From positions 115,457 through 179,456 of the forward strand of contig WION01000086.1 in NCBI GenBank assembly GCA_015039365.1: a stretch of 64,000 bases of DNA, read 5' to 3'. Each line of letters starts with the position of its first letter. The first letter of the stretch is position 1. Source of the DNA: Amanita rubescens (Eukaryota > Basidiomycota > Agaricomycetes > Agaricales > Amanitaceae). Shown here piece by piece: positions 1 through 64,000 of this stretch. The notes beneath the pieces are model-generated. The model had not been told where the DNA came from and did no database searches. It saw only the letters and a list, made by a program, of their open reading frames with translations. Made by a program: the position numbers and the translations under genes.

Positions 1-741
1 GATATCAATCATCGGACGGCCTGGTGCCATATCAGGGATGAATATGCAAGGCAAGGGAAGATCAAAATAGTCGACGGACGGATTCAATTTTTGGACGGCA
101 ACGAACCAAATGCATTCCAATACCGCCACTTCGGACAATGGTTCAAAGAACGCATTGATGTATGGCTGCTGAGGTACACACAGCCGACCACTCCGAAGCC
201 ATTTGTGTCCTCCAACTACTTCCTGGAAGCTCTAGACCACTCCGGAACACATACCACCGAGCCTGTCAATACTGAAGCACTGCAAAATGTACATACGACT
301 CCGACGCACATACACATTAGCATCACGATCCCTAATCAATCCACGCTCCCTAATACCACCCCCTCCGAACCCTCTGAACCCTCCAGACCCTCCGACGCTC
401 CTACCACTACAACGCATGATACCACCGAGACCTCCGAGGCTTCTGATGACCCCACCACTGCTACGCCAATTTCTGCCACCCCGGAAACCCTCGGCGACCC
501 CATCGCCAAAGTCTTTATCATTTCCGAGCCACCTGGCATCCCAACAGCTGCCATTCCGAGACCTGATTCCGCCGAAATTCCAACTGCCGCCTTGACCGCC
601 TGCACGATCAAAGAAAGCGAGACAAGAAGAACCCACCCACCACTTCCCTTCTACTTTCTATCACCATCCGACCTCTCCAACCTGACCAGGAGGTCAGTAT
701 TAAAAGTACCCAGGAGGTGTAACGAGCCGATTCCGGTGTAA
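1..741 (+). pseudogene. 3' end of an LTR-retroelement-type ORF (partial)
   Basis: The frame is open from base 1, so the true start lies outside the window. The first ~60 residues are ordinary globular-looking protein; the rest is a low-complexity Thr/Pro/Ser/Glu tail. The stop falls beside a purine-rich tract (700-717) and the sequence TGTAACGAGCCG, which occurs twice (718 and 737) and resembles an LTR start. I therefore read it as the last coding stretch of an LTR element running into its 3' LTR. No catalytic motif is visible, so family and function are unknown. Confidence 0.35.
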
Positions 742-1612
742 CGAGCCGGTTCTGGCTACGTTGGAACCGAACACCGAAGCGCACCGCATTCCGATTCTCG
801 GCATCACATCACGCATCACGGAAGCTTCCGAAGTCAAACCTTCGCGCCAACGACCTTCGGCCACATTCCGACAGGGCCATTCCCGCAACTTGAGCGATAT
901 TCGAACGCAACGGGGCACCTAGACGCGCACGGACCAACGGACTCGGAGGAAGGCTCGTCGCAGGTAAGCCTCATGTCCTCGTAGTATATATACGGCATTG
1001 TCTGTAGTAGTTGGACATCGAATATACAGCCGGTCTCACTTCCGCTCTCTTTCTCGTTCCCTTGCGTCCGATTTCCGTTCTCCTTCTCGCTCGGTGACTC
1101 GGTCACCGTTCCGTTCCTTCTCCTTCGCTCTCGGCACTCTATCGCACTTAAGCACATCGGTCAGACCTCCGTAGCCCCTTTGGCCGAACACTGTTCCATG
1201 TCGGCCTTCTCTTTATTGTTTCACTGGCTACGTTGGAACCGATCTCCGAAACCTTCCAAAGCTCCCCGAAGCACTCCGAGCCTATGCTCGACCCCGGAGG
1301 ATGATCGTTTGTGTTCGGACGCATGCACAGGCCTCGGACTCGGTGCAGGAATTGTCACATGGTCACCTCGTGCCTCCGTAGTATATATACCATTGTGTAC
1401 ATAGTTGTAGTTAGCGAATTATCACCCCAGCTTCGTTCCGAGTTCGATTCCTTCCGTTCCCTTCGTTCCTTGGTGCTTCGGACACCTTCCACTCGTTCAC
1501 CTTCGTCTTCGGCACTCTCTCTGCCTCCGAGGCACCCCCAGGACTGACCTCCGAAGCCCCTTTGGCCGAACGCACTTCCGCATCGGCCTTCTTCTGATTG
1601 TTTCACCGGTTG
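737..1612 (+). repeat. Two tandem LTR-like units (~472-bp period)
   Basis: A unit beginning ggctacgttggaaccga occurs at 754 and again at 1226. Both copies carry a TATA-like tagtatatatac (about 982 and 1379) and a shared block around 'cccctttggccgaac' (about 1175 and 1558). The second copy is shorter. The arrangement looks like an LTR followed by a second, diverged LTR of the same family in the same orientation. Confidence 0.5.
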
Positions 1613-2790
1613 CCTCTTTGCCTCGAGGAGGGTGGTGTCAGGTGTAGAAGTGACTAGGGCACTTCAAACTATCATGAATGGGTACCTCTCCACAAGTGCA
1701 ACAAGGGGGAATGTAAGGAGGACAGAGATAAAGGCTGTGGTGGTGTCTAAGAAGCCATTACTCACTGCAAAGCATACAGTGGAGATGCCTAGCTGTGATT
1801 AGCACATAAGGATTGGACAATTGAGGGCCAGAACAGGGTCATTTAGTGATATATGACCAAAATCAATTGTCTAGAGTCAAATGAGGGGATATGAGCCTGG
1901 ATGGGGGGAAGGGAGGAGCTGAGTGACAGGTGGGTATGGGGGATGTCAAAGTTCACAGGTGAATCAACATTTCTATGAGGACATATGTTATAGGAGGGAC
2001 CCATACTTGCTTACAGGATGGATGGGGGGAGGGATAGGCAACTTTATATCACCATTCTGAAGGATAGCTTTGAAGCCAGCTTTGATTACTAAGGCAGGAA
2101 TTTTGAAGTCAGCAGGACAGTGATCAAAAACACACTTGTGAGAGGTCAAGAGCTGGTCTAGTGAACACAGAAATGCAGGGGAAGTGTTTTTAGTACAATT
2201 TGAGGATGGTACCGACATTGTGACTAGCCCTGGCTGACACTTCATATGCAGAATGACAAGATGCAAGAATACAGGATGACATCCACCTGGGAGGGTACAT
2301 TGATGCAATGTAAGCATTTTAAGCACTTATCTGAGACATATTAAGGTTATTAAACATTGTAGCATGACTTTCACCACTGTCATATAATTGCTAGATACTG
2401 GTTTTGTCATCCCACCATGTCGGCCACAAAACCGTTCCAATGACATTGCCTCACAAAACATTTTATATCTCATGGACCACTGACTCAATTGAGTTCAGTA
2501 TATGCTCAAATTCAAGCTTAGATGCTACTCTATCATCTACTAATTTCTACTAATTTTATAAAAGTTTCTCATTGTGTGGTTGGTCAATCTTTTCAAGATG
2601 GCCAAACATTGGAATGGTTTTGAGGGTTACTGTAAAGCTGTCATATGGAGTATACAATTAAGCCTGAGCATCATCTCATCCTCTTGAGAGCAAAGGACTC
2701 AATCCCAATGTCAGATAGTGTCACAAAGAAGAGTTGGAAAGTCAAAGGTCATAAATTCCTGACCTCCAAAGCCAAAACACCCAAAGGCTG
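1613..2790. other. AT-rich stretch without a recognisable gene
   Basis: A minus-strand ORF of 112 codons lies at 1988-2326, but I recognise no domain in it. At 2745-2860 there is a degenerate run of 'ccaaag/cccaaag' motifs. This is probably transposon debris between the LTR units and the KDZ pseudogene. Confidence 0.4.
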
Positions 2791-5044
2791 TCAAGCCAAA
2801 GTACTAAAGTATTCAAAGTTTCCACACCCAAAGCTAAAGCACCCCAAAGGCCCCAAATCAAAATATGATGTTTCCCTGATGTAATCCATCATCTCCGCCA
2901 GTTTATGGAATTTCTGATACCCATCAGAATTTGATGTCCACCAGTTCTGAATGTTGAGCATTTTCTCAAGGTTCATGACCTGTGTTTGGGCATCCTGAAA
3001 TTTTGCAAAGGCGGTGTCAAGCCATTCCTTGGTTTGCGTAATAGCAAAATAGATCTTCTCATGCGCAACTCTGTTAAAGACATTGTTGGCCTCTTCCTTG
3101 GCTGCCCCCCATTGGAGCCTGCAAACATCAGGATCCAATCTTATCCCAATCCAGAAAATGCTCACTTCCACTGCGCCATTTCGTTCAAGGCATGAATATA
3201 TTTTATTTTCATCTCGTTTGTCTTGGGCATCTGCTTGAGATTATCTAGATACTTCTGTTCTTCTTCAAAAAAATGTTCGAAATCGCCGTCAGTCAGACGC
3301 AATTGTTCCTTGATTACAGAAAGTTCTTGTTCTAACGTGTGAATCAGGTTTGTGGCCTCCCTGTAATGGTTAAGTATAAATTTGCCTAAAAAGGAGTTAG
3401 CAACTTTGCGGTACTGATAAAAGCAACGGTGTTATACTTAAAAGGGCATATTTGTCCTGGTCCCAGAATTGAAAGTGATCTTCAATAGCTTGGTGATGGT
3501 GGAACCGGCTGCAGTGTCGCGTTGATCGCGCCAATTCGTTTGATGAAGAAAATACGTGCTCACATCCCTTGCCATCCGTCAAGCTGGTCCCTTTAATGTA
3601 CATGGGGTGCTGGCAAGCTAGTTGACATGCTCGATTATGTGCATGTCCATGGAAGGTGCCTACCATCATCCGAAGCTGTTTCTCCTTTGCCATAAGGCCT
3701 ATGGAACTTTTTGCCAGCATTTTGCTAAAGACACAGTCAATATCGTAAGCGCATCCAATGCGATTGCTGATGTTTGCCATTAGTCAATCTGTTATGGCTA
3801 TGGGGTACTCTGCCCTATAAAGGTTGGTCAATATCTCACACAACAAAAAAGAGTTAAAAATATACAGTTCACCGCTCTGGATCATATCACATGTGTATAG
3901 AACCATTCAATGTCGACAACTGGCAATAAAGATTCCCGTCTCATCGAATAGATCAAACATTTGTTTGCGGGTATTAGATCCTGCATTTTTCCAGCGGTCT
4001 GTGCATTTGAAGCCTGCATTTGTTGATTCTGTAACATCCATTGATTCCGGCGACTCTGCTTCTGTTGATTCATTTGATTGAGTTGGGGCATCATCAGCAT
4101 CCTCAAACGCCTGTTTCACACACAATAGGTAAGGGTCTTGATCCAATTATATTAAATGATGCTCACTGTATCCTGGGTTTCATCTTTGAACTTGTTTACC
4201 TCAGCAGCCGATAGCCAACGATCAGATACAACTTCATGTGAATCTGGCCATTCTTCCTGTCCCCGTATAGAAGATTTAACTTGCTTGAGGGAATTGTTGC
4301 CGTCCATGGACACAAGGACTGCAAATTCTTGTTCGGCTTCACCCAGGACCCAGAAAAAACACGGCGGACACAAGCGAGCTAGGCGGTTTTCTGAATTATA
4401 CCCAAGCGAAGAATTTATTTGCCGGTCGACATGTTGACAAATCAGGAGGTACACATCAAAGGCTGTAGAGAGTTGATTACAGAGGTATCTATGGTATGGT
4501 ACCTGTAATTTATCCATATGAGAATATGTTCCTAGAAAGGTAATAATATGCCTTTTGGCAACGTACGTTATGCATATGACACAGGGTTTTTGTTATGGCT
4601 TCAAAGCTAAAATGCAGGCAAGTCCGATGCATTTGGCGATACGCAAATAACATGCGAAGAGAAATGGCAACTGTAGGATAGACAGGCGAGCAGCCGAGAT
4701 ACCCATTCCGCAGCAAGGTCTCATTTGGGTATAGGTCAGTTTCAGTCGTAAGGGAGTCGAAGCAAATCTTCCTGCGAGCTAATTGTGAAAGTGAAGGGGG
4801 GTAAATGCAAATATATCCGTACAATGGTTTGAACTGACATACCAAATAAATCGACTGTTTCCACTGCTGGTATGCTCAGATCAACTTCGTCAGGAGCTTG
4901 GCCTGCTTGCGGCATCCCTTCAAGGCCGGCTGTCAACCTAAAGGAAAGATAGGCAGTGACAAGTTGTTCAAGTTGCATCTCCCATTCATCAGGGATTTGG
5001 CCGGTGTCTGGTATAACTAGATAGAACTGATCAATGGTTCCCAT
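2791..5044 (-). pseudogene. KDZ (Kyakuja-Dileera-Zisupton) transposase, broken
   Basis: Exon pieces on the minus strand match the KDZ order. A segment with YPTVAIS (4,600s) leads to 'CPPCFF...VSMDGNNSLK' (about 4,300-4,370), then 'RWKN...FDETGIFIASCRH' (3,907-4,000), 'SGELAEYPIAI' across a GTATAT...TAG intron (3,865-3,815), the signature 'GTFHGHAHNRACQLACQHP' and 'GCEHVFSSSNELA' (3,520-3,670), and finally the coiled 'LDTAFAKFQDAQTQV' region. Introns with GT/AG ends still join in frame, for example at 4,165-4,108. Two in-frame TGA codons (3,906-3,908 and 3,784-3,786) interrupt it, and the C-terminus fades out near 2,880. The N-terminal cysteine-cluster region is not recognisable upstream. Known of the family: DNA transposases expanded in mushroom genomes. 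Inferred: dead copy. Confidence 0.85.
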
Positions 5045-5083
5045 CCTGCAATTACTATATAAAGTATTATCAGGACTTACCTA

Positions 5084-6454
5084 TAGGGATTGGCATGGGT
5101 TGGCTAAACCCGTGCAGGTCAAGTACCCGCACCCATAGAGGGTACGGGTAGGGGTCAACACTTTGTGGACCCATGCTCAAACCCGTACCCATGTTGCGGG
5201 TACGGGTAAAGCGGGAATACCCATACCTATACCCGGGGCACAAAGGGCGTGGGAGGGTGCAGGAGCGTGTGGGAGCATGTGGGAGGGCACGGGAGGGTGC
5301 AAGACATTGGGTGGCGGATGGCAAGGGAAGGGTAGGTTAGCAAAACCTCAGGCCTGGTAGTGGAAGAGGTTGTAGGTGGCACGCTATGAACATCCAGTCT
5401 GGTGGTGGGAGAGGTTGTTCCGAGGCCGAGTGAAACGAAGGACTCGGTTTTATTCCGAAACTTGAGCTGCTTTTATTTCCTTTTTGGTAAGCGCCAGTAA
5501 TTACCGAATAAACAAATACATGCACATACTAACAAACAGCCTCGGACCTGCCGTGCACAGCAGCGGCCCATAATTCCAAGTAGGTGGCATGTTAGGAACA
5601 TCCAGCCTTGTAGTGGGGGAGGTTGTTGGCAGTACATCAGGTTTAGTAGTGGGAGACGTCGTTGGTGGTACACTGGGAACCTCCGGTCTCGTAGTAGGAG
5701 AGGTTGTTGGTGGTACGCTGGGAATATCTGGCCTCATAGGGGGTGATGTTGTAGGTGGTACACTGGGGATATCAGGCCTCATGGTGTTGCAGCTTGCGTG
5801 CGCTGCAGCAAATGCATGAGACTCAGCAGTCATGAGGGCTCAGGTCTCACCATTTCTTGCTTTGTTTTTGGTCTTCTGGAAAAAGGCTCCGTCGAGGAAA
5901 CGACGGACAAGCGAAAAACGAGCGTGAGGCCTCGGTGACGCCGTTGGAGGTACACAGGCCTTGTTGTGGGTGATGTTATTGGCGACATGCTTGGAACGTC
6001 CGGCCTCATAGTAGGATGCGGTGGGACATGATAAGGTAGTGGTGGGGTGTGGCAGGGTTGAGTTGACTGGTGGAGCTAGCAGAGGGCGAGGGAGGTGGGT
6101 CAGCAACCGGTTGAAACCCAGCCTGAGGAAAATAGAAACCTACCATCCATAACTTCCATTCATAGCCATCCATAAGCACATATCCGCGGTGCTTGCACTG
6201 AAGAGATAGGCAGCTCAGAGGGCATGGATGCTGAGCGCTGAGCGGCGAGCGTGCCTGGGATGTCACATGTCACACGTTATCTGGGTGCAACCCGTGCAGG
6301 TATGGGTACAGGTAGGAGGCCGGGTCCGGGTCTGGGTCAGCCTCTCCTGTACCCACATCCAAACCCGTACCTGGGCAATGGGTATGGGTATGTCATGGGG
6401 TATGGGTCCGGGTACGTCCCTGGACACCCAGGGGTTTACCCAAGCCAATCCCTA
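5084..6454. mobile_element. hAT-like non-autonomous element (MITE), 1,371 bp
   Basis: The ends are inverted: tagggattggc at 5,084 and the complement gccaatcccta ending at 6,454. Exact 8-bp direct repeats CTTACCTA flank it (5,076-5,083 and 6,455-6,462), the length expected for hAT transposition. Subterminal regions (5,100-5,240 and 6,290-6,420) are packed with GGGTAC/GGGTAT motifs on both strands, typical of hAT subterminal binding-site repeats. It carries no transposase ORF. It lies across the 5' splice site of an intron just upstream of the first recognisable KDZ exon. Confidence 0.85.
5570..5800. repeat. 42-bp minisatellite inside the MITE
   Basis: Units of about 42 bp repeat 5-6 times. 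On the minus strand they would read as a 14-residue Pro/Thr/Ser repeat (MRPDIPSVPPTTSP-like). Degenerate copies continue at 5,350-5,420 and 5,935-6,010. It is a tandem repeat rather than a supported gene. Confidence 0.75.
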
Positions 6455-6462
6455 CTTACCTA

Positions 6463-7401
6463 CCACTTAAAGACTTACAATGAATGATCATGAAATGATA
6501 CACCATCCATCATTCTTGTAGGTTGTGACCAACAAACCCCTGTCTGTAGCTACTATATAAGATATTCTCTGGACTTACAACCAATGTATCTGAATTGTAT
6601 TGGAGGATCTTGCCTTGACACATTCCATGACAGGCTTGTGGGAAGTTACCAACAGTTATAATTCTGCCACTGCTAGATAAGATATTGTAATCTGTTTGTC
6701 AGGATTTTATTGTTGTGATCAATGAATTCCTGCCTGCAGCTACATTATCAGGACTTACAACTAATATATCTGAATTGTATTGGAGGATCCCATCACATGA
6801 CAGGCCTGTGGGAAGTCATCAATAGTTATAATTCTGCCACTGTGGGATAAGATATTATAATCCATCAGCAATACCTGCTTCAGCTTATGTGATGATCTGG
6901 AGCACTCCCAAGCAATTACCATAATTGGTATCTCTCAATGTTGTTATGACACGACAAAATAATTCTGTTAAATGGCTAAATACAATACTACTGAAGCTGG
7001 CACAGCACTACCGGAAATTTGCATGATGCAGGACAAGTTGACAAGGTATGGTTCAATGGTGGCGCAGCACAGCATATGTTGGCGAAGGCTGGTTTGGCAC
7101 AGATATTAGAAAACAATTAGAAATAATAAAATAAAAGGAAAATGTACCACAACGATACATTTCAGGGGTGAAGGTGAACGGGCCTGGGTTGCGGTTGTGG
7201 AGGATCTTCGTCTAAACCTTAAGGTGCAGGTGGAACAAACGAGGGTGATATATACTTGAACAACCATGATTGAAGCATACGGGACGGGTGTCGCTTGAAA
7301 CATATTCTAGAAAAAATTGTGAGTTGAGGTTTAGATTAGGAATGACTGGTTACTTGCATCGATCTGATCTTCCCAATGATGATCAAGTTCCTTTTGCTGA
7401 G
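6463..7401 (-). repeat. Tandemly duplicated intron/exon-like units upstream of the KDZ pseudogene
   Basis: A block containing ggacttacaacc/taat, 'tatctgaattgtattggaggat' and 'agttataattctgccactg' occurs at 6,571-6,690 and again at 6,751-6,865 (180-bp period). On the minus strand each block contains GTAAGT/GTAACT-type donors. The motif 'caggacttac' also occurs at 5,071-5,080 beside the KDZ exon, so this looks like duplicated 5' gene structure of the KDZ element. No longer ORF is supported. Confidence 0.45.
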
Positions 7402-7661
7402 CTAGTTGACTCTCAATTTGCTCACAGATAAGTGCAGTGCGATCCTTTGGCCGCATCGCCACCTCGACACATGCAGGAGGTAAACCTGCATCGTGTGTCC
7501 TGAGCTTGAGGGGTACATGTCTGCAAGAAATGGGTCAGAGAAAGTGGGAAAAGAAATAAAGGAAAGACCTCTAGTCTCTTCGCCGGGCATTCTTTATTGA
7601 CCAGAAGTTCTTCGTCATTTTTGTCGCCGAGCGAAGGACATTTCATTTTCAGATCAGCCAA
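7402..7661 (-). pseudogene. Two-exon gene fragment of unknown family
   Basis: A first piece starting MADLKMKCPS can be joined, over a ~45-nt candidate intron ending TTGCAG, to a piece reading 'CVEVAMRPKDRTALICEQIE' followed by an acidic end. The second piece looks like real coding sequence, but I cannot name it. Frames break on either side. It may be the 5' part of the KDZ-element gene or a captured host exon. Confidence 0.35.
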
Positions 7662-8288
7662 AGTGGCTCACTTCTCAGCACGTTCAAAACGAGGGGGCTC
7701 AATTGAAGGGGAGACTCACCAGAAATTCAATCAACCCTCAAAATCAGTCAACCCTGCAGAACCTCAAAAATTGTGCAAGATCAAAGATGCTACTGGTCAA
7801 CCGGAGAAACCTGCATGCTGGTAAACTTTTGCTCACATCCACTGTGAAAGAGCCTCAACAGTCAAATCGAGCTGACTCTCATATGAGACTTTCAATGGAC
7901 CACCCTTGTCATTGGGCATCCTTGTGAAGGCGAGATGTTGTTAGATGGCTCGGGGATGTTCTTTTGTCGAAATGGTGGTGGTGGTACTAACAGTGTGAGA
8001 AAGGTTTTCCAACACATCAAATAGGGTGACTGTCATTGGGATTGAGTCCTCTATCCTCACTCCCCCTGGACTCATCCACAATCAAGTCCACAATCGGTAA
8101 GTCTGTTTCTTTAATAATAACTTTGAATTTTTCTCTGATGCTAACAGAGCCTTTTTCATGCCTATAGATATTGCGTTCAACAAATTTTAATTTTGGTGGG
8201 AATAATGGAGTTTCAGAATGGCTATATCCCCTCTCTTCAATACTTATACATTCAGCAGCCTTTGCAAAATGGACATACAGGACAAGGC

Positions 8289-9068
8289 CATCAGGAAAAC
8301 GGGTTCCGACTTAATTGACTTATATTGGACTTAAACTACTTGCACAAGTAAATTAAGACAAGATTAAGTAACATTTTTTTGTCTTAGGTGACTTAGAAAT
8401 TAAGACATTTAAGACACTTTAAGACAGGTCTTGTACTTTTTTTACTTAAATATGCACTTATTTGACTTAAAGTGCCTTATTTTTCGGTGCTACAAGCCTG
8501 TTCACAATAAGAATTAAGCCATATAAGGCAGTATAAGTCAGATAAGTCGCTCCAGTCAGATAAGTCACTCCAGTCCGTTAAGTGACTTAAGTAAATAGAA
8601 GCAAAATTTCATTAAATGGTTAACTACTTTTCTACTAGTACTTCAATACTACTACTTATACTACTTATACTACTTATTTAATGCCCTATGAGATGTGCCT
8701 GGGGGGGCAAGTGGTGTAGAGGCCCTCCTTATATACCTGGGGCCCTGCGCACGGACCATTTTGACCGTGGGAAATATTATGTAAGCATCACGTGACATCA
8801 AAATGGTACTCTTGATGTTGAAAAACTCGAATCTAAAATTAGAATTACCAAATATGGCTTAGTTAATGAGATATTCGTGTTTTTTTAACTTTCCCACGCT
8901 GGACTTAGTGACTTAAAGTACTTAAGTGGCTTGGCTGCTCCTCCCTTGACTTAAATCTTCTTAGTTGGCTTAGATGTAAATGTAGTGACTTAATGAAAAA
9001 AAGTTGTAAGTAAAATAAGACACAAAAGGTGTCTCAAGTAGAAAAAGTCAGAACCCATTTTCCTGATG
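8289..9068. mobile_element. AT-rich TIR element full of ACTTAA motifs
   Basis: The ends are inverted over ~20 bp: catcaggaaaacgggttccga from 8,289, and the complement of a near copy ending at about 9,067. Both subterminal regions (8,310-8,600 and 8,900-9,040) are dense in CTTAA/TTAAG hexamers. There is no ORF. I could not establish a target-site duplication, so the superfamily is open. Confidence 0.55.
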
Positions 9069-9169
9069 AGGAAGCAGAGCTTGAGGATGAACTGGTGGCA
9101 ACAGATGTAGATAACATTGAAGGTGGGTTTACATAGGACCAGCTGCTTGTACTAGACAAGGAGTAGGTA

Positions 9170-9400
9170 CATCAGCAATCCTGGGGGTTGCTCTGGAGGT
9201 CTCCAGAGCACTCCGGAGTGCAATGAGGTGCTGAAGTTCGTGTAGCATGGGTCCTGGATTACATAGTGCTCCAGAGTTGAGGATTAATTTATGTTTCTCT
9301 TGTTATAGCTCTGGAGTGCAGCTAAATTCAACATGCTGGCGACAGCAGCTGCTTCAGTTCACATCATCTGGAGCACTCCAGAGCACTCAGAAGTTGGTCT
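9170..9400. repeat. Palindrome-rich GGAGCACTCC repeat element
   Basis: Repeated 'ctccagagcactcc' and 'ctctggagtgc' motifs in both orientations mark a small inverted-repeat element. A related one lies at 10,570-10,760 and a lone motif at 6,898. No gene seen. Confidence 0.45.
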
Positions 9401-10231
9401 CAATGTCTATTAGTTACCATGCAACAAAAACAATCCATTAAATGGCTAATTTATACTACAATGCTAGCATGACAGCACTCATCCTGAACGACCCAAACAG
9501 CTCGTTGACCAGCTGCTCGAAATATGACGCATCTGATGCCGCTCCGTGCAATCTACCAGTCCACACCTGTCCCATCCAAATCTCTCGTCCTCGGTCACTC
9601 CTACCATAAATCGGCATCACTCTTGCACCTAACCTCAGTTCCATTAGATTAGAAAAAAAATTGAAAAGAAAAACATACTGTGACTGTGGTACATTTCAGC
9701 GGCCGATGATTGGGGAGCATTGGTAGTGCAATGCAAGTTGAGGAGGTGGTGCAGGAGTGGGTTAGTGGTGCAGCGTGCATTGGTGAAGGGTGGTATGGCA
9801 CAAAAATTAGAATACAAAGAGAAAAAAAGAAAAGAACAACGGACCAACGGACCAACGGGTCCGTTGCGGTACGCTAGTGCTGGGAATTTGGACCAACGTG
9901 GTGCAGAGGAGGGTTGGTGATGTAGGGTGATGGTAGTGGCAGGGAGGGTTGGTGGTGGATGTACAATTCAGCGGCCTGTCGCTGCAATGGTGGGGAAGCT
10001 GAGAGTCTAAGTGCGTAGGAGGCCACGTCATATATCAAGTTGAACATGTCACGTGTCATAAATAGAAGCAAATAGTGGACTTGGCCAGATTCCCCTCGCA
10101 TATGTCGAAAGCACAACAACCACCAGCTACTGCCACCAGTTTCCCATTCAACCCCTCCTCTCGCCCTCCTATGCACAAGACCATGTTGTTCGCCTTGGTC
10201 GCACTGCGCTCTCATTTTATCACACGCGGAA
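9401..10231. other. Gene-poor stretch with partial duplicate of the 7.0-7.2 kb region
   Basis: The sequence around 9,690-9,810 ('gtggtacatttcag', 'ggtggtatggcaca') resembles 7,030-7,170, showing another dispersed repeat family. ORFs here are short and overlap on both strands; none has a domain I recognise. A 62-codon minus ORF at 9,456-9,644 looks protein-like but cannot be named. Confidence 0.35.
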
Positions 10232-10400
10232 AAAAAGGTGCAGAAACGGATAGAGTGGCTCGCCAAGGATCATCCCAAGGCTCTCAAAGCTGACGATGAA
10301 GAGGCATACATGAAACTCATTGACGCCGCCAAGGATGCTCGCATTACCCATCTTCTCAGACTAACGGACACCTATCTCGACCCGCAGAAAGACGGGAAGA
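10232..10400 (+). pseudogene. Captured fragment of a SNF2/STH1-type chromatin-remodelling ATPase
   Basis: The reading 'RIEWLAKDHPKALKADDEEA' and 'AKDARITHLLRLTDTYLD' matches the conserved post-HSA segment of SWI/SNF ATPases (Snf2/Sth1: ...LKADDEEAY.KLID.AKD.RITHLL.QTD.YLD). Only ~50 residues are present. Upstream HSA helix and downstream helicase motifs are absent, and after TYLD the frame turns into unrelated sequence. I interpret this as a gene fragment carried into a repeat-rich region, probably by a transposon. Confidence 0.75.
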
Positions 10401-10559
10401 TTGACTATTACACTGTCACTCGCTCTGAGGATTGCGCACCAACCGAGATTGTTGGTTGGTGCCAGTTGATGATTCCCCTACTCTATTCGAGTATCTATCT
10501 ACAAAACATTAAACTACAATAATACATTTTTGCTTGCACGCTGATCATGATCTGTGACC

Positions 10560-11000
10560 TCATCGGCAGAGCAGCTCATCCAAGGCTCCAGGTTGCTTCA
10601 AGCACTGCTGGCAGTTCCAAAAAGTAATAAAAACTCTGGAACACTCACTGCCATAAGTTTGGTGCTCCTGAGCGACTGGGAGGAGAATGCCGAGGTGGGT
10701 AGTGTGCAGGAGCTCTGGTGAGAATTAGCTAATTCTCTGGAGCACTCCAATTGTCTCGCTGCGAGTCATGAAAAAGCGGTGCGCTCCCATCAAAAACGGG
10801 GATTGCTGATGTAGACAATTTAAGTCATAGTAGCTTTTCACCTCTCAACTTTGTGAGGAGGCCATGGCTTGGGCCTGAGCTGAGCCGAAGCCGGCCATAA
10901 CTTATAAGCCACACTCATGGCTCAGGCTCAAGTTTTTCATAGCCTGAGCCGCCCAAAGCCGGGCCTAAGCCGCGGCTTTCAGGCCGAGCCGAGCTGTCAC
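10560..11000. repeat. MITE-like termini (GGAGCACTCC and GGCTxxGCC types)
   Basis: 10,570-10,760 repeats the 'ctggagcactcc' palindromes of 9.2 kb. 10,860-10,990 is built of 'gcctgagccg / cggccataa / aagccgggcc' motifs in both orientations, like hAT subterminal repeats. No coding sequence is supported. Confidence 0.4.
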
Positions 11001-11370
11001 ATCACTAGGACTCTTCCCAGAAGCGCTTCGGCCATCTGAAGACGATGCTCCTTGACAAGGAACAAACGGGTAACGGTGAGAGGATTTTTAGATTTCCTCT
11101 GGCGCTCATCCTCGCCTCGGGACGGAATTGAGGCGAGCTCTTCACGGACCTCGGAAGATTTGAGGTACTTGAACCAACGCGCTTCTTGATCCTTTACCAC
11201 CACCTTCCTATTTGAGTCAAACACGTTCCACGTCCCCTACTACTATTCTCTCTTGCCAGCCCACAAGAAGCCCTCCCATTGCTTTCTGAGACTCTTTTTC
11301 CCCATTTTTCCTTTTCTCATCCACCTCTTCCATCGTCCTTTCCTCCATCCACTTCCCTTTTTCTGGCCTC

Positions 11371-12906
11371 ATGCTTCCGGGGGAACCCCCCCTGCTAGAC
11401 CATCTTGGTCTTGCCAGTCAACGAAGATCCCGCTCTGCATCGCCGACCACTAGGCGAGCTGCCACCTTTTTTTCCTCTATATCCATAACACCCACAGATG
11501 GGAACGGTTCGTCCCTCCCAGAGGAAAGATGCTCACTGCCCTCCTCACAAGCACACGCAAACGTGTCTACCACGTTGCACAGGGCAACACCTTTGGATTT
11601 CCCACAGATCTTTGCCCAGGCCGTCCCTCCTTCCACCCATGCACCATGTCACATACCCGTTACTGTCAACACCCCCCAACCCCAGGGTTATAACACCGTT
11701 CCCCTTCCCGCAGTTCTGATCAATCCTTGCAACCCTGACTTCATGGCTAACTTTATTAACGCCATCATGCCGAGTATCACCAACATGATCACCACCCAGT
11801 TCCAAACCTGGGAACCTCAATACACCCACCCCCATGATCAACCTCAACCGGCCCGCCGCCTTCGAGGTGGAGCACCGTCAGACCCCCCATCCAGAATCCC
11901 CACACCTACTACTACCCCTGTCCCCTCCACCTTCCCTGAGCATGAAGAGGAAATTGATATCTGGAATGAACCCAAAACGCCCAGAACTGGATGTATTGAT
12001 AAAGCCAAATCAGAATTGCGATACAACCCGTTGCCGTCTAGGCCCAGGGACCCTGTTGATAACCCCTTTTCGGAACATAACCCGATCACAAGGACAACTT
12101 CACGCCTATCCTATCGCAGCAACCACAGCAGCAGAAAGGGTATCAGCAGTGAAAATAACGACAGCGATAGTGACATGGATGACTCAGACTCCGAAGAAGA
12201 TGACACTGTCACACTTGCGAGAGGCAACTTACAATTTGTCCTCGATCTAGGTCTTGAAACAAACGCCAACGCCATCCCGGGATTCATACACGAAGGCACC
12301 AAAGCTATACTAGACGACACTAACCCTTTTCGCTTCCTCCAAAGGGGCGAAATCGATATCGAAAATGTCAGTAACTTTGTCAAATACTTCTCATCCGACT
12401 TCATAAATTGGCGTACTTTGGGACACTTGATCTTCGACATCTTCGGATCTTGCAGGGTAGAAGGAGACAAGATGGACTTCATGCAATTCATGTACAAGCT
12501 CTCGGATCTCGCCACCAAGGCCGGCGATGATACGGTTGCAGGAATTCTAGAAAATATGGCAGGTTCCGACCACCTACTTAGAAAGGCTAACAACAGATTC
12601 GCCACGCTTGAAGACAGAGAAGCCAATCTCAGAAGTCAATTAAGAGGTAGGGATATTGAAATTAAAGGAGCTAACCATGAGATAGGTGCCCTTAGGGCTG
12701 AGAACCAACAACTCAAAGCCCAAATCGAAGACGCCACAGGAAGACGAAATGAGGATAGGATGGAAGTGGAGGATATGAAGATTGAATGGAAAAAGGCGGC
12801 AGATGACACTGAGGAGGAGATCTGCGATCTCCGCGCTCAAGTGAATAGCCTTAAATCCCGACTTACCGTCGCCACAGCCACAACCACAACCGGCGCTACT
12901 GTCTAG
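11371..12906 (+). CDS. Unknown protein with acidic centre and C-terminal coiled coil
   Basis: An uninterrupted 511-codon ORF. The first ~200 residues are Pro/Ser/Thr-rich with an RRLRGGAPS patch. Residues ~255-280 are strongly acidic (SDSDMDDSDSEEDD). Residues ~285-390 look globular. From ~400 to ~495 there is heptad-like sequence (RAENQQLKAQIED, RAQVNSLKSRL) indicating a coiled coil. No catalytic motif is visible. The ATG at 11,371 is the first in a long open frame. It sits between MITE-like repeats, so it could be a gag-like or cargo ORF of a mobile element, or a host gene of unknown function. I do not recognise the family. Confidence 0.6.
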   Translation: MLPGEPPLLDHLGLASQRRSRSASPTTRRAATFFSSISITPTDGNGSSLPEERCSLPSSQAHANVSTTLHRATPLDFPQIFAQAVPPSTHAPCHIPVTVNTPQPQGYNTVPLPAVLINPCNPDFMANFINAIMPSITNMITTQFQTWEPQYTHPHDQPQPARRLRGGAPSDPPSRIPTPTTTPVPSTFPEHEEEIDIWNEPKTPRTGCIDKAKSELRYNPLPSRPRDPVDNPFSEHNPITRTTSRLSYRSNHSSRKGISSENNDSDSDMDDSDSEEDDTVTLARGNLQFVLDLGLETNANAIPGFIHEGTKAILDDTNPFRFLQRGEIDIENVSNFVKYFSSDFINWRTLGHLIFDIFGSCRVEGDKMDFMQFMYKLSDLATKAGDDTVAGILENMAGSDHLLRKANNRFATLEDREANLRSQLRGRDIEIKGANHEIGALRAENQQLKAQIEDATGRRNEDRMEVEDMKIEWKKAADDTEEEICDLRAQVNSLKSRLTVATATTTTGATV

Positions 12907-12927
12907 TGTTTCTATTTCCAGTCTCTC

Positions 12928-13936
12928 AGGACCGAAAAAGACCGGAACCGGACCGGACCAGGACCAATTTGGACCGGACTGCAGTCTCAGGTCTTAGGAG
13001 GTCCAAGGGCAGTCCAGTTCCGGTCTTTTTAAATTTTTAAAATCAAAAAAACCGCAAAAGACCGGTCTAGACCGGTCCTAGACCGCTAATTGTCACATGT
13101 GACCAACACAGTCATGTTCTCCTATATTTTAGCTTTTTTTTGAGTATTGAAACATAAAAAACGGTTGAGATTTGAGTTCACAGTAGTAAAGTTTGTCTAA
13201 AGTTATATATAACATGTGAATTTTGAGAACATCTGTTGTTGCAACACTCCAGGTAAGGTATTCTGAAATTAACTAATCTAGGTATGCTCTATTACATCTA
13301 ATGGAACATAGTTGAACAGTGGGAGGGTGAGGGTCAGCAACACTGGGCTTCATTCTCTCTTTGGTGATCTCTTTGGCAATCTCTTTGGCAATGTTTGGCA
13401 GTCTCCTGGCATCATTAAAAATGGTTTAATGTGGCTTATCTGGAGTGCAACTGGGTGTGAGATGATGTGAGGGGGTGGAGTGGGGTCTAATGGGACAAGC
13501 TGAGCAGTGGGAGGGTGAGGGTCAGCAACACTGGGCTTCATTCTCTCTTTGGTGATCTCTTTGGCAATCTCTTTGGCAATGTTTGGCAGTCTCCTGGTAT
13601 CATCAAAAATGGTTTTATGTGTCTCATCTGAGTGCAGCTGGGTGTGAGAGGGTGTGAGAGGGTGTGAGAGGGTGAGGGTTAGGAACATATTGATATTTAT
13701 GAAGTTTTGTAGTTTTAAATTGTTGTATGGGAGACATAGGGACATAGAAACTAATGTAAGGATTAGTCTAGACCAGTCCAAGACCAGTCAAGACCAGTCA
13801 AGACCAGTCCAGACCAGTCCAAGACCGGTCCAGACCAGGACCAGTCCAGGACCGGTCTTAACCGGTCTTTTTTTTAAATTAAGACCGGTCTTGCGGTCTT
13901 AAGCGGTCCGGTTCCGGTCTTTTCGATATCAGGGAC
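12928..13936. mobile_element. hAT-like MITE with GGACCGGTCT subterminal repeats
   Basis: The left end reads cgaaaaagaccggaaccgg (12,933 onward) and the right end the complement ccggttccggtcttttcg (to about 13,925). The flanks tctcagga and atatcaggg are similar but not identical, a possible degraded 8-bp duplication. Subterminal regions are dense in GACCGGTC. A second, related half-element with the same motif follows at 13,937-14,000. Confidence 0.6.
13319..13690. repeat. 188-bp tandem duplication inside the MITE
   Basis: The block 'gtgggagggtgagggtcagc...ctctttggcaat' starts at 13,319 and again at 13,507. On the minus strand it is open in one frame (13,350-13,781), but the peptide is only the repeat read through; no domain is seen. 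Confidence 0.75.
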
Positions 13937-14037
13937 ACCGTGAGACCGGTCCGGTTTCGGTCTTTCCAAAAAAGGAAAAAAAACCGGACCGGACCGGACC
14001 TTGAATCACTAATCATATCGCAATAGGTAAGCTATTG

Positions 14038-14562
14038 CACCTGCTCATGCTGTGGATACGCTCTCGCGTAGACCTGTCTTCTTCGTCAAAGAGCGCTTGA
14101 CAAAGTAGACTAAGTCCAACGGACAAGTCAAACAATAGGTGAACAAATAAGCTAAGTGATAAGACGACTAGAAGTAGTCTTATCCTTGAGAGCGATAATG
14201 AACGGAGTAGAAACGACGTTCTTTAGGCGAGATGAGATGATATTGACAAACACAAACTAAGTCGAACTTAAGGTTCGATGTTACAGTACATCGGTTTATA
14301 TACACGTACAGAAACACAGCCGTATCGTAAGTAGAACAAGGGTGATAGCAAGTATAGGTAAAACAGGGGGCATAGGGGATGGTACGCGTATGAACAAGGG
14401 GTTGGGCATAGGGTAAATGAAATGGGGATCGATAAGGGAACGAGGTAGTCCGTTTGATGAACATAATGGGGATGTGACGAAGGGGTAGGCATATACGAAA
14501 AAGTAAGCATGTCCGATGTGTCATGTAATCATAATGTAGGAGTCCGTACCATGTTTGTAACA
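14038..14562 (-). repeat. 3' LTR of the chromovirus
   Basis: Begins on the minus strand with TGTTACAAAC at 14,562 and follows the other two LTR copies closely to about 14,090 (gagcgcttgac). The last ~50 bp do not match the other LTRs' TGATCATAACA end, so this end is truncated or replaced. It includes a TATA-like 'gtttatatacacg' near 14,290. The purine-rich minus-strand tract just upstream (about 14,565-14,580) fits a polypurine primer. Confidence 0.75.
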
Positions 14563-14690
14563 CTAGCTCTCCTCTACGTTGTTGACCGCAACAACAATAT
14601 GCGGGTATCCTCTAGGTGTCAAGGTTGTGGTGGGCGTTTTCATCGTCATAAGGATGATAGCCGGCTGAGTTGTCGACGAAGACGTCGAAG

Positions 14691-15794
14691 TCATTCGTCT
14701 TGGTTCCATCCTCCTGTGTTCCAGTCGGTGGGTGTGTCCGTGTACGTTTGGATGAGTTCTTCGTTGTTGGCCTCAAGCGAGTTGAGGAGCTTGTGGAGAA
14801 CCTTGAGGCGTCGGTTCTCTTCTTTGAGGAGCTTGATGATGCGCTCCTTTGATTCGTCGTCGGGACGAGGGACCATTGATGGTAAGGATGTGGCGGCGAA
14901 AAGCTGGACGACCATCGAAGGCGCCGATGCTAAAGGCGGTGGGGGTGGACGTCGGAGCGCCGTTGGAGATGGTGGGGGTCTGTTGGGTCTGTTCTGCGTT
15001 CCCTTCCATAGTCGATAGAGGTTATGCTGGGGAATGAGCGAGCGTCCGAGGTTCTTAAATCTTTCAGCGGTCTGGGCGACGGGCGTGGAAGGTATAAGAT
15101 TCTGATGGAGATCTAATTCCATCATGACGTGAGCAACTTCTTCATAGGCGTTGTGAGAGAGTTGCTGCGGTTTAGCTCCTTTGGTAAACAGATCTTCTGT
15201 CCATGCGGTAGTCCGTCTAGAAGCTTCGGCGATCTCCTTGATTCGATCTGCTAGATCTGCTAAGGCGATTGCTCCGATTTCGGTTCTGTTCGTGAGTTCC
15301 AAGATATGCTGTGCGTCTGGTGCGATCCTGTGAGGGTTAGAGCTGTGATGGATGGCGACGAGATCGTTGGGGTCGTCGTTAAGGATGAATGGAGGGTGTA
15401 TTTCATTCCTGACGTCTAAGATGGCTTGTTCGTAGAAGCGTTCTACGTCAGAAGTGAGGATTCGACGTAAGAGGTCGATTCCAAATTGGTGGATGGTGCA
15501 TCCATGAGAGAGTTTGGTGTACCATTCCATACGATCTAGGTTGGTCCAGATTTCTATAAGATCTGCGCAGTGATAGTTGTATCGTTCTCGAGCGTTGACG
15601 ATGATTGCCTTGGCGAGTCTTGCGTCTGAGAGAATGCGCCAGAGTCTGGTAAGTCGTTCCAGTTCCTGAGAATTGATTGGCAGGCCGGAAAGTCTTTTAA
15701 TGTCGTCAATAGTCTTTCGCATAAGAGCTGAGCTGTGATAATCTGCGAATGTCGTAAAGATCGTCTGAGGTTCAAGGGGAGTGATGTCTGCCAT
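14691..15794 (-). CDS. Extra ORF downstream of pol in the chromovirus
   Basis: The frame is open from 15,917, but I prefer the ATG at 15,794 (MADITPLEPQ), 34 nt after the pol stop, giving 367 codons. Residues ~1-240 look helical and globular. ~270-310 is Pro-rich (PPPSPTALRRPPPPP), and the end is a coiled coil (KERIIKLLKEENRRLKVLHK) followed by an acidic, Trp-containing tail. There is no zinc knuckle, TM segment or protease motif. Its position after the chromodomain and before the LTR, and its intact frame although pol is broken, suggest a structural or accessory element protein. The function is unknown; it is not a second gag by any visible motif. Confidence 0.7.
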   Translation of the reverse strand: MADITPLEPQTIFTTFADYHSSALMRKTIDDIKRLSGLPINSQELERLTRLWRILSDARLAKAIIVNARERYNYHCADLIEIWTNLDRMEWYTKLSHGCTIHQFGIDLLRRILTSDVERFYEQAILDVRNEIHPPFILNDDPNDLVAIHHSSNPHRIAPDAQHILELTNRTEIGAIALADLADRIKEIAEASRRTTAWTEDLFTKGAKPQQLSHNAYEEVAHVMMELDLHQNLIPSTPVAQTAERFKNLGRSLIPQHNLYRLWKGTQNRPNRPPPSPTALRRPPPPPLASAPSMVVQLFAATSLPSMVPRPDDESKERIIKLLKEENRRLKVLHKLLNSLEANNEELIQTYTDTPTDWNTGGWNQDE

Positions 15795-15828
15795 GATTCG
15801 ATGACTGCTAGGGCTAATTGGGTTGTTA

Positions 15829-18800
15829 TCATCGCTTCTGTTGCGAATATTCGTCAAGGATATCCTCGGCGTTTGACAAGTTCTTTTGGGGTTCCCAAGT
15901 GTTTTCGCTTGTATCATAGCCTTTCCATTTGACGAGAAACTGTAATTGACGTCCGATCTTTCGGTGTGCGAGAATAGCTTCTATTTCATATTCTTCTGAT
16001 CCTTCTATCAGATCGGGTGGTGGACGTGTGTCGTTAGGTCCATGGAATTCTGTTTCTTTGAATGGCGATAGTAGACATGCGTGGAAAACGCTGTGTATCT
16101 TCCATTGTTTTGGTAAGTCTAGTTGATAGGTGACAGGTCCTAAGACTTTCTTTATCTTGAAGGGTCCTTCTCGTTTAGGTGCGAGTTTACGTGATTGATA
16201 AGGAATGCGTAGGTTCTTTGAATCTAGCCAAACCTTTTCTCCTTCTTTGAACGGTTTAGAGTGTTTCATCGTTCGTTGTGCCATTTTGAGGCGTGCAAGG
16301 TCGTGTGCTGCCAGAGCTTCTTCTCTTGCTTTGATCAGGAGTCTGATGCGTTCGTCTGCTACAGGGGTAGCTGACTGTTCTGTAACCTGGGGTAGTGCCA
16401 CAGGGTTAGATCCATACATGAGATAGAACGGTGATTGTTTCAGTTCTTCATGCGTTCTAGAATTATGAGCGAATTGCGCGATAGGAAGTATCTTATTCCA
16501 TTTGTCTGGTTCATAGGCGCAGAATATGCGGAGGTATACTTCAAGTACGGCGTTATAGCGTTCCGTTTGTCCATCTGTTTGAGGGTGAAAGGTGGTGCTC
16601 ATCTTGTGTTTGATCTGAAGTGCGCTAGTTATCCCTTTGAAGACTTTTGCTGCGAATTGCGGTCCTCTGTCAGATATCATAATGTCTGGTAGTCCGAAGT
16701 TCTTGAAAACTTCTTTGATGTAGAGGTCGGCGGTTTCAGCTGATGTAATAGTTTTAGGACATAGAATTACTCCCTTTGAAAGTCCTTAGTCGACCACGAC
16801 AAAGATAGAATCAAAACCGTCACTAGGCGGTAGATCGGTGATGAAATCCATAGTGATCTGTTGAAATGGTCGGTGTGCGTGGGATTTAATCGGCATCAGG
16901 GGTGCGGCGGTGGGGTGTGTATTAGGTTTCATCTGTTGACAGGTAAGACATCCGTCGATAAAACTTTTGACAAGTGTTGTCATTCTAGGCCACCAGTAGT
17001 GTTCCCTCAGTAGGCTAAGTGTTTTGAAGAATCCAGGGTGTCCTGCACTCGGTGCTTCATGGTATTCTTTAATAATAAATCGGCGAAGATCGGAGTCCAT
17101 TGGAACGTATGCCTTGTTTTTGAATAGGATGATTCCGTTGTCTTCGGTCCAATTGGTGATTGCTGTGCAGAGAGGCGCTGTTCCTTTCTCCTTTAAGCAT
17201 CTTCTAATAGTTTCAGCAAACTCATCAGTTTGAGTTGCGTTCTTTACTTGATCTCGGAGATCTTCGGCGATGACTTGAATGAATAATGAGTCAGGGAGCA
17301 TTGTGACTGTTTCGTCATCTTCTTCTCCATTAGTGTGATCAGGTCGGCAGGATAAGGCGTCCGCTTGAGTTAATTTTGCTCCAGGTACATGAATTAGTTG
17401 GTAATTATATCTTGAAAGATTATTCCACCATCTTGCTTGTCTAGCTGTGAGACGTTGTGGTGCACGGTAATAGGTTAAGTTCTTGTGATCGCAGTGTATA
17501 GTGAGTGTGTGTTCTGCTCCAAGCAGTAGATATTTCCATTCGTCAAGGGCGTAAATTATGGCAAAGAGTTCTCTGTCGTAGATTTGCCAATTTCGTTCAG
17601 TAGGCGTAAGTGCGTGTGAGAGATATCCACAAGGGTGTAAGTCTCCGTTTTCGTCTTTCTGCATTAAGGCGGCTCCGACAGCCCATTTAGATGCGTCCGT
17701 TTCGAGTATGAAAGGTTGATTGACATCTGGCATCTTTAGTACTGGTGCTGTTACGAAACTTTCCTTTAATGAGTCGAAGGCGACTCTACATTCTAGTGTC
17801 CATTCCCATATCTTGTTTTTCTTCGTTAAGTCATGAAGGGGTCGTGCGAGGTGCGCGAATCCGGATATGAAACGTCTGTAGTAATTTCCAAATCCAAGAA
17901 ACGAGCGTACTTGTTTAACTGTTGTTGGAGGGGGCCAGTCTCTGATTCCAGCGAGTTTTATTGGATCCATTTTTATTGTGTCTTTTGTGATTATCATGCC
18001 TAAGAAGTCCACTTCTTCGGCGGCAAATTTGCATTTTTCAAGTTTCAGGTAAAGATCGTGTTCTTTTAGTTTTGCGAGTACTAGCTTTGTTCTTTTCTCG
18101 AGTTCTTGTTTGTTGCGCGCGTGTATCAAGATGTCATCCATGTAAATGGCGATCCATCCTTCGTTCATGAAGTCCCTGAAGTAATCGTCCATCATAGCTT
18201 GAAATGTTGCTGGTGAATTGCGTAATCCAAAGAACATAACCGTCGGTTTGAATAGTCCTTTATTCGTGATGAATGCGGCTTTCCATTCATCTCCTTCTTT
18301 GATACGAACATTGTTGTATCCCCATCTGATATCTAGTTTCGTAAAGTATTGTGATCCTTTAAGTTGTAGCATCAGATCGGATATGAGTGGTAAGGGGTAA
18401 GAGTTTGGTTTCGTATGTTCGTTCAAGTATTGGTAGTCTTGGCAGGGTCTGAGTGTTTTGCTATCCTTCTTTTCGACATAAAAGAATGGCGCTGCCTGCG
18501 GAGATTTGGATGGTCGTATATATCCTTTAGCTAGTTGTTCTTTGATCCATTCGTCAAGCGTATTTTGTTGTAATGGCGATATTGGGTAGATCTTCCCTTT
18601 CTTTGGTATAAAATCTTCGCGAAGTTCAATTGCGTGATCCCATGATCTTCGGTCAGGGAATCATTCTGACGCTTGTTTTTCAAATATCTCTTTCCATTCA
18701 AGATACTCAGGAGGTAGCGTGATTTCCTTCTGATCGGTGTTGTACTTATGTTCCATTTGTTGAGCTGGTGAATAGCAATTAATTGTGATCTTGTCATAAT

Positions 18801-19437
18801 CTTCTTCAGTCCATCTTCCTATGTCTTCAAATGGTGGTTTCCAACGTAGACTCTTTTCTTCTGGTCCTTTGTGTGACAACAAATACCGAATTACGACATC
18901 TTCTTCCCATTTAGGCATTGCTTCTTCATCAAGTCGATGCAAGATGCTCCATATTGATGCCTTCCATTCGTCTTCTTTGGAGTTACGGAACTCCAGAGTT
19001 CTATTCCTCCAGCTTATGATTGGGTCATGCTTCTCGAGCCACGGAAGCCCCAGTATTAAGTTTTGATCGCCAAGTGAAGTGACCAAGAACCATTCGGTCA
19101 TCTTCTTTCCATTGATATCGATGGTGATCAAACACTTGTCAGAAATTTCTCCATTCGTATTATATGTGCCGTCAACGTTCTTGACTCGGATTGGTCTTGC
19201 GAGTTTCTTCTTTCTCCATTTGTGCGCGATTGATGAATTAATAAATAAACCTTCTGCACCGCTGTCGACCAGTGCAGTCATTGATTCAGTGTTGTCTTCG
19301 GTTTCAACTTCGAGAGGAATAGATAATCGATTGCTTGAAATAGAACGTACTATTACAGGTGATATCGAAAGATCGTCCTTTGGAGTTGAATCCGAAGTTA
19401 TGGGACAGGCATCCACTGACATGTGTCCCACTGTCAA
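15829..19437 (-). pseudogene. pol: Chromovirus pol: protease-RT-RNaseH-integrase-chromodomain
   Basis: Domains in order are: aspartic protease with ALVDSGAEGLFIN (about 19,270); RT with the catalytic YMDDILIHA (about 18,140); RNaseH with ETDASKWAVGAAL (about 17,700); the integrase HHCC finger with HPGFFKTLSLLREHYWWPRM and CLTCQQ (about 16,940-17,030); the integrase core with DFITDLPPSDGF, SDRGPQF and HPQTDGQTER; and a C-terminal chromodomain with FLVKWKGYDTSENTWEP (about 15,900). Two in-frame stops break it: TGA at 18,661-18,663, just before 'FPDRRSWDHAI' where Arg is expected, and TAA at 16,786-16,788, within 'VVVD_GLSKG'. Both could arise by C-to-T changes. The frame otherwise stays open, so inactivation is recent. 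Confidence 0.92.
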
Positions 19438-19573
19438 AAATCCGGTTTATCCGCGTTGATAAGGAGGTTGATACGTTGATCTGGAGAGAGTTTCTTTAAC
19501 ATAGCGTGTATCGTTCTGTCGCTAGTGTCTTCTTCTTCTTCTTGTTCTTGCTGGCTAGACTCTTCGCAGTACT
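19434..19573 (-). CDS. Gag-pro linker segment, cut by the nested DNA element
   Basis: An acidic stretch (EESSQQEQEEEEDTS) leads to a helical segment (MLKKLSPDQRINLLI) and stops with TGA at 19,434. The protease frame lies at -1 relative to it, and the sequence GATTTTTGA spans the switch. Its 5' part is cut off at about 19,573 by the inserted element; the continuation is at about 26,320. This would be the C-terminal part of the gag or gag-pro linker. Confidence 0.55.
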
Positions 19574-19652
19574 TTGCAGTCCACCCCCCATTCCTCGAGG
19601 AATCCATGGATTCCATGCGGAATTTTGCGGAATAACACCCTACTTTTAACAA

Positions 19653-20196
19653 ATAATGGTATACAACACCCCTACTATATTGATTATGTAATTTTATGAT
19701 GTTTTCACACCTAAAACCTCATTTAAAGGGAATATACATGTGTGTATAGGCATTTATAAGCTCTTTTCTTGCTTGTTTTGATCCTGATGACCATTAATGA
19801 CATTTCCTAATGTTTGTACATGTAGTACATATCTAAAAACAGGCTTGTAATGAATGTATATGTATCTGAGAACTATTTTCTCACTTGTTTCAACTGCAAT
19901 GGTTATTTGTCATTGTTTGTACATGGATTACATATTACATGACTGTTACAGGGAACTATAATCACCAATGCTGTTTTTCACTGCTTGTACACATGCTACA
20001 CATCAAAAATAGACTAGCAGTGAATGTACATGCATCTGAAAGTTATTTTCTTGCTTGTTTCAACTGTGATGGTTATTTGTCATTGTTTGGACATGTATTG
20101 CATATTACAAACTGTTACAAGGAACTAAAAATTACAGATATAAGATAAATGTATTTCTAACTGAAGGCAGTTACCAAGTACATATACTACAGCTGG
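19653..20196. repeat. AT-rich subterminal region of the nested element
   Basis: A ~170-bp unit with 'ttcaactg[ct][ga]atggttatttgtcattgtttg[tg]acatg' repeats at 19,885-19,960 and 20,055-20,130, with further diverged copies at 19,760-19,830 and 19,970-20,010. No gene; probably the 3' flank of the transposase gene. Confidence 0.55.
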
Positions 20197-22350
20197 CTAC
20201 TCACTATCAGAGCTATCAGAACTATCAGAACTATCAGAGCTATCAGAGCCATCCTTTGAATGTTTGTGCCTTTTCAGTACTTGCACTGTATGATAAGATA
20301 GCATTGTGTGCAACAACCAATTGAAATTTCCTGGTTTCATCCTTTTCAGAATTGATTCAAAGCCACCCAACCAAGCATTCAATTGTTCACAGGCTTGAGT
20401 GTTAAATGCACGTCTTTGATAAGTCTCTCCATCAGCATTTCTCCCTGTGATGACCAGGTTTGGTGCTGAACCATTCAATGGTGCAGGATTGCAAAAGTCT
20501 CGGCAAAGAATGTCTGTGGCCCGATGATTTGTGTAGTGATAGGAATCCACAATGAATCTTGTCTTCTCCCATCTGTTCCAACTACCATTGGCAATACTAC
20601 TCCTCAGGACAAGGCATGCTTTATCAATGCAGATATAATTAGGCTTTGATTCATTGGTTGGGTAAACATGCTCTAAAAATTGGAGAATATTTGTTGGAGA
20701 CTCTGATTTTGCAAACTTTGCCCATGCTACTACAACACCACATGGGGCACAAATAGTTTCCACACAATAAATTTTATCTGGTACAAATGCATCTTTGGCT
20801 CTGTTTGTGCCAGCTTCAACATCATGTGGCTGTTGCACTTGTTGATTTACATGCATCCAAGGCCAATTATCATCCTGCCTTCTAAGTGCCCTCTTATATC
20901 CATTCAAAGCCCTCTGTCTATGGTTTTGCAAAAATCTGGTCCATTTATCTTGATGAACCTGACAGGCTAGTGTGCCCTGAACAATAACATTTGGGCAATT
21001 AGCAGCATGACACATTCCTCCATACTGATCTTCATGTAGGGCACAGTACACACCTCCTCTTGCATTCACAAGCTCTGAGGTGCACTCTGGATATGCACAT
21101 ATGGTGTGTCCCATGACAATTCCATCCACTACAACCATCTTGACTGGTGCCATACTTTCTTCAAATTCATCTTCTGCAATGATATTATTTGCAGGATCCA
21201 TTCCAACAGTACCTGATCCATCATCTGCTACTGGTTGGTTTGACCTCCTTCTGAACTTTTGTGTGCATTCCTCACAGGCATGTCCATCAGCAGCTCTGAT
21301 CAAGCCACCCTCTCCTAGTGTCTGGTATGCACCTTTTGTCACTTCATCAATAGCAAGGTTGTCCCTCAAAATCAGGTTGATACCAGCCATGGATGCCATA
21401 AACCTTATTGATTCCTGAACAAAGGCCTGCCATATTTGCCTGTGGCCCACTTTTCCAGACTTAGATACTTCATCACCAAAGACACCATTCCAAAATGCAG
21501 TATATGCTGCAGTGGATGCATGGAAGTGATATACACCATTCATTACTGCAGAAGTGAACTTGCGATCAACCCATAAATTCTGACCAATTTTCAGGTACTT
21601 TGCTGAATTCAGGTACACCTTGTCATATTCACTTGATTGATCAGAAGGTGTGCGTTCATGATCAGCATAGTATGTTGTTTTACAGCCATCACAATACCCT
21701 GCCAACACTTGCACATTTTCATAGACAGAAAAGCCTTTAATCAAAGTCACCAATGGTATATCCCTTATCTTGGTAGACATGGGAAGGGATCGTGGTTTGC
21801 ATTTTATGGTCTCACAGACAACAGCATTGGGACATATGATCTGAATGGGTTGCACATCCTTATGTGATACTGGTTTGAGTTTGCCAGTAAACCTTCCAGC
21901 TGTATTGTATGGAAAAAGCTTCAGCAACTTTGCCAACTGATCAAGCTTTGAAGCAACTGAAATTGTAATTTGTTCATCTTTCTGGTTGACTGGGAGATCT
22001 TTCTCCTTCAAGAAATAGTTGTTATTATATTCAAGTCTTTTCCTAAGTGGCCGAGCAAGGGCTCTTATCCATGAGGTGGCAAGTGTAGATTTTTCTCCAT
22101 CAAACTGCTTTTTTTGCTGGCGGCCATGTAAACTCAGCAGCTGCACATTTTCTGTTATGCTGAACAAGATGACAAGCACACTTGTCAATGAAATTGATGA
22201 CTTGAAGTTCTGCTCAATGAATGTGCTAAACACTTTGAAAGATATGTCTGGGAATGGTTGCTCATTCACTGGTGCTGCTGAGACCAAGGGAATGAATACT
22301 AATAACAGAAAGAGCAGTCTCAGTATTTGGTGACTTTGGACCATAGACAT
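20197..22350 (-). CDS. KDZ-associated CxC-type transposase-like protein (717 aa)
   Basis: A single open exon. I take the start at MSMVQSHQIL (22,350); the frame stays open further upstream, but that part overlaps the next gene. Cysteine clusters follow: GYCDGC (about residue 250), ACEECTQKF, then a C/H array from CAYPECTSEL through YCALHEDQYGGMCHAANCP to ACQVHQDKW, as in cysteine clusters described next to KDZ transposases (CxC5/CxC6 type). C-terminal motifs CIDKAC, FIVDSYHY and NTQACEQLNAWL could supply D, D and E of an RNase-H-fold transposase; this triad is my inference. Residues 9-27 are hydrophobic (LRLLFLLLVFIPLVSAA), signal-like and odd for a nuclear protein. The tail is (SSD)n acidic. 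It is probably the mobilising enzyme of the 19.6-26.3 kb element. Confidence 0.75.
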   Translation of the reverse strand: MSMVQSHQILRLLFLLLVFIPLVSAAPVNEQPFPDISFKVFSTFIEQNFKSSISLTSVLVILFSITENVQLLSLHGRQQKKQFDGEKSTLATSWIRALARPLRKRLEYNNNYFLKEKDLPVNQKDEQITISVASKLDQLAKLLKLFPYNTAGRFTGKLKPVSHKDVQPIQIICPNAVVCETIKCKPRSLPMSTKIRDIPLVTLIKGFSVYENVQVLAGYCDGCKTTYYADHERTPSDQSSEYDKVYLNSAKYLKIGQNLWVDRKFTSAVMNGVYHFHASTAAYTAFWNGVFGDEVSKSGKVGHRQIWQAFVQESIRFMASMAGINLILRDNLAIDEVTKGAYQTLGEGGLIRAADGHACEECTQKFRRRSNQPVADDGSGTVGMDPANNIIAEDEFEESMAPVKMVVVDGIVMGHTICAYPECTSELVNARGGVYCALHEDQYGGMCHAANCPNVIVQGTLACQVHQDKWTRFLQNHRQRALNGYKRALRRQDDNWPWMHVNQQVQQPHDVEAGTNRAKDAFVPDKIYCVETICAPCGVVVAWAKFAKSESPTNILQFLEHVYPTNESKPNYICIDKACLVLRSSIANGSWNRWEKTRFIVDSYHYTNHRATDILCRDFCNPAPLNGSAPNLVITGRNADGETYQRRAFNTQACEQLNAWLGGFESILKRMKPGNFNWLLHTMLSYHTVQVLKRHKHSKDGSDSSDSSDSSDSSDSE

Positions 22351-22429
22351 CAACCTGAAGATTGCAAACATAAAACAAGAGCTATCACAATAAACTACAG
22401 ATTTCAATGATTTACAGTTTAGGCTAGGC

Positions 22430-22513
22430 TTACATCTTTCCCTTGCTCCTTGTGAAATGCTTCTTGGAGCTTCCTTCCTCATTTGCCTTCTTCTTCTTCT
22501 TCTTCTTCTTCTT

Positions 22514-22544
<31 letters not shown>

Positions 22545-24830
22545 TCTCCATCAGAGTCATCAGAGTCATCAGAGTCAGAATCATCAGAACCATCCTTTCC
22601 ACCTTTCTTTTTCCCCTTGGGCTTGTATACTTCATGTGCCTTTCCCTTTCCCTTCCTTGCAACTCTGTCATCCTCCTCATCCATCCACCTCCTGAAATCT
22701 TGGAAATTGAATGATGTTTTCTCTCTCCCCCAGATGTCAAGAGTAGTCATTGCACCTTCATCATCATTCAACCACTTTTTCATCTCTGGATATTTTGACA
22801 CTAGAGGGAAAAGTTTAGTGAAGTCTTTATGCCACATTGTTTTCCCAATGAACAAATGTATTATTTCAGTCTCTGTAGGCCTCCTTATAGCCCATTCATC
22901 TGCATTTGCCATATCCTCAGCAGTTGAGAAGGCTTGGATGCATGCCTTGTATTTCTGATAATACAGTTTTACTTCTCCATCCCTGGCATCCCTGACCAAG
23001 TGCTTAGGAATGCAAAAAATGAGAATAAGTTCATCTTTGTAATCATTGGTATCTGATTGAATGTGAGCCTGAATGGGTTGGGCCAGAGCACCAGTTGATT
23101 TCCCCAATTTTTGAGGAGCCTTTGGAGTAGGTATAGATGTAGAGCCTCCAGATATTCCCTCCAAGTCATCCTCCTAATCAATATCAGAAATTGTCAGAAA
23201 AACAACACAAAATTTACCAAGGCAACAAACAAACAATACTCCCCAGCTTCATTGGCCCAGGTAACAGGATCATCTATCTCCAGTGCCATGTCAAAGCGGC
23301 CTTTGACAGACCAGTTACCTTCTTCATAAACAAAGACCCTCTTATTCTTGTCTACCAAGGAGGTATAAATTATCCCATTTAAAATAAGTAGCTGAACATG
23401 CTTACTTTTGATAGGGGAAAAACGCTTTGCTAGCTCATTCAGCACAGGAGCCAGTTTAGCACCAACTTTTACATTTACTGTCATCTGAGGCTTCTGGGAA
23501 GAAGGGTCCTGTCCAGCTTTGAAAACCTTCAACTTGCCAGTCTTTGGGCTGTGAACCTCAATAACTTCCTTAGCATCCCCAATGTTGAAAACATTTCCTT
23601 GTGCTTTTCCACGAAAAATCCCTCCTGTGGTGCAGGAAGCACCTTGAAGACCTGAAGACTCCATGGGAACATCTTTTACACAGTGTTTGAGAGCTGATTT
23701 GCACAAAATATACTTCACTTACCTTCATCCTGATCAAAGAAATTTGCAGTTGCATCTTCCTATTATGCCAGGTAAATCTCTTGATATAAACTTATAAGTA
23801 GTATTGCTTACCTCTCTCAAGATTTCACTCTTTGCCCCAACAAGAGGCCCAGCTGAAGTCTTTGTCTAGATCATGTTAGGGTAATAATTGAAATTGAAGT
23901 ATAAGAATAATACCTTTTCAGATTTACCAGATTCATCAAGCATGTTCCCATCCTCAACATTTTTCTCTTCATCACATTTATCCTCCTTTTCACCAAGGGC
24001 AGCTGAAAGGTCAGCCTAGAGCATGTTAATAATTTCCAGCCCAATATACATAAAACACACCTGGGGTGATAAGTCATCTCCCTTGTTGTTCTTGCCCCTT
24101 TCCTTTCCCTTGCTCTCTTTCCCCTCATCTGAGTCATCACCACCCTTATCTGAACCATCCCCATCCCCACTCTCACTCTCCTCATCCCCACTCTCTTCAT
24201 CCTCACTATGATCAGAACTGCCACTCTCATACTCACTCCCACTGTTCACTGCATCCTCCCAATCACTTTGAGCATCAGAGCGTCGAAGACGTGATGTTGA
24301 TTGACTAGGTTTTGATGAGATAAGACAAATATTTGCAGGTCGGATGTGTTCTGGTGGTGCAACTGTTGTCTTACTCTGTCTTAATACCAATTCAGCTCTG
24401 TGGATGTGTGGACATCACAGGAGAACAAGAAAGACCACAAGTCAATATGTAAACAAAAGGGAAGTGGTGTAGCAACTCACCCTGTAGCCACCCGAGTTTC
24501 TTGGGTAGCCTCAGCTGTAGCATCCTCACGAGAACGTGCTGCTGATGTTTTCCTAGAAGGAATATCAGTTGAAAGTGAATGGGTACAAAAACAAGGCCAC
24601 GCACCTTGCCCCTCCACGCCTCTTTGAACCCTTATCCTCAGGCTCATCTCCCTCTGTTGCTTTTCGCTGTTTCTTTGCTGCTCTCTTCTTGGTGGATCGT
24701 TCTGATGCCTCTGATGCCCCACATTTTCAGCCAGTACTTGACTTGGGGGGTGAGCCATTGGAGTTAGATTGTGCTCAGGTGCGGGCCATGACAGTATCTG
24801 ATCTCGCGTGTGACTATGTGACATGTTACA
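22430..24830 (-). CDS. Many-exon partner gene of the nested element, Lys-repeat tail
   Basis: Exons can be chained on the minus strand. The 24,540-24,480 exon (KTSAARSREDA) leads to an acidic exon at 24,376-24,060 (EDEESGDEESESGDG), short exons at about 24,015-23,910 and 23,870-23,815, a globular exon at about 23,700-23,230 (VKVGAKLAPVLNELAKRF, VYEEGNWSVKGRFDMALEID), and a last exon at about 23,170-22,430. The last exon contains FCIPKHLVRDARDGEVKLYY and LDIWGREKTSFNFQDFRRWM, then 19 lysines and the stop. A basic exon (STKKRAAKKQRKA) lies near 24,700. Further 5' exons may extend to 26,236. Composition suggests a nuclear, nucleic-acid-binding protein. The function is unknown; it lies 79 bp upstream of the transposase-like gene, in the same orientation. 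Confidence 0.6.
22487..22543. repeat. (CTT)19 microsatellite coding for 19 lysines
   Basis: 57 bp of perfect CTT on the plus strand, read as AAG lysine codons by the minus-strand partner gene, followed by TCAGAG (Asp/Ser) repeats at 22,552-22,585. Confidence 0.95.
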
Positions 24831-24991
24831 TTCAACCCAGGGTCAAGGGTTTGGCAGACGAGGACAGGGAGGTACTATTACATTAAAACTGACTAGTACA
24901 TTACACGACTAAGTACCGAATAGCCTACAGGTGGGAACTACGTGTGCAGAGAAGCATCAGTAAACCAAAAAAGTGGGGGCGGGAATTGTTT

Positions 24992-25865
24992 GCTTACCCG
25001 GTGCATTGTCTCGCCGGAGTGTGACATGTCGAGGGAACAGGGGAGATAGTTGGAGGGGTGTGGCATGTTGGCAGTGGACAGCGAGAGGTGTAGCGTCGTT
25101 AGCGCGAATGAGAAGGGCGGGTGGATGGTCTTACCACGTAGTTGTCTCCTGGGGGTGCGACCGCGTCTATTTGGGTGCGTGTGGGTGCTGGTGTTGTTAA
25201 AGGGTGTCCCGAAGGGGTCCAGCGTGTTTGTGGAGGCAGTCGAGGGGTCCGGCACGTTTGTGGTGGTGGTTGAGGGATGCAGCGTGTTTCTGAGGTGCGG
25301 TGGAGTTGCGTGGCGCAATGGGCAAGGCAGAGAGGGAGTGGGGGTCGTTAGTGGGGAAGATACAGGTGGTGATGGCTCGTGCTCACCGGGTATCGGGCTC
25401 CTGTTTGCAGAGAGCCATGGAGGGGTGCAGCAGTAGGCCGGAGGGGCATGGCATGTCTTCGGGGTAAGCTGGAGAGGTGTGGTACAGCGGGAATTGAAGG
25501 AGTGGGGGAAGCCGGGCCGTTAGTGCACAGAATACGGGTGTGGGGCGGGTATCTTACCATGTACTTGTCTCGGAGGCGTGTGGCACATTCGAGGGATGTG
25601 GTGGAAGGGTGTAGCGTGTTCTCGGGGCACGGTGGAGTGATATGGCACAGAGCGCAGGGTATAGGGTTGTGAGTATGGGAAAATACGGGTGGTGGATCAA
25701 CTTACTATTGTAGCCGTCTCCTTGGGCGCAGTTGGGCTCTTGCAAGTTCGGGAGGAGTAGCGGGCGTGTTTGAGGCGCGGTGGGGTCGTCGAGGGTGGTA
25801 GAGAAGGTGTGAAACCGTCAGTATAAAAAAAACGAGAGACTGGGGGGCTTACCAGTCACCAACTC
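24992..25865 (-). repeat. Six duplicated 13-15-nt exon-like units with GTAAG/GTGAG donors
   Basis: Units GAGACAATGCACCGG (24,998-25,012), GAGACAACTACGTG (25,135-25,148), GAGCCCGATACCCG (25,387-25,400), GAGACAAGTACATG (25,558-25,571), GAGACGGCTACAATA (25,706-25,720) and GAGTTGGTGACTG (25,853-25,865) are each followed directly by a GTAAG/GTGAG donor. Three (25,148, 25,400 and 25,720) are preceded by an intact AG; the others are not. GC-rich intervening sequence repeats 'ccgtta..', 'gagggatg..agcgtgttt'. I read this as tandem duplication of one micro-exon plus intron at the 5' end of the partner gene. Confidence 0.55.
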
Positions 25866-26377
25866 CGAATTGGGCACATAGAAGGGGTTTGAAGGTACGT
25901 ATATGGTACGTTAGAGTGACTACGCGCTGTGGAATGCGTGGGATGGTGGCCAATGGGAGAAGCAAGGTGCCGGGGTAAGGGCTGGCCAAGCACGCGGATC
26001 GAAGGTGCGTGTGGGTGTTTGAGGTGGATTGAGGGTAGTGCTGGGGTCTTGGGGCGTGGATTGAGGTTGATTGGCGTGTTTGTGAGGATGAGGCGGTGGA
26101 GAGCGAGCAGGACGATGGCGGCGTGCTTTTCACGATGTGGGAAAACCTGGGCAATGCCCAGCTCCCAGCTGAGGCGTGAGAAGTCGCGGCTCGGACATTG
26201 CCGTGCGGAATATTCCACGCTCATTCTGCGTTCCACGCGGAATGTGTATAGGGCGGACTAGCCAAAGCTCACTGAAAATATATGAGCACGGAATCCGCGC
26301 GGAATTGGGGGGGGATCGCGAAGTGCTCACTCTTCGACGTCTTCATAGTTACTGCCATCGTCATCCCTTTCGGTTGC

Positions 26378-28450
26378 TCAAATATGACGACCGTGTGCGA
26401 ATTTCTTTCCTTTCTTTCCATTAAACTTCTTCTTTCCTTTGTAAGATCCTTTGTCCTTCCTCATGGGGCATTGTCCTGACATGTGGTCCGCTTTATGACA
26501 TATGAAACAAAGTCCATCGCGGATATGTTGGGTTCGTTCATCCTTTGATAACGCGCCAAGAATTATTGCATCAAGATCCATATCCCATTCGTTTCGAGGG
26601 GGTTTGTGTGAAGATGTCCCTCCTCTGTTGGTTGCTAGAATGCCAATACGTGTTTCGGCGTTGTATGCTCTGAGTGCTCCTTCATACCATTCGTCCAAGG
26701 TTTTGGGGTCTCTCATTACGACTGCTCTGTATGTGTTGGCGTCGAGTCCTTGTCCGAACATGTGGGTAGCGGCACTGCCTGTGATTCCAGCTTTCTTTAT
26801 AAGTTCTTTGAATAAACCAACGTATTTTGGGATTGAGATTCGTTTTCCTTTCTTGTCTTTGCGCTTTTGTAGCTGTACTAATTCTGTGTACGCGTTTCCG
26901 GGTGAATCTATTTCTTGCCAATTGTTGAGGAATCTGGTTTTGAATCCTGTCCAGTCGTTCCATGTTATTTCCATCTTTGCTGCATCGTTAAGATCGTCGT
27001 TTTGATTGCGTCTCCAGTTCTCAGCTTTGTTGGTTATCATAGATAACGTCAGTCCGATTTTAAGTCTGTCTGTGTTGATGCGACCTGGATTGAGATCTAG
27101 GAATAGCTCCATTCGATCTATAAAATCCTGTGCTTGAGATCGCTTTCCTGTGAAGGTAGGGATTTCTCCTAAGAGACTAGGAATCGGTTGTATCGCTGGC
27201 GTTGTCATTGGAGCTATTGGCGGTTCTGGAGGTGGTGTAGGCGGTTTCTGTGGTGGTACTGGACTAAGATCGGGTTTAGGATCGACTTCTATGTATTGAA
27301 GTCCTGGGGAATTCGGTTTCTCCTGTTCTGTTTCAAACGGGTTGAAATTGATTGGGCTAAGTAAGTTTGGAACAGTTTTGTCTTCCGACTTGGAAAGGTC
27401 ACTGGAACTTTCGAATTGCTGATCGGGGTTTTCGTCACTTGATTCGGTTCCTGATTCGCTTTCTTCTGTTACTCCAAAAGTGTTACAAACACGGTACGGA
27501 CTCCTACATTATGATTACATGACACGTCGGACATGCTTACTTTTTCGTATATGCCTACCCCTTCATCACATCCCCATTATGTTCATCATACGGACCACCT
27601 CGTTCCCTTATCGATCCCCATTCCGTTTACCCTATGCCCAACCCCTTGTTCATACACGTACCATCCCCTATGCCCCCTGTTTTACCTATACTTGCTATCG
27701 CCCTTGTTCTACTTACGATACGGCTGTGTTTCTGTACATGTATATAAACCGATGTACTGTAACATCGAACCTTAAGTTTGACTTAGTTTGTCTTTGTCAA
27801 TATCATCTCATCTCACCTAAAGAATGTCATACACACTCCGTTCATTATCGCTCTCAAGTATAAGACTTCTTCTAGTCGTCTTATTACTTAGCTTATTCGT
27901 TCACCTATTGTTTGACTTGTCCGTTGGACTTAGTCTACTTTGTCAAGCGCTCATAGCGTGGACACATTGTAGGTGGAGATTGACGTGATCATAACAAAAA
28001 GTTTTACCTTTTGGTGTAGTTTTGACTGCTGCTTTCGGTGTAGAGACTGCGCTTCTGTGCTGTAGGTTTTCGGGCAAGTTATCTGGGTTTCCTTCTATCC
28101 ACTTTGGTCCTTTGAAGAAATCGTCTGGTACGAATTCGTATGTAAGTTCTGATTCAGGGCCTGGGTTATATCCTCCCCAACGTTTGGTATTTTCGTCAAA
28201 TTCGACTTCAAATCCTAGGAGGTAGTATTTGTTGTTGAATCGATGATAGAATGCGTTGTTGGGTGGTCTGTTGGCTCTCTGTGGTATCCAGAACTCTGAT
28301 GTTGGTACGAGACTGTGGTCTTTCGAATATTTCCAAAGGTGGTCCTTAGGGTCATTGTAGATAGCGATATGATCTAGATAGTAATGTCCTCTTGTTCCTC
28401 TTGTAGCACGGTTAGGCGGTGTTCTCTGTTGATCCGAAATTGTTGCAAGG
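26378..28450 (-). pseudogene. gag: Chromovirus gag, split by a solo LTR
   Basis: The C-terminal part (27,208-26,378) has a capsid-like helical region (QAQDFIDRMELFLDLNPGRI, FKTRFLNNWQEIDSPGNAY) and a zinc knuckle CFICHKADHMSGQC (CX2CX4HX4C), then a Lys-rich tail and TGA at 26,378. The frame continues upstream through a Pro-rich linker to 27,475. There the LTR of 27,481-27,996 interrupts it between GKT and FGV, and it resumes at 28,001-28,440 (HYYLDHIAIYNDPKDHLWKY, FDENTKRWGGYNPGPESELT). I could not find a convincing ATG before an upstream TAG near 28,460. The gag stop precedes the inserted DNA element, beyond which the pro linker continues. Confidence 0.8.
27481..27996 (+). mobile_element. 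Solo LTR (516 bp) inserted in gag
   Basis: Starts TGTTACAAAC and ends GATCATAACA, with perfect 5-bp direct repeats AAAAG at 27,476-27,480 and 27,997-28,001. It belongs to the same family as the chromovirus LTRs but lies in the opposite orientation, and it splits the gag frame. Confidence 0.93.
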
Positions 28451-28552
28451 TGACCGGTAACCTACGGGCCGGTTCTCCGGAAGTTCGATAGTTATCTTGT
28501 GTTTCACCAACGAGGTAATACTCGGGTATCGTTTTGATAAGTTCGACTTAAT

Positions 28553-29068
28553 TGTTATGATCACGTCAATCTCCACCTACGATGCGTCCACGCTAAGAGC
28601 GCTTGACAAAGTAGACTAAGTCCAACGGACAAGTCAAACAATAGGTGAACGAATAAGCTAAGTGATAAGACGACTAGAAGTAGTCTTATCCTTGAGAGCG
28701 ATAATGAACGGAGTAGAAACGACGTTCTTTAGGCGAGATGGAGATGATATTGACAAAGACAACTAAGTCGAACTTAAGGTTCGATGTTACAGTACATCAG
28801 TTTATATACACGTACAGAAACACAGCCGTATCGTAAGTAGAACAAGGGTGATAGCAAGTATAGGTAAAACAGGGGGCATAGGGGATGGTACGCGTATGAA
28901 CAAGGGGTTGGGCATAGGGTAAACGAAATGGGGATCGATAAGGGAACGAGGTAGTCCGTTTGATGAACATAATGGGGATGTGACGAAGGGGTAGGCATAT
29001 ACGAAAAAGTAAGCATGTCCGACGTGTCATGTAATCATAATGTAGGAGTCCGTACCGTGTTTGTAACA
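28553..29068 (-). repeat. 5' LTR of the chromovirus
   Basis: Reads TGTTACAAAC at 29,068 and ends ...GATCATAACA at 28,553 on the minus strand. It lacks a direct repeat between its own flanks (ttaat vs ggagg), as expected for one LTR of a longer element. The leader between it and gag is 28,450-28,552. Confidence 0.85.
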
Positions 29069-31265
29069 GGAGGTGCAGTGCAGAGTGCCAGTTGAAGTGA
29101 TGATCTAGTTTTAGTTCCACAATCCCACATGTTTGTTGCCAGCAACAACCAATGACTCACCACCAATCACCTATGATTGTCAATTTGTCATAGGTATGTA
29201 AATATGAGGGATTTGTGATTATGTATGTATTGAAGTCAAGGGGTGAAAGCAGGTGGAGATGAGTTCTTGGTTATTTGGTCGGATGGTATGGCACAGTGAG
29301 CTGTGGTTGTTAGAAGCATATTAATAATTGTCTGACTGTCTGACTATCTGACAGGCACTGACAGATGCTAACACACTAATTGTCTGGTTGTCTGACTATC
29401 TAATAGGCACTGACAGATGCTGACACACAGATTATCTGACTGTCTGACAGACAGTGTTTCATAAGTTGTCTGACTTGTCTTCAGACTATCTAACCATCTG
29501 AGCAGTGAGAGACACTTAAGCATCAGATAACATCAGACAAGTCTGTGATCAGACTTTTGCTGTGTTAGCTGATGTACTAAGCTTCCACACTAGAAGCATA
29601 CGGTGGCAAAGTTAACTCAGCAATGGTTAACTCAAATACTAAGAGAACAGTGATGATAGAAATTGAACAGAGTGTGGACAATGATAGATAATTTGATGAT
29701 GAGTAAGTAGAGATACATAAGTGGGTCTGTCACTTCCAAAACTAATCAGGCATGCATAATGTGGGAGTCAATACTATTAGTAACAGAATGGTGGCTCAGT
29801 GACATGTAATAGGCTAGTATCAACTTCAAGTTCCAATCACAGTGGCAGTGACATCTGGCACCTGTGACCTGCCACACTGAGTGCCCTACTATGGATCATT
29901 ATCAGCTACCTCCAATCACAGGTACTATTAGTAATTTGAAGTTAAGTACAGTGCCTAGGCCAATATCAGTCAGTCTCACCTTTACTAGTACTATAACTTT
30001 ATGGTTGTCCATGCTCTGTTCCAGAATTGCCTCAAACCTAAGACTATGATATTCTATTGTTTTACCTAATATGTTTGAAGTTTCTCTGACCCCACACCCC
30101 CAGTGGTTCAATTGTCTTATCAACATAACCAGGGGCCCTTGTACAAAGTCACAAGATGTTTTGGCAACCTATCAATTTTCTCTCCATTATATCTGAAGAA
30201 TAAATTACAAATATCTTGGGTTTGGCTCTGTTCTAGAGCATGATTCTTGCACCATCTTGATCACATGATTTTTCCAGATTTTTCAAGATTTTTAGCAGCC
30301 TTTCAATTTTTCAACATGAAGTGTTTAAAACAGTATTTTGCAAATATCTTGAGTTTGGCATTGTTTGGCATGTTAATTTCCACACTAATCTGATCGCATG
30401 ATTTTTCCAGATTTTTCAAGATTTTTGGCAGCCATTCAATTTTTTAACATGAAGCGTTTAAAACAGTATTTTGCAAATAACTTGAGTTTGGCATTGTTTG
30501 GCATGTTCATTTACACACTAATCTGATTACATGATTTTTCTGCATTTTTCACATTTTTTTCCAAATTTTCCCACGGTCACACAGTACTCTTGGCAAATGG
30601 TAGTATTACAAATGAGACTACAAAGACTACATTAAAAAGCGCAGAATTGTCGGAGTCCTATAGGAATAGTCCTATTAGAGTCCTATGTCCTATTCGAGTC
30701 CGTCGGAAGGCTTCCTATTCATCCGATACCAGTCCGATTGAAAAATGTAGTGTTAAAAAATTTGTAATGTTAATGTAATCTTATTTGTAATAAATTCCGA
30801 TGTGACTCCTATAGGACTCCTCGGACTCCGATCGGACTCCGATCGGAATAGGGGGGGGACAGTAAAGACCTCAATCTTGCAGTCTGCTTCAGAGCTATTC
30901 TGAGAAATGACGGCAAGAGCCACTGCCAGAGTAAACCAGAACACGCAGTGTATCACGACTCTACGGGCGGGGGCAGAAGAGGAGGGATGTGATGAGCATG
31001 TACCGGTTAGCCGGAGGGAACTGTGTACGTGCGTTATAGAGAGGAAAGAACTGTTTTATTTATCACCGTGGGATTGAGGGAGTAAACAGATTTAGTACTC
31101 TGAATGAAAATTATCCGACTGCCTCAAAAGAGAGGGAGTAGGGCATTTCCGGAAGGCAACAGAGAGCTAGTAACATCTATAGCACGACGAGGGTACTAGT
31201 ACCTGGAGCGCTTAAAGTCAAACGTGGTGGCTATGTGGCCGTGACGGACGTCACACAGTAATGAT
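29069..31265. other. Repeat-rich intergenic region
   Basis: 29,325-29,580 is rich in 'gtctgac/tatctgac' motifs in both orientations. 30,190-30,590 is a 133-bp tandem repeat. 30,645-30,850 has inverted 'cggagtcctatagga' ends resembling a short MITE. 30,860-31,260 is unique sequence that contains the upstream region of the TFIIIC gene. No gene is supported. Confidence 0.5.
30190..30590. repeat. 133-bp tandem repeat, three copies
   Basis: The block 'catgatttttc(c)agatttttcaagattttt...ttgagtttggcattgtttggcatg' recurs with catg at 30,264, 30,397 and 30,530, an exact 133-bp period. AT-rich, non-coding. Confidence 0.85.
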
Positions 31266-34200
31266 ATGATTTCATCGGAGCCTGAACACGCCAGCCTTGA
31301 ATCCAGTGAAGAAGACGCGCTAGGTGTGCATTTCGCTTCAATGGCTTGAATTTAAATTTCACTCTATAAGGGTCGAGCGAGAGTGAAGTGTCTGAAAGTG
31401 AGGAGAGCGAGTTCGACCAAGCGGATGCAAGCGCCGAGAGGGAAATCGAGGGAGACTTCAAGTGTGTTCTCATCATATCTATTTTCACCTTCCATTGGAC
31501 TCTAACCGATCTCAAGTCGACTTGTGCAGAGTATTAGATTCAGAGACGCGTCAACTGCGGGTGTCTTGGCGAAAGATTGGGACATCAGTATCGAAGAGCG
31601 AGAGGCCGAGTTTCGGGATGACCTTCGCGAAGCGTCTGGTATTGGACGCAGGAGGAAGAAGGTGCGTTACAATTCTCTTTCAATTTACTATTTGCTAACA
31701 GCAGCAGCGAGGGCGGGCCGCAGGGCCAACACTGTCTCTCCAAGTCCGCTCTTTGATCGGTGAAGGAAACCAAGCTTATGTCGACAACGACCTCCCCGAA
31801 GCCATCCGCATCATGCAAGAAGTCATTCGGATAGAGCCACGGGCAGTAGCGGCCTGGTCTGTCCTTGCGCAGTGCTACTCTGACACGAACCAACAAGAAA
31901 AGGCTCTCCAGTTGAGAATCATGGGGGCTCATCTGACACATGATGCGGAGGAGTGGGATCGTTTGGCCAGGCAGTCACGGTGAATTGGTTGCTGTTACAT
32001 TTCCGACTTCGCCCTAATAAATCTCATAGAGACGTGGGGCTCAAACAACAGGCTTTATATTGCTATCGCAAAGTGTACAGTCTGGACCCAACAAACGTAG
32101 ATGCACTCTGGGATAGAGCTTCTTTAGCCGTGGAGATGGGGGAACTCAAAACAGTACGTTTTCTCGCGTTCTTACTTTATCATGAACTCATCGTTTGTTC
32201 AGGCACGCAATGCATACATCGGTATCCTCAAACAAATACCTCATGACATGGCCGTCCTGACCTCCCTCCGACCAATCCTTATCGAACTATCTGACCTTCC
32301 AACCTGCACTATCCTCTTCCAACAAGCGTTCGATCATTACCAGACGATGTATCCCTCGGGCCGCCTCATAGACATGTCGTCGACACCTGCTAGCGATATT
32401 CCTGGCGGTGGATTTACGCTTCTCGAGATCCTCGTACTTGCGGACCTGTACAATACGCAAGGGGAGTACGAAAAGGCAATAGTATCCATCAGAAAAGGTT
32501 GTCGATGGTTACAGGGACGCGCAGATCAACGGTATTGGGACCTGTGCGGGGATGATAGAGAATATGACGGAGAAGAGATTCCGCTGGGGACGAGAAGCAT
32601 AATGGGAGAGGGTGTCGCGGGTGTCGAACAGGGACATTACTTGTTGGATATTAATGCACGGCACAGATTGGCTGTGGGAAGGATCAAGATGGGGGACGTG
32701 GACGAGGGCAAGGTACTTGCTTCTGATATTCTTTTTTGCAGCGATATCCAACTCATCTCGTGTCCCGACGTCAGCTTCATGCCAATGTAGTCTTGTCGCA
32801 AGACGTACTGGACTACGCACCCCTGTTTTGTGAAATTGCGGATGCTTATTTTGATCGCAAAATGTATGCGGAGGCTAAACCGATATACGAGATGCTCGGC
32901 TCAGATGTTGCGGTGCGTATCGTTCATATCCAATTAATTGATCGCAAATTGACTTTAACTCTCCTGATGCTAAGACGAGTAGCATATACATTTTACTGCA
33001 AACAGCTGCATGCCTGCGCATGCTGAACGAATTGAAGGAGGCAGCTGAAGTATACGAGCATGGTTCGTACATCTCTGACCAGTCATGGACAGATAATTTT
33101 AGTTATAAACAGTGCGACTGGCTGATCCAACGAATAACGATGCCAAAATGAAATTGGCGGAGATATACGAGATCATGAATGAACCTCGCAGAGCTTTGGA
33201 GCTCGTTTACGAAGGTAAATGACCTCTCCCTCCCCATCTCTTATACCTGACTCGTCTCAATGCTCAACTTTTTATTCTTAGTAATTGACTCTCGTAAAAA
33301 ACGGCCAAGAGAAGCTGCTTCTGCAGCGACAGCCGGTCCTTCTACAGGAACAGCATCTACATCGCTATTTCACGAAGACCGCATGATGGTGAAGACAAAA
33401 ACGACCGGTGGAGCCGCCGCTCGTCCTCAAAATCGACTTACTCACGCGCAGTTAAGGGAGCTAGAGGCCGAAAAAGAAAGGGAGGTATTAAGGGCATGGG
33501 CAAGGGTGCAGGACTTGTGGAGTGAGACGTTGACGAGTATGCATAGAGAAGAGCCCACGCAAGAGGAGAGGGAGTGGTTGCTCGAGGCGGAGAAATTGGT
33601 GGAGACGTTTAGGGAGACGAGGAATTTGTTTTTGACAAGTAGAGTGAGTTGATTCGTTGCCTCGATTGGACGTATTAGCCATAATACGGCACATCGCAGA
33701 ACTTGCCATTCAGGGGAATGTTTCCGAGGAGTAAAGCTGCCAGGCAACAGCAAGCGGAAGCGGAGAGAGAGGCGGCTGAGGAGCGGATGGCATCGAGGTT
33801 GCATCTCAATCTTGGTATGTGTTCAGCGGATCTAGAGTTGCGGGATGGCTAATAGGGTCTACTTAGAGTACGATAGCATGTCGCGAAGAGCAGGAAAGAG
33901 TAAGGTTATTGGCGTTCAGGTGTTCCGTAGCGTCAACTTTGATGACTGGCTAAGGTTATTCATGCAGGTAAGGATAACGTCATGTTTCATTTCAGTTGGC
34001 TGACATGAACGTAGTATGCATTTCTTCTGACAAAGCGCGGACAATACGAGATCGCAGATGAGGTCCTTCGACATATTCTCGTTTCCAATGCCTATCAATC
34101 AAGGGAGAGGCAGGACTCAATTCGGCTGGCGTTGATAAGTAAATCATATTATTTATCGAATGTTATGGACCTCACGATGGTTTTTAGCGTGCGCTATTCA

Positions 34201-35211
34201 TGCTGAGCGGCACACAGCAATCGTGGAGCATGCTCGAAAGCTTATCACAACACATCAGTTCAACAATGAACCATTTCGCATATTGCTCGCCTCTCTTTCT
34301 AGCGGCCTGCGCGCTACAGACGCATTCATCACATCCACACTTCAGAAGCATTTGTTCAGGGAGATCAAAATGGCCGATGCCGCCGTGAAGGATCCTGGAT
34401 CATTAAAGTGGAATCCTATCAATAAGAGATACGCGTCAGCATTACAAGGCAAAACGTCCGGTATGGGAGCGGGAGAAGAAGAGGATGCTGGAGAGGATGA
34501 CGTAGATGATGCGGCTGCATGTGCCGGCGGAGGAGAATCACAGGAGATTGACGGTGCACCGAAGATACCAGCAAAGCACAATCCGATCATCGTCACGATT
34601 TATGGGCAAATATGCATCGCTGCACGGAGCTACCAGAGTGCGATATGTACGTTCTCAAGTGCTTCTTTCCGGTTCACAAGAAGCTGACGTTGTGCGCTTT
34701 CCTAATGACAGTTTATCTTCTCCATGCTTACGATTATTGCCCCGATGATCCCATGATATGTCTCTGCTTAGCTGTAGCGTCCATTGGGCGTGCGATGCAA
34801 AGACAATCTGACAATCGCCATCATCTCGTGACGCAAGGGATGGCGTTCCTGTCTAAATACCGAGAATTGAGGAAGGAGGAAGAAAACGCGATTGGAGAAG
34901 TAGAGTTCAACTTTGGAAGAACGTTTCATCAGTTGGGTAAGCAGCGAGAGTGTAACGTCTTAAGCTTTAAACCCATTCATTGTCATAGGACTCTATTCTT
35001 ACGCCGTAAAATACTATGAAAAAGTTCTCGAGCTAGCTGAGAAGGTAGAATCTATCGTGAGTATTGTTTGTTACTCGAACTGTTAGGATGTTGAGCATTG
35101 CAGGAGCACACCTTAGCTCGCGAGGCAGCCCACAACCTCTCTTTGATATTTGTACAAACTGGGGCTGTTTCTTTGGCGGATCAGCTGTACCGTCGGTGGC
35201 TTTCCATATGA
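31266..35211 (+). CDS. TFIIIC TPR subunit (Tfc4/Sfc4/GTF3C3 type)
   Basis: I could chain about 15 exons in frame from ATG 31,266 (MISSEPEHAS) to TGA 35,211. Features: an acidic N-terminus (ESEVSESEESEFDQ), the conserved 'EFRDDLREASGIGRRRKK', and TPR repeats (IGEGNQAYVDNDLPEAIRIM; QALYCYRKVYSLDPTNVDAL; YFDRKMYAEAKPIYEML). A charged insert (VLRAWARVQDLWSETL) follows, and late TPRs end at EHTLAREAAHNLSLIFVQTG. Family knowledge: this subunit scaffolds the A-box-binding half of TFIIIC and recruits TFIIIB for tRNA and 5S transcription. All introns have GT/AG ends; one candidate (about 32,712-32,740) is only ~29 nt and may be mis-modelled. No stop or frameshift was found, and it is the best-preserved large gene here. 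Confidence 0.9.
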
Positions 35212-35479
35212 TCATAGTAACTATTTCGATGATCTGCTAGTCATGCATTTTACGAGCAGGGAACTATTGCCTAGTGATGATCACAATGACGGTATCTAGA
35301 TCTGACCGTTCATGTCAGTCAAGGGGGATGTTATTCTTGGCGGAGAAGAAATGGTGTCAAGTGACACAATAGTAGTGGGAAAATTTAAGGCGGAGTGGGC
35401 AGTCGAGATGCCGCTCAAAGTATATCGATACCGTACACAGCCTAATTATATGTAGAAGATCCCTTATGGAGGTAAGAAT

Positions 35480-35722
35480 ACGCATTCACTTTGACAAAGC
35501 GTGGGCAAGTAGTACGACATTGCGGACTGAGGTCTTTCTCGTTTCTAACGCTTATCAATCAAGAGAGGCAAGACTTGGCTGCCTCCTTGATATTTGTACA
35601 AGGGCTGTTTCTTCAGTGGCGGACAGTTATACCATCCAAATCGGTGGCTTTCCATACGATCATAGTAGTAACTATTTCGATAATCTGCACATTACATATT
35701 CTGCAACTTTGACCTCCTATTG
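35480..35722 (+). pseudogene. Degenerate duplicate of the TFIIIC gene's 3' end
   Basis: 35,497-35,580 matches the exon at about 34,020-34,130 ('gacaaagcg.gg.caa', 'gcttatcaatcaag.gaggcaagact'). It is then joined directly to a match of 35,140-35,240 ('gatatttgtacaa..gggctgttt', 'ggtggctttccata.gatcatag'). The ~1 kb between these exons is missing. It immediately abuts the 3' end of the next, convergent gene. Confidence 0.8.
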
Positions 35723-35723
35723 C

Positions 35724-36436
35724 CTACTTATGATTCGTCGTCTCCCAACGCTCAACTCTATAGATCTTCTCCTTCAGTTCAGTCGCGGGCCCAACCTCAG
35801 TCTCCTTGTACCCCTCCTGATGGCGCCAGTACGGAGCCGTTTCTTTGAGAGTTTCCGCGTGCATCTTGAAACCTCGAATACCAAAGCGCCACGGTTCTTC
35901 GCCCGGATGTTCTCGGTTAGGGTCCTTTCCCCAATAAATCTCAGCGCCAATGTGAGCTTCTTGTTTTAGGGTCGGATTCGCTGGATCCGAGTCGATTTCG
36001 AACCCCATCTCCTTGTATTTATCCCCTCCTTCTTTACGTTCCTGAACGATAATCCCGTTCTCAACTACCTTGTTGTCCTTGTTGCGGGTTGCGAAGCTGT
36101 CGATTATAGGGCCCACAACTTCTATGCACACTTTGCGCATAGTCCCAGTGATTTGCTGTTCCTTGTTGAGGTACGCAACAACCTGTTTCTTGATTTCAAC
36201 GACCGCTTTGGCCGGGCTGTCGACCTTAACGTCTGTACCATCGACTTGAATGGTAATCTAAAAACGATAGCATTAAGTGACATCTTGTTACGAATACGAG
36301 TAGTAGAATGCGAAATACCTCTCCAGCGGCGGCGTACTGGACCTAATGTCGACGTTAGTCGCAACTTTTTAGTCAAGGAAATTGACTCTACCTCGTCAGA
36401 CATTGACGTGGGCGGAATATCAGAGTCGTCGGACAT
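35724..36436 (-). CDS. Unknown ~200-aa protein, paralogue 1
   Basis: Three exons: 36,436-36,392 (MSDDSDIPPTSMSDE), 36,342-36,319 (VQYAAAGE) and 36,257-35,724, joined in phase 0 to give 200 residues. Conserved stretches include AKAVVEIKKQVVAYLNKEQ, DNKVVENGIIVQERK, YKEMGFEIDSDP, HIGAEIYWGKDPNREHPGEE and KEKIYRVERWETTNH. No signal peptide, TM segment or known catalytic motif. A second copy with the same exon structure lies 3 kb away. The family is not recognised. Confidence 0.75.
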
Positions 36437-36744
36437 TGTGCGGGCGATGTGAGGTATGCGAAGTGGTTGTAGCGAGACGGGGTGGTAATGCAAGAGCCTG
36501 GAGCTCAAGGCTCACGCATCGCAAGGTATATATGCGAAAGAGCTTCTTGCGGATTTGTCGGAAATTCAAGCTGTCGGATAACTGTGGTACACACGCGGTG
36601 AAAAGCGGAAAAAGTTAGTACGACATTCCTACCCTCGAAAGGCTGAATACAGCGGCACGTTTGTCAATCAATGCCAGTCGATGAGAAAGTACGACGCCCA
36701 ACTAAGGACGGTACCCATTTATAGGTGTCCAGACCACTCCAATG

Positions 36745-36830
36745 CCAACGGGCCGGGCGTGGATCAAGCCTATCTGTCAAACGATATGAAAGAAGGCGAA
36801 GAAGGAATGGTGTCAAGTGACATTGAACTC
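36745..36830. promoter_or_regulatory. Repeated upstream block (1 of 3)
   Basis: A block 'aacgggccgggcgtggatcaag...tgtcaaacgat...ggtgtcaagtgacat' occurs here, at 39,726-39,810 and, more diverged, at 40,086-40,165. Part of it (ggtgtcaagtgaca) is also at 35,350. Two copies lie 300-400 bp upstream of the two paralogues. It could be duplicated promoter sequence or a dispersed repeat. Confidence 0.4.
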
Positions 36831-37465
36831 CTATAGCGCCACATTCAAATTTCCAATAGTCTGCCAGTTTCAAGTTGGTGCCAAGACCAATCGAATGCAG
36901 GATTGATCTTGTGAATTGCACCGCAGCCTCAGGCTGATCAAGTGGTGGGAGGTAGCATGAGGTTAACAGGTAGGCCGTCGCATCCCGATTCCGAAGGTAT
37001 CGTTGATTGATTGAAGTATTTGTGTTCTCGTTCAAGTTATATAAATATCGACTCGAACCTTGCTTGACATATTGTCCTTCGCAAGGTTCCATTACTTAAC
37101 AACTGTGGTTGGAGTGAGACGGTATTTGACCGCTTGCGGCCGCGGCATCAGCTTCTCTTCCTCGAGGCACTGGCTGTGGGATTGGTGCATCGTTGTGCCT
37201 TTGAAGTTCGTTTCCCCCCTCCTAGTCTCAAGATTCTTCATACATAATACAAGCCATAATATGGTCGTAAAACATCGTTTATATTCTGTCCAAATCCCGA
37301 GGGATACTAGTGTCTGTTAGTAGTAGATGTAATCATGCGAGAAGTCATGATGAAAAGTGAAAAACAATGAACGAATGTCATCGCCACGGTATCCATGGTC
37401 TCAAGAGTAAGGCTGCAGAATTGCGAACATCAGCCAACCGCCACCGTCAAGTGTTGGCAAGAACA

Positions 37466-38396
37466 TCACCTTTGCCTGCCAACTGGACCTTGAGCTCCGC
37501 GAGCTGAGGTTACAGCTCTTCGGTGTGCATTCTCTCTTCTGCAGCACGACACAGCTCGCACTTCCTCCGCATGTTTTTTCTCCGCCTCCGCCTGCTCTTT
37601 AGCCTTCCAAGTATGCACGTTATGCGGGTTATTAATAAGATTATCAATCTGCCAAAATTCATTCAAGTTAGACCCGTCCTCGCCCCGGATCACAAAAAAC
37701 GCACCTCCTGTCAAATCAAAGTTGTTCCATATTCGACAACCCCCTTGTTTCCCATCAACCGACTGAGGCTTCCCCAAATGGTGTTGCCTAAGCGCCTCCA
37801 CGACTAGTTTAGGGGGCGGGGTTAGGCACAATACGTCCGATGAGCATCTACCATTTTGCCTCCTGTTTGTTCTTAGGGTCGTTGAGGGTGACTTCGTCCT
37901 CGTCCACGGCGTTCATTTGATTTTTTTTTGCTTTACCCCTCGTTGATGGTCGTCGTCGCGTCCTCCTGTTTAGAGTCAGAGTCAGAATCGGCGTTGCTAC
38001 AAGGAGCGGGTTCACTGCGTGAACGGCTTTATGATGGCCTTTCCGAAGACTTTGGCGGAAGAGCCCTGCGGACGGCGCTCGATACAGGGGAGAAAGGTCC
38101 CTCCAGCTCCGCCGTTGAGTCAAGCACTCGTGCCTGTCTGAGGTTATTTTGTCCTGGTAGAGAGGTTGGAGTTTGTCAGCCCGGCGTAGAGCAAGCAGAG
38201 GTAGTCGCGGTAACTGGACGTCAATGCGGTGAACGCTTGTTGAGCTGGGGTTTGAGCCCTTTGGATTGGAAATGGTTGGGTTGTTGCAGGATTCGAAAAA
38301 AGACGGGCGATGGAACTTAAGGTATAACGGGGGAATATGCCGGGATTTTTCTACGTACCACCTGCAACATGACCAGACAATCTTCTGCGGTCGCAC
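37466..38396 (-). pseudogene. Degenerate unknown gene
   Basis: Two minus-strand ORFs in different frames (38,396-37,848 and 37,831-37,466) look like one broken gene. The first ends in acidic 'MNAVDEDEVTLNDPKNKQEA'; the second contains 'VVEALRQHHLGKPQSVDGKQ', 'GGAFFVIRGEDGSNLNEFWQ' and a Lys/Glu-rich helix. The family is not recognised. Confidence 0.35.
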
Positions 38397-38753
38397 GGTA
38401 TAATGGACACGATGATTGCCACAAGGTGGGATGGGCGCAGTTGATTCATGCGCTTTAACGGATTCGTGGTTTTAAAAGCAGTTTACATGAATATTTTGAT
38501 CAGGCGGGAGGCAGGCCAGTCCAACGTGACAAATCTCACAGAGTCACACGATCCGTCGGATTCCTTTTTTGAGTCTGTCACCGTCCGAACTCCGGCTCGT
38601 TCCTTATGCAGCTCCTTTACTGATGGTGCTTCTCGACGTGGGAAATTTTGGCATTTTTCGTACATGGACATGGTGGTACATACGGTAGAAGTTGGTAGAA
38701 GGGGATACACGAGGGCAGCGCGGCTGGGTCAGCGGCCGTCACCCGAAGATTTC

Positions 38754-39455
38754 TCACCGGGGATGATTCGTCGTCTCCCAACGCTCAACTCTATAAATTT
38801 TCTCCTTCATTTCCTTCTCTGGTCCGACCTCAGTCTCCGTGTATTTATCCTGATGGCGCCAGTACGGAGCCGTTTGTTTGAGACATTCGGCGTGCATCTT
38901 GAAACCTCGAGTACCAAAGCGCCACGGTTCTTCGCCCGGATGGTCTCGATTAGGATCCTTTCCCCAATAAATCTCGGCGCCAAAGTGAGCCTTTTGGTCT
39001 CGGGCCTTGTTCAGTGGATCCGAGTCGATTTCGAACCCCATCTCCTTGTATTTATCCCCTGGTTTACGTTCCTGAACGATAATCCCGTTCTCAACTACCT
39101 TGTTGTCCCTGTTCCGGTTTGCAAAGCTGTCGATTAAAGGGCCCACAGTTTCTATGCACACTTTGCGCATAGTCCCAGTGATATACTGTTCCTTGTTGAG
39201 GTACGCAATAACCGCTTTCTTGATTTCAACGACCGCTTTGGCCGGGTTGTCGACCTGAACGTTTTTTTCCTCGGCTTTCGCGATAATCTAACGATAGCAT
39301 TAACGACATCTTGTTACGAATATGAATAGTGAAATACCTCTCCAGCGTCGGTTAACTGGACCTAATGTTGACGTTAGTCGCAACTTTTTGGTCAAGGAAA
39401 TTGACTCTACCTCGTCAGCCATTGAAGTAGGCGGAATATCAGAGCCGTCAGACAT
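38754..39455 (-). CDS. Unknown ~200-aa protein, paralogue 2
   Basis: Exons 39,455-39,411 (MSDGSDIPPTSMADE), 39,361-39,338 (VQLTDAGE) and 39,287-38,754 give 200 residues, the same length and exon phases as the copy at 35.7-36.4 kb. The main exon is roughly 80% identical by eye, with the most change just after the second intron (IIAKAEEKNVQV vs ITIQVDGTDVKV). This is a tandem duplication that includes upstream DNA. Confidence 0.75.
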
Positions 39456-41080
39456 TGTTCGAGTGATGTGAGATATGCGAAGTGGTTGTTGCGAGATGGG
39501 GCGGTAATGCAAAGTGCCTGGAGCTCAAGGGTACCTATCGCAAGATTTATATGCGAAAAAGCCTCTTGTGGATTTGTCAGAACATTCAAACTGTCAGATA
39601 ACTGTAGTACACACGCGGTGAAAAGCGGTGAAAATTAGTACGACCCTCGAAAGGCTGAACACAGCAGCACGTTTGTCAGTCGATGAGAATGTACGACGCC
39701 GAACTAAGGACGGTGCCCATTTAGACCAACGGGCCGGGTGTGGATCAAGTCTTTCTGTCAAACGATGTGAAGGGAGGCGGGGAAGCAATGGTGTCAAGTG
39801 ACATTTAACTTCTCCGATAGGGTGCCAACATTCCAGCGGTCTGCTCATTCGTATGAAAAACTTGAGGTTCAACTTGAAGTTGATTCTGCCAAGACCAATT
39901 GAATGCGGAATTTATCTTGTGCGGAGGTAACATGAGACTAGCAAATGGCTTCTTAACAACGTTTCTCCTGTAGTATGGTTAGCGTAACCTCGTTGCCCGT
40001 CTCGCCCGTTGAAAGTTGTTTGTATGTGTTTGTATCCGCATTCAGGTTAATGGTTATCGAAGTGGTCGAGCTGACCACTCCCGTGGCAAACGGGCCGAGC
40101 GTGCATCAAGTCGACCTGTCAAACAATTGAATGAATGCGAAAAAGAACTGCGTCAAGTGACATCCCAATAATCGTCGAACATTCCACCACCGGTGTGTTC
40201 AGAGGCATTGTGATTGCCTGCATCAAGTCCGCCTGTTGTTATGCTCATGTGGTCAGTGCTATGCCGGCATATTCCGATCAGACTCGTTGTGTACGTCAAG
40301 CCGTGTCCGAGTTCGATTGTGTGTGTTTGTTCGCATCATCCATGTCCAGTACGCTCACCCCTGCTCTCGCCCAGGTACGATGTTATGCAAAGGCTCCAGC
40401 ATTTTCGTCGCGCTGACGCGTTATATACGCATACAACTTTAAGTCCGGGGAAGGATTTGACCGGAATCTTGTGAGACGCGGTCATTCAAACGACTCCCAA
40501 GAAACGCAAGATTCGCCGTTTGGTTCCAGCCTTGCGACGCCTCTCGATCCGGATGACGTTAGTCTGAGGAACACCTCGACTTCCGTAGGCTCGGCGTTGC
40601 GATTTCTCGCTGGGGCTGGGGACGCCCCCCTCCTCGACTATTTTAGATTCAAGAGAAATGGTTCGCCTATCTTATCGATGGCCCACGAGTTGAGCTCTGA
40701 GGGCAAGTTAACTGCCGAAGACATTGCCTCGGATTACACGAATGCAGGAACATCGCGTGTATGCATCGCGATCGGTACGCCCGCCGAGGACACGCTCGTC
40801 CGCAAGAAGGTAAGCACCTATGAATTACACGATTCCGTCCTAAATACCGGAGATGATAGAGCATATACAACTTGCCTAACTCGCCTATCGGTGTACAAGC
40901 CTGGCATTTTAGGCGCTCAGCTTCAGAGAGTTCTTCTGTGTTCGACCCGATGGACGACACGCGGGACGCTTGTATCTCGGAAGATAATAAGACGCATATA
41001 CTACTGGTTGATTCCTCAGAGACAGAAGACTGCACTCCTGGCGACGACTTCGCTTTCGCCGATCAAGATCTACTATTTTG

Positions 41081-44640
<3,560 letters not shown>

Positions 44641-44767
44641 TTACGAAAGGAAACTGCTTCGATGATCGCATTACTTATGCTCATGTGGTCGGAGATAGCA
44701 AGTGCCATGGCGGCATATTCCGATCAGACTCGTTGCGTACGTCTGTGTGTGTTTGTTCGCATCATCC

Positions 44768-45957
44768 ATGTCTGGTACGCTCACCCCTGCTCTCGCCCAG
44801 GTACGATGTTATGCAAAGGCTCCAGCATTTTCGTCGCACTGACGCGTTATATACGCATATAACTTCAAGTCTAGGGAAGGATTTGACCGGAATCCTGTGA
44901 AACGCGGTCATTCAAACGACTCCCAAGAAACGCAAGATTCGCCATTTGGTTCCAGCCTTGCGACGCCTCTCGATCCGGATGACGTTAGTCTGAGGAACAC
45001 CTCGACTTCCGCAGGCTCGGCGTTGCGATTTCTCGCTGGGGCTGGGGACGCCCCTCTCCTCGACTATTTTAGATTCAAGAGAAATGGTTCGCCTATCTTG
45101 TCGATGGCCCGCGAGTTGAGCTCTGAGGGCAAGTTAACGGGTGAAGACATTGCCTCGGATTACACGAATGCAGGAACATCGCGTGTATGCAGCGCGATCG
45201 GTACGCCCGCCGAGGACACGCTCGTCCGCAAGAAGGTAAGCACCTATGAATTACCCGATCCCGTCCTAAATACCGGAGACGATAGAGCATATACAACTTG
45301 CCTAACTCGCCTATCGGTGTACAAGCCCGGCATTTTAGGCGCTCAGCTTCAGAGAGTTCTTCTGTGTTCGACCCGATGGACGATACGCGGGACGCTTGTA
45401 TCTCGGAAGATAATGGGACGCATATACTACTGGTTGATTCCTCAGCGACAGAAGACTGCACTCCTGGCGACGACTTCGCTTTCGCCGATGAAGATCTGCT
45501 ATGGTTCCTTCGTCCCGAACATTTTTCTTCTCTGGATATAACAGCATCGATTACAAGAGTCATTTGCTTCGTTCCTTGGTGTATCTGTGTTGGCGGATCG
45601 ATGCTTCTATGGCCCGATAAACTGGAGCAGGTCGCTTTCGAAGCCGGATATATGGATTCTACGCAAGGCATACGCAGGTTTGCGCACTGGGCGGACGTAG
45701 GCCATCAATTCGTTATGATATTTTTGGCGTTCCTTGCAACTGCTCTCTGGGCTTTACCCGTAACTGTCGGTGCTACTCTTTTCGTTGGTCTCGCCACCCG
45801 TTTCGGATATGTTTGGCGGGGATTCCCAGTGGACCACTCTATGCCCTTGGGAAATGATGACCGGCAGTCACTATACCTTTTGGCCACAGTAGGGCGAGAC
45901 TTGATGGAGAAATCGGTCCTTGCCAAAACCGAAGCAGGGTTTGTTATTATCGCGTAG
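44768..45957 (+). CDS. Unknown protein with C-terminal membrane segments
   Basis: Three exons, 44,768-44,800 (MSGTLTPALAQ), 44,870-45,235 and 45,286-45,957, all phase 0, give 356 residues. The first ~230 residues are polar (SLATPLDPDDVSL, SASESSSVFDPMDD). Two hydrophobic stretches follow (ITRVICFVPWCICVGGSMLL; FVMIFLAFLATALWALPVTV, continuing into VGATLFVGL). The intron ending GATAG at 45,285 is shared with the truncated copy, which supports the model. No family recognised; probably an integral membrane protein. Confidence 0.7.
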
Positions 45958-46446
45958 TGAGCGTAAACTCGGAGATTGGTGGGTCGAGATGTCGTTCAAA
46001 CTAATCGTACACTGGCACAACCTAATTATATGTATAGTGTCCATTGAATAGTAGTTACTTTAATTATAGCACCCCAGCTCGCTATTCTACCTTCGTTAAA
46101 ACCTCAGTTCTCGCAACCCGTCATGTGTCAGCCAATGCTGAAGTTATAGATTGATTACTTGCTGGTCGTGATGATCAACGCTTCAAAAGGGACACATTTA
46201 CATTACAAACTTGAAGGCAGAGCATCAATATACAAGTCAACAAAGGCTGCAGTACCCATGTTGAAAAGAAAAACAGCTTTAAATGAAATGTATGGATGCC
46301 AGACAAAGGAATGATATACAGACAAACAAAATGGGCAGACTGGGAAGAAAGATAGGTAGTTGAACATGTCATAGTCTTTAATATCCCATTCTGACCTGTA
46401 GCATATTTGAGCATATTTCCCATGCAAACTGTGCATGCACACACCA

Positions 46447-49400
46447 TCACTGGGTCACATGGGTAGTAATCTGTTCATAGAGAAATGTATACAAATCATC
46501 CTCATCAGAGGGTATAGACTTTGAAGTCATCTGAATCTTCAGGTTCTCTGCACAGTCTTGTGTCTTGAACTGGTCCAAGGCATCCAAGATTGAAGCCTGG
46601 ATTGGCTTCTTGATAAAGAATGATAGCTTGGCAATGATATTGATTGCTTTTGGATATTAGCCCAGCAAGTAAATCCAACATAATTGAACACATTACCAAC
46701 TAGGATTTGGCAAGCTGTGATCTGATCACAAGAGGGTTAATTGCATATTGTATATCAAAGATATGTAGGTCTTACATCCTTGAAAAAGCTTGTTTTTGCA
46801 TCTCCAAATGAAGAGAAAAGCTCAGACTTTGAATGATGATGGGCAATACTCTTCAATTGAAATTTAGATGTGAACATACCAGCTATGTAAGAGATGAATT
46901 AGCATGTTCATTAAAACCATTAATAATATCATTTCTCACCTAAAGGGGTGAAAGAATAAATCTGTCACAAAGGGGTGTAAATAATATCTTACAATCTATG
47001 AATATACAGCAGTAAAATCAATGAAGAAAAAAAATATGAGTAGGCTAGTCTTTACTTACTTTCTGATGAGTTTACACATGTCACTAAGTTGTACACTTTG
47101 GGAAAAACTTGATCCACTTACCTCCTATTGACAATGGATGAGATATTCATGCCCAAGTGTGTGCATTGCCACTCACTGCCTGTTAATCATGTGCTGAAGT
47201 TACCTATAAAACAAGAATTGTGGCACTCACTGCCTAACACCATGCAATGCAGTATAATGACACTGTCTAGGAGAAAAAATACAGTGGCACTCACTTCCTT
47301 TTCCAGGTGATAAATTGTAATAAGAAGTTGGCATGACCGTATTGTATTACTCACTTCCTGATGGTCATGGGATGAGATGATAAGATATAAGTCTCAAGAG
47401 AATTTTGTCTAAAATCACTTACCACCTATTGGACATTGGATTGGAATCAATTAAGACTGTCCAATAAAAATATGATATTGCTTACTTCCTGTTGATGAGG
47501 ATTCACATTTGATAAGGTTTCCAAAATGACAGAATCACTTACTTCCTACTCCATCAATGCAATGTAATACTATGATGAGACAGCTGAGGAAAGGAATATG
47601 GTGTCACTCACAAACTGTTCATGATAGAATTGAATGTGATGACATTAATTGGCAGAATAAATGCATCATCACTCACAAACTGACAATTATTACATACAGT
47701 AATGAGAATGTGCAGAGATCAATGCTGGTGTCACTCACTGCCTGGTCATTAGTATGGGATAGGAGTTTGCCTGGTAAAAGATATATGTTTCATACCATCT
47801 ATTGGTTATGGATGAGACTTGGACTACATAAGTGGAAATATGTGCAATATGACTTACACTCTTTTGGTCATGCAATAAAACTATGTAGAAAAGGAAAATG
47901 CATTGTTACTCACTTTCTGAGGGTCAATCATGTCATGAGCTGTTTAAGTTGAAAGAAAGAGGATATTCAGTGATACACACAAGCTTTTGTCATGAGGTGA
48001 GTGTGTTTAACAAAAAAAGAAAGGTATAGTGGTGCATACTTGCTGTTCATTGTATTGCAATGAGATGAACTGAGGAAAATGTAAAGTATCACTTACCATA
48101 GTGGCTCCCTATTGATCTGTTGAAAGATCACCTGGTGGGGAAATGTCCAATTTGACTCACATGCTGTCATGTATGATGTGAGATGTGAAAAAACTGCCTT
48201 TCAGAAAAAATTGATAACACTTACTTGCTATTGGTCATATTACAGTAAAAATGAATCAATAGAAATATGTTACAGCATTCCTTACATTCTGTTGCCATGG
48301 GACAAAATGAGACAAAACTATTTGAAGAAAGATTCCTTCTTACCACCATCTGTTGGAAATGCAACGAGACATAATGGGAAAACTTGCCAACCAGTGTCAC
48401 TGCACCACTTACATACTGTTCACAATGCACATTGCTTAACACAACACAAGGCGGCTATCATTCACTATCACTCACTCTCTGTTTGATTTATGACATGACT
48501 CAGATAAACCTATCTGAGAGATATGGACTGATGCTCACTGTCTGTTGGTCATGGGATAAGACCATCTGCCATAAAGTTTATGCTACCACTCACTCTCTGT
48601 TGGTCAATGTATGAGATATGATATTATAAATGAGGCTCAGAGTTACTTACTGTCTGTTGTTAATAGAATGAGACTAAAAAAGAAAAATATAATGTACATA
48701 TCACTGACTGTCTATGACCAAAGAAAATCATAAAAACATGAGGTTAGGCATGATGTCACTTACAAACTGTTTGCCATTGAATGATATATTCTTTAGACTA
48801 GCTAAGGAGATGTGCATAACATCACTCACTTTCTGTAGACCACAAAATTTGGCAGATGAGATTGTCTGACAGGAATAGATGCAGCATTGCTTACATCCTG
48901 TTGGAATAAGATATGGAGACTGCCTGAGAGATCACAGCCCACTTACAGACTGTTATGACAGTGTATGCCAAGATCTTTGAGGTTGCAGTAGAACAAATCT
49001 ACAGTACCACTCACAAACTGTTGGCTCATAGTCTGAAAACTGCCTGACCACCACAAATTGTATGCTTACAAGCTATTCATCATGTGGCATGGGAACAGTG
49101 TTTCATGGGAAATAACAGTGTGACTCACTGTCTATTAGTCACAACATTTTAATCAGTGAGGCTGCCATCTAGCAAACAGTTGGTGTTACTCACTTTCTAT
49201 TGGTGATATACATGATGAGATGGCCCGGAAAAAATGTGCAGATTCACTTACAAACTATTGTGATCAGATGAGGTCAGGAGTGAGTGCTTGGCAGAGACTC
49301 TATTGGTTAATACTCACTTCCTCCTGGTCATGAAATGAGATCAGGTGTTCTACAATAAAGGGTTACATAAAAACCCACTGTCTATTTGGCATAATGTTGA

Positions 49401-51577
49401 ACACCCAAGAGAAATGTACAAAGTCACTCACTGGCTGTTGGTCATGAAATGGGATGCAGTCCAAGTGATTAAAACAAAGTATGCTCACCTGCTATTGACA
49501 ATAGGATAAAATGAAATGAGATCCCTACACAAAACAGGGTAAACTTACTGTCTGTTAGTCACACAGTGACTCAAATGAGATGCCAGATGTTCCTAGCAGT
49601 GAAATGTACAGCACCACTCACTGCCTTTTAGTCATGTGGCATCAGATGCAAAGCCTCTGGTAGAGAATGTGGGTATACTCACTTTATTCAGTTGCAAATT
49701 AGGATATGCATGGTGCATCTTTGCAGAAAAAAAAGTGATACTTACAGTCTGTTGGAATTGAGATAGCATGATAATGTGTGGTGTGGAATATAACACACTC
49801 TCTATTTGTTGTACAATGCTTATGTAATCAAATGGCCTATCAGAATATAATTTTGCTCACTGGAGTTCTGGTGGGGCCATGGATGAAAAGCATGGCAGAA
49901 AAATGGGCCATGTCACTCACAAACTGGTGATGGTAAGATGAACACTTAGTATCATGGTCATGGCTACTTCTTACCCACTGTTATCAATGTCATTAGATAA
50001 CTGTAGAAAATGTTGCAGTTTCACTCACATTCATTTCATTATCCTGTTTTCAAGATGTTGTTGCCTATCAGACCTTCCTACAGGTCAAGGGAAAAGTGTA
50101 ACATACATCCTGATTATCAGTCAACCAAGCATTTGTTTTGGAAAATCATACTCACGTCCTATTTCAATTTTCCCAACAGTCCATGCATCTTTGCACAAAT
50201 GGAGCTCACATTTCTGTCTACCTGATTTTTACTTAGCTTTGTAGATCCACATCACAATATTTTGCAAACCTACCCAATAATGGGGAAACTTGCTAAGAAC
50301 CATGCTCATGACTGTACTCCATGAGAGTTCACTTTGAGCCAAGATATGTCTAAGGGTAGTTAATATCTGAAATTAACATTCTGAATCTGATCCTCACTGA
50401 AGTGCAGTATTTGAACAAAGATCAAGATTGTTCATTTGTGTTGAGACAAAGAGTTCTTGTAGGCTACTATCATCAATTGCTTCTGCTGTCACTGTAGCTA
50501 ATTCAGGACAGTCCTTCTCTGGCAAATCCATATCTGCCAAAAATCATTACTTTTGCAACAAGGATTATTTGTTTTCCCTCCCTTCCAATTGTACATATGC
50601 TTTTGGAGGATGTTTAGTGTTCAAAACCTTGGGCAGATAAATTTGCTGGAAAGCAGCATTAGCATTTATCCTAGCTTCACCCCACTTATCTTTATCTTCT
50701 CCTGAATCACACAATTTTCCATATTCTGCAATGATTTGGCCATCAAATTTAGTGAATATAGTCACCAAGGGGACTATTTAGATGAAATTTATATGTATGT
50801 AGACTGCAGTTGGCCTTGGACAGGACTTACCCTTCCCAGTTCCCTTGCTGAAAAATTCAAGTTCTGCAGATAAGAGAGGGCGAGGGCTGTCCATGGGTAT
50901 ACAATACCTATGAAAATTCATTCATTCACAGCAATGCAAAGAACCAGAATAAAATACCAAATTGCATGTAGCTGATCTCTTAGCTCAATTGAAGCAGAAC
51001 GCTTTTCAATGAATTTCCAAACAAGCTCCAGCTCCTCAGTACCACCAGATTCAAATCCTTGGGAATCATGGAAGACAAAGTTGCTGCCTTTATAAGTAAT
51101 CTGGTGCTCAATCTCATGGAGACCCCTCTGAAGATTGTTGCAATCCATGAAAGCATCCATATTCCTTTATTTGACTCACTTCAGCAGATGGCATCAAATG
51201 TGTTTTAGAGGGTTCCAGTTTTTCACCTAAAAATCCTGAATGTCACAACAGTAGAAGCCTTTATTTTAGCTCAGCTTACCATTCTGGTCATATATCATGG
51301 AGATTGTCCCCCGTGCCACACTACAAACCTTCTCAAGAATGGTTGTTTTTCCAGCATTAGCCCTCCCTATGACAAGGATACGAAAATAGGGGCATCTGTA
51401 TCGATCTTTAAGTGTCCTAAGCAAGAAGTCTGCATCGGTTAGCAAGTCAAATTCAGATCCAAACAACTGATGATAAAACTCACTGGACACCTTGCCGGAA
51501 TTGTAGTTTAACTTTGAAATCTCTGCCAGCCTTGATTGACGACTCGGATGTGCATCGGTGATCTCCGAGTCTGCCAT
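46447..51577 (-). CDS. Mushroom-type P-loop GTPase with an extreme micro-exon region
   Basis: Start MADSEITDAH at 51,577. Exons 51,577-51,280, 51,226-51,180, 51,127-50,958, 50,907-50,831, 50,773-50,582, 50,533-50,398 and 50,349-50,274 give 332 residues. Motifs: Walker A GRANAGKTT, switch II FHDSQGFESGG, IWYCIP, and the G4-type motif FTKFD, then LFVSTQMNNLDLC. About 55 micro-exons follow (50,221-46,880), then exons 46,820-46,776 (LFSSFGDAKTSFFKD), 46,721-46,697 and 46,646-46,447. These join in phase to a coherent tail (ITACQILV, INIIAKLSFFIKKPIQ) and a TGA. Total is about 485 residues. The intron after VQLE starts GG rather than GT (50,581). The family is known from multi-copy GTPase-domain genes of Agaricomycetes; the cellular role is unknown. 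Confidence 0.85.
46880..50221 (-). repeat. Array of ~55 micro-exons, mostly one codon each
   Basis: On the minus strand AG|NNN|GT[GA]AG recurs about every 50-70 nt. Examples: GAC 50,158-56; GAT 50,109-07; TGG 49,977-75; TTT 49,923-21; GCA 49,624-22; CAG 49,491-89; CCA 49,434-32; TTT 49,254-52; AAA 49,196-94; CTT 49,072-70; TCT 48,949-47; GAT 48,897-95; TAT 48,415-13; AAT 48,288-86; CAT 48,163-61; AGT 47,860-58; ATG 47,798-96; GAA 47,545-43, 47,488-86, 47,357-55 and 47,297-95; GAG 47,124-22; ATT 46,995-93; CTG 46,882-80. I count 48 of exactly 3 nt, plus 6-, 12- and 15-nt ones. Exceptions: a 7-nt unit (49,867-61), one without AG (about 49,683) and one of zero length (46,940/39). Confidence 0.85.
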
Positions 51578-52022
51578 AACTATTGTTTGATCTAGCAAAT
51601 ACTAGTGAGATGCTCGCAATAAGCACAGGTAAAGAACGGAGAGCCTGAAAGTTAAAGAGCACGCAGAAGGAGCTGCGGCATGTGATTAGTAATCGTCACT
51701 AACAAATTTCCTCGTTCTCTCACCCTTTGATCTGGCATTTGGCGCTCCTGTGAGCTAACTACTGCGTCCGTATACGATCACATATATCCTCCTACGATCC
51801 TGCCAGCTCGATCGGACCCAATAAAGCAACCCAGTAAGAACGTAAGATGTTCACGACGGTCGGCGGCCCGGGAGCGGCGACTGATATCGCAATCATGGGC
51901 TCTGGACACTCTCTAACGGACTGATCCTGTCTTTCGGGTGATAGGTTATGCGCATCAAAGGATTATTTGGAACTCCACCAAATGGGCAACATGAAATCAG
52001 CGGAGCGCTTCTCGGTAAGCTT

Positions 52023-55690
<3,668 letters not shown>

Positions 55691-55802
55691 TCGATCGTAT
55701 TATGTACATGAGCGCAGCAAGCTTTTTTGGGCTGCATATCACCAGCATATGCTAATCTCAACGTAATGGTAGTAATAAATTGGCGTAAGCTCAATCAACA
55801 AG

Positions 55803-55887
55803 TCGGATATGGTGTAACGGCTAACATTGCCGCCTCTCATATTGCGAGATGGAACGCGGCAGCTCGGGTTCGATTCCCCGTATCCGA
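55803..55887 (+). tRNA. tRNA-Glu(CUC) with intron, T-arm one base short
   Basis: Acceptor TCGGATA/TATCCGA pairs fully, the D-arm is GTGTAACGGCTAACA, and the anticodon stem GCCGC/GCGGC encloses CTC. A ~15-nt intron lies after position 37 and contains GCGAG, able to pair with the anticodon. The T-arm reads CTCGGGTTCGATTCCCCG, one G fewer than the copy at 60.4 kb, so it may be less functional. Internal A and B boxes (TGGTGTAACGGC; GGTTCGATTCC) are present. Confidence 0.85.
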
Positions 55888-56407
55888 ATATTTTTTTGTC
55901 ACTCTCAGGACTGTTAACTGTTGCAGTGTATGTGAGCAGTCCATAGACTATGATGCGCTCGATACGCACTTATCGACATGTTATCTATGCCTAACGCGTT
56001 TTAGTGTAGTCTTCCGAGGGCCTATCTTACGAACAGAAATAGCGTCACGGACATTACCGTGGCGCTGATGGGTTGATGGCGTCGGAATGAGACGGATATA
56101 TCAAGCTCCCCGAACGACTCTTCGGGAGACCGAGAAGTCTAGATCCATTTGGTGGTAGGCGGTGGTGGAGCAAAGTATAAGTGCACACAATAGCGAGGAC
56201 GCAGTTAGACTGCGCCAGAAGGATAAGGACAACCGCATGAGCGACTTAGGAGGTTCAGTCGCACGTTCATTGCCACAGGATCCGATTGCCAAGCCAAATA
56301 TATCGAGGACGAGCGGAAACTGGGAACAACACCCAAATAAGGACGACCACTGAAACAATTGACGTCTAGTAAAAAGGCTCACTATGGCTTCCTAGTCTTT
56401 ATCCCTC

Positions 56408-59400
56408 ATGTCTTCCTTCAAGACCCATCGCGTCCTAGTCGCCTCACTCTTCCTCCCAACCACCGCCGTTCAAGGCGAATCCCAGCCTTCCACCCCAGAT
56501 CTCTCATATTCCTATCCTATCTCAATCTCCATTGCCGCTTCTGCTGTCGCCGCGGGCCTACCCGGAACAGAGGTATCAAGCTCGGTGTTCCGCCAACTTC
56601 GCCTGCTCCCAAGCGATCCTCTTTTGCCACCCATTCTCGAAGCCCAGCAACTCTGGCGGCGCGGCACTCGGTAGCAGCCTAAGCCCTTTGAAGAGTATCG
56701 TCGATGATCTCAAAGACAAGGTACGCACACTATTCAAGCATATATACGCAACACAGATAAACACTTTGTTGTTCTAGACAAGGTTTTCCCCACCCAGTTC
56801 TCGCTCACCCACAGCGGAAATAGCCAATCCCTTTGCCAAAGTTCTTAGGTTCAGCACAGACGTCGTCGTCAACGCGGCAGGGCAAGACAATTGAAGAGAT
56901 CCATGATGTTGATGGCGACTCAGTTTCTTCACCCGTTGACGTTGTGCCTCCTTCCGATTCTCCTGGAGCCGGCTTTCGGTCTGCTTCACGCAGGCATATA
57001 ACCACCCATTCTGACCTCGGTTCCGGACCCGTGTTAAGCGCAAAAAGTCTCGCTCGTCTTCTCGACGCGTCACGGACACGGATACGGCCACCTCTTTGCG
57101 CGCTTCTGTTTCGAACGTTTCCTCTTACGCCAACAGCATCAAGGCGGGAATGAGAACGCCTGGCACTTTGTAGACAACTCCCACTGCAATGGAGGGCTCA
57201 AGAACGCTATTCAAAGTGTTGACAAGTTGAAGAATCTACTGTGGGTTGGCACTCTCGGTACCCATACCGACGGCTTTAGCGAAGCTATGCGGAACGATAT
57301 CGATACCAGAATGAGTGAAGAACGCTCCAGTGTCCCTGTTTGGATCCCAGACGACGAATTTAACAGCTTTTACGACGAGTTTTGTCATCAGGTTTGTCAC
57401 TCTATTTGTTCCGCCATATTTCGACTCATGTTTGGTAGGTGTTGTGGCCGTGCTTGCACTATGCAGTTCCCGATGCTCCAAAGACAAAACTGTTTTACGA
57501 GTCTGCGACCTGGAAGCAATATGTCGCTGTTAACCGTCGATTTGCAGATGTCATCATGGAGCACGTCCGAGACGGAGACATCAGTATGTTGCCTTCATTC
57601 TTACAGCTAGTTTTTCGGCTGAACGTGATGTAGTTTGGGTCAACGATTACCACCTTATGCTTCTTCCTGCGCTCATCCGCAATCACCCCAAATATTCCTC
57701 CTCACATGCTATCGGGTTCTTCATGCACGTCGCATTCCCCTCTTCCGAGATTTTCCGGTGTCTTAGTGTCCGTGAGGCGCTATTAAACGGAATACTGGGA
57801 GCAGATCTCGTTGGCTTCCAAACCGCCAACTATGCACGGCACTTCCGTCAGACTGTTAGCCGTATTCTTGCTTATGAAGCGTTGCCCAAAGGAATTCAAA
57901 TCATTACTGATACCGAAACTGATCAAACCGAAGCGAACAACTTTAGGAATGGAAAGACTAGAGATGAAGCTGGAATGGGAACAGCTAGCATGGGTCGGTT
58001 TGTTGACGTCGGCGTTTTCCCTATGGGAATCGATGTAACGGCCTTGAAGGAAAAGAAGTAAGATTCTGCTGCCCGGTTTTCATTAGAGAGATGCTAACTT
58101 GTTCGTTTCATAGGAAGAACCCCGAAGTACGTGAATGGGTTCAGGTTTTGAAGCAACGGTATGCAGGCAAGAAGATTATCGTTGGAAGAGACAAGTTGGA
58201 CGAAGTTCAGGTACTATATTCAGGTTATGAGTTATATAGATCTGCTGAACCAGCGGGTAGGGTGTACGGCACAAGATTCTGGCGTTTGAACGGTTCCTGG
58301 ACCAAAATCCAGAATTTCAGGAGAAGGTGTGCTTCTTCTTCTTCGTTAATCGATACTTTGACTCACTTTCTTGACAGGTTGTGCTTATACAGGTTGCACT
58401 TCAAACGACTGAAATTAACGAATTTCATGGCGGAGTGGCGATGTCGTGTCAAGGATTAATTCGAGATACTCGACGCTGACATATCAACCTGTGATTTTCT
58501 TGCACACTCAGGTAATATTCATGACCCGTTCACATGGATTTTCGAACTCAGTCGTGTACAGGATTTAACTTTCAGCCAATATCTTGCGCTTTTGATTGTT
58601 GCGGATGCTTTCATGGTGACAAGTCTGCGAGAAGGAATGGCGTTGCGCACGCATGAATACGTCATTTGTCAGGAAGGCAACTACCATCCGTTGATCTTGT
58701 CCGAGGTAGGCCTTCATACTGCTTTCATACGCAGACGCTCAGTGTAGCTTTAGTTCACCGGCAGTTATAGTTACAGCGGATTCAGATCTTGCATCGCGGT
58801 TAATCCATGGGACAAAAGAGACACCGCGAATGCTATACATCAGGTATTCCAGAACTTTCTTCGCTCGCATCCGTTTTGCTGATGCACCTTCGAGGCCTTC
58901 ACCATGGATCGCGAGCAAATGAAGACCCGTGGGAGGTGATTTTTCCCCAAAGTAACTTACAAGTTTTCTCAGAACAACCTGGTTTTAGGAACTTCATAGC
59001 CATGTCGTTGCCCAAACGGCACAGGCGTTTGTCACATCTTTCTTGACGCGCTGCGTCCGGGCTCATACGGAACACATGCTGCACGACCTTTCAGAAGTGC
59101 CCACCTTTGATGCGCCGCTCGTAATTCCTAGATGGAAACACTCGAGTCGAAGAATAATTCTTGGTTCGTAAGATGGCTGACCTCTTAGTTTATTGACTGA
59201 CAGTTATGTAGTTGACTTTGAGGCAACATTATGGAAGAGAGATCTCACGAAGGAAGGTTTGGCGACAGTGATGGCGGGCGAAGTTGAAATACCGGAAGAG
59301 CCGCTCAACGTCCTGAAATCTCTCGCGGAGAATAAGAATAACGAAGTATGGCTTTTGAGTGGGCTTCAAGTCAAGGGCGTCCTGGACCGTGTGGCAGAGA

Positions 59401-60218
59401 AAATACCTAAACTTGGTATTGTGTGAGTAACACGCCCGTTTTTTGTTTGGTTCGGAAGTGATCGCTGAACGTGCGGCTGGCAGCGCTGAAAATGGATGCT
59501 TCATCCGTCCTCGTCCGAACGCACGCAAGAACACTGGTGAATGGTTGAACATGGTGTCTAACCTTGACATGTCCTGGAAAAATGCTTGCTTGGAAATGTT
59601 GCACTATGTCTGTGCCCTTTTTCTTGATATATGATATTGATCGGTTGACAAGTTTTATTCAGTTCACTGAGCGAACCCCTGGATCGTTCGTCGAGGAACG
59701 TGAGGCTTCGGTCGTATGGCGCTACTGGACTGGAGAGACGAAGGACGGTTCAGTCAGACCTTGGGCGAGGCGACAAGCCGCCGAAGCTCAAAACCACATT
59801 TTTGACAGGTAACGGGATTCACGACTTGTGTGTACAACCACTTACATTGTTTTCTAGTCTTGGCGAGCGCTTTGGGCTCCGTATCATTCCCGGGAAGAAC
59901 AGCTTCCTCGTCCTTCCTAACAACATTTCGAGATCCACAGCCGTGGGTGCCATCCTCCATCCCGGTGGACCTGCGCGTTCTCCGTTGTCGGGAACTCGAG
60001 GCCCTTGGCTTTCGTCTGATTTCGACGAGGTCACCAATGTAGGCGAAGACCTGGATCTACTCGTCGCCATCAGCTCGGACGAGAAGTTACTCAGACGCCT
60101 GAACGAGTTTGATAGGTCTGAAACGTGCTCCACTAGTGGCAGAAGAACAGACGCTAAATGGAAGTTGGATCCTAGCGAGGCCAAGAATGTGCTTGAACTG
60201 TTCATCCGTGCGAATTAA
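56408..60218 (+). pseudogene. TPS3/TSL1-like trehalose-synthase regulatory subunit, frameshifted
   Basis: The N-terminus MSSFKTHRVLVASLFLP is followed by Ser-rich linkers, then the glycosyltransferase-20-like domain (HFVDNSHCNGGLKNAI, WVNDYHLMLLPALIR, HVAFPSSEIFRCL, DLVGFQTANYARHF, GVFPMGIDV, LIVADAFMVTSLREGMALRT). The C-terminal HAD-like domain reads VDFEATLWKRDL, where active Tps2 phosphatases have DxDGT; with these Asp residues missing it fits the regulatory subunits. At least three single-base shifts break it: near 57,150 (before the HCNGG motif), 58,438 (after HGGVA) and 58,924 (within KTRWE). Reading frames on both sides are otherwise conserved and introns intact. Either a recent pseudogene or sequence errors. 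Confidence 0.8.
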
Positions 60219-60376
60219 TGTATGAAATAGAGTCTGTTGTTTGTATAGAGGTAGTTGCGTAGTAATAAGATAACAATGAATTGTAGAGTTGTTCAGATAT
60301 CTGATTGTGATGGTTGAAATCGATGGATTCGTGGAAGGTTGCTCTGGCTTACCTTATTGATGTCAATATCCTTCAA

Positions 60377-60461
60377 TCGGATATGGTGTAACGGCTAACA
60401 TTACCGCCTCTCATTGAGCGAGATGATCGCGGTAGCTCGGGGTTCGATTCCCCGTATCCGA
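60377..60461 (+). tRNA. tRNA-Glu(CUC) with intron
   Basis: Acceptor TCGGATA/TATCCGA, anticodon stem ACCGC/GCGGT around CTC, a 14-nt intron (TTGAGCGAGATGAT) after the anticodon, and a perfect T-arm CGGGG-TTCGATT-CCCCG. Followed by a T-run (aaattttttt) suitable for Pol III termination. The best-formed of the three. Confidence 0.93.
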
Positions 60462-60747
60462 AATTTTTTTCTCCTCGCAATCCTTTTGGCCCACAAGAAC
60501 GTTAATGCTACTTCAAGTTACTTGACTTGCGAGTTGCAAGGTGTCTGAAATATGGGTGACTCGTTTTCGTTCCCAAAGGTATGCTGTCGACTCGGGCGAA
60601 TTGTAGGTCGCTTCGCTTGTCAAAAAAGAGCAAGTACGCAATGGCTTTCGGCGATGTGAATGAAACTCTGCCCCAGTGCTGACTGCGGGGGTTGAAAAAC
60701 GGAAATCAGGAACGGAACATGACCTTGTGGTAGGAAGAGAAAAAAAT

Positions 60748-60837
60748 TCCGGTACGGGGAACGAACGAACCCCGAGCTGCCGCGTTCTGGTCAATCACAT
60801 TGAAAGGCGGCAATGTTAGCCGTTACACCATACCGGA
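60748..60837 (-). tRNA. tRNA-Glu(UUC) with intron and enlarged T-loop
   Basis: Acceptor TCCGGTA/TACCGGA, anticodon stem GCCGC/GCGGC around TTC, intron ~16 nt. The T-loop reads TTCGTTCGTT between CGGGG and CCCCG, 10 nt instead of 7, looking like a TTCG duplication. This would damage the B box and T-loop, so it may be a pseudo-tRNA. Followed on its strand by a run of T. Confidence 0.8.
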
Positions 60838-61439
60838 TGTGTTATAACAGACTAGTCTGTGGTACACGATACGGGCAAAAGATCACATTGGAGGCTTTTT
60901 ACCGTAGTCAACCACCCACGCTAGTACCCTCAGTGCCATTTACTTTGGACTCCCGCGTGTGCGTCATGACCCTTCCAGCCCCAGAAGTCTGTTTCTAGCC
61001 CGAACCTGACCGCTCGCACTCAGAATCATGGCACGAGACGAAACCAAAAAAATTTAGTAAGCTCAATGCGCGTTGACGTGGGTAATATCGTTTAATTTCT
61101 GCCTCACCCTGACGGCGTTCTAGGTGTTCTATCTCCACATCTCAGGGACAGGGAGGCAGGGAAGATACGACGTGCGGATTTCTAACATTACAAATCTCAT
61201 CTTTGGCATTTTTTCATGTCAGCCGCCACCCCCGATAAGGTTAAAGACGGCTGATATAGGGGCCTTTCCTTTGCTAGTGACAGTCTTTTCTTCAACGACA
61301 TAGGAGATCATTTCAATGGATTGTGCCTGTCCTGTTTCCCAGTACACGTCCATATGGACGCTTTCCAAGCTCAATTCTGTATAACGGAGATTAATTCCTT
61401 GAAAGCGAGGCTGGGCCCGAACAATTGCGTTTTTCGATA

Positions 61440-62963
61440 TACCTTCATGCTCGCATCTAGTCTTGGGACGTTGAAGGCGTACGTTGCGAACAACGAAGGC
61501 CTTTTATTCGTTATGGCCGCAGAGGGATTTTTTGCGTTGATGAACCTCTCAGTTAAAATTCTTGGAGAGGATGTATCTGTTCTAGAGGTAATTGTCGATC
61601 AAATGACGCGGTTAATCTTTATTCTGATGCTCTCCGTACTAGATTATGTGGATTCGAATGGTAAGCCTAGCCACCGAGTAAAGAAGGAGCTGATTTTTTT
61701 GCTTCCAATTTCAAGATAATAACTTGCCTTTGTGCAGTCGCATACATGTACGTGCGTCCGAGTGCTCCGAACGAGGTGGTAATTAACACATCTCGGAAGG
61801 CACTTTGCAAAAATAAACGATCCCGTGCTTGGGCCACCGGGCATTCGTATTTTGCTCTGCCTTCGTGGATTTACGGGGTAGGTATCCAAGTTGTCTTCAA
61901 TCACCCTGCCTACCTTCCCTCATTGTAGATTCTTTGGCATCTTTGGTCTTTGGTTCTCGTTACAGTACCTATCCCTCTCGATGCAATAGTTTTGACGTTC
62001 CTTACCCCGCTATGTTCCGCCGCTGTCGGATCCTTTCTGCTTAAAGAAAAATTTACGATGAAAGAGGTACTAGCGGGAAGTAAGTATTAATTTTTTCCGA
62101 GACGATGTTAGACTTATTATTGGTAGTTGTGAGCCTCGTAGGCGTCGTGCTTATTGCACGACCACCTTTCATTTTTGATGCTATCCGAGTCGGACATCTT
62201 CCGGGAGAGAAAGAACTGTCGTTACGCGCGTTCCAAGTCGACGCAGCAAAATTGGTCACAACGAGAGAGAGAATGGTTGCGGTCGGGTACGTGCTAGTCG
62301 ATCTTGGAAACTATTTAAACAACTTTCATAAACAGCGTTGCATTGTTGGGAGTCGCCGCAGTGACTTGCGAATGTAAGTTCCTCACCGAGATGCATTACC
62401 GTCTAAACGAACGAACGACAGACAACATACTCCGCGTCATCGGAAAACGCGCTCATCCGTTTCATAACATCGTATACCTCTCCTCGTTTAGCGTCATCGC
62501 CTCTTCTTTCGGGTACGTACATAGTACTACACATCCCGCGTCCACTTTAACCCACTTACACGCTAGCATGGCCATAACACAAACCCACCTCACCATCCCT
62601 GCGACCTCCCAAAAATGGCCACTATTCGCCGCTCTCCTCCTGCTGGTCACCTTATTCGGCCTTTTCGCGCAGATCTGCATGATCCTCGGATTTCAACGTG
62701 AAGCAGTAGGCCGCGCGTCGACGGGCGTGTACTCTGGAATCATATTCGCGCTGATTTTGGGAAGGGTAGTGTTTGGGACTGTACCTGGGGCGTTGTCTGT
62801 CATTGGAATTGTGTTGATATTGGGTTCGGCGGTGTTTGTGGTGGTGATGAAGCAAGCGAGGGAGGGTGAGGAGAGTAGTTCAGGTACGGAAGGATTGAGT
62901 GAGAAGAGGGGTGTTGAGGATGTTGAGGTGGGGTTGCTGGAAATGGCCGAAGTGGAGGGATAG
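61440..62963 (+). pseudogene. EamA/DMT-family transporter, frameshifted
   Basis: Recognisable segments: FFALMNLSVKILGEDVSVLE, then FFGIFGLWFSLQYLSLS, 'VLTFLTPLCSAAVGSFLLKE', SLVGVVLIARPPFIFD, VIGKRAHPFHNIV, LLLLVTLFGLFAQICMILGF and a last hydrophobic pair ending near residue VFVVVMKQ, then an acidic tail and TAG at 62,961-62,963. This is the order of fungal drug/metabolite-transporter (SLC35G-like) proteins with ~10 TM helices. At about 61,980 the frame shifts by one base between LSLS and the next helix (an expected GAT reads AT). GT/AG introns are otherwise plausible. The start is not resolved (an upstream exon may begin near 61,320). Confidence 0.7.
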
Positions 62964-64000
62964 CCCCTGTGCTGGACAGTGGAAAGCTAAGGTTTTGCAA
63001 ATGCAAACAGCTTGAATTCGATTCTCGCGTCCGGACATGAAAACTCACAAGGCACTTGAGATTTTCCCATCTGAGTAAGTAATGAGAAAGGGGTCGTGCA
63101 CCCCCCACGCCTTAGAAGGACCTAGAGCAACATCTCGACTCGCTCTGAGCTCATATTCCGAGGCTTCGGTCTTTTAACCCTTTTATATCCCGGTTATTGA
63201 TAGCCGAAACGCAGGGTATCGACCGGGTATATTGGCCAGCTATACCCGGAATCCCGCGCTCACTTCACCGGGCTTTCTAGTGAGAACGAAAAACAAAGGG
63301 CCCCGATTTGCCACGTCAAGAACAACGAAGGTCTTGTGTGTCGCGGTCAAATTTCTCGGAACGGAAGTTCCCGTCTTGCAAATCGTATGGATGACCACTC
63401 CCGCTCTGGCAGCGACAGCTCCGGTGACTCTAGCTCAGGCCACGACCTGTCTCATTGCTCAAGTCGCTCTGGGATGCACGGTGCACTACTTTTAATGGTG
63501 AGTGTTATCTCCCACTGCTTTATTTACTGCTGATGGTCCCCGCCCACGGTTGACTCCGAGCCAACACAACCTTCCTCGCCGCCGCTGTTCTCCTTCGCCG
63601 TAGCCTTTACTCACTGCTTGCAGACGTGCCCAGTCCCTCCACGCCTGCTACCACGCCCCAGTGCTCCAATCCGCAATGAACAACGACTCGCTGCTTATTG
63701 ATGCCACCCTTCCACGCCCACTGATTCCAGCCGCCTGCTCACCCTCTTGCGCGGGATGCTCGCCACCGCCGCATGCTATCTTCACCATTGTTGCTATATG
63801 TGCACTCTCTGGCATCTATGAAACAATTTCGAAGAAAAAGATACCATTGGAGATGATATTGCCTCGTCGTACGACCTCGAGGTGGAGGTCAGAATTTAAA
63901 ATAGACAATCGACGTGTTAGTGATTAGATTCAACATATAAATCCGCAGCCTGGGGTTTCATGCCATTCGGCGAATATATTCACTTGCATGTAAAATTCGA
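62964..64000. other. No supported gene
   Basis: Short ORFs on both strands (e.g. 63,232-63,495 and 63,661-63,927 plus) lack recognisable domains. 63,175-63,260 contains partly palindromic 'tatatcccggttattgatagccg...cgaccgggtatat'. This could be the edge of another element that continues beyond the window. Confidence 0.4.

Follow-up and report, generated by a model that had tools for sequence, protein, structure and literature searches.

An array of one-codon exon-like units in a GTPase gene of Amanita rubescens, predicted to encode a hypervariable linker

Introduction

Tiny symmetrical exons in series and variable proteins are features of the schistosome micro-exon genes, as described in PMC4350168, and serial tiny exons are also met in the Amanita rubescens window (the whole 64,000-nt stretch of DNA analysed here) and in the gene family to which it belongs. 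The Amanita array differs in that its exons are mostly of one codon, number dozens per gene and lie in a fungal GTPase gene, and in that the variation is seen between genes, at the DNA level. Schistosome-type genes produce variant proteins through alternative splicing. Moreover, they have most of their coding region in micro-exons, whereas the GTPase and C-terminal parts of the Amanita gene lie in ordinary exons. Spliceosomes, including those of fungi, can include exons of 1–3 nt: described examples are a 1-nt exon in Fusarium CYP621A (PMC12940212), two 3-nt exons in the lipS genes (PMC5639578) and a 3-bp exon in Drosophila hth (PMC7392893). These are one or two tiny exons per gene, in contrast to the dozens in series of the Amanita array.

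The introner-like elements of fungi, as described in PMC4457414, are near-identical spliceosomal introns present in many copies per genome, which is true of the young Amanita arrays but not of the window array. They occupy unrelated genes, whereas the Amanita copies, among the matches listed, lie in or beside genes of one GTPase family. Stwintrons, in which the external intron has a splice signal split by an internal one, are a different arrangement: in the parsed chain of the window, every unit comes with a donor and an acceptor of its own and with the triplet between them.

A tandem repeat whose conserved body carries a few hypervariable codons is also found in coding minisatellites; for one of these, the zinc-finger array of PRDM9, positive selection and concerted evolution are described (PMC8925151). 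The conserved body of the Amanita repeat, however, is an intron that would be spliced away, so that one repeat would add one amino acid. The fixed period of coding minisatellites is found in the arrays L034–L038, L040 and L042, which consist of head-to-tail units of 62+3 nt (period 65 nt), and is absent from the window array. The fungal NLR repeats of het-d/het-e, according to PMC12222747 and PMC4986451, also form variable families with repeats highly conserved internally; meanwhile, the five proteins scanned gave only sub-threshold Pfam matches and no NLR domain, and the model of the relative P0019 does not show its variable part as a folded repeat. The immunity-related GTPases (Irga6, GM4951) may share the predicted G domain and helical domain, but the identity is only 10–13% at an rmsd of 4–8 Å and the immune role of the Amanita family is putative. 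A search of PubMed Central, whose scope mostly leaves out subscription papers and preprints, turned up isolated tiny exons as well as introners and micro-exon genes, and no array of one-codon exons among its listings.

Results

The window gene is a member of a large GTPase gene family of A. rubescens. Its parts, all on the minus strand, are as follows.

50,948–51,577, minus strand: first GTPase exons, with the P-loop GRANAGKTT (tblastn of the annotated P0001/P0002; ORF list)
50,397–50,906, minus strand: further GTPase exons and the end of the annotated protein P0002 (...NTALQ) (tblastn of annotated proteins)
50,274–50,349, minus strand: last ordinary exon upstream of the array, HILAQSELSWSTVMSMVLSKFPHYW, followed by the donor GTAGGT at 50,273 (sequence, tblastn/parse)
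46,880–50,221, minus strand: the array, 54 exon-like units including 48 of one codon (pattern list, pattern counts, shuffles, parse)
50,029–50,043, minus strand: 15-nt exon DNEMN (parse, by eye)
49,861–49,867, minus strand: 7-nt unit AACTCCA, the same in the copies L010–L012 (parse)
46,880–48,042, minus strand: longest unbroken one-codon run, spelling QLKSMAFFEEVEEAAEKIL (count 18; the parse adds a final CTG, giving 19)
46,776–46,826, minus strand: 51-nt exon SELFSSFGDAKTSFFKD, with exons of similar length in many paralogues (parse)
46,697–46,721, minus strand: exon ITACQILV(A) (sequence, parse)
46,447–46,646, minus strand: final coding exon with the helical C-terminal domain, up to the stop TGA (sequence; tblastn of P0083 and P0019)

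The sequence, a pattern list and a chain parse give 54 exon-like units from 50,221 to 46,880, which the parse divides into 48 units of 3 nt, two of 6 nt, two of 12 nt, one of 15 nt and one of 7 nt. As the chain parse favours 3-nt and in-frame exons, these lengths are biased that way; the plain pattern count is unbiased and gave AG-N3-GTRAG 42 times in the array, with no other spacer of 0–15 nt occurring more than three times. In 1000 dinucleotide shuffles of the array this pattern reached a mean of 0.44 and a maximum of 3, and the remaining window contains 13 copies on both strands. This confirmed that the array of one-codon exon-like units between standard splice sites, as described in the original prediction, is real. 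The shuffles and the exact three-nucleotide peak exclude chance or low complexity as its origin. A simple tandem repeat is also excluded in the window, since TRF found no array there and the introns resemble one another only near chance level.

The parsed introns are 46–70 nt long, as had been claimed, except for two of 110 and 121 nt, which probably mark the sites of a decayed unit. Each intron of ~58 nt has its own donor and acceptor, most have a branch-like motif near the acceptor, and their secondary structure is unremarkable (z 0.09). The predicted number of about 48 one-codon exons was right, though not their arrangement in a single run, as longer exons intervene. The longer exons of 6, 12 and 15 nt keep the frame, while AACTCCA would break it if included; it is probably a dead, skipped unit, and skipping it leaves an intron of ~119 nt with the frame preserved. 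At the site of the DNEMN exon many paralogues have an exon of 12–18 nt, followed by W in several (by eye). The array spells EFKTLFSDKF and FFEEVEEAAEK as predicted, and its reading frame continues into the C-terminal exons, the first of which is placed at 46,826–46,776 rather than starting at 46,820.

The spacer peak at exactly 3 nt was present in all 18 family intervals tested, near copies included, with 8–58 copies each. The 763 one-codon exons of a parse that applied no rule on stops contained no stop codon, against 44.8 expected from position frequencies. This set leaves out the near copies L010, L011, L012, L014 and L018 but keeps L019 (close to L016); L001–L009, L017 and L028 were fetched but lie outside the parsed set. 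In 858 consecutive one-codon exons, stops numbered 0 in frame 0, 13 in frame 1 and 99 in frame 2. Four stop triplets in 900 found by the bare pattern were rejected, as they lie outside the parsed chains and represent the donor read in a shifted register. GTRAG donors occur in 78% of the 514 introns from old arrays and in 91% of the 436 from young ones. Between the window array and its 90% copy L012, one of 224 GT/AG letters had changed, compared with 221 of 2728 intron positions (p 2e-7); for the one-codon exons the change was 5 of 144 (p 0.02), whereas in the comparison with L011 the codons had changed at the same pace as the introns. In these close copies the codons are only weakly constrained.

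The protein P0083 (418 aa) is encoded uninterrupted on a 1669-nt contig that probably represents a relative's transcript after splicing. It contains the peptide spelled by the one-codon exons of the paralogue L023 (21 of 38 aligned residues). Against these exons alone it scored 121; 2000 shuffles reached no more than 51, the second-ranking array scored 26, and in the best-of-33-arrays control the maximum was also 51 (300 shuffles). In tblastn of the whole protein, L023 was the best of the fetched loci (617 vs 426 summed bits), and since the matches lie in separate genomic pieces, P0083 reads across introns. P0013, P0019, P0020, P0004, P0023 and P0086 scored 57–87 against best-of-33 shuffle maxima of 48–57, none of 300 shuffles reaching the observed score in any case. 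Searches for further transcript-like proteins returned P0013 alone with the P0019 tail and none with the window tail. In the AlphaFold model of P0019, the segment corresponding to the linker is disordered between two confident domains, which gives the relative a predicted IRG-like order of GTPase, disordered segment and helical domain. IRG folds topped both structure lists, closely followed by other folds of GTPases.

The original reading of one-codon coding exons with about one intron per codon thus has the support of the paralogues, the stop-free triplets, the conserved splice sites and the transcript-like database proteins. We read the array as putative coding sequence that would be spliced to give a hypervariable linker.

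The gene family itself, and the combination of near-identical introns with hypervariable codons in some of its arrays, are observations beyond the original prediction. In arrays of near-identical 62-nt introns, the per-site difference was 11–35 times higher in codons than in introns. Within the five most uniform arrays (L034–L038) the introns differ by 1.3–2.4% and the codons by 35–65%. Between L037 and L038, 33 of 3178 intron positions and 57 of 156 codon positions differ; between L037 and L034 the figures are 9 of 3169 and 9 of 156. One 62-nt intron had at least 410 matches (40 of 158 candidates scored), and the matches listed, all of 100% identity, lie within family arrays or near family genes, three nucleotides apart.

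The original prediction had raised the idea of introns invading an uninterrupted exon codon by codon. The contrast between introns and codons in L034–L038 is also what an introner-type invasion would leave, with intron copies placed after about every third nucleotide of a pre-existing exon, so that identical introns split old, unrelated codons. Codon-block repeats, which unit duplication would leave, exceed those of shuffles in four of 18 arrays (L038, L035, L015 and L024; p<0.02). The codon order of the other 14 (p>0.1) agrees with such an invasion, as do the few exons of 2, 4 and 6 nt and L041, where the A/T-third-base habit after a 4-nt exon keeps to the frame rather than to the end of the exon (eight codons, by eye). 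Nevertheless, we consider this origin rather unlikely. No array rich in 6–12-nt exons was found among the fetched young copies, codons change blockwise even between copies with introns >99% identical, and the linker of the relatives P0088 and P0110 is short (by eye). We know of no insertion mechanism with an exact three-nucleotide spacing. Searches of the genome for an uninterrupted copy of array sequence found none, neither with the concatenated triplets of L037 and L042 as a test for a captured gene nor with the P0083 peptide; these are weak tests, with zero candidates of any kind, and the P0083 search missed even the long exon of L023 itself.

The match between P0083 and L023 could be due to an intronless retrocopy and would then demonstrate the peptide but not the splicing of arrays. 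The P0083 cluster consists of one sequence; on the other hand, there are seven such proteins with different linkers, and the genome search carries little weight in the same direction. We find a retrocopy origin of the match quite improbable.

Removal of the entire 3.4 kb as a single intron, or stepwise by a recursive-splicing relay, would leave the triplets as splice-site flanks outside the mRNA; we consider it highly improbable. The three public gene models examined stop before the array or skip it, and the NCBI model P0087, matching the L014 locus, joins directly across; a cDNA of the window gene did not turn up, and the comparison with L011 fits such removal. Against it stand the stop-free frame 0 beside a frame 2 rich in stops and the linker peptides in transcript-like proteins, which answer this doubt, already voiced in the original prediction, at the level of the family though not for the window gene itself. 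An assembly or repeat artefact, in which a minisatellite mimics splice sites by chance, has a negligible probability: the young arrays are tandem repeats difficult to assemble and some copies (L010, L034, L038) have 1-nt indels, but the window array has no tandem-repeat structure and yet keeps its pattern in copies 90–100% alike, the protein evidence is independent of the assembly, and the three-nucleotide peak, the close-copy comparison and the P0083 match already contradict it.

Discussion

We consider it likely that the region 50,221–46,880, with its 48 one-codon and few slightly longer exons, is spliced into a linker between the GTPase and the helical C-terminal domain. The array, its in-phase stop-free triplets, the paralogues, the variation in length and codons and the linker-bearing transcript-like relatives are counted here as observed. 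Splicing would proceed by intron definition, every short intron carrying its own signals and being removed one by one; with a donor and acceptor in each intron and a branch-like motif in most, no exon would need to be recognised as such.

The array may grow, shrink and change as a tandem repeat of a codon plus an intron, the 65-nt unit of the young copies, in which near-identical introns would be the homologous stretches at which unequal exchange and gene conversion act, while selection for difference would hold the codons apart. With age, the introns would diverge and the one-codon structure and peptide would stay, a state that the window gene would represent. The encoded loop, hypervariable and disordered, would sit on an IRG/dynamin-like GTPase and might act in non-self or pathogen recognition. 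Our tentative suggestion is that the introns serve as spacers of a codon cassette array, single codons being inserted, deleted or swapped via recombination between identical 62-nt introns, or some further process placing the introns themselves at three-nucleotide intervals; in either case the family might rewrite a recognition loop residue by residue.

If the linker reading is true, spliceosomes build a protein segment out of dozens of three-nucleotide exons, a very clear natural case of intron definition, and the public models are cut short for at least some members of a large family. The arrays would be living intermediates for the question of how introns multiply. Introns might also act as handles by which recombination reaches single amino acids, and the divergence of codons between near-identical introns would allow the protein to change one amino acid at a time.

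The Array of One-Codon Exons in the GTPase Gene

The pattern AG-NNN-GTRAG was counted 42 times in 3.7 kb of the minus strand, whereas 1000 dinucleotide shuffles of these 3.7 kb averaged 0.44 occurrences and never exceeded 3; elsewhere in the window, 13 occurrences were counted on both strands. The chain parse of 50,221-46,880 (minus) resulted in 54 exon-like units, 48 of which were 3 nt in length, the others measuring 6 nt (two), 12 nt (two), 15 nt (one), and 7 nt (one). The peptides named in the original prediction are present in this array, and its frame continues into the C-terminal exons, as had been claimed there. Inclusion of the 7-nt unit would disrupt the reading frame, and this unit is probably skipped. 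At 49745-49625, the acceptor of one unit has apparently decayed (AT instead of AG before AAA), and the intron is now 121 nt long; this is perhaps a step of codon loss that leaves the frame unchanged.

Lone exons of 1-3 nt are already known, fungi included (PMC12940212, PMC5639578). No array of one-codon exons was found among the open papers listed in the literature searches.

The examination of the neighbourhood by eye showed two near-identical ORF pairs:

42588-42920 and 53537-53872, minus strand, near-identical ORFs flanking the GTPase gene on both sides
40471-41196 and 44897-45541, plus strand, near-identical ORFs

The GTPase gene seems to lie inside a local duplication, and the plus-strand pair, as judged by eye, represents another one adjoining the gene. 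The ORFs at 15829-18426 (minus) resemble, by eye, a Ty3/gypsy retrotransposon polyprotein.

The Gene Family and Its Public Models

The second-best database match of the GTPase part was the Amanita rubescens protein F5887DRAFT_1063593 (P0002). The public models of this protein and its near relative P0001 end upstream of the array; in P0087, a third model that matches the family locus L014, the array is bypassed. The family is large: the genome contains at least 150 matches to a C-terminal piece and at least 201 to a GTPase piece, both being lower bounds with near-identical contigs counted in. The AG-to-GTRAG spacer was measured in the window and in 17 other family intervals, some of them near copies; in all 18 it peaked at exactly three nucleotides, with 8 to 58 copies each. 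The 15 further regions are a non-random sample, since they were picked by kinship or by matches to one intron. As seen by eye, the array ends are apparently conserved in many family members, starting with VDRx and ending with E-I-L/C-xELFSLFG; the middles vary in length and sequence.

Coding Signal, Constraint, and Splicing

The 763 one-codon exons of 18 arrays, parsed without any stop penalty, contained no stops, against the 44.8 expected from per-position base frequencies. When runs of consecutive one-codon exons were read in each frame (858 triplets), the stops numbered 0 in frame 0, 13 in frame 1, and 99 in frame 2. Among triplets taken by the pattern alone, 4 of 900 were stops versus 61 expected; none of these four belongs to the parsed chains, and all of them come from donors that the pattern picked up out of register. 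The one-codon triplets look coding. Their third base is A or T in 692 of the 763 and C in 5.

Constraint between close copies was mixed. Between the window and locus L012, a 90% copy, 5 of 144 sites were changed in the one-codon exons versus 221 of 2728 in the introns (p = 0.02), together with 0 of 48 second codon positions and 1 of 224 GT/AG letters (p = 2e-7). Between the window and locus L011, one-codon exons (6/144) and introns (114/2732) changed at an equal rate. The amino acid was altered in four of the five changed codons in the former comparison and in four of the six in the latter. These counts indicate that the splice sites are clearly kept and the amino acids not clearly so.

We distinguished old arrays, with diverged introns, from young ones, with near-identical 62-nt introns at 65-nt spacing. 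GTRAG donors were present in 78% of the 514 old and 91% of the 436 young array introns, the acceptors of both were mostly CAG or TAG, and the median lengths were 58 and 62 nt, respectively. A branch-like motif was found in 365 old and 369 young introns, and its median distance to the intron end was 8 nt. Such features would suit recognition across the intron, with adjacent sites possibly being used successively.

Transcript-Like Proteins Containing the Linker

The database protein P0083 (418 aa) is uninterrupted in a contig of 1669 nt. Its linker aligned with locus L023, of which only the one-codon exons were used, at 21 identities in 38 residues with a score of 121; the runner-up array scored 26, and none of 2000 shuffles scored above 51. 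When all 33 arrays were shuffled and the best one was taken (300 rounds), the score again did not exceed 51. L023 was also the best tblastn match to the whole P0083 among the fetched loci (617 versus 426 bits), and the matched pieces lie apart from each other in the genome. Six other proteins (P0013, P0019, P0020, P0004, P0023, and P0086) scored 57-87 versus best-of-33 shuffle maxima of 48-57, the margin being narrow for P0004 and P0086. The matches of P0023 and P0086 cover 13 residues only, beyond which there may be a shifted frame or a retained intron. As seen by eye, P0013 and P0019 agree in their flanks but not in the sequence and length of their middles. We infer that the contigs of these proteins are RNA. 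For the window gene itself, none of the 168 candidates for a transcript-like protein was significant.

Codons and Introns of the Young Arrays

The introns of the window array resemble each other at about chance level (within-array mean 0.571, shuffled 0.546), as do those of some other arrays. In other arrays, the introns are copies of one 62-nt intron, which had at least 410 matches; those listed were exact and lay mostly at 65-nt steps. At locus L043, a young-type array includes one exon of 6 nt (CAAGCA) and then gives way to sequence lacking the pattern; it is perhaps a truncated copy.

Within arrays L037 and L038, the introns differ by 2.2% and 1.3%, and the codons by 65% and 35%, respectively. 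The comparisons of L037 with three other arrays are given below; the ratio of codon to intron differences ranges from 11 to 35.

Differing sites between L037 and other young arrays
Array, intron sites, codon sites
L038, 33/3178, 57/156
L036, 7/3098, 4/153
L034, 9/3169, 9/156

The codon changes among L034, L036, and L037 are confined to two blocks of neighbouring codons and therefore represent few independent events; such replacement in blocks is consistent with conversion between arrays. Of the 18 arrays tested, four (L038, L035, L015, and L024) showed significant repetition of codon blocks and 14 did not.

If each unit had been copied together with its codon, the codons would be expected to be as alike as the introns, and they are far less so. 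This mismatch is one reason to retain, as a rather unlikely explanation, the insertion of intron copies into an older exon at about every third nucleotide. The others are that 10 of 13 young arrays have an open frame +1 as well (64-87% of third positions being G/C, and the peptide acidic), that exons of 2 or 4 nt occur in the otherwise regular young arrays L034, L038, and L041, and that parse units not divisible by three remain in several old arrays. Near-identical introns together with unlike codons imply either extreme selection for difference or separate origins of the codons and the introns.
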